Part shown: positions 1-64,000 of the stretch, piece by piece
Layout: the number at the start of each line of letters is the position of its first letter
Position numbering within the stretch: position 1 is the stretch's first letter
Source: Pocillopora verrucosa
Lineage: Eukaryota > Cnidaria > Anthozoa > Scleractinia > Pocilloporidae
Assembly: GCF_036669915.1 (NCBI RefSeq)
Contig: NC_089319.1
Location: 18,845,885-18,909,884 of the forward strand
DNA length: 64,000 bases
Reading direction: 5' to 3'
Notes under the pieces: generated by a model
What the model was told of the DNA's origin: nothing
Databases searched by the model: none
The model's input: only the letters and a program-made list of their open reading frames with translations
Position numbers and translations under genes: made by a program

Positions 1-169
1 AATTGCAATGATAAGAATCAATTAAAAACACAACAAAAGGGTAAAGAAAAGGTAAAGAAGCTCAAAAATGGTCCTTGTTTTTTTTTTTTTTTTAAGTCAG
101 AATTATTTAGCTAAATGTCTTACAGGCAACTTTCCTTAATTGCTGCTGAACCAATGGGCATCCTCACTC

Positions 170-600
170 ATTCAGGTGTTACAAGTGTTTTTTTGTTTTG
201 TTTTGCTTGTGCAATGCACATTCTTTCTAAAACAGGTCTAGTTTTATAGAACTTAAAGCCATATACCCGAACGTGAGCCCGAGACCTGTTCTCGTTAATT
301 TTTGGATAATCGATTAAAAACACACACACACACTCATAAACAGTGTATTTCATAAAAACTTGATCGGTGCTTCGCGACTCGGTAAACGTCTACCACTATT
401 CACTTCTACTGCGCTAGATAATTGTCAATTAATCTTCTTTTACGACAGAGGAATATTGGATTTCCCATGCTAGCCTTGTTTCCAAAGTAATCGCTTTAAT
501 TGAGGTTATTCTTCGACTACCCTGTTCTCACCTCAGACATTTCGGGACGATCTTGAAATATAAACCTAATCCTGTGTAATAAAATTTGGTGGAGTTCTCA
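170..600. repeat. Left copy of a block duplicated at about 9178-9560
   Basis: This block reappears, diverged but collinear, at about 9178-9560. Shared landmarks in the same order are the CATTCTTTCTAAAACAG segment, the AAAGCCATATACCCGAAC segment, the TAGCCTTGTTTCCAAAG segment and the TTCTCACCTCAGA segment. No protein is recognisable. Together with the 985-1560 block it looks like the flank of an ancestral unit whose right-hand copy now surrounds the LRAT-domain gene. A CA microsatellite lies at about 318-334. Confidence 0.7.
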
Positions 601-984
601 TAATGGTGTTTAATATACATTCAACTCACTATCTCTTTTCTGATTGGCCGAAAGCTTACAGTGAATTTTCGAAATAGCGCACAAGAAGTCCAGTCTAACT
701 GTAGACTATAAAATGATCGTGTCAAGGACACTCAAGGTCATGGGCAATCATGTTATGTTTTACCTCAGTGTATGATTTCTAAGGGTAACCATGTCAAGTT
801 CGCGCGCTTTGTTTCGCTTGCTGATTTGTATTTTCGTGACAATTTTTTTCGTTCAATGTATAATAAAATAATTATTAGATTCGGTTTTTGTGATATCCGG
901 AATAATCAAGGTCTCGATAAAGGTTATCAGCGCTGCAAGTGCTGCTTTACCATGAAGGTATTCCAATTTTATGTTCACTCCAAC
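601..984. other. No recognisable gene
   Basis: AT-rich sequence with nothing I recognise. The open frame beginning near 772 has no family resemblance and no splice context. In the right-hand duplicate the corresponding place holds the LRAT-domain gene. Confidence 0.5.
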
Positions 985-1560
985 AATGAATTTGGGACTA
1001 TGGTCACTTTAGGGTCCCAGTTGGTTCAATATAGTTTTCAGGTCCTCTTGCAGCTCAAAACAACTTACCGGGTACAACAGAAAGGTTTGGAAAGTTTGAA
1101 GAGTTACAGTTTTGCAGAACTATATTCTTGTAGTTGAAGCTCGATTTTGTGTAGAAAACTTTTCGGCACGTGTATTTATCTTCTACGACCGTATCAGAAA
1201 GTTCACTCACTTAGTTAAGAGTAGCATTTTCTTTGTAGTTTCAAGTCGGTGATAATAACAATTATTATAATTTAAGTGACAAAACTGTATCTGGTCTCTA
1301 TAATTTCAGAAGAACACTCGTCATATTTCAGAAGGCTAGTTGTTTTGTAATTGTCCTGTATGGCTAACAAACAGTTTGCACATGCAAAACAACTGACCTT
1401 AGTCGGAAGCTTTCGTTTTATTTCATTTTCGTGATGAGTAAGGCTAGGAGAATAGCCCCTTTTTTAGAACACAAGTCAAATTATATTTGATCTTGACATT
1501 GGTTGTTAGAACAGCAGTTGATTTGCTAAATCATAGAGAGTGCAAAGGCAGTGATGAGCT
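985..1560. repeat. Left copy of the sequence found 3' of the LRAT-domain gene
   Basis: The segment matches about 12042-12600, just downstream of the LRAT-domain stop codon. Shared pieces include CTTGCAGCTCAAAACAA, a GTAGAAAACTT segment, a run beginning AACAGTTTGCACATGC and a GTCGGAAGCTTTCGTTT run, in the same order and orientation. It therefore looks like the 3' flank of a lost or deleted LRAT-gene copy. No coding capacity is seen. Confidence 0.7.
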
Positions 1561-1564
1561 AAGA

Positions 1565-1660
1565 TTCCTAGTCATTTGAGCTAGTATCAGGGACGCATGG
1601 GTTACGGGTTTGAATCACGTCCAGGCCTGAAGCTTTTTCAGGCTTCGTTTCTGCGATTGC
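1565..1660 (+). repeat. tRNA-derived SINE remnant
   Basis: A degenerate box B (GGGTTTGAATCAC) is followed by CCAGGCCTGAAGCTTTTTCAGGC, a short hairpin with a T-run. This is the layout of tRNA-derived SINEs in coral genomes. Box A is weak. A second fragment with the same tail module lies at about 32819-32890. Confidence 0.5.
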
Positions 1661-1763
1661 TCAAAATTACAGCATACTTGCGAGAATCATTTTATTACTT
1701 TTATTTCAAAAGTTCCCGAATCTTTCTTTGAAGCCTGAGGCGATTGAGTAACTTATCACATTA

Positions 1764-1846
1764 ATCTCGTACCCAGATCCTACCTTACTGTAACTGAAAA
1801 TTATTTACAATCGCTTGGCCGGGGAAAGTCTGGGTACGAGACTATT
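1764..1846. repeat. Small inverted-repeat MITE, copy 1
   Basis: CTCGTACCCAGATCCTACC at the left and GGTCTGGGTACGAG-like sequence at the right form terminal inverted repeats around about 80 bp. A second copy sits at about 5290-5371, at the same place in the next higher-order repeat. A solo right end (GGTCTGGGTACGAGAC) lies near 38497-38512. Confidence 0.7.
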
Positions 1847-4800
1847 ATCCTATCATTTCCCTTGGGCAGGAAAAAGATGAGTGACGTGTTTTTCCTTTTC
1901 TTTTTTTTTCCGTACTTTTCTCACACATTTAACTAGGCTAGAAGAAAAGAAAAACTTTTCCAGACACAATCACATGCTCAAAAACGGTTTCCGGACATAC
2001 TAGGGTTTTCAGTATTGTCATAAGCTCCTGTTATTGTAAGAAGTCTTGTAAGTAAGAGAAACAAACACTTGATTTCTTCAGTTTCGTTTTCGGTGCACAT
2101 AATAAAAAAAACCAATGTGTTTTCTAATAAAGCTCGATAGCATACCAAAGAATGCGAACGTACGCAATGGAATCTTCACACTGTCGAGCTGAGAACATTT
2201 GAACCGCGCCCTATTTTTGGCCGCGCCCCAGATGAACTGATATGAACTTACACGACATTAGATAATTTTCTGCCAAAGTACCGGCTCGAATGCGTGTTTA
2301 TCATATCAAAAACATCCCTTTGTTGTAGGATAGTTGCGATTTTTAAAAATTTTATACTTTAAATCCCAGATCATCATATGATTGTTCTTAACGTGTGCAT
2401 CATATGAAATGAACGCCTCGGCAGGATTTATGCCTGTTTTGGTAGCATTGGCTTCAAACATTTGGCAGCGCATCTGGGAACGAATCGGAAATCTATAATG
2501 ACTTTAAAGACGTTTCAATTCCGTTTAAATCTAAGATATTTCTGTAGTTGCCAGAGGTAACGATCAGAGGTCCTTTCTTATGCAAATTATATTTAGTCAC
2601 GAGGCATCATGTGATTCATTCGGCTTCAAGAAGCTTTCGAATCAACCGCCTGTTTTTCTCACACGTTAAGGTTTGTTCTAAAATTTGAAATCAAATCGTG
2701 GGTCCACTTATCACAAGAGTACCTCAAGTTATTTACAAGACAAGGTTTCTTCCTTGAATGCAGTAAGTTTGCAAATGTTGTCTTATTACACTTTAGAAGG
2801 GGCAATTGTCGAAACACGCATTTGGTGATGCCGGTTTAATTCGAACTAAGCTAAGACCTTGAATGACTGATATTTTCATGCCAGTAAAATTACAAATAGG
2901 TTGACTTGTGTGTTGAAAATAGTTAACCGATGTTAAAAGCGTAGACACATTATAAGTGAACTTTACTGCGCGAATTGGATCCAACAAGATCCACTTGAAC
3001 TCCTTGTTTCTCTTGATGCGCATTTTTTCGGTCATTTCCCCTAACTCGAAATCCCCTTCGTCTTTAAGTGTTTTTTGTTTTCCTTGTTGGTTCAATTATA
3101 CATGAAAATCCTCAGTAAATGCGTACATTCCTAGAAGAAAAGAACTTTGAGGTAAAAATTTCCCCGCAACTTTTCAGTTTCGTTTTTACAACGGAAGTCT
3201 CGGTACGCTAAACGGCAAGTGTTATTTCCATTTCATTTTATGAAAAATATGAAACAGTTGGCGTCTATTTAGTCGTAGCTTGCCTCCTGTCGTTCATATG
3301 TAAAAGTATCATTAAGCATACAGTATTATGAATTCTTTCCCTGAAAATTTTTCTCTTGAAAATCAGAAAACAGTATGTAAATGCGTCAATAGCGTGATAA
3401 AGCAAATATTTCCAAGAAACGTTAGCGCTCTGCCTGCTAATTTATATGTAAATTGCTTAGATCGCAAAGCAAGAGCAAAAGTTACGGCTGATATTGTTTT
3501 TATAAATGGTGAGCGTATCTGAATGTAAGTCGTCTCAATCATCTCAAAAGTTGTTAAACTAACAATGCTACATTTGGTGTCTTCCAAGGCTTCGGTTGAA
3601 AACAAGGGAGAAATTTTTATTTCGTCTCGACTGAAAATATCGTTTCGATTTAGAACGCATATTTGTAGACATTCAGTTGGACTTGTTTCGATTTTTAAAA
3701 ATTTAATACTTTAAATCCCAGATCATCATATGATTGTTCTTAACGTGTGCATCATATGAAATGAACGCCTCGGCAGGATTTATGCCTGTTTTGGTAGCAT
3801 TGGCTTCAAACATTTGGCAGCGCATCTGGGAACGAATCGGAAATCTATAATGACGTTAAAGACGTTTCAATTCCGTTTAAATCTAAGATATTTCTGTAGT
3901 TGCCAGAGGTAACGATCAGAGGTCCTTTCTTATGCAAATTATATTTAGTCACGAGGCATCATGTAATTCATTCGGCTTCAAGAAGCTTTCGAATCAACCG
4001 CCTGTTTTTCTCACACGTTAAGGTTTGTTCTAAAATTTGAAATCAAATCGTGGGTCCACTTATCACAAGAGTACCTCAAGTTATTTACAAGACAAGGTTT
4101 CTTCCTTGAATGCAGTAAGTTTGCAAATGTTGTCTTATTACACTTTAGAAGGGGCAATTGTCGAAACACGCATTTGGTGATGCCGGTTTAATTCGAACTA
4201 AGCTAAGACCTTGAATGACTGATATTTTTATGCCAGTAAAATTACAAATAGGTTGACTTGTGTGTTGAAAATAGTTAACCGATGTTAAAAGCGTAGACAC
4301 ATTATAAGTGAACTTTGCTGCGCGAATTGGATCCAACAAGATCCACTCGAACTCCTTGTTTCTCTTGATGCGCATTTTTTCGGTCATTTCCCCTAACTCG
4401 AAATCCCCTTCGTCTTTAAGCGTTTTTTGTTTTCCTTGTTGGTTCAATTATACATGAAAATCCTCAGTTAATGCGTACATTCCTAGAAGAAAAGAACTTT
4501 GAGGTAAAAATTTCCCCGCAACTTTTCAGTTTCGTTTTTACAACGGAAGTCTCGGTACGCTAAACGGCAGGTGTTATTTCCATTTCATTTTATGAAAAAT
4601 ATGAAACAGTTGGCGTCTATTTATTCGTAGCTTGCCTCCTGTCGTTCATATGTAAAAGTATCATTAAGCATACAGTATTATGAATTATTTCCCTAAAAAT
4701 TCGTCTTCCAACGCTTCGGTTGAAAACCAGGGAGAAATTTTTATTTCGTCTCGACTGAAAATCTCGTTTCGATTTAGAACGCATATTTGTAGACATTCAG

Positions 4801-5287
4801 TTGGACTTGTTTATATGGTGCGCTCTAGGGAGCTTAACTCGCCGATACGCACCTCCTCTGGTTTTCCATGTCTTTTACATTGGGAACTGAAATGGTTCTC
4901 TTAGTGGCTAGATCATTTGAAATGAAATCAGGAAAGGCGCACTTCTCCATTAGACAAGAAAAAGCACGTCTGAAAATTCCCCGATTTCAGTTTCGTTTTC
5001 CCTGTTTGGGGCGGAAATGGCCGGTAGACTAGATTATTATCTTCATTTCCATGTCGAATCTTCCAAGAAATGTGAAGCAGTCCGCGCTGATTTTCCACAA
5101 TGTTAGCCTCCACTTGTCTGCTTCCAAAATCATGATAATAATAAAGTCTATAAATTATTATTTGCAAGTTCTCTCCAAGAAAGTTTCAGACTTGAAATTT
5201 AAACCTCTAAGAAACCGAGAATGATTCGTAAATTGTATGCAAGTTTAAAACTAGAAAAGATGATATTCTAATATGCATATTTTCTAA
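1764..5287. repeat. Higher-order tandem repeat unit 1 (sub-copies A and B)
   Basis: Unit 1 runs from the MITE at 1764 to just before its duplicate at about 5288. It contains sub-copy A (about 2336-3687) and sub-copy B (about 3688-5287), offset by about 1352 bp and nearly identical over about 1 kb. A carries about 230 bp (about 3352-3580) that B lacks. Offset to unit 2 is about 3521 bp. Landmarks are the AGGAAAAAGAT, GGTTTCCGGACATACT and ATGAACGCCTCGGCAGG segments. A 100-codon minus-strand open frame (2793-3095 and 4145-4447) is kept in the copies, but I do not call it a gene. Confidence 0.85.
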
Positions 5288-7994
5288 TATTAATCTCGTA
5301 CCCGGATCCTACCTTAAACTATAACTGAAAATTGCAACCGCTTAACCGGGGAAGGTCTGGGTACGAGACTATTATCCTATCATGGGCAGGAAAAAGATAA
5401 ATAACGTGTTCTTTTTTTTTCTTTTTTTTCTTTTGTATTTTCCCCACATATGTAACTAAGTTAGAAGAAAAGGAAAACTTTTCCAGACACACTCACATGC
5501 TCAAAAACGGTTTCCGGACATACTGGGGTTTTCAGTATTGTCATAAGCTCCTGTTATTGTAATAAGTCTTGTAAGGAAGAGAAACAAACACTTGATTTCT
5601 TCAGTTTCGTTTTCGGCGCACAGAATAAAAAAACCAATGTGTTTTCTAATAATGCTCGATAGCATATCAAAGAATGTGACCACATGCAATGGAATCTTTA
5701 CACTGTCGAGCTGAGAACATTTGAACCACGCCCTATTTTGGCCACGCCCCAGATGAACCGACATGAACTTACTCGATATTAAATAATTTCCTGCCACGGT
5801 AGCGGCTCGAATGTGTGTTTCTCATCTCAAAAACTTCCCTTTGTTGCAGGATCGTTTCGATGTTTAAAAATCTAATACTTTAAAGGCCAGATCATTAAAT
5901 GCTTGTTCTTAACGTGTGCATCATATAAAATGAACGCCTCGGCAGGATTTATGCCTGTTTTGGTAGCAATGGCTTCAAACATTTGGCAGCGCATCTGGGA
6001 ACGAATCGGAAATCTATAATGACGTTAAAGACGTTTCAATTCCGTTTAAATCTAAGATATTTCTGTAGTTGCCAGAGGTAACGATCAGAGGTCCTTTCTT
6101 ATGCAAATTATATTTAGTCACGAGGCATCATGTGATTCATTCGGCTTCAAGAAGCTTTCGAATCAACCGCCTGTTTTTCTCACACGTTAAGGTTTGTTCT
6201 AAAACTTGAAATCAAATCGTGGGTCCACTTATCACAAGAGTACCTCGAGTTATTTACAAGACAAGGTTTCTTAGCATATCAAAGAATGTGACCACATGCA
6301 ATGGAATCTTTACACTGTCGAGCTGAGAGCCTTTTGAACCGCGTCCTATTTTTGGCCATGCCCCAGATGAACTGATATGAACTCACACGACATTAGATAA
6401 TTTTCTGCCAAAGTACCGGCTCGAATGCGTGTTTATCATTCAAAAACATCCGTTTGTTGTAGAATAGTTGCGATTTTTAAAAATTTAATACTTTAAATCC
6501 CAGATCATCATATGATTGTTCTTAACGTGTGCATCATATGAAATGAACGCCTCGGCAGGATTTATGCCTGTTTTGGTAGCATTGGCTTCAAACATTTGGC
6601 AGCGCATCTGGGAACGAATCGGAAATCTATAATGACGTTAAAGACGTTTCAATTCCGTTTAAATCTAAGATATTTCTGTAGTTGCCAGAGGTAACGATCA
6701 GAGGTCCTTTCTTATGCAAATTATATTTAGTCACGAGGCATCATGTGATTCATTCGGCTTCAAGAAGCTTTCGAATCAACCGCCTGTTTTTCTCACACGT
6801 TAAGGTTTGTTCTAAAATTTGAAATCAAATCGTGGGTCCACTTATCACAAGAGTACCTCAAGTTATTTACAAGACAAGGTTTCTTCCTTGAATGCAGTAA
6901 GTTTGCAAATGTTGTCTTATTACACTTTAGAAGGGGCAATTGTCGAAACACGCATTTGGTGATGCCGGTTTAATTCGAACTAAGCTAAGACCTTGAATGA
7001 CTGATATTTTTATGCCAGTAAAATTACAAATAGGTTGACTTGTGTGTTGAAAATAGTTAACCGATGTTAAAAGCGTAGACACATTATAAGTGAACTTTGC
7101 TGCGCGAATTGGATCCAACAAGATCCACTCGAACTCCTTGTTTCTCTTGATGCGCATTTTTTCGGTCATTTCCCCTAACTCGAAATCCCCTTCGTCTTTA
7201 AGCGTTTTTTGTTTTCCTTGTTGGTTCAATTATACATGAAAATCCTCAGTTAATGCGTACATTCCTAGAAGAAAAGAACTTTGAGGTAAAAATTTCCCCG
7301 CAACTTTTCAGTTTCGTTTTTACAACGGAAGTCTCGGTACGCTAAACGGCAGGTGTTATTTCCATTTCATTTTATGAAAAATATGATACAGTTGGCGTCT
7401 ATTTAGTCGTAGCTTGCCTCCTGTCGTTCATATGTAAAAGTATCATTAAGCATACAGTATTATGAATTATTTCCCTGAAAATTCGTCTTCCAACGCTTCG
7501 GTTGAAAACCAGGGAGAAATTTTTATTTCGTCTCGACTGAAAATCTCGTTTCGATTTAGAACGCATATTTGTAGACATTCAGTTGGACTTGTTTATATGG
7601 TGCGCTCTAGGGAGCTTAACTCGCCGATACGCACCTCCTCTGGTTTTCCATGTCTTTTACATTGGGAACTGAAATGGTTCTCTTAGTGGCTAGATCATTT
7701 GAAATGAAATCAGGAAAGGCGCACTTCTCCATTAGACAAGAAAAAGCACGTCTGAAAATTCCCCGATTTCAGTTTCGTTTTCCCTGTTTGGGGCGGAAAT
7801 GGCCGGTAGACTGGATTATTATCTTCATTTCCATGTCGAATCTTCCAAGAAATGTGAAGCAGTCCGCGCTGATTTTCCACAATGTTAGCCTCCACTTGTC
7901 TGCTTCCAAAATAATAATAAAGTTTATAAATTTGCAAGTTCTCTCCAAGAAAGTTTCAGACTTGAAATTTAAACTCCTAAGAAACCGAGAATGA
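5288..7994. repeat. Higher-order tandem repeat unit 2 (sub-copies C and D)
   Basis: This unit duplicates unit 1 with an offset of about 3521 bp. Sub-copy C (about 5855-6271) is truncated: its sequence jumps at 6271/6272 into the stretch that normally precedes a sub-copy (the AGCATATCAAAGAATG segment). Sub-copy D (about 6470-7994) is full length and almost identical to B, so the array grew by recent unequal exchange. The 100-codon minus-strand frame recurs at 6927-7229. No promoter or splice context supports a gene. Confidence 0.85.
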
Positions 7995-8928
7995 TTCGTA
8001 AATTGTATGCACGTTTAGAACTAGAAAAGATAATTTTCTTATATGCCCGTTCATAGTTGTCAGGAATCTTTGTTTTACTCATATGCAGTCTATTGGTTTT
8101 CGATGAATGATTACCGGGTACTTGTCTGTCGACAAAACCTTGCATGTAAAGGAAGATAATAGTGTCCCGAATTCCTGGAAAACCTGTCGAGTTGTAAATT
8201 TCCCAGATGCATGGCAAATCGCTGAGATTACGAGTTACTTTTCAAAGTTTGTACTCCAGTTCCAAGTGTTTTTAAATACAAGTCGCCTTAAATATCGAGA
8301 ACAGTGCATCTTTAAAGCACATGAATTTATCATGCAGAAGTGGTATAGAAGAAGAAGAAGGTATAGACTTCCGTTTTCACTTATAATCTTATTTTACCTC
8401 CCATCCATCTCGACGGTTGAATACCAGACAAAAATTCTTACTACATTTCGGCTGAACATCTCATACAAGTCTTTTGAAATTATTCAATAAATCTTTAAAC
8501 CAGTCTTTTCATAGTTTTAATTAATTATTCTAGGATTTTTATTGTCCTGTACATGCTGGTGATGGAAAATAGTTAGAAGAATAAGAATGACCAGCGTTAG
8601 TTACTTCAAGTAAGATCCTCACAGCTGAACTGCAATCATTGATGGAGACTTAAAACACAGAAGACACAACAAATCAGTCTTCAATAGTAAAATATTTCAA
8701 AACTCTTTATACTGAAGGCAATAATGTCTGTGAGTTCTCTGAAGTTATAGCGCTTTACCTGTCGTGCTATTAATTTCACAGAATGTAAGACACTTATATT
8801 CAGAGTTGCTTTTCATAGTTTCTGTCTGTTGAGCGTTTTTTTAATGCAAAATCGCCTCCTATATCTAAAACAGCACAGAGGAATTACATGTAGGGATCAT
8901 CCTTAGACACGAGTCGTGCGTTTTCGAA
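7995..8928. other. No recognisable gene
   Basis: AT-rich sequence without recognisable coding or repeat content. An open frame of 127 codons at 8107-8490 resembles nothing known and is probably chance. A short GAA/AGA-rich run lies near 8345-8361. Confidence 0.5.
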
Positions 8929-9140
8929 ATGAAAGCCGCGGCAGGATTTATGCCTGTTTTGGTAGAACTGGCTTCAAAACTGAATGTTGAGTTTATATTC
9001 TCTTGGATGACTGGGGCCTCCTTGATGTGCACTTGTTCCGTCATTTGCCATCAGCTAACTCGAACTCCCTTGTGTCTTGAACCGGGTTATCTTTTCCTTG
9101 TTGGGTCAATTATCATCATATACTTGGCGAAGCTGTACTT
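8929..9140. repeat. Diverged fifth sub-copy (E) of the tandem array
   Basis: The GGCAGGATTTATGCCTGTTTTGG segment and the later TTTTCCTTGTTGG segment match sub-copies A-D in order, with many substitutions and small gaps. It is an older duplicate of the same unit and runs into the duplicated block at 9178. Confidence 0.65.
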
Positions 9141-9177
9141 TCTTAATAGACAAGACGGGCCCAAATTTCGCATTGTG

Positions 9178-9560
9178 CATTCTTTCTAAAACAGGGTCTA
9201 ATTTTGTAGATCTTAAAGCCATATACCCGAACAAAAACCTCAAACCTGTCCTCCCATTAATTTTTGAATAATTGATTAAAAAACACGCCGTGACTGTGCT
9301 TTTCACATAAACTTGACGCTTCGCGACGAGCTAAACATCCACCACTATTCACCTCTATTTCAGTGGATAGTTTTAAATTAATCTTCTTAGTTAATAACAG
9401 AGGAATAAACTCAGAAACCAGATTTTCCATAGTAGCCTTGTTTCCAAAGAAATCAATCAAGAGCTATTTTTTAATCACTATTCTCACCTCAGAGATTTCT
9501 GAATGATTTGAAATGATCTTGATCTTGACCTTGAAATGACTCATCTTGTGTCACACAATT
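9178..9560. repeat. Right copy of the 170-600 block
   Basis: Collinear with 170-600 (see that entry). It lies 5' of the Penelope remnant and the LRAT-domain gene, so the ancestral order was this block, then the gene, then the 12042-12600 block. Confidence 0.7.
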
Positions 9561-9829
9561 CGGCCACATCCCCGTTTGGTGTGAATTAGTCACTCACCGA
9601 ACCTGCAGGTAGACAATGCAACACGAGTAATACAGGTGGTAAAATTATTCGTTAGAGATAGAATACCTTGAGCCAAGAAAGTCACGGTGATAAGTTGAGA
9701 GGAGTAACCCTGACAATCCTTTGTCTTAATTCTAGAAGGGGGTTTCATACTCTCATACATGTCTTCTCTTTCTTTAAAGGGGGTAGGTTTCTAAAGAAAC
9801 TGTGGTGGCTTTTCTAGCCCATCAAAATT
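9561..9829. other. No recognisable gene
   Basis: Intergenic sequence between the duplicated block and the Penelope-like remnant. Nothing supportable is seen. Confidence 0.45.
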
Positions 9830-10880
9830 TCAATTGAAGGCAACGGTTTATGCATTAGTGTTTACTACAAACCTACAGATTCACATAGTTTCTTGTTGCA
9901 TTTATCTTCGCATCGATAACACGTCAAGAATTCCATACCTTTTTCACAGTTCTCAGACTTCGTCGTTAAGTAGTAACGACTCTGATTTTCCGGAAAAATC
10001 AGAGGCAATGTCCCAGTTTTTCGATAAACACGGCTATCCTATTTCTGTCGTTCAAGCGAGCCACCACCACGCCTAACAAATTTAACGACAGTCAGCACTA
10101 GAAACGACTTAGTAGGAAAATACTGATCGCATTCCATTCAGTCTCACATTTCACCCTCACAACCATGTAGTTGAATCTATCATGCCTAAAAACTTTACAT
10201 TACTACAAAACGATTCAGAGACTGGTACTATCTTTTCGCAACCTCCACTAATTCAGTTCGAACGCGACAAAAACATAGGCAACTTTTTGGTCAGAAGTTC
10301 ATTTCAAACCAATGACCAACCTGGAACTTTTAAATGCGCTCACTCACGATGCAAACCAAAAGACCAAAGAGATCCATTGGGACTAATGATCACTTCACGA
10401 GCATCTCTGCCAGTGTCATCTACTGCATAACTTGCATTTATTGTCAAAAGTCATACATTGGTGAAACAGTAAGACGACTAGGTGACCGATTCCGAGAACA
10501 CCATCAAGATAAAAAAAAAAACGACAAAGACGCATCCAAACCAGTCGCCAGACTCTTAAATCTCCCTAACCATTCTAAACAGCATATGGCAGTTTGCGGC
10601 TTTTGCCTACATCTAGGCAGTTCGGGAAGTCGCAAAACTCTAGTACAAAAATTTATATTTCAAATCGGCACTCTTAATCCCCACAGTATCAACGAGCGCT
10701 TTTCATTCAACTAATTTATTCCTGTTTTCTCGTCACCATCTTCCCACCAATAGGGTAACTCCATTTTCTGCATATAAACACACACACACACAACCCACAA
10801 TTCCTCCAGGGCTAACGCTCGAAACGTCAGTTTTTAAACTCTTAAAGGTGGCCAATCTACGTTATCAACTAAGTCGATAA
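9830..10880 (+). mobile_element. Penelope-like retroelement remnant with GIY-YIG endonuclease
   Basis: Decayed 3' part of a retroelement of the Penelope type that ends in a GIY-YIG endonuclease. The stretch 9834-10076 resembles the region between reverse transcriptase and endonuclease (QFFDKHGYP). The stretch 10182-10370 continues it (TGTIFSQPPL, GNFLVRSSFQ), and 10334-10714 carries the GIY-YIG core: CITCIYCQKSYIGET, then RRLGDRFREH. The frames are broken by stops, a frameshift near 10360 and loss of a cysteine-bearing segment. The reverse transcriptase is absent, which fits the usual 5' truncation. After the stop, a CA microsatellite and a GGGCTAACGCTCGAAACGTC tail follow, typical of these elements. 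It is not expected to be active. Confidence 0.8.
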
Positions 10881-10963
10881 TACAAAATTATCTTACGTTA
10901 GGTACGAATTTTTGCGCGCAATTAATCCTCGTCTCCTTTTTCATAAAACTTAGGTCCTGGAAT

Positions 10964-12004
10964 ATGGATAACGATGTCCATGTGTATAACAGCTATGGCA
11001 AAAAATACGAAGTACCCAGAAGACGCTTGAAGTTATTTGCCGAGCTTCTGATCGGAGATCATATCGCATTCCATCGACATTGCGGTTCCTACTGGCATCA
11101 TGCAATAATCGAAGAGATCCACTCGGAGACAGGCACACTCGACATCATTGAGTATTCCAATACAGTTGAAGGGTTTTGGAACGACAACTACGGCTCAGAA
11201 GACTCATCAAACTCCTTTTCACTACCTATCGCAAGGGTGATGAGGAGAAGTTGGAGACCAAATTTCCAAGGAGACCATGTTTACTTGCTGGTACACACAG
11301 ATTGTTCAGATCCTGCCATTGTGATTTATAGAGCAAGGAGTAAGCTCGGGAATGCGAACTACAGCCCCATCGAAAATAATTGTGAACACTTTGCCATGTG
11401 GTGCAAAACGGGTAAACAATCTTCCGACCAGATTAAAAAAGCTTTGCTAATGATGAAAAATGAATTATTTGGTGGAGCAGTGAAAAACGGAGTCAAAGAG
11501 GCAACAGAGGAAGTGGCAACCGAGGCTATGGTCAAAGCGGCAGCCGAGGCTATATTCAAAATGACAAATGAGGCAGCGAAAACCGGAGGCAAGAGAGTGG
11601 CAAGCCGAAGTCTTGCACAGACTGGAGAATATTCCCTTAAAACTGGAGTTGAAGAAGCTGTAAAGAAAACTACTTCAAAGGCAGGAAAAGGAGTCTTGAA
11701 AACTAATTCTGCAGCCTTAGGACTAGCGTGTGGAGCCGTGTGTGAGGGAATCAGCGTCTTATACGACATCCGGAACATGTACAGAGACTTGCTTAAAGGA
11801 CAAATAAGCAAGAAAGAATTTCGCAAAGTCGCCAAGATGAGAGCCGTGACCGGTGCAGGAAATCTTGGAGGATCTACCATAGGAATGGCCATTGGACAAG
11901 CTGTCATACCCGTTCCGTTAGTTGGTGGTCTGGTGGGAAGTGTAACAGGAGGACTTGCAGGATCATTTTTGGCCAACATGGGTGCATATGCTGCTTTCGA
12001 GTGA
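10964..12004 (+). CDS. LRAT-domain (H-rev107-like) protein, single exon
   Basis: Predicted 346-residue protein of the NlpC/P60-like LRAT superfamily, thiol acyltransferases or phospholipases acting on membrane lipids. The domain spans about residues 28-150. It opens with GDHIAFHR (31-38), has the catalytic-histidine region YWHHAII (43-49) and ends with NNCEHFAMWC (138-147), where C140 is the expected nucleophile. Residues 160-260 are rich in Ala, Lys, Glu and Thr and look helical. Residues about 290-346 are glycine-rich and hydrophobic (VPLVGGLVGSVTGG), probably a membrane-insertion segment. The start is the first ATG of the frame and an upstream 5' UTR exon is possible. The substrate cannot be inferred. 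Duplicated blocks lie on either side, and a homologous flank without the gene lies at 985-1560. Confidence 0.85.
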   Translation: MDNDVHVYNSYGKKYEVPRRRLKLFAELLIGDHIAFHRHCGSYWHHAIIEEIHSETGTLDIIEYSNTVEGFWNDNYGSEDSSNSFSLPIARVMRRSWRPNFQGDHVYLLVHTDCSDPAIVIYRARSKLGNANYSPIENNCEHFAMWCKTGKQSSDQIKKALLMMKNELFGGAVKNGVKEATEEVATEAMVKAAAEAIFKMTNEAAKTGGKRVASRSLAQTGEYSLKTGVEEAVKKTTSKAGKGVLKTNSAALGLACGAVCEGISVLYDIRNMYRDLLKGQISKKEFRKVAKMRAVTGAGNLGGSTIGMAIGQAVIPVPLVGGLVGSVTGGLAGSFLANMGAYAAFE

Positions 12005-12041
12005 AACCATTCTAATTTTAACTTCGCTCAAACCGTACACT

Positions 12042-12600
12042 TGGGACGATGGTCTCTCTACTTCTATAAAGTTTTCTTGCAGCTCAAAACAATTCACCAT
12101 GTACTGGAAAAAGGATCGCAAAGTTTAAAGACATTCAGTTTGGCAGAACCCTATTCTTACAGCTGAAGTTTGATTTTGGTAGAAAACTTCGCGGCATGTA
12201 TCTTTTATGACTTTATCGGAAAGTTGACCCACTTAGTTAAGAGTAGCATTTCCTATGCAGTTGCAAATCGGTGATAGCAATTGTTAAAACTCAAGTGAGA
12301 AAACTGTCTCTGCTCTCCTGAGTATGGCTTACAAACAGTTTGCACATGCAAAACAACTAACTTAAGTCGGAAGCTTTCGTTTAATTTTACCATTTTGTTA
12401 TTGTTAATGAGTAGGGCAAAGAGAATAGCCACTTTTGTAGGACATCAGTCAAGTCATATTTGGTCTTCACATTTGTTTTTGGCAAGCGTTTGGGGCTTTA
12501 AGTGCAGTGCTTTGAGACAGCGTTTGATATGCTAAATAGCAGTGTATCCAGAAAATCATGGAGAGTGCAAGAGCAGCAACAAACTAAGATTGTTTATCAG
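12042..12600. repeat. 3' flank of the LRAT gene, duplicated at 985-1560
   Basis: Collinear, diverged match to 985-1560 (see that entry). It probably includes the 3' UTR of the LRAT-domain gene. Confidence 0.65.
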
Positions 12601-13092
12601 ATGTGTATCTCCTGGGTAGACATATTAAAAGGATATGCAATGTAACTCTTTGTGGCATTACAACTCTGGGACATCAAAAGAAATAGTACGAACAGCGATG
12701 ATTTTCACAGCACAATGGAACCTTTTTTCGTAGAACAGCCCTATTTGGGGGATACAAAATTCATTTCCAACTGTAAAGTGCCCCCACTGAGTGCAGTTCA
12801 ATACGCTCATTCAATACTCTCATGAGTGCATACCGTATAGTTTTGGAGTATGGCGCTGGTTACCTATCAAATAAGAAAAAGCTTATACTGAAAATGGTGA
12901 GCAGAGCGAGAAAATATTCTATCAATATTCTTGCATCTGGTACTCTCTAATTAGTGGTAAAAAAGAGAAAAAAAACCCAAAAAAATAAACAAAAATACAC
13001 CCTTCGCGCCCATGCACACATTTTGAACATAGCACGACCCTTTGCGAAAGGCTACATCAGTGGAAAAACAAATTAAAAACCTCTCAATACAT
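12601..13092. other. Intergenic, no recognisable gene
   Basis: Space between the LRAT-domain gene (+) and the WBP11 stop codon (-), two convergent genes. An A-rich stretch lies at about 12959-13000. WBP11 3' UTR probably occupies the right end. Confidence 0.5.
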
Positions 13093-16000
13093 TTACAAAA
13101 GTCCTTGCATTTCTTTCATAAAAAGCGCGTACGCATCGTCTTTAGTGCCAGTTTCAGCAACCTTTGGTTGTGAAACTTGTTGCGGTATACTCTCAACAGT
13201 CTCTGAGACGGCTCCCGACGGCCGAAGTTTTGCTTTACTCTTCGGTTGTTCTCGTTTGACTCGTAGAGCAGTTGGTACTAGTTTTGTTAGTTCTGCTTGT
13301 GTGTTCCTCAGTTGCGGTTTGGCGCTGATCGTTGCTGTTGCCTCTTTGCTTATCGTTGCACCTGTTTAAAGAAAGTGGAAACTGTAAGAGGAACTTTTTA
13401 ATTCTTTCGTGACTATAAGTGAACGTCTGCAGTTATACGGAATAAACCTTAATACAGACTTTTAGGAGTACTGTAAAAGTTCCGCTGATGGGTTCTTGCA
13501 AGAACAATGAACAGTCGTTTTTGCAGGGCAAAACAAACAACACTAAATTTAAATAACGATGAGAAGCGTCACGAGAGCCAGAGTATCGTCCATTTCTGAA
13601 CATGTTATAAATTAAAATGACTTCACCGCAACGTGAAATTAGACATTCAAGCTTTCATTAGAATGGCGACACACTATCGCCCCATACCGTCTATTTAATA
13701 TTTAAACATCAATAAGTATTAAGACGGAATGGCTTATTCAAAATATCTTCTAGAATCTTGAACGTAACATTCACTTTCTTGTCAGTGTCACCTCTGAAAC
13801 TGGTCCCATGTTAAAGTGTTGAAAAAAGGCCGTACGAACAATGGATCTATTCCGACCTATGTTAAAAATATAGTGTACCTTTTCCAACTTCTCCAGCTGG
13901 GTTGGCCATAGGAGGTTTGCTTATAAAAGTTGGGGGTGCAGATAAAACTGCTCCATGTGGGGGAGGGGGCATCATACCAGGGGGAGGGCCAGGGGGTCTT
14001 GGCATGCCAGGTCTCACAGGTGGCATTGGCATTGGCTGTTGCATTAGAGGCCTGGGCCCTCTTGCCATAGCATGCGCCATTATATTAGGTGGTAACCCTG
14101 GGGGTGGACCAGGAGGGACCATGCCAGGCATCCCTGGAGGAGGGCCTGGGGGTCTGCCAGGCGGTGGGCCAGGAGGAAACATTCTTGGGGGTGGGGCTCT
14201 GATCTGAAAGTTTGGCTGAATGGGTAGACTTCCAGGCTGCTGACTTCCAGGTAGGGGAAGCTGTCCAGGAGGTGGGCCAGGTGGTGGCCCTGGAGGTTGG
14301 GGTTGACCTGTCTGTGTCATAGTTTTTCTGGATTGATCTCCTTCATTGCCTGCTTCCTGCTGTGTAAGGGCATAAAATTAAGTCAGAAGTTTGTGTCTCT
14401 TCAAGGTGCAAGATCACAGATAGTTCAACAGGAAACCTCTCACTACAGTGATCCTTGAAGACAGAAAATTCCCTTAATTCCCTTTTAGCTGCACAGTTTT
14501 TGCCTTTTTGTGTTTGTATTTAACATGATGGTTCCCAAACAAGAACCAACAGTTGCAATGCTAAAAAGTATAAATCAAATCAAGAATGGAAACAGCACAT
14601 GGGAGACAATATGATCTGAAAAAGATAAAAGCCTACAAGCAGTCAGAAACAGAACATTTCATAAGGAGTGTTCCTGGTAATGGCAGAGTACTTAAATTAA
14701 AACTACTCACTGGTTTATCAGGGAGGGGTTGGCCTGCCATTTTAAGAAGAAAGTCTTGTATTGAAGTGGTACCAGCGCCTTTTGAGGACTGGCTCTCACC
14801 CCCACTATTTTCAACTTCATCTGCAAACCTCACAGTTCTTTGGCGCTCTCCCATTTCTGCAAACAGCAAAACCATAAAACTCCACTTTTGCTTAAAACAT
14901 ATTTAATGATTTTTAGCAGAGCCACTGTAGAACTTATAACTCCAACAAAATATGGTGAACCTAGCTGGCTGCAAAAAAAAAAAAGCATTTCATAAGAAAA
15001 CCTTGCATTATGGCTGCACCTGTACATACTTAAATCTTTCCAAACATTTTATGGTCTCTTTTTTCAAACTGTTAATTTTAATTTAACGAAACCAGTAAAA
15101 ATCAATTGCAGTAATTGGAACTCTGAGTTTAGCCTTAGCTTGATCAAAATATTGTCAAAAACCTTTATCTCCTTCACTGTCATCCATGCCATCATCTCTG
15201 CTGTTTCGTCTGTCTCCAAGTGGTTGGCCATCTCCAGCATCTCCCTCCAATCTTCCAAGTGGAACAGCAGGATCATACTCCTCTTCCTCACCTCCTGATT
15301 CACTGGTGCTCCCTTCACTGTCATCATCATCATCATACTGACCACTTTCCATGTCCTCAGGTGCTATTCCAGGGGGGAGGGGTGGGGGAGCACTCATTGG
15401 TGGTATACCTGGTGGGGGGCCTGGTGGAGGACCAGGTGGGATCATTCCTGAGGGGCGTTTTGGTGGAGGCCCAGGAGGAGGACCTGGGGGGATCAAACCT
15501 GGAGGAAGGGGCCTAAAGTATGTAAGGAAACAAGAGTGTTTTATTGGTAGAGAATCTAAAAAACTCACTAAAATCTTTTTAGCATGTGATTCACAGCTGC
15601 AAAGATTTGTTTGCCAGTAATTGTACTGTGGGTACTGGGTAATTGTAACTTCTGGGGAGTTAGCCAAGGATTAGCTTACACTTGTTATAAGTATTAAATA
15701 GAGTTTGCAAAGACCTCTTTTTTCTGAGTTTTGGTTATAAAACCCTGTTTGACCTCTGTAATACAAGAAAACTTCTTCATGGCAGATCACAAAATCAATT
15801 TTCAATAGATACATGTACACAGTATAAAATTGCACAATGATCAGCTACTCACAGTTGTCCAGGTAAGGGTCCAGGAAGAGGGATATCACTTGGCATTAAC
15901 ATTCCTAACAGTTATGAACAAGTTAAGAGTTAATCAGTGCTACAGAGAACAATAAAGACGGAGTGATATGGATACACACTACACAACAGTGTGGACATAA

Positions 16001-19000
16001 CATGAGTAACAAAAAAATTTCTCTTTTATCTTAACTACAAACTCATTTAAAAAACTCAGAATTCTCCTTTACAGAGAGTATGATACCTGCATGGGGAAGA
16101 GGGATGTTTGGTGGCAGAGGGATGTCAGGTGGCATTCTTGCTTCCTGGAAGATAACAGAGTACATGTGCATGTGTCACATCAAGGAAAATGTGAAGAAAA
16201 ATCTTGGAGCTTTTCAATACACTTTTGTCCCAGGTACACGAACCTGAGTTTAAGACATGCCATACAATTATAGTGTCTTTCTCTAAATGTTTCTTCTACA
16301 AAAAAATCCTCTGTGGTTATTAGCTCAAGTTTATATCCTTCATTATCCTTTTCCCTAATTTTTTTTTAATCACCCTCCTCTAGTGTTTTTGCCATGGGTG
16401 AATTCAGAAAATTAAGGAAGACCTGATGAAAATGTAGTCTTCTCCTAACCCACAGGACAAAAATACACACTTGACAGAAAGTTGGTTGATAAGTACTCTT
16501 TCAAGTCAGGGTTGAACTGACCTCCTTTTGTTCCTGTTAAATCTGCCAGTTTTCTAATTGCACTGTCAGTTTAAATTCTCTATTTAATTGTACATTGTAC
16601 CCACACCTACCTCTGCTAGAGCTTTTTGTCGTATTTCTGAAAAAGATAATAAATGATGTTTTTTTTCTGGCAAATACATGTATCTGTTCTCAATAAAGAT
16701 CTTACGGCAGAGATAAACCATCACAGAGAATCAATTAGGGGCCATTTTGCTAAAATGATGGATATGTTTGCAGTACAAGTGTCATGTCTATCTTACAGTT
16801 ACCATTGGTTTTCTTTAAATGTGCTTGAGCATTTCAAGATTTCTTTTCTTAATTTCTTGTGTGAAATGCTGAAATGAGGTCTGAAGCAAGATCACAGGTG
16901 AGATCTGTGTTTGGTAGGAAGATCAAAATTGTAAAGTTTGTCAAACAAGGAGGCTGAATCAGCATGTGCAAAAATAGCAGTTTGCTGTTTGTCAAAAAGA
17001 TTAGGAGCATGGGGACTGTGATACAAAATAGGCAGCACAATGTAATACTTCCAAACTGAAAATTTGAGCCACAAGCATTCAGAATAGCTGGCACATTTAT
17101 CAGAGTAGATGGTGAAATGCACCAACTGTCAGCTTAGCTTGAAAACCCTTCATTTGTGCTTAGTTCATTTTTTTCTGAAGGACAATTTTAAAAGCCAAAG
17201 ATCTCAAAAAAAAAAATCTCTGTCACAGAGATACTGATAAGCCTGTTTGCAGCTAAAACAAGATCAAGAAACTTGACAGCCTGAACTAACATACAAGTAT
17301 CGGTATAAACATGTCAAGGTAGCAGCAAAAATTTATAAAATGTGATCTACTCTGGCAGGCAAAGAAGCCCTCTTAAAAGTTCCTGGTATCAAATATAAAT
17401 TACAGTCTATAAATCAGGATGAAAAAGTTATCCACATTACCATGAGCAGACATTTGAGCCTGTAAACGCTTCCTCTCACTATCAGCGATCAATCTGCAAG
17501 ACAAGTTTGAGTTTCATTAATTCCATAAGATCTTAGATGCAGTTTCATAAGATTTTCTTTCCCACATCATAGAGGGCAGCATATAATTGGAAAAAATCTC
17601 AGGACATCTTAAAGAGTCATTAGAGGTGGCTGAACAACTTCTGCTGCATTAAGTGGCCTAACCTGGCCTAAATGACCTGACCTGAGTAACACTAACATTT
17701 TTGCTTCCCTAGTTGACTGGTGGGAACGTTCAATGATTGTATCACTGAATCACTGAATTGAAGCAAAGTGGCCCACTCTCATTAAAGAAAGTGAGTTCAA
17801 GTTGTCTGTCAACTGCCTGATGCACATTTTACATTTTTCATCATTCATCCCTTACAGTAATATTATGACTGAACAAACTTAGGGCAACAAGGAACCTATT
17901 CTTTTCCCACAGATAAAACAACAATTGCCAAAGTCACAGATTAACTGACCATTTTTTGTTTGTTTTTACTTACTGCCTCATTTGTCCAGAGTGAGATGGA
18001 TCATCTTTCTCCTACAAAAAGTTTCATTAATAACAAATAAGATGTTTCAGGAAACAGGTACAATAACATCATAAGAATGTAAAATATTATGGTCAACAAC
18101 AATCAGAAAAACAAATTTCAGAAAGACTCACATATAGTTTCAACATTCTGTCAAGTGTTTCCTTCAGCTTTCTTTTCTTCTCTTTAAGTGCCTTGTCATT
18201 GGGAAGTGGGACTGGCCCAGCATCAATTTCTAATGATATAGAAAATGCTAAAAATTAATACTGACTTTCTATGTGAAAAAAGAAAGATAAAGATGAAGAT
18301 GAGTAAATGAACTGAAACACAAATACTGATGTCTAATTTCACAGTGACTATATACATTTTATTTAGGTCATAAAAATAATTTAAAGAAATTATTATACAC
18401 AAACTGTTAAAAAAGAAGAATGCTCACGAGGTTTTTTGTACTGGTGTATATGTATTGTGTTAGTTTTAAGGCCTATTTACACGGCACGACTTTGTCGCAT
18501 GCGACAAGCTTACGACAGGCCTACGACATGACTTAAGAGTCGTAAGCGAGTTGTAGGTTTGATTTACACGAAACAATTCGTGTCGTAAGCCTGTCGTAAG
18601 CTTGTCGCATGCGACAAAGTCGTACCGTGTAAATAGGCCCTTAATGAAAACAAAAAGGTTTCATGTCCAAGAATCAGGACACCAAATATAAGGAAGCTAA
18701 AATTTTCAACAACCCTCACATCCCCATTCAAGTACCAAAAACCCTAGAAAACAATGTGGCTTTGAACTTGATCAAAACAAAACCCTCTCTGGTCCAAGAG
18801 CTGTTTTAGAATTGAAATGTGTGGTCCTGACCATGTGAACTCTTTCAGGGGCTTTTTTAAAACATTTTCGCTGATTGGTAATTACATGTCTAATAAAGTA
18901 TTAGACAGTGGAACTATTGACATACAGTGTACACTTTTAACCATTTAATCCCCAAAAAAGATTACCATGTAACTTCTCCCTATAATATCCGTACACTATT

Positions 19001-20404
19001 CAGCAAAAAGGCAATGAGAATACTCAAACCTATCAGATAAAAGTTGTTACACTGATGTAACACCAAATTCTCATAACATATTTACAAGGAAATGTGTAGC
19101 AACTAGAGTGGAGAATTAACAATTAGATCTTGGGAGTTAAAGGGTTAAAAGTGATGTTTGATAATTTGTAAACTCATAGGGCTTTTCAAGACCATTATCT
19201 CTTGATGTGCGCTGTAAAATTCTATCAATTTATTACTTTAAATTAGTTCTGCAAAGAACCAGGTGCAAAAGTGTTACATTACCCATGGTTTCAATTTTCT
19301 CAATTTCCTCTAATATCCTTTGAGGGTCCTTGGATTTTAACACAGCTTCCCGTACCATCTTCCTCTGCTTCTTATTCTAGTGTATGAAAATAAACAAATA
19401 CATGAATTACTTCCTGTTTTAAGTTTTAGAATTTGGAGGCTTGGTATCCAGTGTTTAATGGCTGCTATAGTGCTAAAAGATATTTAAAATCTATTTGAAC
19501 TTCAAGGTGCTGCAGAGAGGACATAAAAACATAAGTACCAAGCTTGAACAAAGCAAAAGTACTTAAGCATGGATTTTCAAAATTTTGTTGAGAACATTTA
19601 AAACATTTAGCATATCTGGTAAAATTTCCGCACAGCCCCATACTAGTGTAATTCAAATCTGTTTTCCCAATGGAAATGTATTGTTTTTGGCATTGTTTTA
19701 TCTAGTCAAGAACTGAATGCATAATGAAGTATGGGGGTGTGCAGAAATTTTATCGCATATCTTTGGCATAGAAGTGAAACATGCACCTGTGTTTATGCTG
19801 CATAGGTCTTTAACAATCCACACATGTGTATTGTTAATTCATGAAATACAGGTAAAAGCATACATGTAGATCAGCTTACAAAAAGTATTGATTTTTTATC
19901 CATCTATATTGAAATAATTATGGAAACAAAAGTCAAACAATCAAGATTTTCTAAGAAGAAAATGGTTATTCGAAAAAAGAAAAAAAAGCCCATTTTTCAC
20001 ATTTGTTCAAACACCTACAACTGTTTTGAGAGGAAGATACAACAAACTCAGGTAAGTTTAATCCTTATGGAATTTAATGACTTGAAAATGAGTAGTCTAA
20101 TTCGTAACTTTCATAGCTGCAGCAGGCTAAACCTCTCGAAATCTGTCATCCAATAAATATTTAAATATTCTCAATCACCAGCATCACAGGCTATGATATC
20201 CATCACACATACCTTCTTCAACTCTCTTTTCCTTGCTTCTTTCCCTTTGAAAAATAACAAAATCCATTAGTACAATGAAAGCTGGAAAACTCAGTGACAG
20301 AAATTGAGTGGAGATGGAAGAATATTTTCAGCCATCTTACTCGCTTGATCAGTGGGGTTCATAAACTTCCCACTCTTTGTCGTTGAAATAGACCGCCTCC
20401 CCAT
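13093..20404 (-). CDS. WBP11: WW domain-binding protein 11 (splicing factor), 13 coding exons
   Basis: Nuclear spliceosome-associated protein (also SIPP1/NpwBP) that binds WW domains and PP1. Exons: 20341-20404, 20213-20244, 19283-19376, 18132-18229, 17974-18011, 17441-17493, 16611-16636, 16087-16144, 15853-15904, 15163-15512, 14711-14856, 13879-14356, 13093-13361. Phases join cleanly to 585 residues (human about 640). The N-terminus MGRRSISTTKSGKFMNP, continuing DQARKEARKRELKK, is diagnostic. Next come basic helices, PDIPLP repeats and polyproline PPGPPPG runs. An acidic DDDDDSE stretch follows, then a VRFADEVE segment of PP1-docking type, and the C-terminal FVPTALRV-like and FMKEMQGLL ends are conserved. 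Two boundaries are less certain: the weak donor GTTTTT after 15163, and an alternative CAG acceptor at 14356/14359. Confidence 0.95.
18466..18644. mobile_element. piggyBac-type MITE with TTAA target duplication
   Basis: The element at 18470-18640 is flanked on both sides by TTAA. Its ends are inverted repeats (GGCCTATTTACACGG and CGTGTAAATAGGCC), and almost the whole element is a long imperfect palindrome with GACTTTGTCGCATGCGACAA in both arms. TTAA duplication is the mark of piggyBac-family transposition. It lies in a WBP11 intron and has no coding capacity. Confidence 0.85.
18937..19148. repeat. TTAACCC-TTTAA... MITE family, copy 1
   Basis: About 210 bp beginning TTAACCATTTAATCCCC and ending TTGGGAGTTAAAGGGTTAA, which are inverted terminal repeats. 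The same interior (AAAGTTGTTA...ACACCAAATT...TACAAGGAAATGT) occurs at 40325-40470. Related copies lie at 21768-21957, 24796-25470, 36846-37055, 39897-40112, 45752-45895 and 62262-62343. It is the commonest repeat of the window. Confidence 0.75.
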
Positions 20405-21110
20405 CTTGCACTAGTGAAAATACAACAAGTAATGTGTTAAATGAAAGGATGGTCAAGTGCTGTTAGTGCAGTCAAACAACATGGCGTCCCCTTAAGCTTT
20501 GCGACCGCGTCTGAGTGAAAGAGCAGCCATGGCCTTCATGATTATTTACTTTTTAAGTAGGGTAGGGTAGGAGGTAGCTTCCGAAAAAATAGTTTTGGAG
20601 TTTAGAAAATTTTGCCCTTTCTTGTGGGTTTTTTTTTTTTGCATTATAGAAGTTAAAGGATGAGAAGAAATTCAATTTAATCCAAACTTTGAATTAAAAT
20701 ATGCAGGATTCGCGATCTACTCAATTCTAATACCTTGACGTTACCCTACCCTGGTAGGAAAATGCTATGTCGCTTCTTATTGTCTGGGTATTTGCGTGCT
20801 TTTGTGTAGTGTCTTTGACTTTTAATTCTTCCAATTTCCTTAGGGACTTATCAAGTGTCTCTCTAATTGATCCTTCCTGTTTATAAATGATTTAAGCTTA
20901 GTCAGACACTTGTCTTTTTGGCGGGCAAAACGACGAAGCTGCTCACTTGTCATAGGTCTGCAAAGTTTAAATAACAATCTGACCGACATGAAAGCTATGG
21001 AAAGCTTTCAAAACGCCTTTGGGGAAATTTAGGCTCCAAAAGTAATTTTTATTGTCTGTGGAGAAGATTGAACGATGTCGTACAATGCGATGTAATCTCG
21101 AGCCTGCACA
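20405..21110. promoter_or_regulatory. Divergent promoter region of WBP11 (-) and the PLC gene (+)
   Basis: The two start codons face away from each other across about 700 bp, so this stretch must hold both 5' UTRs and core promoters. An ACATGGCGTC motif at about 20489-20498 resembles a YY1 site. No TATA box stands out on either side. The rest holds nothing recognisable. Confidence 0.5.
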
Positions 21111-24100
21111 ATGAATTATTTAGAGGGTAGAGCCACAAGGAGTTTGGAGCGGCAGAGAAGCAGAACTACGTTCTCCCAAGAATCAACTGCAGTTGTGAAG
21201 AGTGGATATTTGTGGAAGATTTCTCATCACCCAGGGAGAACTTCATCTCGAAGCAGATACTTTGTCCTAACCAAGAGCTCCCTGGATCATTTCAGAAACC
21301 ATGACAGGGTAAAAGAACAACACATGACATAATGTATTGTATAAGCTAAACTTCATAAACGTTCTCGTGCATTTTCATAGATTTTCGGAAAGATTTACGC
21401 ATAAAGCCATTCTGTTCAAGAACAAAGTTTTAGTCGCAAAAACATTCTGCTTTTTTTTTCATTCTTGTTTTCTTTTATTAAGAAATTGTATGTGTAATGA
21501 TGTATGCCGCTCTATGGAAATCTTGCAAAATTTCCACTTGCGTTGCACAATAACTTGAGTAAAACGTAAAGAATACGAAGCTCCCCAGATATAATCAACT
21601 CAAATAAGTGCTTGATCTTGTTCGGAAATGATCTTGATAAAGATCAGATCATTTTATAGTTAAAAATAATAATTATAATAGGGAGAAAACGAAATTCAGG
21701 GAGTTGGGAGAGATAGATTAAAGCCAATTCTGCAAAATTATATTAACTTTGGAAGAGGGTGAATTTGACATACTAACATAAGTATGCATATTCTCCATAC
21801 TGTTCTTAATACATTTCCCAAGTTGCTGAAAAAGATAATTTGTGTGACAATCAAGAACTTGTCTTGGTGATCATTTTCTTTATCCTTGTGACCGTAAAGT
21901 GTGATTTTTGATTGATCTTGTAGGGAGAAATCACTCTTAGGGGTCAAAGGGTTGAAAAGAGGGAGAAATCTTTCTTTTTCATCTTACTTTGCTTTAAATT
22001 CAGGAAAAAAGTGCCAGGTTTACCTCAGCTTTTTGACAATGCTCTAAACAACTCCTGAATATTGATAATCAAATGATGATCCTTTCTTATTAGGAAAAAC
22101 TCAAGGGAAGTCTTCCATTGGCTGCCATAGATGCTGTGGAGAAGCTGCGAGAAATTAACAACTCCTTAAAGATCACTGGCCCCTTTAAACATCCACTGAT
22201 TTTACAAGCGTCTGGAATAAAAGAATGTCAAGAATGGATAGAGGCCATTGAGAATGGTAAAACAACACTTAAAAAAAAGCAGATTTCATTTGGCCTTGCT
22301 AGTGAAATGTTGCATTTCCCATCATGTAACCCACCCAGTTTTTTGGAAGAAAAAATGTCAGGTTCTATTTTGTTGATCAACATTTTGATTTTGACAATAA
22401 CTTGCATCCTAGATTTTAGGGGAAAAAAATGAAATCAAGACTTGATGTTGTATGGATATTGTTTATATCTGATTTTCTAGTTTGCTTATTATATTGGATA
22501 AGTCTGAGTTGGAAAGACAGTGGTCCTTTTTACAGTTGCGTTCTTGGTTGCCAAGCCTTTGAATGGGAGTGAGGCTAGAGTTAACCTTATTATGATACAA
22601 ATGTTGCTGCTTTTCTAATTGTAATCCACTTTGTTATCATGCCAACTACATACTGGTCTCTATCACAACAAGGTCACCTTCAGCCTTACTCCAAATCAAA
22701 GGCTTGGCAACTAAGTACACAACTGTGAAGTGGCCTATCAGGGAGTTGAGATGTATTTGTAACCAAGCCATCTTACCTTTTACAAACCCAGGCTTCCTTT
22801 GTCAATTTTGTCATTTTCCCTTTTGTTTATTTCTTTCCCTGATGAACCAAAGGAGCTACCTTCTCGAGAGAGAAGGCAATCATGTCATCGTAAAAATGTT
22901 ATGTATTAAATTGCGAATCATAGAGTTATACTGATGAAAATGACACATAGCTTTACATTTTAATATTATGGCAATTTGATATTATTTATATTTAGGAATT
23001 CAGCAGTGGTGTTTAGATTCTGATGCAAACTCATCTTTGCATAAGGAAGATGAAATAGATAGCTTACAATGTTCTTTGAATGCTGCACCAAAGATGAAGG
23101 TACCTGGATGTCTGTCTGTACTGATTAGTGCTGAAGTGAAGTTTATTAAAGTACATGCACTCCATATAAAGACCATCATGTCTGATAGTTGTATTGCAAC
23201 CCAAATACATTGTCATCTGAATAACTGTAAAAATATGTGAATGAGTGGTTTGTCTGCAGTATTTCATAAGCCAGCAAGCCAATTGCATTAAATGAATTTA
23301 TATTTCCATACCAAGTGAAACATCTTTGATTTAGGGCTAAACAGCCATGTGTAATTCTTAGGAAAACTATATTACTTCATGCCCAGGGTCCAGTTGTTCC
23401 AAGGGCAGATAACACTATTCAACGCATAAATCACTGTCCAGTGGATAAGTGTTCATGAAAGGTATTGCATTATTCATGGGATGGAGGTTTATCCAGTTGA
23501 TAGTGTTATCCACCCTTTGAACTACTGGGTACAGGATGCTTTGTATCCAATATAAGAAACATTAACTGATAAGAAACCTTAACTGATCACACAATCCAAC
23601 TCTATTTTAGCTCAAAAATTTACCTTTAGTTACCAGTTACTCCATCTGCATGCTACATTCTAGGGTTAATATCAAGCAGCAAAAAAATCTGCATGCTTTT
23701 ACATTCTATAAGGAGAGCATATAATCTCTAAAATTTATGTGGCGATAATGATAGAAAGTCATCAAAAAGTCATTTGAATCAATATTTATAATTGCTGATA
23801 CATATTTCTTGATTTTTTTTTGTAGATGCTCTATCCTTCTTTGTTTTGCCCTGTTGGTGATGGAGTTTTGATTTCAGGTGAATAATTTGGTTTTGTGTTT
23901 GCTGATGATAACATAGACCGGCATACAGTGACTTATATCGTTAGACCTCATAATATCGTAATATGATTCGTTTTTAGTTGTTTAGGTTATTTTTTATCTT
24001 AGAATCAGTTCTTCATATCTCAATTTAGGACATACCACACAGGTGACTAGAACTCTTTGCATGTACTGATTGCCTAGTTTGGAAGTGATTATCAGCTGAA

Positions 24101-27100
24101 TAGACAAAGAGACAAAACCATGCATCAAGAGTTTAATTTCTGACCATTTTTGATATATCATCAGAGTAAACTCCTTGTTTGTTTGTTTGTTTGTTTGTTT
24201 TTGCAGTATGTACTAACACAAGTATTCACCTCAATGTTGGTGAAAGTTGTGGATATTTATTAAACCGTGAAACATCAGTGAAAGTAAATATCCACCATTC
24301 TTCAACTCCTTTGGTGATTAATTGATAAATACTGTACATTATAAATAAATTTATCATAAAGACAAGATATCATGTTTATTGACTTTATAGATCCATCCAT
24401 TGACATCATATATGGTTACTCAATCCTAACATGCATTTTTTAAATTATTGTCCAGCTGCCAGTGAGCTTCATCAGGAGTTTCCAATGATAAAGTATGCAC
24501 GTATTGGGAGGTCAATTCCACATGAAAGAGTATTTAAGCTTGACAAAGACAACTTGGTAAGAGAGAAGATATTTTGAGCTTAGGAGATAAAATTATATTT
24601 ATTAACTGAGTATATGAGCAAAAATTGTTTCACTTGTAGGTCGTAGAATTATTTTTATCTGTCATATTCTATTTTACAGCATATCATGTGGAAGAAAAGG
24701 GGAAAAGGTCATAGTTTTTCTTTTACCAACACTTGTGAGTTTGCATCTTAATTGTATTTCTATGTATTTTCCTGTTTGATTGAGGTTAATCAACCCTCTC
24801 ATACCCCTTCATTAGTATTCACATTCTCCTTACTGATCTTTCTATATTTCATATAGTACTGACAAGGAGAATTTGTTTGACCATCAGAGCTGTTTTAATT
24901 GGTGATAATTTCTGTTTTTCTTATACAGGGCGTGAAATTGCGCCTAATACAGGCGCCAATGCGACTAAATTTTTCACTTTGGCGACCAAATCCTGAAAGT
25001 TAGTCGCCAAATTGGCGACTAGAACGTTTCATCATAACCTTACCAAGAGATATTGTGAATTAAAAAGATTTGCAAAGATAAATCTGCGGCAAACTTCCTC
25101 GTTAAGTTTGTTTCCAAAACGTAGCACATGCATCTGGATCGATAACTAGACGCCATCTTGGATTTAGATGAGCCTGAACGTTGTATATCATCCATCCTAG
25201 TGTCCACTTTGTAGCACGTTAAAGATCTTTTCCCTAACTTAATTTTGGAGGGCCTATCTAGAACGCTGACAGCGTAAAGAAAGATTTTGTTTGTCTTTGA
25301 AAATGGCGACCAACTTTTTTTGAATTGGCTACCACTTTGAAGAATTTAGGAGCCAAGTGGCTATCAGAAAAAATAATTAATTTCACGCCCTGTTATAACC
25401 TTTACATTTGATTTAAGGGTGATAGTGTGAGGAGAAATTAGAAGTCAGTCACTTATAGGGTTTAAGGGATCAACAAAATGTTTTCTGTGCTTAATGCTTT
25501 ATATGGATGATGTATTTTGTTTTGTTTCATCAGTGTGTTTAGACAGGGTTATTGAGGTACGCTGTGGCCAACAAACCAAAAACTTTGTCAAGTTTCCTTA
25601 CACTGAAGTTGAGGAGCAGTCTTTCTCACTCATGTTTGAGAAACAACAAGGTATTAATTTTTTTATCTGTAGAGAATATTGCAGGTAAAAAAAAACTCAT
25701 TTTAAAAATGTGGATGAACTTAGATTAGGAGAGAACTTCAAAGTACATACTAGACCTTGATTCAGCCATATGACGTGACTTAACATTGATACAAAGACTC
25801 CTTGACGCTGTTTAGATCAGAAATATACACTGAAGGTCACACTTAATTAAAATGAAAATTAAGGTACACAACAGAAAACCATAGCTATTAATGGACACTG
25901 GTGCTGTGGTGGAAGATAATTGTTGGTTAAGATAGTCAGTAACTATATAATTTTATACACAAGTTTGCCCTACAGTTGTTTGTAATGGCATTTTCACAAA
26001 TTTATTCTTCGTCCGTTCAGCAGCATGTTTTCTTTTTATAGGGGAATGGAGTCAGTTATGTTCCTTGGATCTTATTTGTGACTCAGAAAAGGCTTATGAG
26101 AAGTGGACAAGTGCAGTGAGTACTTTATTATTAAATGTGTGATCCTTAACCCTCGAGTAACCAAGAAACAATTTCACTGTCCAACATCAATACACTATCA
26201 AGCAGAAAGATAGTGAGAAAAAAGAAATGTATTGCCTACAGTGCAGTGGGGAATAGTATTTGAATCAATGCCTAGTTCTCGGAACTAACATTATTATAAA
26301 TATGAAATGTATAACAAACAGATGGGAGAATTTGATAAAGGAGCTTAGTTGGGTTGCTGTCAGCACATCCACTTTATGATCTTGTAGTTTTTGCTTTCAA
26401 ATTGTTGCAGATATTGATTACTGTTTGTTGTTTTTGAAAAAATGATCTTATTACTCTCAACCTCCTATAAGAAACTACCTTTCTGTTATAAAACTTGCAG
26501 CTTCTTGTGAGAGTTTCTATAATAGCTATGAAATGTTATCTGTATTGTTATCTTTTTTCAATAGCTCAAACTATTTTTTATTCAGAGAGGGAGAATGTTC
26601 CTGATAATAATTTGTGCTATTCTCTTTCTACCATCTAATATTTCTTTTTAATACCTCAAGTTTAGCTTTGATGCAGAGTTTTGGCCTTTTATAATGCTGA
26701 ATTTAAACTCCTTTCAGATGAGAGAGGTTATTTACAGTAGAGATCAAAGAGTAAACAGGCACAAATTTGATGGTGTAGATCCAATTGTGCTGTATCCTTT
26801 TATAATAGGCTTCTATCTTTTAGGCTCAATTCTTGGCAGTATGTTTAGTTTCCAGTATAATACTCTGTACCTACATTTGTACTGAGTTGGAGGGAAGAAG
26901 CCAAAAATGTTTGGCTTGAGGTTGAATGTTGGGATTGATAGCCAAATATTTTTTCCATCTACCCCACCCTAACTAAGGTAATAAGCATTTTATGATATCA
27001 TCGCTGCTTTTTCCCTTTCCTCTTTTTTGTTTTTTTGTTTTTTCTTATGGGTCAGTTCATTAGGCTTTGTGGTCCTCATTTTGAGATATTTTTATTTTAT

Positions 27101-30100
27101 TGTTTTTCATTTAAAGTGATTATATAAAAGATGCCGTGAAATTAGTGAATTTTGTTTTTCTTCCATGTCTTGAAATGATTCTCCAAAAATATCAGCTTCT
27201 TATTTTTTTCAATGAATTTTAAAAATACTTGCACACAAATTTTACATAGGGTAGCTGTGCCTTAGGCTCTGTCCATTCTTTGGTTAACTGGTATTTGTCT
27301 TTCTATTGTAAGTTTTTTCTTTGATTCAGTATATGAAGCTGGTTGAAAAGGCACTGGTCAGTGATGTCATCACGACACAGCAAGGGAATTTCCGTGGACC
27401 AAGCTTTGTCTTTTGCTCAACAATGCAGTGGAGCTAAACGGAAACTGATGAGAAATTATGTTAAGGTAGGAAAACAAGTTCTGCAAGACTCCAGTTTCTG
27501 AAACATCTAGATATCCTTTGATTTTCTGCTTTTGTCTTGTTGGGTTTTTAGGATGTACTTGAGGCTCAGTGTGGAATGGCTCAGCATAATGAGAATCTGC
27601 TGTGGAACTCCTTTGTAATGCTATTCAACTCTCTAAATAAACAACCAAAGGTTAGTATTGTTACAAGGCTAGTTACTGTATGTTCTGAGGTGTTTCTTTA
27701 AAGTTTATTTAATCATTGCTAAAACATTATGAGAGCAGTCATTGCTATTATTCAAGGTCAAGGAGTGATGATTAAGCTCATCTTAAAGGTTTTTGCCAAA
27801 TGATTTCATTTTTTTTTTGTATGCTCTCTCTCTCAAAATTCATGTACATTTTTGTACTTAATACCAGTAGCTAAGGGCAGTCATGAACTATTGACTCCAG
27901 GGAATGGTGATTTGAAGTTAAATTAAGAGTCCCATGCTAGAAAGCTTGTAATTTTCACACTGACTGTTAAATAGAACAGTCCAAGACTTACTGTGGTCTT
28001 AAGATCCTTGTTTAATTACTTAGAGGCTCTCATGACCACCCTTGGTGAAAAATTGTACATCTTCAATAGTATCTATCTCGTAGAAATAGTACAAATTGCT
28101 TTAATTTACTATATTTTGGAAACTCATAACATGTGCATTATGGAAGAGATATTGATTGCAATTAAAGTTATGGACAATTTAATATCATTATGTCAATGTC
28201 AATCTGTAATAACTTTTTTAACCTTTTTTTTTACCAGTTGTATGAGATGTTTTGTAAGTATGCAAAGGAATACCCTGACCTTGGTATGACACCAGCTGAG
28301 TTTGCAGAATTTCTTAGCAGAGAGCAAGAGGTAAGTAATGGAGAATTATTACACTTGACATCTGTGTTGACACTTGTGTTAAGTTTTTGGTAAATACACA
28401 AATTATAAGTTATGAAGAATGTTGATGATATTATTTGATATTTTATTTATATTGTTGATGGTGAAGTTGTTAGTAACAGTGACAGTCGTGATGTAGGAGA
28501 TCCATTAAATATGATTTTTTTTATAAACAGGAAACACTCAGTCTAGCTGCTTGTGCGAGGCTGATGTCAGCTCATGACAAATTTCACATGATATTCAAGC
28601 AGAGATGTGCAGGAGACAATCCAGATTTCTTCAGATTGAGTAAATCTCTTCTGTCATATCATGGATTTTTAAGGTAAATAAAGTGCTATCAAGAAATCAC
28701 TGTTCAGGTACTTGTACAAACTATTATTTAACTATTATTGGAGGACAGTATAATCATTAAGATCTATAACCTTCTACTTAACAAAGAAAAGTATCTGTGA
28801 ACTTGGCCATACTAGTACACTTTTTGCTGAATATGTTTCTTGTAATGGGATACTTCTCTGTGCTAAAATAAACTTGGATGATAGTTTTAATTTCCCAAGG
28901 GTTTAACCACTTTTTAAAGTTATGCAAAATATAAACTGTCACTAATGACACAAATTGACAAACGACTGAGGAGGCAAGATTAGGTTTCAATTTTGTCTGC
29001 GTAATTTGAGCTAAATCTTTGAGCTAAGGGTGATATATCTATGAGGCTCACATTTATAGATAAAATTAAATGGGCTTTACAACTCTGGAAAGAAGAGAAT
29101 TTTAAATATAACTGCAGCCTTATCATGTGTTAACAAAATTAAACTAGTAGCAACTATTAAGAGAGTTGTGTTATTTTATTTCAGTTATCTCAGAAGTGAA
29201 GACAACTCTGCTGTCAATCCAGAAGAGAAAACTGTCCACCAAGTGAGGGGTGATTTGATTTATCCAATAGGAATTGAATCAGGCAGAATTGTCAGAATGG
29301 ATTTTGACATGAATGTGTGTTTGAATTTCAGTTGTGCGTGAATCACCCTTGAAAATGTTGTTTGGTTAAACTTAAGCATGGGGCCCCCTCTGTGCTAAGA
29401 ATTATGTTCTTGTTTGTGGGGGAGATTTAAATATATATGTAAAGTTAGCTATTTATTGACCTTCCTCTCTTTTCAATATTGCTGAGGAAGGTTTGCACAA
29501 AGAAAAACAATGTAGTATCATAAATTAAGTAGAAGGGGCCTCGCAAAATTCAAACTTAAAGTTAATATTTGAACTTGAACTGTTGTTTTGTGATGAATAG
29601 AATGATCTTGGTTGTTACACAGTCATCTGGATTTGTTTCCCTTTTTTTTTTTTTTAATACAGGACATGGATCAGCCTCTGTCTGATTATTTTATCAACTC
29701 ATCTCACAACACCTATCTTACTGGATGACAACTGAAAGGCAAATCCAGTCTTGAGGCTTATGTAAGAGCTCTATTACAGGGCTGTCGCTGTCTTGAACTT
29801 GACTGTTGGGATGGCCCAGGTAGGTGAAATGTAATTTACTTGTTGATGTAATGTGAGGGCTAAATAAAAAATATCTGAAGGCAACAGTATATATTTGTTT
29901 AGTTGCTAAACACAACAAGACAATCATGTGATATCTATTTCAAAAGGCAGATAGGTATTTCCTATCTAATTTCTGTGAGATGTTAGACATCCCAATTCAA
30001 ATCAAATTTCAAACTCAGCAATGAGATAATTAATATTTAAAATGTCAGCGGTTGCAACTTGTGGTTTCAAATACTCAATGTTCCACAATTTAGCTGCACC

Positions 30101-33100
30101 ATAACCTATTAGCAGTACTTCTGAATGGGCAAGGAATGATGATTTGCTTGCATGCCCCCACATCATACAAGGTTACAAGACAGTATTGTTTTGGAATAAA
30201 AATTCAAAATTGAGGATTATACAATATTATGAAATGGACATGTTATAGCCTAAGGGTACATGTCACTGTTTTCTTCACTATCTAATACATACTTAATTTT
30301 TTAAAATCAATATTACTCTGCTGTAAAATGAGAAAAGAAACTGTCTTTGGATTTCAGACGAGCCTGTGATAACACATGGACTTACACTCACATCTAAAGT
30401 CAGGTTCAGAGATGTGGTGCAAGTTATTAAGGTAGGAATGATGCCTTGTTTTTTATTTCAGTAGAGGGATTTGATAAATGCATGATATAACTTAACCACT
30501 TAATTCTAACACACACTGATTACTGTTGGAGAAATAAGTTTAGGATCTTTTGCTGAGGAAGGGACAAAGATTGCACTCAAGAGAGTGTGGTTTAAAGAAA
30601 AATTTAACTTTGTTTTGAAAGTCTGTTGTCAGAAAAAGGCCTGATAAAGCTTTGCATCATTCTGGTGTGAAGATGTCTTGCTTCTGTTTGATGCATTGAT
30701 GGAATACTGTTAGTGGGTGAACTGGATCAACTTGCACTGTGTTTTCCATGGGGCATATTTAAAATTGTGCAATTCTTGTTGAGAATATGTTCATTAAATA
30801 TTTGTGTCATATATTTGGTGTGTAATTATAACACTGTAAAGTGATTGTGTTTGAAAATCATACTTTTTGAAACTTTACTAAAAACACAAAACAAACCATT
30901 TTTAATGTTTAACTGAGCTTGTTTAATAGTGGTGTAAAATGCGTCTTTGCACAATGCCAGCAGAGTAAGAAACAAGAAGTACATGCTCTAATTATCAGCA
31001 AAATGGAACTAATGCATATTATTTTATAAATGTTAGTGAAAACATGCATACTGCAAACCTTATTTTAACTCTTAAACCCATAAGAGTGACTAGCATCTAA
31101 TTTCTCCTTACAATATCATCCTGAATTAAACATTAAGGTCATGAGAGGAAAAGAAATGATCTCCAACATAACAAATTCTTGCTTGAAAAATGAACTCTCC
31201 CTAAAAGTAACTGTTACATTGAAAATGTTTTAAGGACAATACAGAGAATATGCATTATGATGTTATGGTGTGAACTTTAACTTCATTGTATTGTGTCTTT
31301 TTACAGGAGTATGCCTTTGAGACAACAGATTTTCCTTTGATTTTGTCCCTAGAGAATCACTGCTGTGAGCAACAACAAGTAGGTTCAAGGAATGATATTT
31401 CAATGCTATGATCAATAATGCTCCTCTAGAATTTAAAAATACCTTTGGTCTCATTTTTTTATCAATCTGTAGGCGATCATGGCTGACATTTTTGTCTCTG
31501 AGCTTGGTGATATGCTGGCAACAAATAACCTCTGTGATGAGATGAGTATCAATACTCTTCCTTCACCAAATCAGCTCAAGAGAAAAATTTTGCTGAAAGG
31601 CAAGATTAAAGTCAAGAAAAAGGTGAAATCATGATTCAAACAAGTACTTTATTTGATGTAGTCAAGGTTTCCTTTGTTCCTGTGTGAGTTATGAATGGGC
31701 TATGATATTAAATATTCCTTTCATTATTGTTTTTCATCCTTCAGCACAAGATATCAACTGCCATTACTCCTATAATCTCCGTAAGTATTTGGACTCCAAG
31801 GTTATGTAAAGGTAGTGCAGTTACAGGTAGTGCGAAGCACATGTTTAATACTGGTTGAATATCAAATTCTCTGAGATGGCACTGGAATGACTGCAGTGGG
31901 TTTGACTTACTTTATGCAAGTAAGACCTTCATAAGATTCCTAATACTGATTTACATAATACTACATAGTATTACTTAGTCATGGCTACTTGGTGACTACA
32001 GCATTACATTCCACACAGACTCTCCTATGTTCAGGATTGACTGTGTATATTGTTTAGTGTGCACTTCATGTAAATTCATATAGGACTAGGTTTACACATT
32101 ATTCATATATATTTTGTTGAGATTTTATTAATGATTAATCAGTTGCACAGAAAGTGAATATCACTAGTAATCAATCATGGCCATTTCTCTGGAGAAAGTA
32201 CTATTTGTATTCTGTTCTTCAAGTTAGATGTTAATGGTTGACTTAATCTCAAATAGGGTCTTACTCCAAGGGTAAAGAAGACCAGCAGAGTGCTAGTTTC
32301 AAGTCAGGTACCAAACATCACTAGTTTTATTTTTATTTGATAATTACAGTGTATCTGTATAATAGATTGCCCTTGGCAAACCTTGTAACCTCTTTATTTA
32401 CTCAGAATAGGGTTTTGTTATGCTGGCTTGTCAGGTCTTTCATGCACTAACTAGAGTTATGATAAAATGCAAATTTGATTTTTGAAGCAAAGTTAACTTT
32501 TTATTTTAGTACCCCTTCTAGTACAGGACACTTTTGAACCTAGGCCAATATTTCACTGCTAAAGAATGTTTTCAGTTCATTGCTCTGAATTCTGTCAACA
32601 GTCTGAAGCAATGTTGGCAAGAACACCTTCATCACAGTCACTCGGTACTAGATTGAGATCTTCAACAACAACCACATTGACAGAAGACAAGGTAATGGGA
32701 TTTACTAGTTTTTGGTTTCAAAATGAACATAGCATGGGACAAATTCAATCACAGTCAGGAGCGGAACCAATTAAGTTTAAAAATCATCTTGATTTAGATA
32801 TTCTTGGCAACACATAGCTGGCTTGATAGCTCAGCTGGATGGCCATGAGTTTAAATCCCATAAAAGCCTGACAAATTTTTAACTGGCTTTCCTTTCACAA
32901 CTATTTGCATTCTGCATACGACATGTCCACTGGGTTGACTTGTCAACATTCCAGCTGAGGATGTACTGTGGTCTTATTTTAAGAAAAGCTTTCTTCTCCC
33001 AGCTTTGAGTAAATAGGACCACCAGTTGGTCAAGTGGAATAACAACAGAATCTGGCACTGAAACATGACATAATTGAGCCAGAGGGCATCTAATGGCATG

Positions 33101-36100
33101 TAAAAGAATTAAAGAACTTATGTTAAATCAAAGTTAAATTGGTTCCATGACCAGCATTTTACATTTACCATGTTCCATATTTCATTTCAGAGCTCAACAA
33201 GTGAAGAGCAGTATCATATAGTAAGTCCTCTAAAAATTCTTATTCCATTATGATAATTAGGGAGAGGAACATACTGAGATCATAATGATATTTCAATGTA
33301 TTGCAAGCAAACTTGACAATTTCTAGAAAAAATATTGTGCTTTATGTTGCCGTGGGAAGGGGGGGATGGGCATTCAATTTACTTGTGTTTGTGAGACCAT
33401 ACTGATCTCTTATTTCACCATCACTGTGGTTTTCTAGGTCCCATTAGAAGATGCCATGGGAAAACTGATTGTGTATATGCGTGCAGTTCCTTACAAGAGG
33501 AGTGAAGTCTCTGGTGACTGCTGTGAGATGTACTCATTTAATGATGGAGCAGCACAAGATGCCATTACAGGGCATCCAAGAGGTGTGATCTGAATTTTAA
33601 TTCTCTCATCTTGTTGCCATACATCTCCTTGTAAATTAGTCAAGAGAATTTGGTGTTACATCAGGAAAACATCACCCAGCTGATATCTTTAAGTTTGTTT
33701 TTTTCTTGTTGTCAGTTTGTTACTGGTAAGTATTGGATCAATATGGTCATGAGAAGTTACATGTTGATCCTTTTTGTAATTTTTTTGTTTTCTTTAAAAT
33801 ACATAAGACATGTCTCTTCTGTAACTTTTCCTGTCTTACTTAGCCCTCTAACTAGTCTTAAAATTAACAGGGGACATAGCTTTTTTTCCTAGAAATTCTG
33901 AAAGGAGAAATTGGATATTTTATATGATGATGGTGGTTTTTAAAGCTGAAATTCTTTGAGCAAAGATGGAGGCCCACATGAAAAAATAGAGACTGAAATA
34001 AATTCTGAGTGCTTTTCATAGTAGTGGAACCTTAGAACTTATTGCATCCCACAAATTTAAGATCTCTTACAAAATAATATGACATATATATATATATTGC
34101 ATACACATAATGTATACACATTTGCACACTCTCACATGACTGTTCCATGTAATTTCAGACAGATGCTGAGTACTGCAATGTTTAGTTTCATGAAGATCTA
34201 ATGCTTAATTTGTGTTCTTTAGATATTTTGTATTTGGCTAACAAGCACATTGTCAGAACATACCCCAAAGGTTCAAGAGTGGACTCGTCAAACTATAATC
34301 CCCAGACCATGTGGAATGCTGGCATTCAAATGGTGGCAATTAATTTTCAAAAACCAGGTGTGCTATAAAGAAGAAATTGCCAAAGAAGCTCTACAGTCTT
34401 ATTATATTTAACCACAAATATCTCAAACTTAAAATTATCATAACCTCAAATCACTCATCTCTGCTAGCCTTATACCTTTTTCTGTCTCTCAGAAGCCCTG
34501 ATCAGTTTTTGATCATTTTAATTGTTGTCATAAAGTTTGAGATACTATACAAGATCATTTAGTAAATATGCTGTAAAAAATCTTTTCATTTTCAAGAACA
34601 CCTCTTATGAAATAGTTATTCTGATCATTATCCTATAATCTATCTCAGCCAGTAAATTTTCATTAACAGTTAATTCACAAAAGACAAAAAAGAAGGAGTT
34701 TTTAAAGGGATTTAATTCGGTTTCCATCTTTGATCTGATGATCTTCATTCTTTGTCTTGATTATTTCATGTTCCTTCAGGTGTCAGAGAGGAAATTAGTT
34801 GTTTTTTTTTTAAAGTATTGATTCCTATTGATCATTGGTGTTATTTTGCAGATTTTAGCATGCATCTAAACCAAGGAAAGTTCAGGAAGAATGGAGGATG
34901 TGGTTATATTTTAAAACCTGATTCTTTGAGAGACAGAGGTAAGGAATTTGTACTGGTGAACACTGTTGTCTTTATTATCTCATGGTGGCAACAATAACTG
35001 TGGAACACTTGTTCCTGTTTTATCTAGAATTAACCTTTAACACCCACATGCCCCTGCCCTTGTGAAACTGATTTCAATTGACTGTTAATTTTTTGCAGAG
35101 AAGTCAAATTATCACCCAATGATTAAGGAAAGTCCTAAGAATGGAAAATCATGTTACTTCACCATTGAGGTTTGCTATTCTCTTGATTGAATTAATTTAA
35201 AGGGAAGGGGAATAAAATTCTTCAAAAAAGTTTGCAGGCCATCCCTTGCTGTGTTGGTTTGTCTTATTCTCCCTCTTGCTTTCCAGCCTATTCTGGGTTT
35301 TTCTCCCCTTAAATTTCTGTGTTGGGTGCCTGGTCCTATTCTGTGGGACCTCTTGGTTATGGGTTTGCCTGTCATGGGTGTGGCACCCAGTCAAGGTGCT
35401 GATTGGACTTACACAATGGTCAAATGTCTGCGCATGTGGAAACGTTGTGTTGGCCAATTTTTTTGCTGTCAGGTTGGCAGAATTAAGTTCTCTCACAGGA
35501 GTTACAAAGAAAAAAACCTTAGGTTCTACATGATGGTGTTTTAAAAGCATAAAACATTTTTTATAATGCTTAAACCAAAATGGCAAATCAATTGGATACT
35601 CGTACTTGAATAAGCTTTACTTAATATTCACTTTTGTCGGTTAGGTATTTGATATTGTGCTTTCCTTAATTGTAAACGTTATATCCATAAGAAATTTTGA
35701 AATTAAACGGCTTTTTTTTAGGTGTTATCAGGGCAATATTTGCACTTGGATCAGGACTCTTATCTTCCAATTCGTGTTGATATTGAGATAGTTGGTGTCC
35801 CACAGGATTGTGCATCGCTCAGCACAGAGGTTAGCTTTGAAATTTACCACACAAAAAATTGTAAAAGAAGTGATTAGCGGATTGCATGTCAACAGTCCAA
35901 ATAGTGACACTATAAGGCCAATTTGATGTAGTTTTTGGTTGTCCATATATAGTAGTGGCACTGTTCTCAGGTGTTGTACAATGTTTGGTGTTCCTGCTGT
36001 CATCAATGGGCGTAGTCCTCTTTTCTTAACTGGTGACGACGCATTTCTTTATTTCTTCATTAGCCAACTATGGACAAGCTGAATCCCCAGTTTGAGAATG

Positions 36101-36827
36101 CCAAGCGTCTCTTTAAAATAATCATGCCGGAATTGGTAAGTGTTGAGAAATGGATTGATCACTGATACCAACTAAAACTGTGAAAAAAATCACTGATGTA
36201 TCTTTAACAAACTTAAATTTTGTCTGTGCCTTTCAGTGTCTGGTTTACTTCAAAGTCCATCTGCTGAACAGAAACAAAAGCAGAATTATTTTTCAAAATG
36301 TACTTTCTTTGGACAGTCTTAGACCAGGTAAGTTAAAGTTCTGAGAGAACTGAAAATCTCCTGTGGAACCAAATTACCAATTCCAACTAGTCTTGTACTT
36401 GTAATCGTCACAAACTATTTATAAGGTCATGAAGTTCTGATCCCACAACTGACCCGTAGAGAGACGTCTTTTAACCTGCATAAAATGTCCTTTTAAGGAA
36501 GAAGACGCTTTGTGTACTGGCTATATAGTACAGTTGTGGGTAGCTCAAAGGTCTAGTTCGTTAAAACTTCTCTCCATTTTTGTAGAAAAACTGCCGCATC
36601 CTACTCACCTCCCCCAAAAATCAGCAATTTACCGTCAAACCAAATAGCTTGTGATTAATTTATTTGCTACATATCTTTTTTTAGGACTTCACTACATCCG
36701 ACTGCGAAGTCCAACAGGTGTTGAGATTCCCCACAGTGGTCTGTTTGTCCGTATAAAGCTTCAAGAATTTGAGCCATCCTCTTGTATTGTAAAGGGAACC
36801 TCACGAGAGAGACTCCTTACATTTTAG
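21111..36827 (+). CDS. Delta-like phosphoinositide phospholipase C with two PH domains; one in-frame TGA
   Basis: PI-PLC that would cleave PIP2 to IP3 and DAG. Exons: 21111-21308, 22094-22256, 22996-23099, 23826-23877, 24456-24556, 24680-24734, 25534-25650, 26042-26115, 26718-26791, 27339-27465, 27552-27650, 28238-28330, 28531-28673, 29185-29242, 29663-29819, 30358-30431, 31307-31378, 31473-31622, 31745-31780, 32257-32307, 32602-32691, 33191-33220, 33438-33582, 34223-34357, 34852-34938, 35099-35169, 35722-35829, 36064-36135, 36237-36327, 36685-36827. All phases agree, giving 989 codons. PH1 is about 28-118, the PLC-type PH about 178-288, EF region 300-480, X 487-636, linker 637-706, Y 707-845 and C2 850-980. 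Catalytic residues are visible: H501/N502 in SSHNTYL, E531/D533, H545 and E579. Codon 508 (29726-29728) is TGA six codons after the catalytic Asn. The 26791/27339 junction uses weak sites but restores WLKRHW. Confidence 0.88.
21768..21957. repeat. TTAACCC MITE family, copy in PLC intron 1
   Basis: Shares CATATTCTCCATACTGTTCT, GACAATCAAGAACTT, GGTGATCATTT and the GGAGAAATCAC...TTAGGGGTCAAAGGGTT end with the copy at 39897-40112. Confidence 0.7.
23382..23533. repeat. MITE with CCAGTTGTTC ends, in a PLC intron
   Basis: About 150 bp with inverted ends: CCAGTTGTTCCAAGGG and GATAACACTATTCAAC at the left, GATAGTGTTATCCACCC and TTTGAACTACTGG at the right. The internal AAATCACTGTCCAGTGGATAA is a known style of coral MITE core. 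It is non-coding. Confidence 0.65.
24207..24239 (+). other. Possible phase-preserving microexon of the PLC gene
   Basis: A GTTT-repeat pyrimidine tract ends in TTGCAG at 24206. It is followed by an open 33-nt stretch and a GTGAAA donor that keeps phase 1 on both sides, so it could be spliced between the exons ending 23877 and starting 24456. A longer version to 24282 would break the frame. It lacks family similarity and may be skipped or unreal. Confidence 0.3.
24796..25470. repeat. TTAACCC-family MITE interrupted by a hAT-like MITE
   Basis: The left half (to 24925) and right half (from 25393) align end to end with the uninterrupted copy at 39897-40112: CTGACAAGGAGAATTTG and GGTGATAAT on the left, then AAGGGTGATAGTGTGAGGAGAAATTAG on the right. 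The 467-bp block between them is a separate element. Confidence 0.8.
24926..25392. mobile_element. Non-autonomous hAT-like element
   Basis: Terminal inverted repeats CAGGGCGTGAAATT and AATTTCACGCCCTG enclose about 467 bp without a transposase. Both sides are flanked by TTATA (24921-24925 and 25393-25397). hAT elements give 8-bp duplications, but only five bases match here, so the family call is tentative. The interior has short inverted GTCGCCAAATTGGCGAC runs. Confidence 0.75.
32819..32890 (+). repeat. tRNA-derived SINE fragment in a PLC intron
   Basis: A good box A (TAGCTCAGCTGG) is followed closely by a box B-like GAGTTTAAATCCC and an AAGCCTGACAAATTTTT tail. Box spacing is too short for a tRNA gene, and no cloverleaf can be formed. 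It is a deleted SINE copy. Confidence 0.5.
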
Positions 36828-36845
36828 ATTTACCTCAGATCTGTT

Positions 36846-37055
36846 AATTCTTTCACTCCCCAGATCTCTTGGATAATTCTCCTTACTGTCTGCCAAACAA
36901 TTCTTATGATCTTAGTTCGGAGAATTTGGTATTGTATCAATTATTGATCTCCTTATTGATGTTATTCTCTATTCTCGTTATTTGTTTGCTTGACATTGTA
37001 TTGATATTGTAAGGAGAAATTCTATCTTGGTCACTGGTGGGAGTTAAGGGATTAA
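36846..37055. repeat. TTAACCC MITE family copy, 3' of the PLC gene
   Basis: Begins TTCTTTCACTCCCCAGATC and ends GGGAGTTAAGGGATTAA, with GGAGAATTTGG and GTAAGGAGAAATTCT inside, as in the other copies. It starts about 19 bp after the PLC stop codon, so it must lie in the 3' UTR. Confidence 0.7.
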
Positions 37056-38495
37056 CGTATAGTGCTATGTCAAATTTTGCTATTTAGTTTCGTTTGTATT
37101 GTAATCTATATTAGATACCGTTCTGATCTGGACTGATAATTCAAGAAGAAAGATATTTATTTATTTTTAATTTTTCAATTTCTCATGGGGAATCGTTTGG
37201 AAAATGAACTAAATGAAAGGATAATGTCAGATCAAACTTAGGTTCTTCTTTTGAGTTTGTGTATCGGAGGAAGTTTTGTTTTTGCTTGTTTCTTTTATTA
37301 TGTTGTGTTTGTTGGCATGTTTGTTTTGCTAGAGTTTTTTTTGCTCTGTAAAGCACTCGACCACTCAGTATTCCTTATTCATGCCACTTGATAGTTCTTG
37401 TCGTAGAGCGCGTGATGTTCTCAGAAGATTGACCTCATTTATTATCGAAAGTTAAGATTAAATGTTTAACTAAACGAGATCTCTTTGCTAAAGAGAATTT
37501 TTTCTTTGGTACTCGTCAGCCGACAGTGAGCAATGTGACAACCACACGAGTAAGGTCTTTTGTGACTGTAAAATCCTAGAACATAGTGATTTTTAAGTGA
37601 GTGTCAAAAACCACTACCAAAGTTATCACAACAACCAATCAGAACAAAGAAATAAGCGAAAGGAGCCAATCAAATTTCAAAGTTTAACTAGCAAACTGCC
37701 AGAAGCGCGGGAAAACGCGGGTAACCAAAACCTGGGCAATCAAAGATGCGAATCTCAGGTTCGCCGTTTAATTGAAAATTACTTTTAATTACTTGTAGTC
37801 AAGTAACAGCAAAAATTAAGATTTAGCCTAATTCTAGCCTGTTCACAAAATGGGATAAACCATCCTCAATGTACTGAAATTAAAATTGGAACTGTATCAT
37901 GGTAGAGAAATAGTATGAACACTATTGATGATTGTTGAACATGACACAATAGCTAGATCATGCTTTCACAGGGAGGGAAATAAGATATTTAATTGTCTAA
38001 ATTAACTTGATCGAGAACACAGTAATTACTTGTACATATTATTTTATTTAGTTTTCACGTATTTATTGGCGTTTTCATTCATCTACGATTTTAATGTACT
38101 ATTGAATCATACTTCTCAAAGTCTTGAGAAAATAATATTTTGGAACGCGAATCTTATTTTTTATGATAGGATGTGAAGATTGTACAAATGACTCTGTTTT
38201 AAACAATCAGAATTACACTTATATTTTGTAATATATTATGTAGAAGAAATAAAACGTCTTTCACTTTTGATTATTCGGTTCGCGAAGCTGTCAGAATGAA
38301 GCTTAGTCTAGATACGGACAGAACACAGCACATTAAAAACAGAGGTCATATTTCAATATTTCCTGCCCCTTAAACGTCTTCTTTCTCACCTGATGTGTAT
38401 TTTTAGACTGTTAATAATGAAGTTTATATCTTTTATTTGAAGTTTTATCAACTTAGGTCCTACCGTGTATATTTGACAACCGCTTGGCCTTGAAA
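37056..38495. other. Intergenic, no recognisable gene
   Basis: AT-rich DNA downstream of the PLC gene. An AATAAA signal near 38249 could end a long PLC transcript, but this is only a guess. Nothing else is supportable. Confidence 0.45.
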
Positions 38496-38531
38496 GGTCT
38501 GGGTACGAGACTAGGTGTAATTCATCAGAAG

Positions 38532-38632
38532 GTAGCCTGTTCCAGGTGTCCAGTTAGTAAAATGCAGCCAAATAGTTAACGGCGCGATAACTCGCGCTTC
38601 GTTTTATTAACTGCACGTGTGGAACAGGCTAC
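38532..38632. repeat. Short palindromic MITE (GTAGCCTGTTCCA ends)
   Basis: GTAGCCTGTTCCA at the left and TGGAACAGGCTAC at the right are perfect inverted repeats. The similarity continues inward (CAGTTAGTAAAA against TTTTATTAACTG). About 100 bp, non-coding. The following 38650-38830 stretch contains GCGCTATCCACCGG, a core seen in another coral MITE type. Confidence 0.75.
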
Positions 38633-38829
38633 TGTAGGTTTGTCGCCGATAGACCCTCGAGGCCAAGTTATACAACCGGCGAATGACGGTATCCAGCGGC
38701 TAGGTAACAAGTCGTTCTGCGCTATCCACCGGAAGGGGACTTTTTTAGCGGATGCTGCTATCCATTCTTCGAACCAGCAAAGCCTGGTTCTTAAGTGAGG
38801 CGAGATGAACCCTAGCGAAAGTCGCAAGT

Positions 38830-39896
38830 GGTTCAGACCATCACACAGGGGACAATAACGAGAAGATCCGATATTCTATTGGATAGGACTTGATGAAAGT
38901 CTAGGTGGCAAAGTTAAATGAAATGACACTACTTTTAACGGTTACGGACACCGTTGAGGCATTGTGCTAAGCAATAAAATAGTAGAAAAGGGCGAACTTG
39001 AAACAGCTGAGGACAACTGTCTCGAATTTGTGCCCTGTTCGTTTTCCTCACTGCCGGAGAAAACAAAGGGGACTACTTTACAATAGGTAAAAATAATTTT
39101 GCAAAACGTTCTACCGTTTTTGAAACACAAGTAATAGAATGAGAGACCTTCAATTATGCGAGGGACATATGGTAGGTAGTTGATTGAGCAAAATTCGCAA
39201 AGTTTGGTCGTTTCGTCTCACCATACATTTTTTGCACTCGTTCAAACATACCGTCATATACTTGCCGGACAAAACGCACGACTCTTGGTGCTGTTCATGT
39301 ACGCTTCTTAAACTGATCATTAAAGAGCGAGAGAGACCTTTTAATGTTTGCGATGTAAACCACGAATTCACGGGGCCGTGGATGTCCCATATAAAGCACA
39401 GCAAACATGCATAAATACGTTTCTCTTAATACGATCCTTTAAAAACGCGGGCTTCCACAAGAATACACCGCAGAGCTGAAAGGAGCTACAAATTCTTTAA
39501 CACTTTGTAGAAACTTTTTCTTGTGGGCAAATAGGATGTGAACACCAGCGAATAAATACAGCGAAATGCATTGCATCAACTTAAGTTAGATCTGAATTGT
39601 CAAGGAATTCCACATGGTGAGGATGTACTGCGGTACTATCTTGTGTTTCCTTACACCCCCTTCCAACAGCTACTTCAAGGCTTTAAAAAGATGCCAAAGC
39701 CTGGGTGACAATTTGACGTGTATGTTGTGGCTTGAAACGAAACTTGGTCAAATATTTTTAACCAGTTTAATATGTATTCACCTTTGTTCTAGAAGAATTT
39801 CCATCATTATTAAACAAAGAAAGATAGACATCAACCTTGTTTAGAATAACTTCAACTTGAGGTTCTTTTCAACCCCCACAAGTACAAGATCTATTC
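38830..39896. other. Intergenic, no recognisable gene
   Basis: No domain, tRNA or clear repeat seen. The short open frames on both strands here overlap each other and match nothing. Confidence 0.45.
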
Positions 39897-40112
39897 CTTT
39901 TAACCCTTTACTCCCTAACATCAGTATACATATTCTCCATAGTGTTCTCTGAACATTTCCTAAGGTGCTGACAAGGAGAATTTGTCTAACAATCAAGAGC
40001 TTCTTTAGGTGGTGATCATTTCCTTTATTCTTGTGACCTTCATGTTTAATTCAAGGGTGATATGGTAAGGAGAAATTAGATGCCAATCACGCTTAGGGGT
40101 TAAAGAGTTAAT
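39897..40112. repeat. TTAACCC MITE family, best complete copy
   Basis: TTTTAACCCTTTACTCCC at the left and GGGGTTAAAGAGTTAA at the right are inverted ends around about 215 bp. Its right edge stops 2 bp before the ECSIT stop codon, so the ECSIT 3' UTR runs through it. This copy can serve as the reference for the family. Confidence 0.8.
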
Positions 40113-40114
40113 TG

Positions 40115-42630
40115 TTATCTTGGTGTTTGGTTAAGGTTAAAGATGACACTGATGTTTGCCAACTGAGGATTTTCACTTTGAAGGTTAGTTATCCATGATC
40201 TCAGCAGATCTTCACTGGCATTAGCATGACTCATGCAGACTGCAACAATTTGACCTAAAAGAAAAAAAACAATACAGTCAACCCATTTCATTACTATGAC
40301 AAAATCCATACATTACTCAACAAACAGGTAAGGGTAATACTCAAACATATCAGATTAAAGTTGTTATCTTGATTTAACACCAAATTTTCCTAAATAATTT
40401 ACAAGGAAATGTTGAACAACTGGAGAGGAGAATTTTAAAACAATAGGATCTTGGGGGTCAGAGGATCAAGTATAACAAGTAGATTAGTAAGAAATTTCCA
40501 AGCTATGATTATTTTAGTCTATTACTCATCAGAGTATAAAGTCCCAATTTTGGTGACAACCTCTTCCAAGCAGGAAAGCAAACAATTCCCCAAAATACCA
40601 AATTTTGCTTCAAAGCCAGCAGCAATCTCTTGTCGCATTCTTTTTTAAAACTTGTTTCCTCCAGTGAGTGACAAACCAACACTATCCTTCAATTGAAGCT
40701 GAGCTCTACAAGGAAAATACATATTGACAAAAAGAAAACAAATTGCTGATTCATTACTCCTGACCCACCTTCCCCATTCTCCTCATCAAACTCAGCATCA
40801 GTTCTCAGTGTGAAGAAGTATCTTTGAAGGCGACGAACCCAAATGAAGAAAGGTCCTTCTACATACATTGGTTTGTGTGAGTTGTAACCTTCTAAAATGT
40901 TCTTCTGCTGCTCAGTCTGAGCACCAACCAAGAACTCTTGGCCTTCACCATCAGCATTATCCTGGAAATAATCAGGGACAGTAACTAACACACAAATAAT
41001 ATTTTTGCTTGCTAATGCATAACTTCTCTTGGTTCTCATTGTCTATTGTTTTTCTCCTATATGTACAATAAAAGCACCATCCCAATAGAAATATAAGCTA
41101 ATCTTTCTTTACATGCCTGTTTTTCCCCTGTCTCTTATAAATGGGGCAATGTGAGATAATTTATGGATTTTAGTCTGACTGTATGAAACAAAAAGATTAT
41201 GGTTATTTTGAAGAAGAGCTCCAAGAGAAACCTTGTTGGCTGACTGTTGGTTGACAGATAACCAACAAGTCATAGTTTATTGTGGATTCTTGTGTGCTGA
41301 GGTTGCATCATCTATTGAAACAACAAATTGCTGATCCTGTGTCAGACCCTACTGTCACGATTTTATTATTTTATGACCTCAATTAATTTGAGGCAAGAAC
41401 ACTTTGAAGATAACATTGCTATCCATGAGAGGGATGATGACAGCAAAGTCTAAAGGAATTGAGGCAAGCTAGGTTATAAGTTACAATTCATGCCTGTGTC
41501 ATCAATAGGAATATCTTGCCAGTTGGACACCTAGCACTCTCATAGAGGATACCATTAAATTCATTCCTATATGTTGCCTTTGACCAATCCTATAAGGAAA
41601 CTGAACAATATTTTCCTGATGTTTTCTGCAAGAATTGTATATCATATGAATTAATTAATGGTGGGGGTGGGGGAAAACAGGGCACTGTCTTGGAGTCAGG
41701 GGAATTTTTTCAAAGTTACTATGCAAATACCATATATTGACTGATTTTGCCAAATGCTGTGGGTTTATATTGAATCTTAATTTTAAAACCTCTTGATGTG
41801 GTTACCTTGTAGATGGTGATAATCTGCTCATCTTTAGTCATTCTGATCAGAGCAAGCTTGCTCAACTCTGCATCACTTTCAGGTAGAGCTTTTGGGTAAG
41901 GATTAGGAAACATTTCCTCCATTTTACGATACCAATACACCAGCCGCTTACACTTTTGCAAAGGTTGACTTGCATGGCCAAAAATTTCATGTACAATATC
42001 GTAAGTGGTTTCATCAGGTGAGATCCAGTTGTCTTCCATAAGCGTCAAGATGTCTAATGCCAGCTCAGCTTGAGGATGCTTCTTTGCCCAGATAGCATCA
42101 AATAGAGTTCTGTTGTCAAATCTACCCCTGGGAAACACGTCTAGCATTCTGTTGTATACTTCAACGTCCTTCCCTAGATCAAATTCCTCCACGTAATTCA
42201 TAGCTGTCTTGAGAAATTCCATATGCCCCCTCCTGGTCCGGTTTCTGGCGAGAAAATTATCAATCACTCCCACAAAGTTCTCTTTAGTTTTCCCTAAGGA
42301 GGCCGCTTTCTCAAATGAAACGACGTGTTTAGACATAGATAATGGAGAAACTTTGACCTTGCTAGGTGTTAAATTCACATGTACAAGTTTACTGCTCTCT
42401 GCATCTTCTGCTCTAATTTTGGCCAGCCTCTCATCGTAATCCTTTTCCTCATATAGCTCCTTGTCTGAATTGCTGCTTAAAATTCTAGAGCAGCTAATTT
42501 GTCTTCTTGGCAAGCACTTCATAGACTGCGGCGTTGATAGCTTGCGCATGGAATTCGAAGCAACGAAAACGTATTCTGGATGGTTGCTTAGTCTCCTCGC
42601 GATCGTTGCCAACATACAAAAGCGGTGCAT
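40115..42630 (-). CDS. ECSIT: ECSIT: complex I assembly / Toll-pathway adaptor
   Basis: Mitochondrial complex I assembly factor that also links Toll/BMP signalling. Exons 41806-42630, 40769-40961 and 40115-40254 join in phase to 385 residues (human 431). The N-terminus (MHRFCMLATIARRLSNH) is basic and free of acids, as for a mitochondrial presequence. The ECSIT domain begins near residue 110 with FVGVIDNFLARNRTRRGHME, then FLKTAMNYVEE, VYNRMLDVFP and EIFGHASQPLQKCKRLVYWY. The second exon encodes GPFFIWVRRLQRYFF and the last encodes AVCMSHANAS. Codons start at 42630, the first ATG of the frame. Divergent from RPSA across about 1.2 kb. Confidence 0.93.
40325..40470. repeat. TTAACCC MITE family copy in an ECSIT intron
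   Basis: Matches the right two thirds of the copy at 18937-19148 in the same orientation, including TACAAGGAAATGT and ATCTTGGGGGTCAGAGG. Confidence 0.7.
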
Positions 42631-42726
42631 CTTTCTTGGAAGGTGAATCTCTCTGTGGCAGTGATTATTCTATGACTTTAGGAAAATCAGACAGAACTAT
42701 ACCAAAAAGACTTAAGTTCAACGAGG

Positions 42727-42757
42727 CCTTCCCTCGTCCGCCATATTGAATCTTTGT
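42727..42757 (-). promoter_or_regulatory. YY1-type motif in the ECSIT 5' region
   Basis: Read on the minus strand the site is AAGATTCAATATGGCGGACG, which contains the YY1 core AATATGGCGG about 100 bp upstream of the ECSIT start. In animals this motif often sits at the transcription start of housekeeping and mitochondrial genes. The ATG inside it would be an upstream ATG if transcribed. Confidence 0.5.
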
Positions 42758-42784
42758 GACAAAAAATATTTTGTCAGGGAGAGG

Positions 42785-43830
42785 GTAGGTAAAATGAATA
42801 GATGAGCTTAACCATCTAGCTATCCCTCCCTCAATTTTCTACAGGCCCTTCTCCGGTGCACAGTCCACCCCGAACATTGCTCTACTAGTACCACGTGGTT
42901 TCCCACCATCGCTCTCTTTTCTTCCTGCCCTCGTTGGCTTTTGCAAGAGTAAGGAATGTTCCTTCGTTTTCTCCCCATATTTCTGTATACTAGAGCCCTC
43001 TTGTACTGTTATTTTCACATAGTCATGTTCTAACGAGTTATGTCCTTGTTCATTTTAATATCATTTGCATGAAAGCTGTAAGGTGCGAAAGAAATGTCCT
43101 ATCAAAATTCTTATTTGGATACAAAGTATTACTGCTATGATCAATCTTTTGCTTTCAAAGACTTCGTACTTACTTTATGGCATTTAAATAAATAGACAAG
43201 GTATCATCACACATACACAGTGGTTATGATTTAGATCGGGGGGTGACTAGATAGAGCCGCAAGAATATTGTGTTGGAAAAATAAAACACTTTCCACACGG
43301 TAAAAAGTTTGAGTGTGGTTTCTCTAAATTAAACCACTCAACCGTTTGTGATCTTGCTCTGTAAAGTTGATAAAGCCATCTTACAATAGTAACTTTGGCT
43401 TCAAGCCAGCAAGAGAGTTGGCCTTGAGGAACAGTAGTGGTCTCTGTTTAACTGATTATAGGAGAGTGGTATTAATAATAGTATGTGTACTAAACAATGC
43501 TATGGCAGGGAAATTAGGAGAGGATGAGAGATCATAGACTGACAGAAGCAAATAAAGCTGTTCTGACCCCTTATCTTTATCTGACCATGACAAATGAGTT
43601 AACTTAGAAGTTACAACTTCATGCAATCTTAGCCTGCATATAGTATAATACTATGATTTTGGCTGATACTTTATCAAAAACAGTGCACCTCTCAATTGAA
43701 TTTGGATGTTGGTGAGAATTAAACATGACGGGCAGTTGACAAGAGGTAGCTATTTACAATTGGTGAAGTTTGTTGGTGAGTTTTTAAGACCAACAATTTT
43801 CCTTGTATTCAATAGGTTGTTCCGTCGTCA
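42785..43830. other. Intergenic region between ECSIT and RPSA
   Basis: Must hold the RPSA promoter and perhaps a 5' UTR exon. I see no coding sequence or recognised repeat. Confidence 0.45.
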
Positions 43831-43855
43831 CTTTTTTTTGGCACAGCAAAGCATA
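43831..43855 (+). promoter_or_regulatory. Pyrimidine tract before the RPSA start: TOP motif or splice acceptor
   Basis: C followed by a run of T (43831-43839), then GGCACAG, lies directly upstream of the ATG at 43856. It could be the 5' terminal oligopyrimidine start of a ribosomal protein mRNA. It could equally be the polypyrimidine tract and CAG of a 5' UTR intron, with the exon starting at 43847. The sequence cannot separate the two. Confidence 0.45.
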
Positions 43856-46800
43856 ATGTCTGGGGGCATTGAAGCTCTACAATTAAAGGAAGAAGATGTT
43901 GTGAAGTTACTTGCTGCTGGTGTTCATCTTGGTGCCAGCAATGTAGACTTTCAAATGGAAAGTTATGTTTACAAACGAAAACCTGATGGTAATAAATCTG
44001 CTAGATGATTAGTTTGCAGGGAAGGTTTAAACTTTCCTATGGTTGTTGTCCTTCTCTACTTTTATGTTGAAGTGAAAAATGGTTTAGGAATAGCACAGCC
44101 AGGAGAGTATCAACAATTCAAGCCACGATGAAATAAATTTTTGGGGAAGCGTCCTTTACCTCTACCCACATGGGTTGTTTTTCCTGTGTTCAATTTGGTT
44201 AAAAGCTTTTGTCAGAAAAATAAGTTTAGTTTAAGAAAGTGTTTTCATTATGTTATTCATTATTAAGTATTGGGTTACTGATTACACAGAGACATAATTG
44301 CAAGCAGCACTCAGTATTATAAACTGCAAGTATATTTTAAGCCACATTAAAGTTGCTCCATCTTTTCATAATAATTATTTTCTCTATTTGTCTTTTCACC
44401 AGGTGTTCACATCATCAACATTAAAAAGACATGGGAGAAGCTGCTTCTTGCCGCCCGTATCATTGTTGGCATTGAACATCCTTCTGATGTCTGTGTGATC
44501 TCAGCCAGACCTTATGGACAGGTAGGTGTAATTACCAGTTATCACTGGGAATGTCCAACTCACTCCAATTGACCAGTGTTTAATACAAAGGGGTCTCTGG
44601 CATAAAGACTGACATGTTGAGCTGCCTAATATCAGATGACTTACTTGTAACCTTGCTCAATTTGAGTTTTCATTTCCCATGATATATTTGGAAGGTTTAA
44701 AGAGCTCACAATAGGAGTGGATTAGCTGACAATGTTCAGTTGACTACTTGTAAAGAAGAATTCAATTCTGACCAAAGTTTAGGTTTTAAATATGGCACTT
44801 TTCCTGCATTGAACTTAAGCCCGGCAAGTGTACTTGTTTATTTGTGCAGCTGAAAATGGGTTGTGTCCAAGCAAAAATGGGTTTGATGAGTCAATTTGAC
44901 AGGCACCAGCTGGGAAATTTTTTTTAAGCCTTGGGCTTAATGAAGTTGTGGTGAAGTGAACCTTATGACCACAATCTGAGACCCACCTCTGATGAGACGT
45001 TGCAGTATTATGATTGCTACATAAAGCTGTGAAAACTTAATGAGTGATGTTATCTTATAGCGTGCCATCCTGAAGTTTGCCAGTCACACTGGGGCCACAG
45101 CTATCGCTGGCCGCTTCACTCCTGGTACATTCACCAATCAAATTCAAGCAGCCTTCAGAGAACCACGTTTGCTTGTTGTATGTGATCCACGCACTGATAG
45201 CCAGGTAATATTTTGACTATATCTGAAAAATCCCCAAGGAATTACTTTGCTTTTCCTTCTCAACCACATATAAACTTTATTTTCGTGCCAACTCTGGCTG
45301 TAATCTTCACATTGCAGAATACTGTTTTTTCCTCAGGGAATGGTAACTATTTAATTGGATGAACTATTCAAAACTATAAAAGTTGGGGAAAACATTTATT
45401 GTCCTGTAAAGCTTCATTTCAACTGTTTGAAGTGGAACTTAAAACCATAAAGACTACTCCTCAAACTGAACATGAACTTCTTTCATAGCCCGTGACAGAG
45501 TCATCCTACGTAAACATTCCTGTTATTGCATTCTGCAACACTGACTCTCCATTGCACCATGTGGATGTGGCAATCCCCTGCAACAACAAAGGTGCGCATG
45601 CTGTGGGTCTTATGTGGTGGTTGTTGGCAAGGGAAGTGCTCCGTATGCGTGGTAGCATTAGCAGGCAAATCAATTGGGAAATCATGCCTGATCTTTACTT
45701 TTACAGGGATCCAGAAGAGGTAAAACATTTTTTTTCCATTAAGAGTGAAAATTAACCCCTAAACTCAAAAAATCTGATCACATTACCTCATAAATTAGTT
45801 GCAAGAATTTGGTGGTAGAGCAAGATAGCAACTTCTGCCTGATAAGTTTGAGTATTTTAGGAAGAAGTTATATGTTTATCACTTCTGGGAGTTAATTGTT
45901 TTCTCTTATATTTCTTAAGAATCAATTTTAATGATGGTATCTATTTGCCTTACCTAACAGAATACTTTTAATTTTTGTATTATTTTGAAATTAAAGTGGT
46001 TGTCTCAAAAATCTCACTGGGATTAGCAGATTAAATCTGATAGGAAACACTAAGTTAATTCTGGTAGTTGTGGTCAATTTATGTCATGAGGCAAATGTCC
46101 CATTGAGGTCTCAAATCTGATCCTGAACTTGTGAAATTCTTTCCAAATTATGGTCTGTATATAGGGAATAATGATGATTATTAGGCCTTCTTGCTATTGT
46201 TGTGATACCTTAATACTGGGTGTACAAGTGAAGAAACTGTGCTCAATGAAGACCAAAATGTAGCCCCTTGCTTTGAGGGGTTAGAGGATCAAGGTTTGTT
46301 TTGCGAAATAACACATCTGGAGTACCACATAGACTTGTGAAATAATTTGTTTGTATTCATTCTAGGCTGAAAAGGAAGAACAAGCTGCCATGCAACATGC
46401 AGAAGAACAGCCTGCTTCTGCTCCTCAGTTTCCAAGTGAATGGGGTGGAACTGCTGATCAGCAAACTGGAGAGGTGAGTGCTTCCACTGTCCCCAACCAG
46501 AGAGGCCATCGTAATATGTAGGAAAGTTTACTTTAGACTTGATATTCTATATCATTTCTTATCATGGCAGTTATTGTGCAAAGGTTTTGTATCCTTCTAA
46601 ATTACTATTTGTCAGTGTAAAGTTTTTTGTGGAGATAAAGAAGGTTTGAATGCTTCTTTGTTTTGCTTCTTTCAAGATTTCTCTCTTTTTGGGAATATTG
46701 CCAGAACCTGGTATTTGGCTAGCTTAAAAGGGAATAGAAACTCTTCCTGATTCCCTTTTCTTGCCATTTTGGCCCTTTCTTGAGGCTGAAAATAAATGTA

Positions 46801-47098
46801 ATTGCGAGAAATCTTAACTAAAAAAAAATTTTATTGATTTTTGTTTTTCCAGTGGGGAGCTGAACAAATGGGCACTTCTGCTTTACCTGCCACCATTGGA
46901 GCTACTGAGGACTGGGGTACCAGCCGTGAATGGACTGACACTACCCCTGCTCCATCCAAGGACTGGGCCGAAGCCAAAGATTGGTCGGCTGAACCAGCAC
47001 CAAAAGAATGGGGAGCAGATGATCTGCAGCCAAGCAGTGATTGGGGTACCTCTGTCACCATGCAGGATGCAAAGAGTGGTGGAGCAGAGTGGGCTTAA
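43856..47098 (+). CDS. RPSA: 40S ribosomal protein SA (laminin receptor homologue)
   Basis: Small ribosomal subunit protein uS2, needed for 40S maturation. Exons 43856-43988, 44403-44521, 45061-45204, 45489-45719, 46366-46473 and 46853-47098 join to 326 residues (human 295; the tail is longer here). The N-terminus [21 protein letters not shown] and [18 protein letters not shown] are near-identical to animal proteins. The uS2 core continues with [37 protein letters not shown] and [20 protein letters not shown]. The C-terminal tail carries acidic Trp repeats ([22 protein letters not shown]). An AATAAA signal lies at 47155-47160, 57 bp after the stop. Confidence 0.97.
45752..45895. repeat. TTAACCC MITE family copy in an RPSA intron
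   Basis: Begins TTAACCCCTAAACTC and ends CTTCTGGGAGTTAATTG with the AAGAATTTGGTGGTAGAGC-type interior seen in other copies. Shorter than the full element. Confidence 0.6.
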
Positions 47099-47160
47099 AC
47101 TGAAGCTGGATGAACACCCACTTACTTGTTGGAAACTCTGTCTGAAAGAAACTTAATAAA

Positions 47161-47910
47161 ATCTCCTGAAATGTCCTAATTGCCTTCTATTGATTTTAAT
47201 CATATTTGATTAACTTTTATTTTACTGTTTGAAAAAAAATGCTGATCAAAACACAAAGGGACAAGATAAAGTTTTTTCAAATATGTCCATCAATCCTGGT
47301 TTGAAAGGCTGTTGATTTCATAAACACAAAGTGCACATTTTTATTCTAGTAACTTAATGGAAGTTTTGGTGACTACATTTCAAATTTCAGATATTATCTT
47401 TTTAGTTTTTGTACACAGAAAGAAAAAACTCTAGGCTTTGAAATCAACCATATATTTACATTAAAGGTAAAAAATCCATCGGAACTCAGCTTTTTTGTTG
47501 AGAACATATTCAAGTACAAACAAAATGTGTGCCATCTGCTCCAGGAATTTTAAATCAGAGTGAGAGAGTTTCAAATTGACTTCCTTTTGTTAAATTCATT
47601 AAGGTTACTATCTTGTGAGTAAAACCATGAACTAGGCCAGGGTCTAAAGACTAGCAAGCTCTTGTCTACCACTTAGGTGGTTGATTCATTGCAACTTTTG
47701 CACAAGGAGCACATCAGCTTCACCCACTGGCCTTATTCCAGTGAGGATCGCTCTGATTGCGCTTCCACTTAAACACGACCTCTGTGTATGAACAGCCGAT
47801 GGACATTTGAGTATGAGGCTGAGTACGAGGCTTACCTCTTTGCTCGTAGTTTGTAGGCATTTTGCTGGAAGAGGTAGGAGGTGTCATGGTGGCACAATTT
47901 AGCCTATTCG
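47161..47910. other. Intergenic, no recognisable gene
   Basis: Downstream of RPSA. Nothing supportable. The right end may contain remnants of the 5' part of the broken gene that follows. Confidence 0.45.
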
Positions 47911-49690
47911 TTTTATGGTTTTTGTAAAATCGTTGGGTTCGATATTGACGGGACCGTGCACCTGTATGAGGACATTTCACTCTGTGTACGTGATTATAGC
48001 ATGCGAAAGTGTACCAGTTTTTAAAAAATTTTTGGTTACTGCTGCTGATGCTTTTGCGCCCACGAGTCAGTTGAGCTTTAACAAGGAGGGATTGCACATC
48101 TGGTTCATGATGGATGGTAAGTAACTGGGATGTGAAATGAAAAAAGCACGGCTAGTTGGGCATAATAATTCCTGAAATACATACATCCCTCACAAGTCTC
48201 CAGGCTGTTCTCGAAGTAAACAGAGCTACCCTACAGAGACTGAGGCCAAGGAGAGTCCTTAATGCAACACAGTGGAGCAAGCTGTACCCTACCTTAGCCA
48301 CATCAGTGTCATTAGCCAACTTTGATATCACCCTTATGTTTATTCTTATTTGTGGTTTGAATCCTCCTGCAACCACAGGATCTTAGGACACACCTCCTCC
48401 AACAACAGATCTGATTAGCAAGGCAGACATGGTCCACCTGGAATGTATCAGAAATTATATTTATGCTTATGCAGAGAGGGATTCTTTGTCTGATTTTCAG
48501 TTTTCCTCTCACTGGCAGGAGATACATGCAACTGGTAAGATCAGGAGGAAAGAGTTATGAAGTTGCAATCAATAACCTTGAAACTGAGTCTATAGATCCT
48601 GAGTTGGAGGCACATTACGAAAAGATTCTTGAAGAATGGAAGAAAGATGAAGACTACAGAAAAGGCATGCTGGATAAAATTATAAGGGAAGAAGGAAATG
48701 TTGGCAAGAAAGTTGATGATTTAGCAGTTGTCCCAAACAAGGGTTGGTGATTTCTTGTTTGATCAAGGATTATTAAAATACAAACCTTTTTACTATGCAA
48801 GTTAAAATTAAAGCCTCTTGTTTTTGCTGACTTCATGTCAGCCTACTGTGCTAGCAAATTTGTGAGAGGTGTGATGACTATGTGGTTATGAATTGGCAAA
48901 GCTAGTGAGGGATAGGGAGAGACCAGTAACCTCTAATTTGCTTCTTTATTGCAGCTCTTTTTCATAGTTATGTAACTTTCTTTTTATTATTTTGATAACT
49001 TTCTCAGGAAATGTAACCATAAAAATCCTGATTGAAGTAGACAGAGTTACCCTTAAAGATACAAAACAGTGGGACCCTGCAGAACAGGAGAAAGTAGAGC
49101 AAATATTGGTATCTGAGATGTCCAATGTTTAAGACAAGAGCAGATAAGATTGCTACCAAGGATATGCCCAGTCACCTACAAAATTATCTCAAAGGCGTAC
49201 TTGACTTACCAGTTGTGACAGTGACGTCAGGAAGTTTGATAATTATGGTCAAGTGTCACACATTAGAAATTCTTCAATGTTTGTGGAAAGAGTATTGTTC
49301 TGGGCCCAGTTGTTCAAAGGCCGATTAGCGCTAACCCAGGGTTAAATTTTAATCTGGGTTTCCTTATTCCTTTACTCAAAAGCCTTTTTGGGATAATTTT
49401 CAGTGTTCTATTTGAAGTGTCAAATAGTCATACTCTAGACTAAAAGAATTTGACTGAATTTCCTTTTACAGCTTTTAGACCTGAAATCAGATTTCACACC
49501 AACCCTGGGTTATCTTAACCCAGCTTTGAACAACCTGGCCTTGGTCATCTGAATGCAGTGTCAGAGAAGTATTTTATGACCAATGACATTCAAGACAGAT
49601 TTGATGTGGATTCTATCACATTGGAGACAACTATTTTGAAAGAGGAATACCTGGCTTGTAGATTGTCTCTAATGGATTTAGCAGGTGACT
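47911..49690 (+). pseudogene. Broken HEPN/DZIP3-like plus TRADD-N-like gene
   Basis: Relic of a cnidarian defence-type gene. The stretch 48200-48380 encodes RVLNATQWSKLYP, then SVSLANFDITLMFIL and CGLNPPATTG, the signature of the DZIP3-like HEPN region common in corals. A TAG follows at about 48387. The frame then gives HLECIRNYIYAYAERDS and, after a frameshift near 48540, SYEVAINNLETESIDPELE and EEWKKDED. At 49010-49100 a QWDPAEQEKVEQILVSEM segment runs into a stop or frameshift. The TRADD-N-like domain begins at 49209 (SGSLIIMVKCHTLE) and is cut at 49303 by a MITE, resuming at 49541 (HLNAVSEKYF to EEYLACRLSLMDL). At least two stops or frameshifts plus the insertion make a working product unlikely. 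Domain names come from memory of the families. Confidence 0.7.
49303..49540. mobile_element. MITE inserted inside the TRADD-N-like exon
   Basis: Inverted ends GGCCCAGTTGTTCAAAGGC and GCTTTGAACAACCTGGCC enclose about 238 bp with inner inverted TAACCCAGGGTTAAA/TTAACCCAG-type repeats. It splits YCSG from HLNAV of the domain. A second copy of the family, in the opposite orientation, lies at 56227-56468. No clear target duplication could be read. Confidence 0.8.
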
Positions 49691-49926
49691 TGAGTCAAGA
49701 CACACATATTCATAAAGCTGTTGACAGTTTATAACATGACAAAGCTTGATTAAGGTACTATGTAATCTTCTGGAAATGGTGTAGTCTCGGAATGCAGTCA
49801 TTGTACCTCTTCTCATACCACTAATGACTGCATGTATATTGGTATGTTATATTTCCTCTAATCAGATTTTGAATTGGAAACTGCACCCAGATTTATGTTA
49901 TTTTTTTGAGAAGTGACTGTGAAATA
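49691..49926. other. Upstream flank of the heat-shock-type promoter
   Basis: No coding content after the relic domain. It contains an isolated TTCTGGAA pair (two inverted HSE units) at about 49768-49775. Confidence 0.5.
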
Positions 49927-50111
49927 GAAGTTTCTAGAAATTTCTAGAATGCTTAGTCATGGTGACATGGACACTAAATTTTGCTGATGTCATACCATGG
50001 AACTTTCTGGAACATCCTCTTAACTTTTGTACTTATGATGTAGTTCTCCCAGAATATTTGTTCCGTAGGCTTCCGGAATGTATTTGAATACGTTGTATTA
50101 AATGTATATAA
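49927..50111 (+). promoter_or_regulatory. Heat-shock-type promoter: HSE cluster plus TATA box
   Basis: At 49927-49949 the sequence GAAgtTTCtaGAAatTTCtaGAA is a perfect array of five alternating HSF1 units with exact 5-bp spacing. A perfect three-unit element, GAActTTCtgGAA, follows at 50000-50012. A two-unit TTCcgGAA lies at 50071-50078, 26 bp before a TATATAA box at 50105-50111. This is the architecture of inducible hsp promoters. Predicted start is about 50136-50142. Confidence 0.8.
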
Positions 50112-50136
50112 GGACTCGGCCATCAAGGAGTTGCAG

Positions 50137-50241
50137 TTATAGTACATAGACCAACTGTCTTGAAACCTATATTGACAGAGAGCTATTGTGGATTAATTGG
50201 AAAATAATTGCGCATTCTCGGAACATTTGGAAGCATCAGTG
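50137..50241 (+). other. Predicted non-coding first exon from the heat-shock promoter
   Basis: From the expected start about 30 bp after the TATA box to a good donor (CAGTG|GTGAGC) at 50241/50242. No long frame begins within it. The nearest downstream intact coding exon outside the transposon opens after the acceptor at 55831, which would make a 5.6-kb first intron. This is inferred and unsupported by transcripts. Confidence 0.45.
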
Positions 50242-50631
50242 GTGAGCTAAGCTAATAGTCTGTAGTGGGCTTATGTAAGTTTTTTAAGGATTTAAATTGT
50301 TAGTATTGCTTATGTCTGAGTCGCTTCTTTGTAAGACTTAACTGAGGCCGTGCCGTTAAATAAAATCCGTAAAAACTCGTGTATAAACCGTATATTTTTG
50401 CCAAAATTCTGGGCTCAAATCGTGGTTGCAGCTTATATACGAGACAAATTGCTTTCAGCGGCAGTAAACTGGCTTGTCTTTACCATAAATAGCATTAAAG
50501 CTGTCTTCAACCGATCACTTCACCGATCTCTTCACCACGCTATTCGCCTTTGTCACGGCCCGCCATCTTGGATTACGTCATTGAATATTGTACATGAGGT
50601 CGAGGCCACGCGTGGTAAGTTCACAAACAAA

Positions 50632-52436
50632 ATGGCGACTAGTAGCGATAGCGTTGAACTCGAATTTTGGCACAAAAATATAACAAAAATACCCAAAGTT
50701 ACAAACTCTTTTGTTGAGGATTTTGCTGAGAAGAACCTACCGATCAAAGCCACTGTAACAAGAGGATATAAATTCTTTCACGAAGAATATATTCACGATA
50801 TTGAAGGTGAGCCTCGTTGACCTCGTGGTAGCTTTCTTTGTTTGACTGTCTTTCCAATATTTTGTTTCTGTGCTCAGTGTTTTGAGTTTTAACTCTTTTT
50901 TCTCGGTTTTTAACAGTAAAACTTTGCAAGGAAGAGGATTCAGGAGTAGTGGCTCGGGCTAAATGCTTCAGAAGTATGAAAAAGAACGAAGATCCTCACA
51001 AGTTGTCTGTTGTGTTCGAGAGCTCCTCTATTGAGGCTAGCATCAACAAGTATATGTGTAGTTGTGCTGCCGGACAAGGTCTTTGCCATCATGTTCTTGG
51101 ATTGCTCTATACTCTTGCCCATTTCCAGCTATTAGGCTTAAAAAGTGTCCCGCCAATGGTTTCTAAAACATCAAAGGCACAGGTAAAATTTAATAATAAT
51201 AATAATAGATTTGATGATAAACAATAAGAAAAAACAGTCATTAATGTATAGAGATTTGACTGTATCTTACCAATATTTTTCCTTAAAAACTCCTTTTAAT
51301 CACACTGCTGTTTTTAAACATAACACAATAAGCAATTTTGAATTCATATAGTATATTTGTATATTATTTTTTTGCAGAGATGGCATATCCCCAGTCGTAA
51401 AGAGGGCATTAAAGCAAGGCCAGTGACAGATTTGATTATACAAAAGTCAAAGCCAAAAGATAAATTGCATGAACCTAAAAAGAAGAGAAAGGTGTGTGGT
51501 GTGGCAAGCACGATCTACAAACCCTTCCAGCAATCATTAAGTAGCCTTGACTTGACTAGTGTGCTGTCGCCACAGTTTGAAAATCTCAACAATCAACCTG
51601 GATTTATGAGAATATGGGAAGATGAACAAAGTGAGCCTCCAATTTTAGTAGACTCGGCCTTTGGAAAGGTGCCAAAAGGCTGTGTCATAAGCTATCAACA
51701 GCCATTGAAAGTTAAGAGCAATATTAACATACAGCTACCTGCATTCAACTTTCCATCTTTAAGCTATCCAGATACAGTGCTCAATGAAAAACAAGACCTT
51801 TTCTTCAGCTCCCTTGCAATATCAGGTCAACAGTCTATTGACTTTGAAATGGAGACAAGGGAACAGTCAACTACAACAGCATGGCATGAACTAAGGAAGT
51901 TTAGGCTTACAGCTTCAAATTTCAAAGATATATGCTCAAGAAGAAAAGACCATGAAATCCTTTCTACGCGTTTACTAAAGGGAAAAGTAATCCAAACTGC
52001 AGCCATGAAATATGGGATACAAAATGAGGGGGTAGCTGCTGATATGTACAAAACACAGTTTGGCAGAGACACTCACCTAGTAGGTTTTCTTATAAACCCA
52101 TGTCTCCCACACCTAGGCTGTAGCCCAGACAGAAGAGTGTTTGACGACACTGAACAACATCCATGGGGCCTGATAGAAATAAAGTGCTCTCCAGCAAGTC
52201 ATCTGGATAACCTTCAGTATTTAAAGTTTAATGAACGAAATGGGTCATATTCATTGAAGAAGACACACAAGTATTATTATCAAGTTATGGGATGCCTTGG
52301 TTTAACAGGAAGTCAGTGGTGCGATTTCTTTGTTTACTGCAAGGACGAATTTCACTGTGAACGAGTATATTTTGATGAACTTCTCTTTTCTGAAATGCTG
52401 GACAAACTGAATTTATTTTTTTTGATTATCACCTGA
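50632..52436 (+). CDS. ISL2EU second protein: SWIM zinc finger plus YqaJ-type exonuclease
   Basis: Exons 50632-50806, 50917-51182 and 51378-52436 join in phase to 499 residues. The start ATGGCGACTAG lies inside the element, so the earlier ATG outside it was not used. A SWIM motif at about residues 105-125 reads CSCAAGQGLCHHVLGLLY (CxC...CxH), a DNA- or protein-binding zinc finger. A basic linker KKKRK-type segment follows. Residues 310-490 form a YqaJ/lambda-exonuclease-like PD-(D/E)xK nuclease: AWHELRKFRLTASNF, YGIQNEGVAAD, GCSPDRR, then GLIEIKCSP and YYYQVMGCLGLTG. The catalytic D (SPDR), E and K (EIK) are present. The frame is uninterrupted. Its role in transposition is unknown; end processing is a common guess. 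Confidence 0.88.
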
Positions 52437-53391
52437 ATACATGTGTTCAATAATTTATTGTATGTCTCTTATACAAAATAACTTCGTGCCTAAGTAACAA
52501 GCTAATTGTGTGTGACAAAGTTTGGTGGGAAGTGGAGTAAAGACATTTGAATCAGCATTCTTAAAATGTTAAAATGTAACAAGTCAAACCTAATTAGACT
52601 CAGAACTTGTTCTAGTAATTATCATTACACAGCTGTTTGCAGAAATTATTGCCACAACTTTAAAAACATTGGGTTCATGATTGGTAATTTAATAGTTTTT
52701 GTATTTTTTCCAAAAATACAATACTTATGATAATTCAGTTTCATTTAAGCCTATATGTCTGTAATATATTGTAAGCGCCATAATTTTTACAAACAGCTGT
52801 ACATATTTCATTGTTTATCATGCATTCAAATACTGTGACTAAGTTGGGTGTATTTCAAGCCATTTAATAGTTTTTTACTGTTATTAAACAGAACATTCTG
52901 TACAAACATGATAAATAAAAATACATGAATGACTTCAACAGGTTTTGTATTTAAACCCCAAAAGGGCATTTTATAATATTTGGCAATAATGAAATTTGTG
53001 AATAAATGTAAAGTTATTAAATTCATAATTTTTTTTTCCAAAAAGCTAGTTTGAAAGCTTGCATTGAATCTGTAAAACAAAAATAGTACTAACAATATAA
53101 TTTTTACTGATTTTACTGTTTATTTTAATGCCTAACCAATATGCCATGTACATACGAAAAGGGTGCCCCTAGGGGATAGGGCCACCCTACTATTCACCCT
53201 TCCACATCACATGTTAACAGATGGCATAGTTCTTACCTAGGTTGGACCTAATACGTAGTGTACCCTCACTCAATGTCAACTAACTCTTAGTTGTTAAAAG
53301 TTGTTAGTACTATTTGTATTACAGATCCTTACATACTTTACTTTAAATGATGCTTACTCTTCCATCTATTTTACAACAATTGTATACATAT

Positions 53392-55112
53392 TTAGATATA
53401 TTGCTTTTCATGCAACAAAGGCCCCTGGAAATTGGTAATAAGACATGCCACTGTCCATATTTGATTAATGCTGCCAGCTACTGTAAGAGGTATAACTTTA
53501 TCAAAATAGTGAAACTCTTTCACCCTTCTTATGGCCCTTTCCACATGGACTCTTAAATTATGTATCTGTTTACTGGTTGAAAGTTCTTTCTTTGAAAATT
53601 GACCCTTACTTGACAAAAAGGCAGGCATTGCTACTCCACAACCTATTGGCTTTAATAGATCCTCTATAGTAAATCCTTTATCAGCCATTATTTGATCACC
53701 TGGCTCAAGTAAATTCAACAAACCTGATTGCTTAACAAGCTCCTTGTCAGAAATACTTCCTTCAAAAGAGAACTTACATGAATAATTTCCCCAGATGGAG
53801 ATATTACAACATTGCCTTTGTAAGTTGTGTGGCTCTTATATGATGAATAGCAATTGCTATTCAAAACCATACTAGATGGTGCTTGTACCTTGATCTCTGA
53901 GGCATCAATAATACCACGGCATTTAGGATATAACAATTTAAAACACTTAGGCATATGTTTGTCAATTTTTGCCCGAGAGGGCCATATAGGAATGGTTCCC
54001 AAAACAAAATAGAGAAAGTTAACCCAAGAAATAAAAACTCTACTCACAGTTGAAATAGAAATATCAAATTCACTGGCTAGTTTCTCATTAAAAGTACCCA
54101 GCCTCAGCTTAGTAATGCATAAATAAAACTGATCAAATAAGCTAAGTTTGCATGTCTTGAGAGTGTCTCTCATGTTACTTATATCTTTCCCACTTTTTGC
54201 TCGTGCTCTCTGTACTTGGGACCATGAAAACATACTTTCAGCTGTGGGTCTAAGGGCATTGAAGGTACTCACAAAAATAGCAAATGACGAAAAGCCAGTA
54301 TGGAATCTAACGCGTTTGTCTGACATCCCTTTCAGTTGTCTGTAAAAAGATTGTTTTGAAAGCAGCTGTTCTAATTGTTCGATACGAGCTTGCGCTGCCT
54401 CAAGTAGCTCTTCTACAGGCTTTTCGGGTTCAGTAAATAAATAATCATGTAGGTTGACAGTAGGTGTTATGATTGTGGTGTCAGTAGTTACGGTGGAGTC
54501 CTCCATGTGGCTGCTAGTATCGATGACATTTTCGTCTACGCTTGAATCTTCGATGGGCCCAATTTCGACTGTGGGAATGTAGAAAATAACATGTTTAGAA
54601 ATATTTAGGGCGGGCCTAAAGTACGATTTCATAAAAAATAAATACCTGTAGAGGAGATTGGCTGTATATTATCCACGACATCAATCTCGGTTGTGTTAGT
54701 ACGTGTTGTGCATTCGCGTTTCGTTGGTGACTTTCGTTTCTTTGATAAAGTTGTCCATTCAAAAACGGATGGTACAGCACCATTAACGAGTACACTTTTT
54801 CCTGTTAGCGTTTTTTTTATATCTGTGGGTTTAAAATGATCAGAGCAAACTCTTGTACTGTTGGTTATCTGAAAGATATCGGAAAAAATATAAGGTTTGC
54901 TATATAAACAACGCTGAAACGACGCTAAACTGAACTATGATATATAAAAGGCCATTTACCTTGAAGGACCGGCCGACATCACGCTTAATTTTTATAATCC
55001 ACTGTCTTCTTAAGTCTTTGTCTTTCGGGAATTGATGAAAGGTTATATTAGACTGCACTTTTGATCTATTGTTATTGCACTTAGGAACACAACAGTGATC
55101 TTTGTTCCGCAT
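53392..55112 (-). CDS. ISL2EU transposase: THAP plus DDE, one frameshift
   Basis: Exons 54960-55112, 54646-54868 and 53392-54568. Residues 1-90 are a THAP zinc finger: CCVPKCNNN, FHQFPKD, W, then VCSDHF and AVPSVFEW, with the C2CH residues visible. After a helical segment (EELLEAAQARIEQLEQLL), a helix-turn-helix-like region (LASEFDISISTVSRVFISW) precedes the DDE_4-type nuclease. The first Asp is in GIIDASEIKVQ, the second in MADKGFTIEDLL and the Glu in HVERAIRRVKEF. All three catalytic acids are kept, but a missing base in a short A/T run at about 53764-53767 shifts the frame between SHTTYKGN... and LLEPGD. The copy is therefore probably inactive unless the error is in the sequence. Start chosen at MRNKD just before the zinc finger. 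Confidence 0.85.
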
Positions 55113-55214
55113 GATCGCTCGAGTGTTCAGTGTGTCAAGAACCACGCGTGACCTCGTTTTCATGCCAAAAAGCATTACGTCATTTTCAAGATGGCGATAC
55201 CGTGACAAAGGCGA

Positions 55215-55831
55215 ATTAGGGAGAACTCGCAAGGCAAATTGCCAACCGTTCCGTTGCCTTTTATTTCTTGTACTTGTACGGCGTGTTTGGCCATGTGGTT
55301 GTTAAGATCTTGTTTAGCAACAAGTTTTTCTCCGATCGATGGCTTACATATGTATTTACATACTGCGATGTCTCCCGAGGAAGGAAGTAAACAGTTTCAT
55401 GTGCTTGGCCCAGACTTCACTCTGCAAATGAGCGAGGTTACTTAGCGGACAATTTTACCTGCGTTTTAGTGTCATCGGTTTCGCTAAATATTGTGGGCAC
55501 AAATGATGAAAATAACCGTTGTTAGTCTCAAGTATTAAGGAAATCGACTTAAGATCAACATTTAAAAGGTACTGTAAGAGTCGATGAACTTATTAAAGTC
55601 CCTACTAATACACAGCATAAGATTTCGGTAGGTTCACACGTAAGACTATGCAAACAACTTTTTTGCCAGAGGTCCTTTTTCAAGGTTTTTTTTTCTTTTT
55701 TTCTTTCATGCTTGAGTTTTGGGCGTGTGGCTTATCACGAGTGTATCTTAAACACGAGCTTTTATGGTTCTTGGGTTCAAAGGTGTGTGGTACTCTTTGT
55801 GCTGAAACATTTTTTTGCGTGTGTTTTGTAG
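55215..55831 (+). other. Region between the transposon and the TRADD-N-like coding exon
   Basis: No recognisable coding or repeat content. It would be intron under the proposed model. It ends in a TTTTTTTGCGTGTGTTTTGTAG acceptor-like tract. Confidence 0.45.
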
Positions 55832-55839
55832 AGGAGGAA

Positions 55840-57202
55840 ATGGCATCACTCGAAGAAGATATGGTTTTGGACGGAGAGGAAAATGTGGGTTCTGAAGAGT
55901 TATTGGATAAAGATATAGCAGATGTTTCTGTTGAGGGACAATCATCAAGTGGTGAAGGAGCGCAAAGTGGGAGGAGTTTGAATATCACAGTGAAGTGCCA
56001 AACCTTGGAAGGTCTCGAAAAACTTTGGCAAGACTATAGTTCAGGTCATCTCAATAGTGTAGCGGAGGAACTTCTTGTGACAGATGATATCAAGAAAAAA
56101 CTAGGTGTGGAATCTATAAAGTTGAAAACAGTGATTACAGAGGAGTCTTACCTGGCATGCAAACGGTACCTCTTAAACAAGTTAGGTGAGTTCTTAGAAT
56201 ACCTCTTTGCATCATACTGAAACTCAGGGCTGGGTTGTTCAAAACTAAGTTAAGATAACCTGGGGTTAGTGTGAAATCTGACCTCAGGTATGAAAGCTTT
56301 AAAAGAATATTCAGTATAATTCTTTTTGTCTACAATGTGATGCTTGGATGCTCCAAAAAGAATAGAGATACTTATCTGCTAAAAGGCTTTTGAAGAAAGA
56401 AATAAAGAAACCCAGGTTAAATCTTAATCCTGGGTTAGCACTAATAGGCCTTCAAACAACTGGGCCCAGGAGTTTAACAGCTTGTTTTGCCTTATTATGA
56501 ATTCTCTTTCTTAATGATCAGCATGATTTTTATTCTTTAATCCCCATGTAAATCACCCTTCTTGGCCTCACTTTGGATTGAGAATTCTATTGTTTTTAAA
56601 CTTGTTGTCGAGACCAGAAGGCTTATTTACAAATAGTTAAAAGCATAGCAAATAAGCCCTTTATTAAAGGGGTATATAATGCGTTCAATGTGACTAGTGT
56701 TTGACATGTATGGTGATAATATTGGCAGCATGGCTACAAATTGAGTTGCACTGGAAATTGGTTTTTGGTTATGGGTAGGTGTAGTTAAGGAAGTAAAGGC
56801 ATATAAAATATAAGTAAATGTGTTGTAGTTCATCAAGTTCAAAATTCTACTGCCTTCAATTTGATGATCTGTGTTAAGAATGAATGTATGTCTTCTGAGT
56901 GCACTGAACATCTTGCTATTGGCATGTATTGTCAATTCTCCCTAAATTTAAACTTGAAGTTGATGAAAAAAGATTAGTTGGTTATTACTCAAAACAATGT
57001 GTAAGCACCCTTCTAACTGATACATTGACATTAATATTTTATAGATGCCAGCTCTGATCAGTCCTCATCATCCACACCAAGCTTAGAAAACATGCAAGAA
57101 GCCAGTTCAGGTCAGCAGCTGATGCAGTTGTTGGGAGAGCCCAGTCCACAAAGTTTGCCCAGCCAGGGCAGTGTAAATCAAGATGAAGAAAAAATGAACT
57201 AA
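55840..57202 (+). CDS. Small TRADD-N-like domain protein
   Basis: Exons 55840-56185 and 57045-57202 join in phase (G|AT) to 167 residues. The first 45 are acidic and Ser-rich. Residues 45-115 form a compact domain reading NITVKCQTLEGLEKLW, SGHLNSVAEELLVTDDIKKKLG, then VKLKT-type VITEESYLACKRYL. It resembles the TRADD N-terminal-like fold I associate with coral NLR/HEPN proteins and closely resembles the relic domain at 49209-49687. The tail (residues 116-167) is Ser/Gln-rich and probably disordered. ATG at 55840 follows a splice acceptor (AG at 55830-55831), so a 5' UTR exon lies upstream. An AATAAA lies at 57370-57375. Function is unknown; the family suggests immune or death signalling. Upstream coding exons cannot be excluded. 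Confidence 0.65.
56227..56468. mobile_element. MITE of the 49303-49540 family, inverted, in the TRADD-N-like intron
   Basis: Ends GGGCTGGGTTGTTCAAAAC and AGGCCTTCAAACAACTGGGCCC are inverted repeats matching the other copy in reverse orientation, including the inner TAACCTGGGGTTAGTG and ATCCTGGGTTAGC arms. Confidence 0.75.
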
Positions 57203-57375
57203 GAAAAAATCTGGAATGGTTAAAGTGACTGTTAGCCAGCAAATGGAAAGGAACTTGTTGCACACTTCAACCAAGATGTGTAAAGTCACATCTTTTGTTT
57301 GTTCTTAATTTACTCTTATTGTGTATAAATATGTGGAAAAAATTGTGAATCAAAATTCAAGGCTACTTTAATAAA

Positions 57376-58574
57376 TATAGGCATGGGTAGCATGCAAGAG
57401 TCATTGGTTTGGCTGGACAGGTTATGATTGGATACTTTATGTACCAAATGTTTTTGTAGCAGAAAAAGAGCATAACTTTAAAACAGACGAAAATATTGCA
57501 TTACTTCACCTTGAGAATAACAAAAAAAGCTTATTCAACTGAACTCACACAGGTATTTTGTGGTCTGCTGTATCTTTTGGCTAAATACTTAGCAAAATAA
57601 AATGCATGGGTGCCACGTTTACTGTTGTTCCTCTCGCAGCCATTGTTTGGTCTTATCACACACCACTATATATTCCCTGTTGGAGAGAGAATGCATTGTG
57701 TGATGAGACTAAATAATGGTTGTGAAAGAGACTATGCCTGCTGTTGTTCCTCTAACACAGAGAAAATAAAAATTATTCGTCTACAGTTGGTTGCCTCAAA
57801 AATATAATTCCACCTCATTTTACTATGAAAAGCAAACTGAAACCCTGTTGTCTCCAATAGACCCTAGCCAAAGATATACTGTCATCTCAAATAAGTGAAG
57901 ATACATTGAAGAAGAGAAAAGAATAATGTTTCAAAGAGGGCTCCTTGGTTAATTGTTGACTATCTGGACTTTGCCCTCTGTGTGTGAAACACGTGATAAA
58001 ATACAGGTTGGTTACAAGGAAGTAACGTGATTGGATTGAGGTCAAGGAAGCTAAAAGCCAATTTCATTCATAGAAAAATTCAAAACACAGGAGAATTGTG
58101 TGGAAAATGTACTATCAGCAGCATTTAGTGAATATTTTTCAGTGGGGTTGGACAATGTGGTTAGAAAATGTGATTAAATGTTGGTTGTTTACAAGGAAAT
58201 GACACATTATGGAGCAAAGTCTAATTAGGGTAACTGGAATTTGATTGGTGGAATACAATTCAAGCATGTGAAAATTGCCTAACATGCATGTGGTGCAATG
58301 ATTAGGTATGTTCTGATTGGACTTTGGACATTGTTTTCATGGTGCATGATGGAATGTAAGTCATTTGGCACACGAGTTGTCAGTAAAGGAGTGGAAAAAC
58401 ATGTGTTAACTTAAAAATGATGTGAACCTTTCATATCCTGATCAATCTCGACCTTGATTGATGAGGCTCTTGCAAAGGCCACAAAACATTACACATCAAA
58501 TGAGCCCAAAATTCATGATTTATGTCATTCTTTGTGCACAGCCCCCTGATTCCATGACATCATTTGCAAGAAAG
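57376..58574. other. Intergenic; palindromic MITE remnant at 57636-57730
   Basis: The only structure seen is an imperfect inverted repeat: GCAGCCATTGTTTGGTCTTATCACAC at about 57637 against GTGTGATGAGACTAAATAATGGTTG to 57722. This is a familiar coral MITE form. The rest has scattered GATTGG (CCAAT complement) words and no gene. Confidence 0.5.
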
Positions 58575-58836
58575 CTGTGATGATTGGTGCAAGATACAAA
58601 CCCTAAACATTCTGATTAGTGCTAGATATCCAAATGCTGTGATATGATTGGTGCAAGACATTCTCTAATGCCATAGTCTGACTGGTGCAAGATGCATACT
58701 CTAAATGCTGTGATTGGTGTAAGATATCCAAATGCTGCAATATGATTGGTGCTTGATGCAAACTATTATGCAGCAATCTGATTGGTACAAGATACATACC
58801 CAAATGCCATGATCTGATTGGTATGAGATACATACC
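58575..58836. repeat. Degenerate minisatellite, about 38-bp unit
   Basis: About seven units share TGATTGGTGCAAGATACATAC-like and CCAAATGCTGTGAT cores, with 15-30 percent differences and length changes. Each unit contains ATTGGT, the complement of a CCAAT box. It lies between the convergent TRADD-N-like and ZNF598 genes. Confidence 0.7.
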
Positions 58837-59609
58837 ACTCTACATGCAAACATAGTTGTTTTTTCATTCAAAAAATAACTCAAAAATTTATCAAAGGAAC
58901 TAGTATGATACTATAACATTGAAGAACAGAATGAGTATGAAGTGATTTTAATTCTCTACCTTTCCTATGGGAACTTAGCAACATTTGTCCATTGAAAAAT
59001 AAAAAAGTGAGTTGTTAACTCAGAATCCCATTTTTAAAAAAATTTAACACCTGTCATTAGAATTGACTTAAAATTCTCATTGATTAACATTTTTATTGTT
59101 GCTTGCAGTTGGCCAATGGGATTTGCTATTTGCTTGTTCTTTCCTGATAACTTTTTCATAGAACGGCATTGAGAATGTTCCTTAGATGTTGCACTATTTC
59201 ACTGATCTCCTTTGCAGCTGTCAGTGTCTTTTTAAAACATACTTCCTTGAAAGAAAAGTGTCTCTGGGAGGAGATGGCAGATAAGTGTCTCTGGCAACTG
59301 GAAAGTGTGAGACTGATTGAACAGGAAGGAACACAAAATACTAAATTGGCGGGTTACAAAAAAATATATATATATGAAGCTATAAAACTTATAATTTAAA
59401 AATGGTAGACCCTCATTGTACTAATCATTTATAATGTTTATGTACTATATCTAGATAACCATAACTTTTAAAAACCCGAACAATTCAATAATACGACACA
59501 ATACTGGTACAAGGTCTTAAATGTCCTCAAATTGGGAAACTACACAAGATAAACTGTAAATTACCCTAAAAACACAATAACATGTATCAGGATTCTGTCA
59601 AAAAGGAAC
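58837..59609. other. Intergenic, no recognisable gene
   Basis: AT-rich. A short frame at 59169-59399 begins with a hydrophobic stretch but has no family match. A TA microsatellite lies at about 59361-59375. Includes the ZNF598 3' UTR at its right end. Confidence 0.5.
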
Positions 59610-62600
59610 TTATTTTCCTCGGATCCATGCTTCTTTGAGGACAGCAGCACTCTTTGGTGCTTTATACCTTCGCTGATAAGATGGTTTGGTTGCTGCAGGC
59701 AATGCTGGAAAATCTCTTTCAGATATACCACCCCTGTTTGTCTCCACATTCCAAGCAGTGGCACCAGTTTGCCAAACCCCAGGCAAGGGTGGCTTTTTGT
59801 TGACCTTCCCATTCTTATTTTTATCATCTTGATGCTTTGCTATAACTTTAGCATCTTGATGGATAGCTAACAGTTCTTTTCGTTTATCAGGATCAGGCAA
59901 TAAATCTACCAGTTCTGCAAAAACTTGAGAAAAGTTAGACTCAAATAATTCATAACACTGAGCATAATATTCTTCAGCAGAACAAATGCTCTTGCGAAAC
60001 TTTCCAGATAATTCCTTGAACTCTTCAAATTTGGACTTATCATATCCTAATAAGACTCTTATTTTTTCAACTAAAGCTTGATTTCTCTCTTGAACACTAC
60101 TGTTTGTCTTAACATCTGTTTTAGTAACAGGTGCTTCTTGTAATGGTGCCACATTTTCTTTAATCTTCTCCTTAGAAGTTGCCTCAAAGGGTGTCTGAAA
60201 ACCAGGAGGGGGCTTAGCACGAGAAGTCTGCTGTGTTATAGCTAAAGGTGGAGGCTGACGAGCTGCTGAAGCAAATCCTGGAGGTACAGGTGGTGATTGT
60301 TCAGATCTTTGACCAGAAACAGACAGAGAGGGAAAGTCATTGACTGAATATGGTGGATGAGAAGCAGATGCATACAAAGGAGGTTTCCTGGGTTTATTAC
60401 TCTTCTTAGACTCTTTATCTGCACTTGTAACCTCTAAAGAATTTAGCAAAACTGGGAACTGAGCTAATTCCTCTGTTTCTTTAGCAGGTAGCCCCCCAAC
60501 TGCTCCATCTTCTTCTGGCTTGTGCTTTTTAGGTTCTTGCGGCTTAGATGAAGGTGAGGGAAGCTGTGAAGGGTCCCCTGAGGATTCACTCAAAGAAAGA
60601 GCCATGGCAGTCTGTAGCTCTAAGGCCTCTTTCCTAAAATAAGGAGACAGAGGTGAAAAATTCACAAAAATATAGCAAAACTCCCTCAAAGAAAAAACAG
60701 GTGGAATATTATTTTTACTTACATCAAAACAAAAGAGTTATAACACATATAATTATGACCCTTGAAATTCTACCTAAATAACAGATAAGAGCCAGGGAAC
60801 CAGCAAATGTTGTTGCAACACTCTTCTTGTTTCTCAAGGAAGACTTCTTTCCCCAAATTTTGGTATTACCACACACTAATAGTCCACATATGAGATTGAC
60901 TGGCATAACTGCTGTAAATTATTCAGGTTCATACAGCATGAAGCAGAGTGCTGCTACTGCCCCTAGATGAGATGTCAATATGTTGACAGTTATGCCCCCA
61001 CATTTTGCCAAGTTCACTTAACAATCTGCTGGTAGCAATTTGTAGCCTTGATAGGAAAGTACTCTGGCTGTAAAGTACCTTGCTAACATGCAATAATGCA
61101 ATAAACCTTGCCCATATTTTTACCACAAATTTTTGAAGCAGAGTTCATGGCATTAACTGTAAAAGCCTTGTGGAACAAAGGTTGAAACTCTGTTTAAGGT
61201 ACCGGTTTATGAAAGTAATCAAGTACAGTATGTCCCTTGCAGTTGCAGCCAATGAACACCTTTATAAAGTAATTGTAATAAGGCAGTTACCTGATAAGGC
61301 TATCAGAATGTGATCATTTACAATTGTGTATACAAGAATGAAAAAGGAAATAAAAAAGGCAAAAGAAATAACCCTCCATAGAGTTTTATTCCTGACTCTT
61401 CTGCTGCTAGAAGATTTACTGGTACATCTCTGCCACTACAAACCTGTTTGGCCCTGAAAAGTCTCCTCTTCTTCCTCCTTTTTCTCTTTTTCCCTTTCTT
61501 TGTTCTGAAGTTCTCACTTCCACAAAATCTCCAGCAGTAACTGAACCATGATTTGTCTGAGGCCTTGGCCGTGGAGCAAAGGTTATATCAACATCTAACT
61601 GACGAGCCTGACGAGCCTGTGCTTTACTCAACTTTCCAGAGTGCTTTGCTGCCCGATGTGCTTGAAAATCAACCTTTGTTCGAAAGACAGAAGTAAACTG
61701 TTCATGAATACAATCGTCTTCTTCACAAAGAAAGTGAAAATCACGAAAGTGCTCTCGTAGATGTTTATAATCAGGATAGTAGTCCTGACTTCCATCCCGT
61801 TCACAGAAGTGACACCAAAAATGATCCTTACGCAGGTGCTTGTGAAGCTCGTCGTTGTCAAGATAACGCTGATCACAAAATTCACAACGAGGGTGTCCCT
61901 TGTGGGATTTGTCATCAGAGTCACCAACTCTGCGGTGTCGTGCCAGGTCAGAACGAGAGTACGCTTTCAGTTCAAAGCTGAACTTTTGTAAATTTTCCAC
62001 ACAGAGATCACAATAGAACATTTCGTGTTCCCGCTTCATGTGATCACGGAGACGGCCAAATGATCTCTCTGGCTGGCGGCTTGGGCAGAACTGACAGCGA
62101 TGTTCCAAGAGTTCCTTAACTTTGTCTTGGATGCCTTTATGTTGGTAATGAATGTTGTGTCGTTTATCATTCACAAAGGAACCTCCTCTACCAGCCAGTT
62201 TTGCATAACTGGTCATGTGTTTAGTTATGAATACCTGAAGGAAAATGGCATACAAAAGATTAACCCTTTAATTCCTAGAAGTGATTTACGTGTAACAGCC
62301 AGATGGGAGAATTAACAGTCAGATCTTGGGAGTTCAAAGCTTAAATATCTCTAACACAATAAATTTAATTGCCAAAGGCACAGTAATAATATGTATTGTT
62401 GATTTATTCTCAAGATAAAGATGAGGAAATAAATTGTCAATTTACCCTAGTGGCAAGGCCAATGAATTTTTCATAGTATAGTTTCACGGGTGATTAGCAG
62501 AGCGACTGGATTCTACTTTGCACAAAATTTAGCATGTTCAGCCATTTTCAAAACAGTGGTTGACTATTATCACCGCCTACGCATAGTGATCATAAAAAGA

Positions 62601-63268
62601 AATGAATCATTCCTCAATCAATCCGGGATCACCCGAGAAGCATTCATTATCAAATATTTATATCAAATATATGGACTACATAAGCTCTCTTGTTTTACTC
62701 ACGACTTATCAATCTTACAAGACCTCTCTGTGTGATTATTAAACGAAAGTGATGTTGTTTCACAATCACCTCAGATGTTTAGCAGACTCGTGAGCTTGTA
62801 ATCATAAATGAACTAGTATATTTAGACATAGTTTAGCTAGAAGGGCTCTCTGCTATAAAGAAGTTGCAATGCGATAGGAAAGCAACCTGGAGTTGTGGAA
62901 TGCTCGAAGAGTAATAATTTTTGCACAAGGCTATGAAAAATGCTTCTACAAGCACTTTCATTCATAGTTCGATCGTCTTACTAGTGAGCCGGTGTTACTT
63001 TTAACTCATCTAATTTAAAGATTCAATTTCCCTGTTTACACAACATTATATTGTAAACATCACAGGTTACTTCCATTTGAATGATACTAACCTGCTTCAG
63101 TTCTGTTCGGCACACTGGGCAGTAAATTTCCTTCCCGAGTACACGCATTCGAACACAACACTTGTAGCAAACACAATGGTCACATACTCCAATGGCGAAA
63201 AACTCAATATCCTCGCAACAAACAACACAAACACTTAAGGAATCTCTTCGAACGACTTTAGAACTCAT
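59610..63268 (-). CDS. ZNF598: ZNF598-type E3 ubiquitin ligase (Hel2 homologue)
   Basis: Ribosome-collision sensor that ubiquitinates 40S proteins. Exons 63092-63268, 61420-62234 and 59610-60633 join in phase to 671 residues, against about 900 in human. Exon 1 is the RING: CVVCCEDIEFFAIGVCDHCVC, then C..C of CPVCRTELKQ. Exon 2 gives HMTSYAKLAGRGGSF-type linker, then zinc fingers CQFCPSRQPERSF, YCDLCVENLQKF, CEFCDQRYLDNDELHKH and WCHFCERDG, with HLREHFRDFHFLCEEDDC. Exon 3 is low complexity with VNDFPSL and DFPALP motifs, a helical block with VEKIRVLLGYDKSKFEEFK, and a conserved C-terminal end. Start at 63268 chosen just before the RING; an earlier ATG at 63382 in the same frame adds a non-conserved 38 residues. 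Confidence 0.92.
62262..62343. repeat. Short TTAACCC MITE family copy in a ZNF598 intron
   Basis: TTAACCCTTTAATTCCTAG at the left and ATCTTGGGAGTTCAAAG at the right match the ends of the longer copies. The interior is largely deleted. Confidence 0.65.
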
Positions 63269-63540
63269 CTTCCGTTCGTTTTCAGCCGAGACACAAAGAT
63301 AAAAATTACAGAATTCAAGCTCTTTTGATGACGGTCCAAACGTGGTAAAAATGGCCGCTTGATCAAAGTGCATAATGTCCAAATATAGAATAACTCTTTA
63401 TGTACACCAGTAGACCGGAAATGCGTCATTGTGCTGAAAAGCGATTTTTGATAACCAGCGGATCACCACTGAAACTATTATGGTCTATCCCTTACCCGGT
63501 CTCTGCTAAGGTTGCAGTTTTACAAGTAATAGGGACGAAA
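63269..63540. promoter_or_regulatory. Divergent promoter of ZNF598 (-) and the right-edge gene (+)
   Basis: The two starts are about 270 bp apart. An AAAATGGCCGC motif at about 63346-63357 matches a YY1 site. No TATA box is seen. Probably a shared CpG-type promoter. Confidence 0.5.
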
Positions 63541-63857
63541 ATGTTGCCGTTATCGCGGAGGTTGCCATCAATTTCGAAAGGAATAAGTTGTGCAACTTCT
63601 TCTGTGAGTAACTGCCGTCTTTTTATGTAATTTTGTCGCGTATTGAAAGAGAAAACGAGTATGAGATGTGGCGACATGTTCTGGCGTGATATTAAGTTGG
63701 TTTACCTTAGTTGACGTGTGTATTCGCCTAACAATGTGAAATTTATGTATTATAGAAAAGATTGTACGCCTATGCAGCTTCTCCGCTTAATGAACCGTTG
63801 GCAGATACACAGACAGGAGCTGGAGAGGGTGTTGATCTCACTCCCCAGAGTGTGCAG
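63541..63857 (+). CDS. First two exons of a probable mitochondrial protein (partial)
   Basis: Exons 63541-63603 and 63756-63857 join in phase to 55 residues before the window ends. The N-terminus MLPLSRRLPSISKGISCATSS is basic with no acids, the form of a mitochondrial presequence. The next exon ends GAGEGVDLTPQSVQ. The AGEG...LT...VQ pattern just after a presequence recalls the iron-sulfur assembly protein ISCA2, but this is a weak match over few residues and the conserved cysteines would lie beyond the window. An earlier in-frame ATG lies at 63421. Confidence 0.45.
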
Positions 63858-63895
63858 GTTTGTAATAATAAAACAGGTTTGTAATAATAAAACAG
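63855..63895 (+). repeat. 19-bp tandem duplication covering a splice donor
   Basis: CAGGTTTGTAATAATAAAA occurs twice in a row from 63855, followed by a third CAGG. The second exon of the right-edge gene ends at the first CAG|GTTTGT, so the donor site is duplicated 19 bp downstream. Confidence 0.75.
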
Positions 63896-64000
63896 GATAC
63901 TTACGTTATTCAAGTGAGAGGAAGTACTGAACATAGGGTCACCAAGGTTCAGTTAAAGGGTCTGTTTGGTAAAACATTGAACATTGACATGAAAATTGCC

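Follow-up and report, generated by a model that had tools for sequence, protein, structure and literature searches.

In the 64-kb stretch of Pocillopora verrucosa DNA analyzed here (hereafter, the window), a block of heat shock elements (HSEs) and the TATA box that follows it are very probably the promoter of a solo LTR left by an old Ty3/gypsy retrotransposon with a Gmr1-like gene order, which carried an HSF-type promoter in its U3 region. Aligned with 32 other independent copies, the block reads best as one decayed copy of this LTR (U3-R-U5; 49896-50421, plus strand). The reading is directly supported by a dispersed repeat family, its ends, its target-site duplications (TSDs), its linkage to pol and the conservation of its HSEs. 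The heat-shock-type promoter without an adjacent Hsp gene that a sequence-only reading had reported stands, while its interpretation as the promoter of a heat-inducible gene of this region is replaced: it corresponds to the U3/TATA portion of an LTR present in dispersed copies and would therefore have arrived by retrotransposition.

The HSE block of the window copy comprises three clusters on the plus strand. HSE 1 (49926-49950) is, as the sequence-only reading had described, a single run of five perfect alternating nGAAn/nTTCn units with exact spacing; its last four units are those of the family, and just one of 30 aligned copies retains the first (GAA at 49927). The second perfect three-unit element of that reading is present as HSE 2 (49999-50013), with units kept in 28/32, 22/31 and 24/32 aligned copies. 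Its third pair (TTC at 50071 and GAA at 50076) is also there and belongs to a larger cluster, HSE 3 (50070-50089), which has four units in other copies; in the window copy one unit is broken and the GAA at 50086 is intact. The TATA box, TATATAAG (50105-50112, plus strand), was found 26 bp past the third pair, where it had been placed. From the TATA spacing alone, the transcription start, i.e. the start of R, is expected at 50130-50140. A GTAAGT at 50275-50280 inside R is a possible splice donor (16-20 of 29-30 aligned copies retain its triplets), and an AATAAA at 50359-50364 is a possible LTR polyadenylation signal (14-19 of 29-30 retain its triplets), both on the plus strand. The window copy begins with TGTTA at 49896 and then a run of T, and its alignment begins at 49902; its own 3′ end and TSD are unrecognizable, and the 3′ boundary at ~50421 was set by alignment. 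A further perfect three-unit HSE run occurs in the window at 34875-34889.

No Hsp gene was found beside the promoter. Downstream lie a YqaJ/THAP transposon and a TRADD-like_N gene (the domain scan took 10 of the 50 stop-to-stop frames listed for the window), and the genome's 36 Hsp70 matches all lie on contigs other than the window's. As a control, the upstream regions of Hsp70 genes showed two perfect three-unit HSEs at one gene (L090) and none at another (L091).

Searches in the 353-Mb assembly that contains the window (52 contigs) revealed that the block is dispersed. The query 49900-50300 gave 57 matches, with the window itself and split pieces counted, from the best 40 of 136 candidates, and the longer matches were 65-76% identical; in a second copy search, the best 40 of 433 first-look candidates were scored. 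The repeat unit is ~480-520 bp long, with TG..CA ends and 4-bp TSDs. Flanks were compared at 30 loci from the first search and 30 from the second and proved unrelated between copies except in segmental duplicates, with short pieces shared by some. After 27 segmental duplicates or repeated places, judged by eye, had been removed from these 60 oriented loci, 33 independent copies were retained; for the count of HSE runs, the addition of L066, L067, L070 and L076 gave 37. At G000:C6:2.03-2.36 Mb, we also observed an array of similar units, each with an LTR copy (L045, L051, L056-L058 and L071-L075).

Well-kept copies start with TGTTATGG and end with CCGTAACA, and both TG..CA ends are recognizable in 21 of the 33 independent copies. 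Across these 21, 54 of 84 flank bases match as 4-bp TSDs, a value reached in 0 of 20,000 permutations; four of the copies have a perfect TSD, and no such signal appears at 3, 5 or 6 bp in the same set. An internal region with an LTR on each side was not found at any copy. The LTR end followed by TGG, with the exact 12-base end demanded, occurred at 13 places versus 8 for the control, and none of the 13 resembled a primer-binding site: three had a perfect 4-bp TSD and common flanks, five lay in one array, two had little or no LTR and three looked like single units.

Another important question is which element this repeat terminates. Directly 5′ of copy L009, AGGGGAAGGG and decayed RNase H-like sequence were recognized by eye; Pfam gave zero matches for four short internal pieces beside this copy, and their identity comes from inspection by eye and from relatives. 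The internal sequence adjacent to L009 identified eight places, its own counted, and at all eight the LTR repeat, whole or in part, follows related internal sequence. A purine tract abuts the LTR at three of them, and the repeat match at L085 and L086 is limited to the R-U5 part. Gene order could be read at C5:14470600-14476332 (L088 and L082), where a protease-like piece, integrase, RT, RNase H and a fragmented LTR repeat follow one another from 5′ to 3′. Pfam identified Integrase_H2C2 (4.7e-15), RT (1.3e-30) and RNase H (3.5e-20) there, together with matches below cut-off to rve (0.035) and the integrase C-terminal domain (7e-4); the DTG-type protease-like piece was seen by eye and has no Pfam match. 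Integrase upstream of RT was met at this one locus. Another gypsy of the same genome, only distantly related and with a long open frame (C4:28431715), shows the usual order (RT end, RNase H, integrase); the stretch there ended before any LTR. The pol pieces match RVT_1, RT_RNaseH_2 and RT_RNaseH, and no copia-type pol was found among them; copia RTs match a different Pfam model. Taken together, the TSDs, the ends and the internal sequence with pol on the 5′ side lead us to read the repeat as an LTR and the window copy as a single decayed one.

The HSEs are a feature of the family as a whole, and their cores are better preserved than the rest of the LTR. A perfect run of at least three units is kept in 33 of the 37 independent copies (the exceptions are L003, L013, L017 and L020), and at five of the eight internal-bearing places (L009 and L081-L084, not L085-L087) the LTR contains such a run. 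In total, 53 of these runs occur in 18.5 kb of LTR versus 2 in 97 kb of flank; the 33 copies have 47, against a shuffled mean of 0.2 and maximum of 2. Column conservation was 0.892 in the HSE cores, compared with 0.809 outside the HSEs (p 5e-7), 0.823 in U3 outside the HSEs (p 1e-4) and 0.802 for the spacer bases within them (p 2e-4). Because HSE-bearing queries were used to find the copies, the sample favors HSEs; in the 12 independent copies obtained from the second query alone, the core effect was weaker (0.893 versus 0.842, p 0.004). A perfect multi-unit HSE is present upstream of the TATA box, and the alignment is best read as showing a family U3 in which three HSE clusters, with four, three and four units, preceded that box.

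The family appears old. Mutual identity among the 32 other independent copies averages 69% and is at most 88%; their identity to the window copy averages 62%. At least seven RT relatives, the query's place included, were found at ≥58% amino-acid identity among the best 125 of 599 candidates: four are interrupted by stops, two are open but short, and the query itself is an open stretch of 317 aa within a broken element. No young members were seen among the best-scoring candidates. The window copy agrees with the commonest base of the other copies at 31 of 33 HSE core positions, at 8 of 8 TATA positions and at 125 of 162 positions in the rest of U3. Immediately 5′ of the decayed element at L009 lies a 420-aa frame that was named by eye as fucosyltransferase-like (L079:7271-8533, minus strand).

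According to the mechanism that we propose, the element would have built an HSF-type promoter into its U3, with three HSE clusters (four, three and four units) and a TATA box, followed by R with the AATAAA and by U5. We infer from these motifs that, under heat, trimers of HSF (the host gene is assumed) would bind the clusters and induce transcription from ~50135, and the resulting genomic RNA would serve as a template for reverse transcription. The first client of the promoter would thus have been the element's own RNA. The internal part of the window copy was later lost, probably by LTR-LTR recombination, and a promoter with a five-unit and a three-unit HSE would have been left in place, which might act locally on the TRADD-like_N gene (55832-57202) or on the YqaJ gene (50632-52436).

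Could the GAA/TTC units simply have clustered by chance, without regulatory meaning? The sequence-only reading had judged a five-unit match very unlikely by chance. Within the window this holds: in 600 windows simulated with Markov models (200 for each of the orders 1, 2 and 3), no run of at least five units occurred, and four-unit runs averaged 0.025, 0 and 0.035 per window at the respective orders. It does not extend to the whole 353-Mb genome, where the five-unit pattern has 26 matches on both strands versus 108 for the reversed control, so that five-unit runs are not in genome-wide excess by this control, which is what a chance origin would have in its favor. Against it, perfect four-unit sites number 348 versus 181 for the reversed control (in and outside LTRs together), and the density of runs in LTR relative to flank and the superior conservation of the core columns, both given above, point the same way; we regard chance clustering as scarcely credible. 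When as many as 2 mismatches are allowed, the 22-base string of HSE 1 has 80 genome places versus 1 for its reversed control, with duplicates counted. The greater abundance of the reversed five-unit control suggests, separately, that another AAG/CTT-rich periodic repeat may exist in the genome. The repeat could also be a non-autonomous, MITE-like DNA element with a 4-bp TSD, as its short inverted ends (TGTTA..TAACA) and the occurrence of the observed copies as single units would allow. However, the TATA box and polyadenylation signal stand in LTR order, and internal retrotransposon sequence lies directly before the repeat at 8/8 places, with the purine tract at the junction in three; on account of this internal sequence a MITE identity was dropped, and we consider it very improbable.

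Two further explanations assign the promoter to its neighbors rather than to the LTR family. The nearer neighbor is a separate DNA transposon (50542-55216) bounded by inverted ends (17 exact bases, longer when mismatches are allowed) with AT on both sides; its frames encode SWIM and YqaJ on the plus strand (YqaJ gene, 50632-52436) and THAP and HTH/DDE_Tnp_4 on the minus strand, a combination known from ISL2EU-type elements. If the HSE block were the promoter of this transposon, the transposon would be the heat-inducible unit, and its plus-strand gene does begin ~500 bp downstream of the TATA box. The positions of the inverted ends, however, leave the block outside, which rules it out as a part of the transposon, and the flanks at other copies of the block are unrelated; such a role is thus hardly to be entertained. 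Beyond the transposon lies the candidate client, a TRADD-like_N gene on the same strand as the LTR copy, which is 5′ of it. Its coding exon (55832-56185, ATG at 55840) has a Pfam E of 2.3e-4, below the curated cut-off, and its last coding exon is at 57045-57202, with splice sites read by eye; the two-exon model encodes a 167-aa protein with a weak domain match. The LTR copy might have been co-opted to give this gene an alternative, heat-inducible promoter and a 5′ exon, with a transcript starting at ~50135, leaving R at the GTAAGT donor at 50275 and splicing across the YqaJ/THAP transposon to an acceptor ending at 55831. Donor and acceptor are both present, and the window copy has the pattern that co-option would leave: its match to the commonest base is 0.81 in U3 (0.72-0.90 in the 33 copies) and 0.62 in the more decayed R-U5, with HSE cores and TATA box kept. 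This contrast is biased, however, since the copy was noticed for its intact HSEs, and it ranks only fourth of 33, with three other copies showing a larger one. Moreover, the polyadenylation signal at 50359 and 4.7 kb of transposon intervene, and the gene may have its own promoter within 55217-55830. Co-option is therefore rated as unlikely.

In plants, LTR elements driven by heat are well established. ONSEN/ATCOPIA78, a Ty1/copia element of Brassicaceae, is described as carrying a high-affinity four-unit HSE ('4P HRE') in its LTR and as heat-activated (PMC5059998, PMC3907296). The decayed solo LTR of the window belongs to a family that resembles ONSEN as an LTR retrotransposon with a multi-unit HSE in the LTR, but ONSEN is a plant Ty1/copia element, whereas this is an animal Ty3/gypsy family with a Gmr1-like order, three clusters and a heat response predicted from sequence. 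Helitrons are DNA transposons without LTRs. In Caenorhabditis, they are reported as mobile DNA that spreads HSEs in animal genomes, the enrichment of HSEs in Helitrons being confined, within the data set described, to Caenorhabditis species (PMC6927752). The mobile spread of HSEs is the same as here, and the difference lies in the type of element; the animal precedent known to us from the literature is thus a DNA transposon, whereas the window family is an LTR element. The Gmr1 group of Ty3/gypsy is described as marked by integrase upstream of RT (PMC8220671), an order also seen here at one locus (L088 and L082), and the likeness is one of gene order alone. The available portions of PMC8220671 and PMC4131045 make no mention of HSEs in Gmr1 LTRs, and PMC13104882, whose main text contains neither 'LTR' nor 'retrotransposon', deals with HSEs in promoters and with transposon-related genes in Nematostella under heat stress. 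A literature search of titles and abstract openings found no HSE-bearing LTR in a cnidarian and no work joining heat shock element, LTR retrotransposon and coral; we claim no wider absence.

If true, an HSF-wired gypsy family in a reef coral would offer a direct, testable route by which warming could mobilize elements, provided that young members exist, and could deliver heat-inducible promoters to the genes around them. Where such genomes show strong HSE clusters close to genes, these may be remnants of LTRs, a caution for the prediction of heat-response genes from motifs. A broader scenario, which we put forward as speculative and rather doubtful, is that a Gmr1-like retrotransposon in a cnidarian lineage took over the heat shock response with a three-cluster HSF promoter, was amplified by heat and seeded hundreds of heat-inducible promoters, some of which, perhaps including the window copy 5′ of an innate-immunity-like TRADD-N gene, rewire the host thermal response.

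A genome search with the TRADD-like_N protein gave 86 matches at E values of 0.01 or lower, with its own exons counted; many relatives are clustered on one contig (G000:C8:3.7-5.9 Mb) and others lie elsewhere. The HSE block was also considered as an ancestral promoter of the TRADD-like_N family and rejected, as the LTR and TRADD-like_N places are, by eye, mostly far apart; besides the window, the two were found near each other at C3:11518888 and C3:11516398, ~2.3 kb apart and on opposite strands. A degenerate relative of the TRADD-like_N exon lies upstream of the LTR block (49233-49680, plus strand), interrupted by a repeat at ~49300-49543. This repeat, ~245 bp long with ends GGCCCAGTTGTTCAAAG, has two copies in opposite orientation (49300-49543 and 56225-56469), of which one splits the degenerate exon and the other directly follows the intact one. 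Elsewhere in the window, a 300-nt direct repeat occurs in four copies, 92-99% identical, at 2306-6766, upstream of an LRAT-domain frame at 10838-12004.
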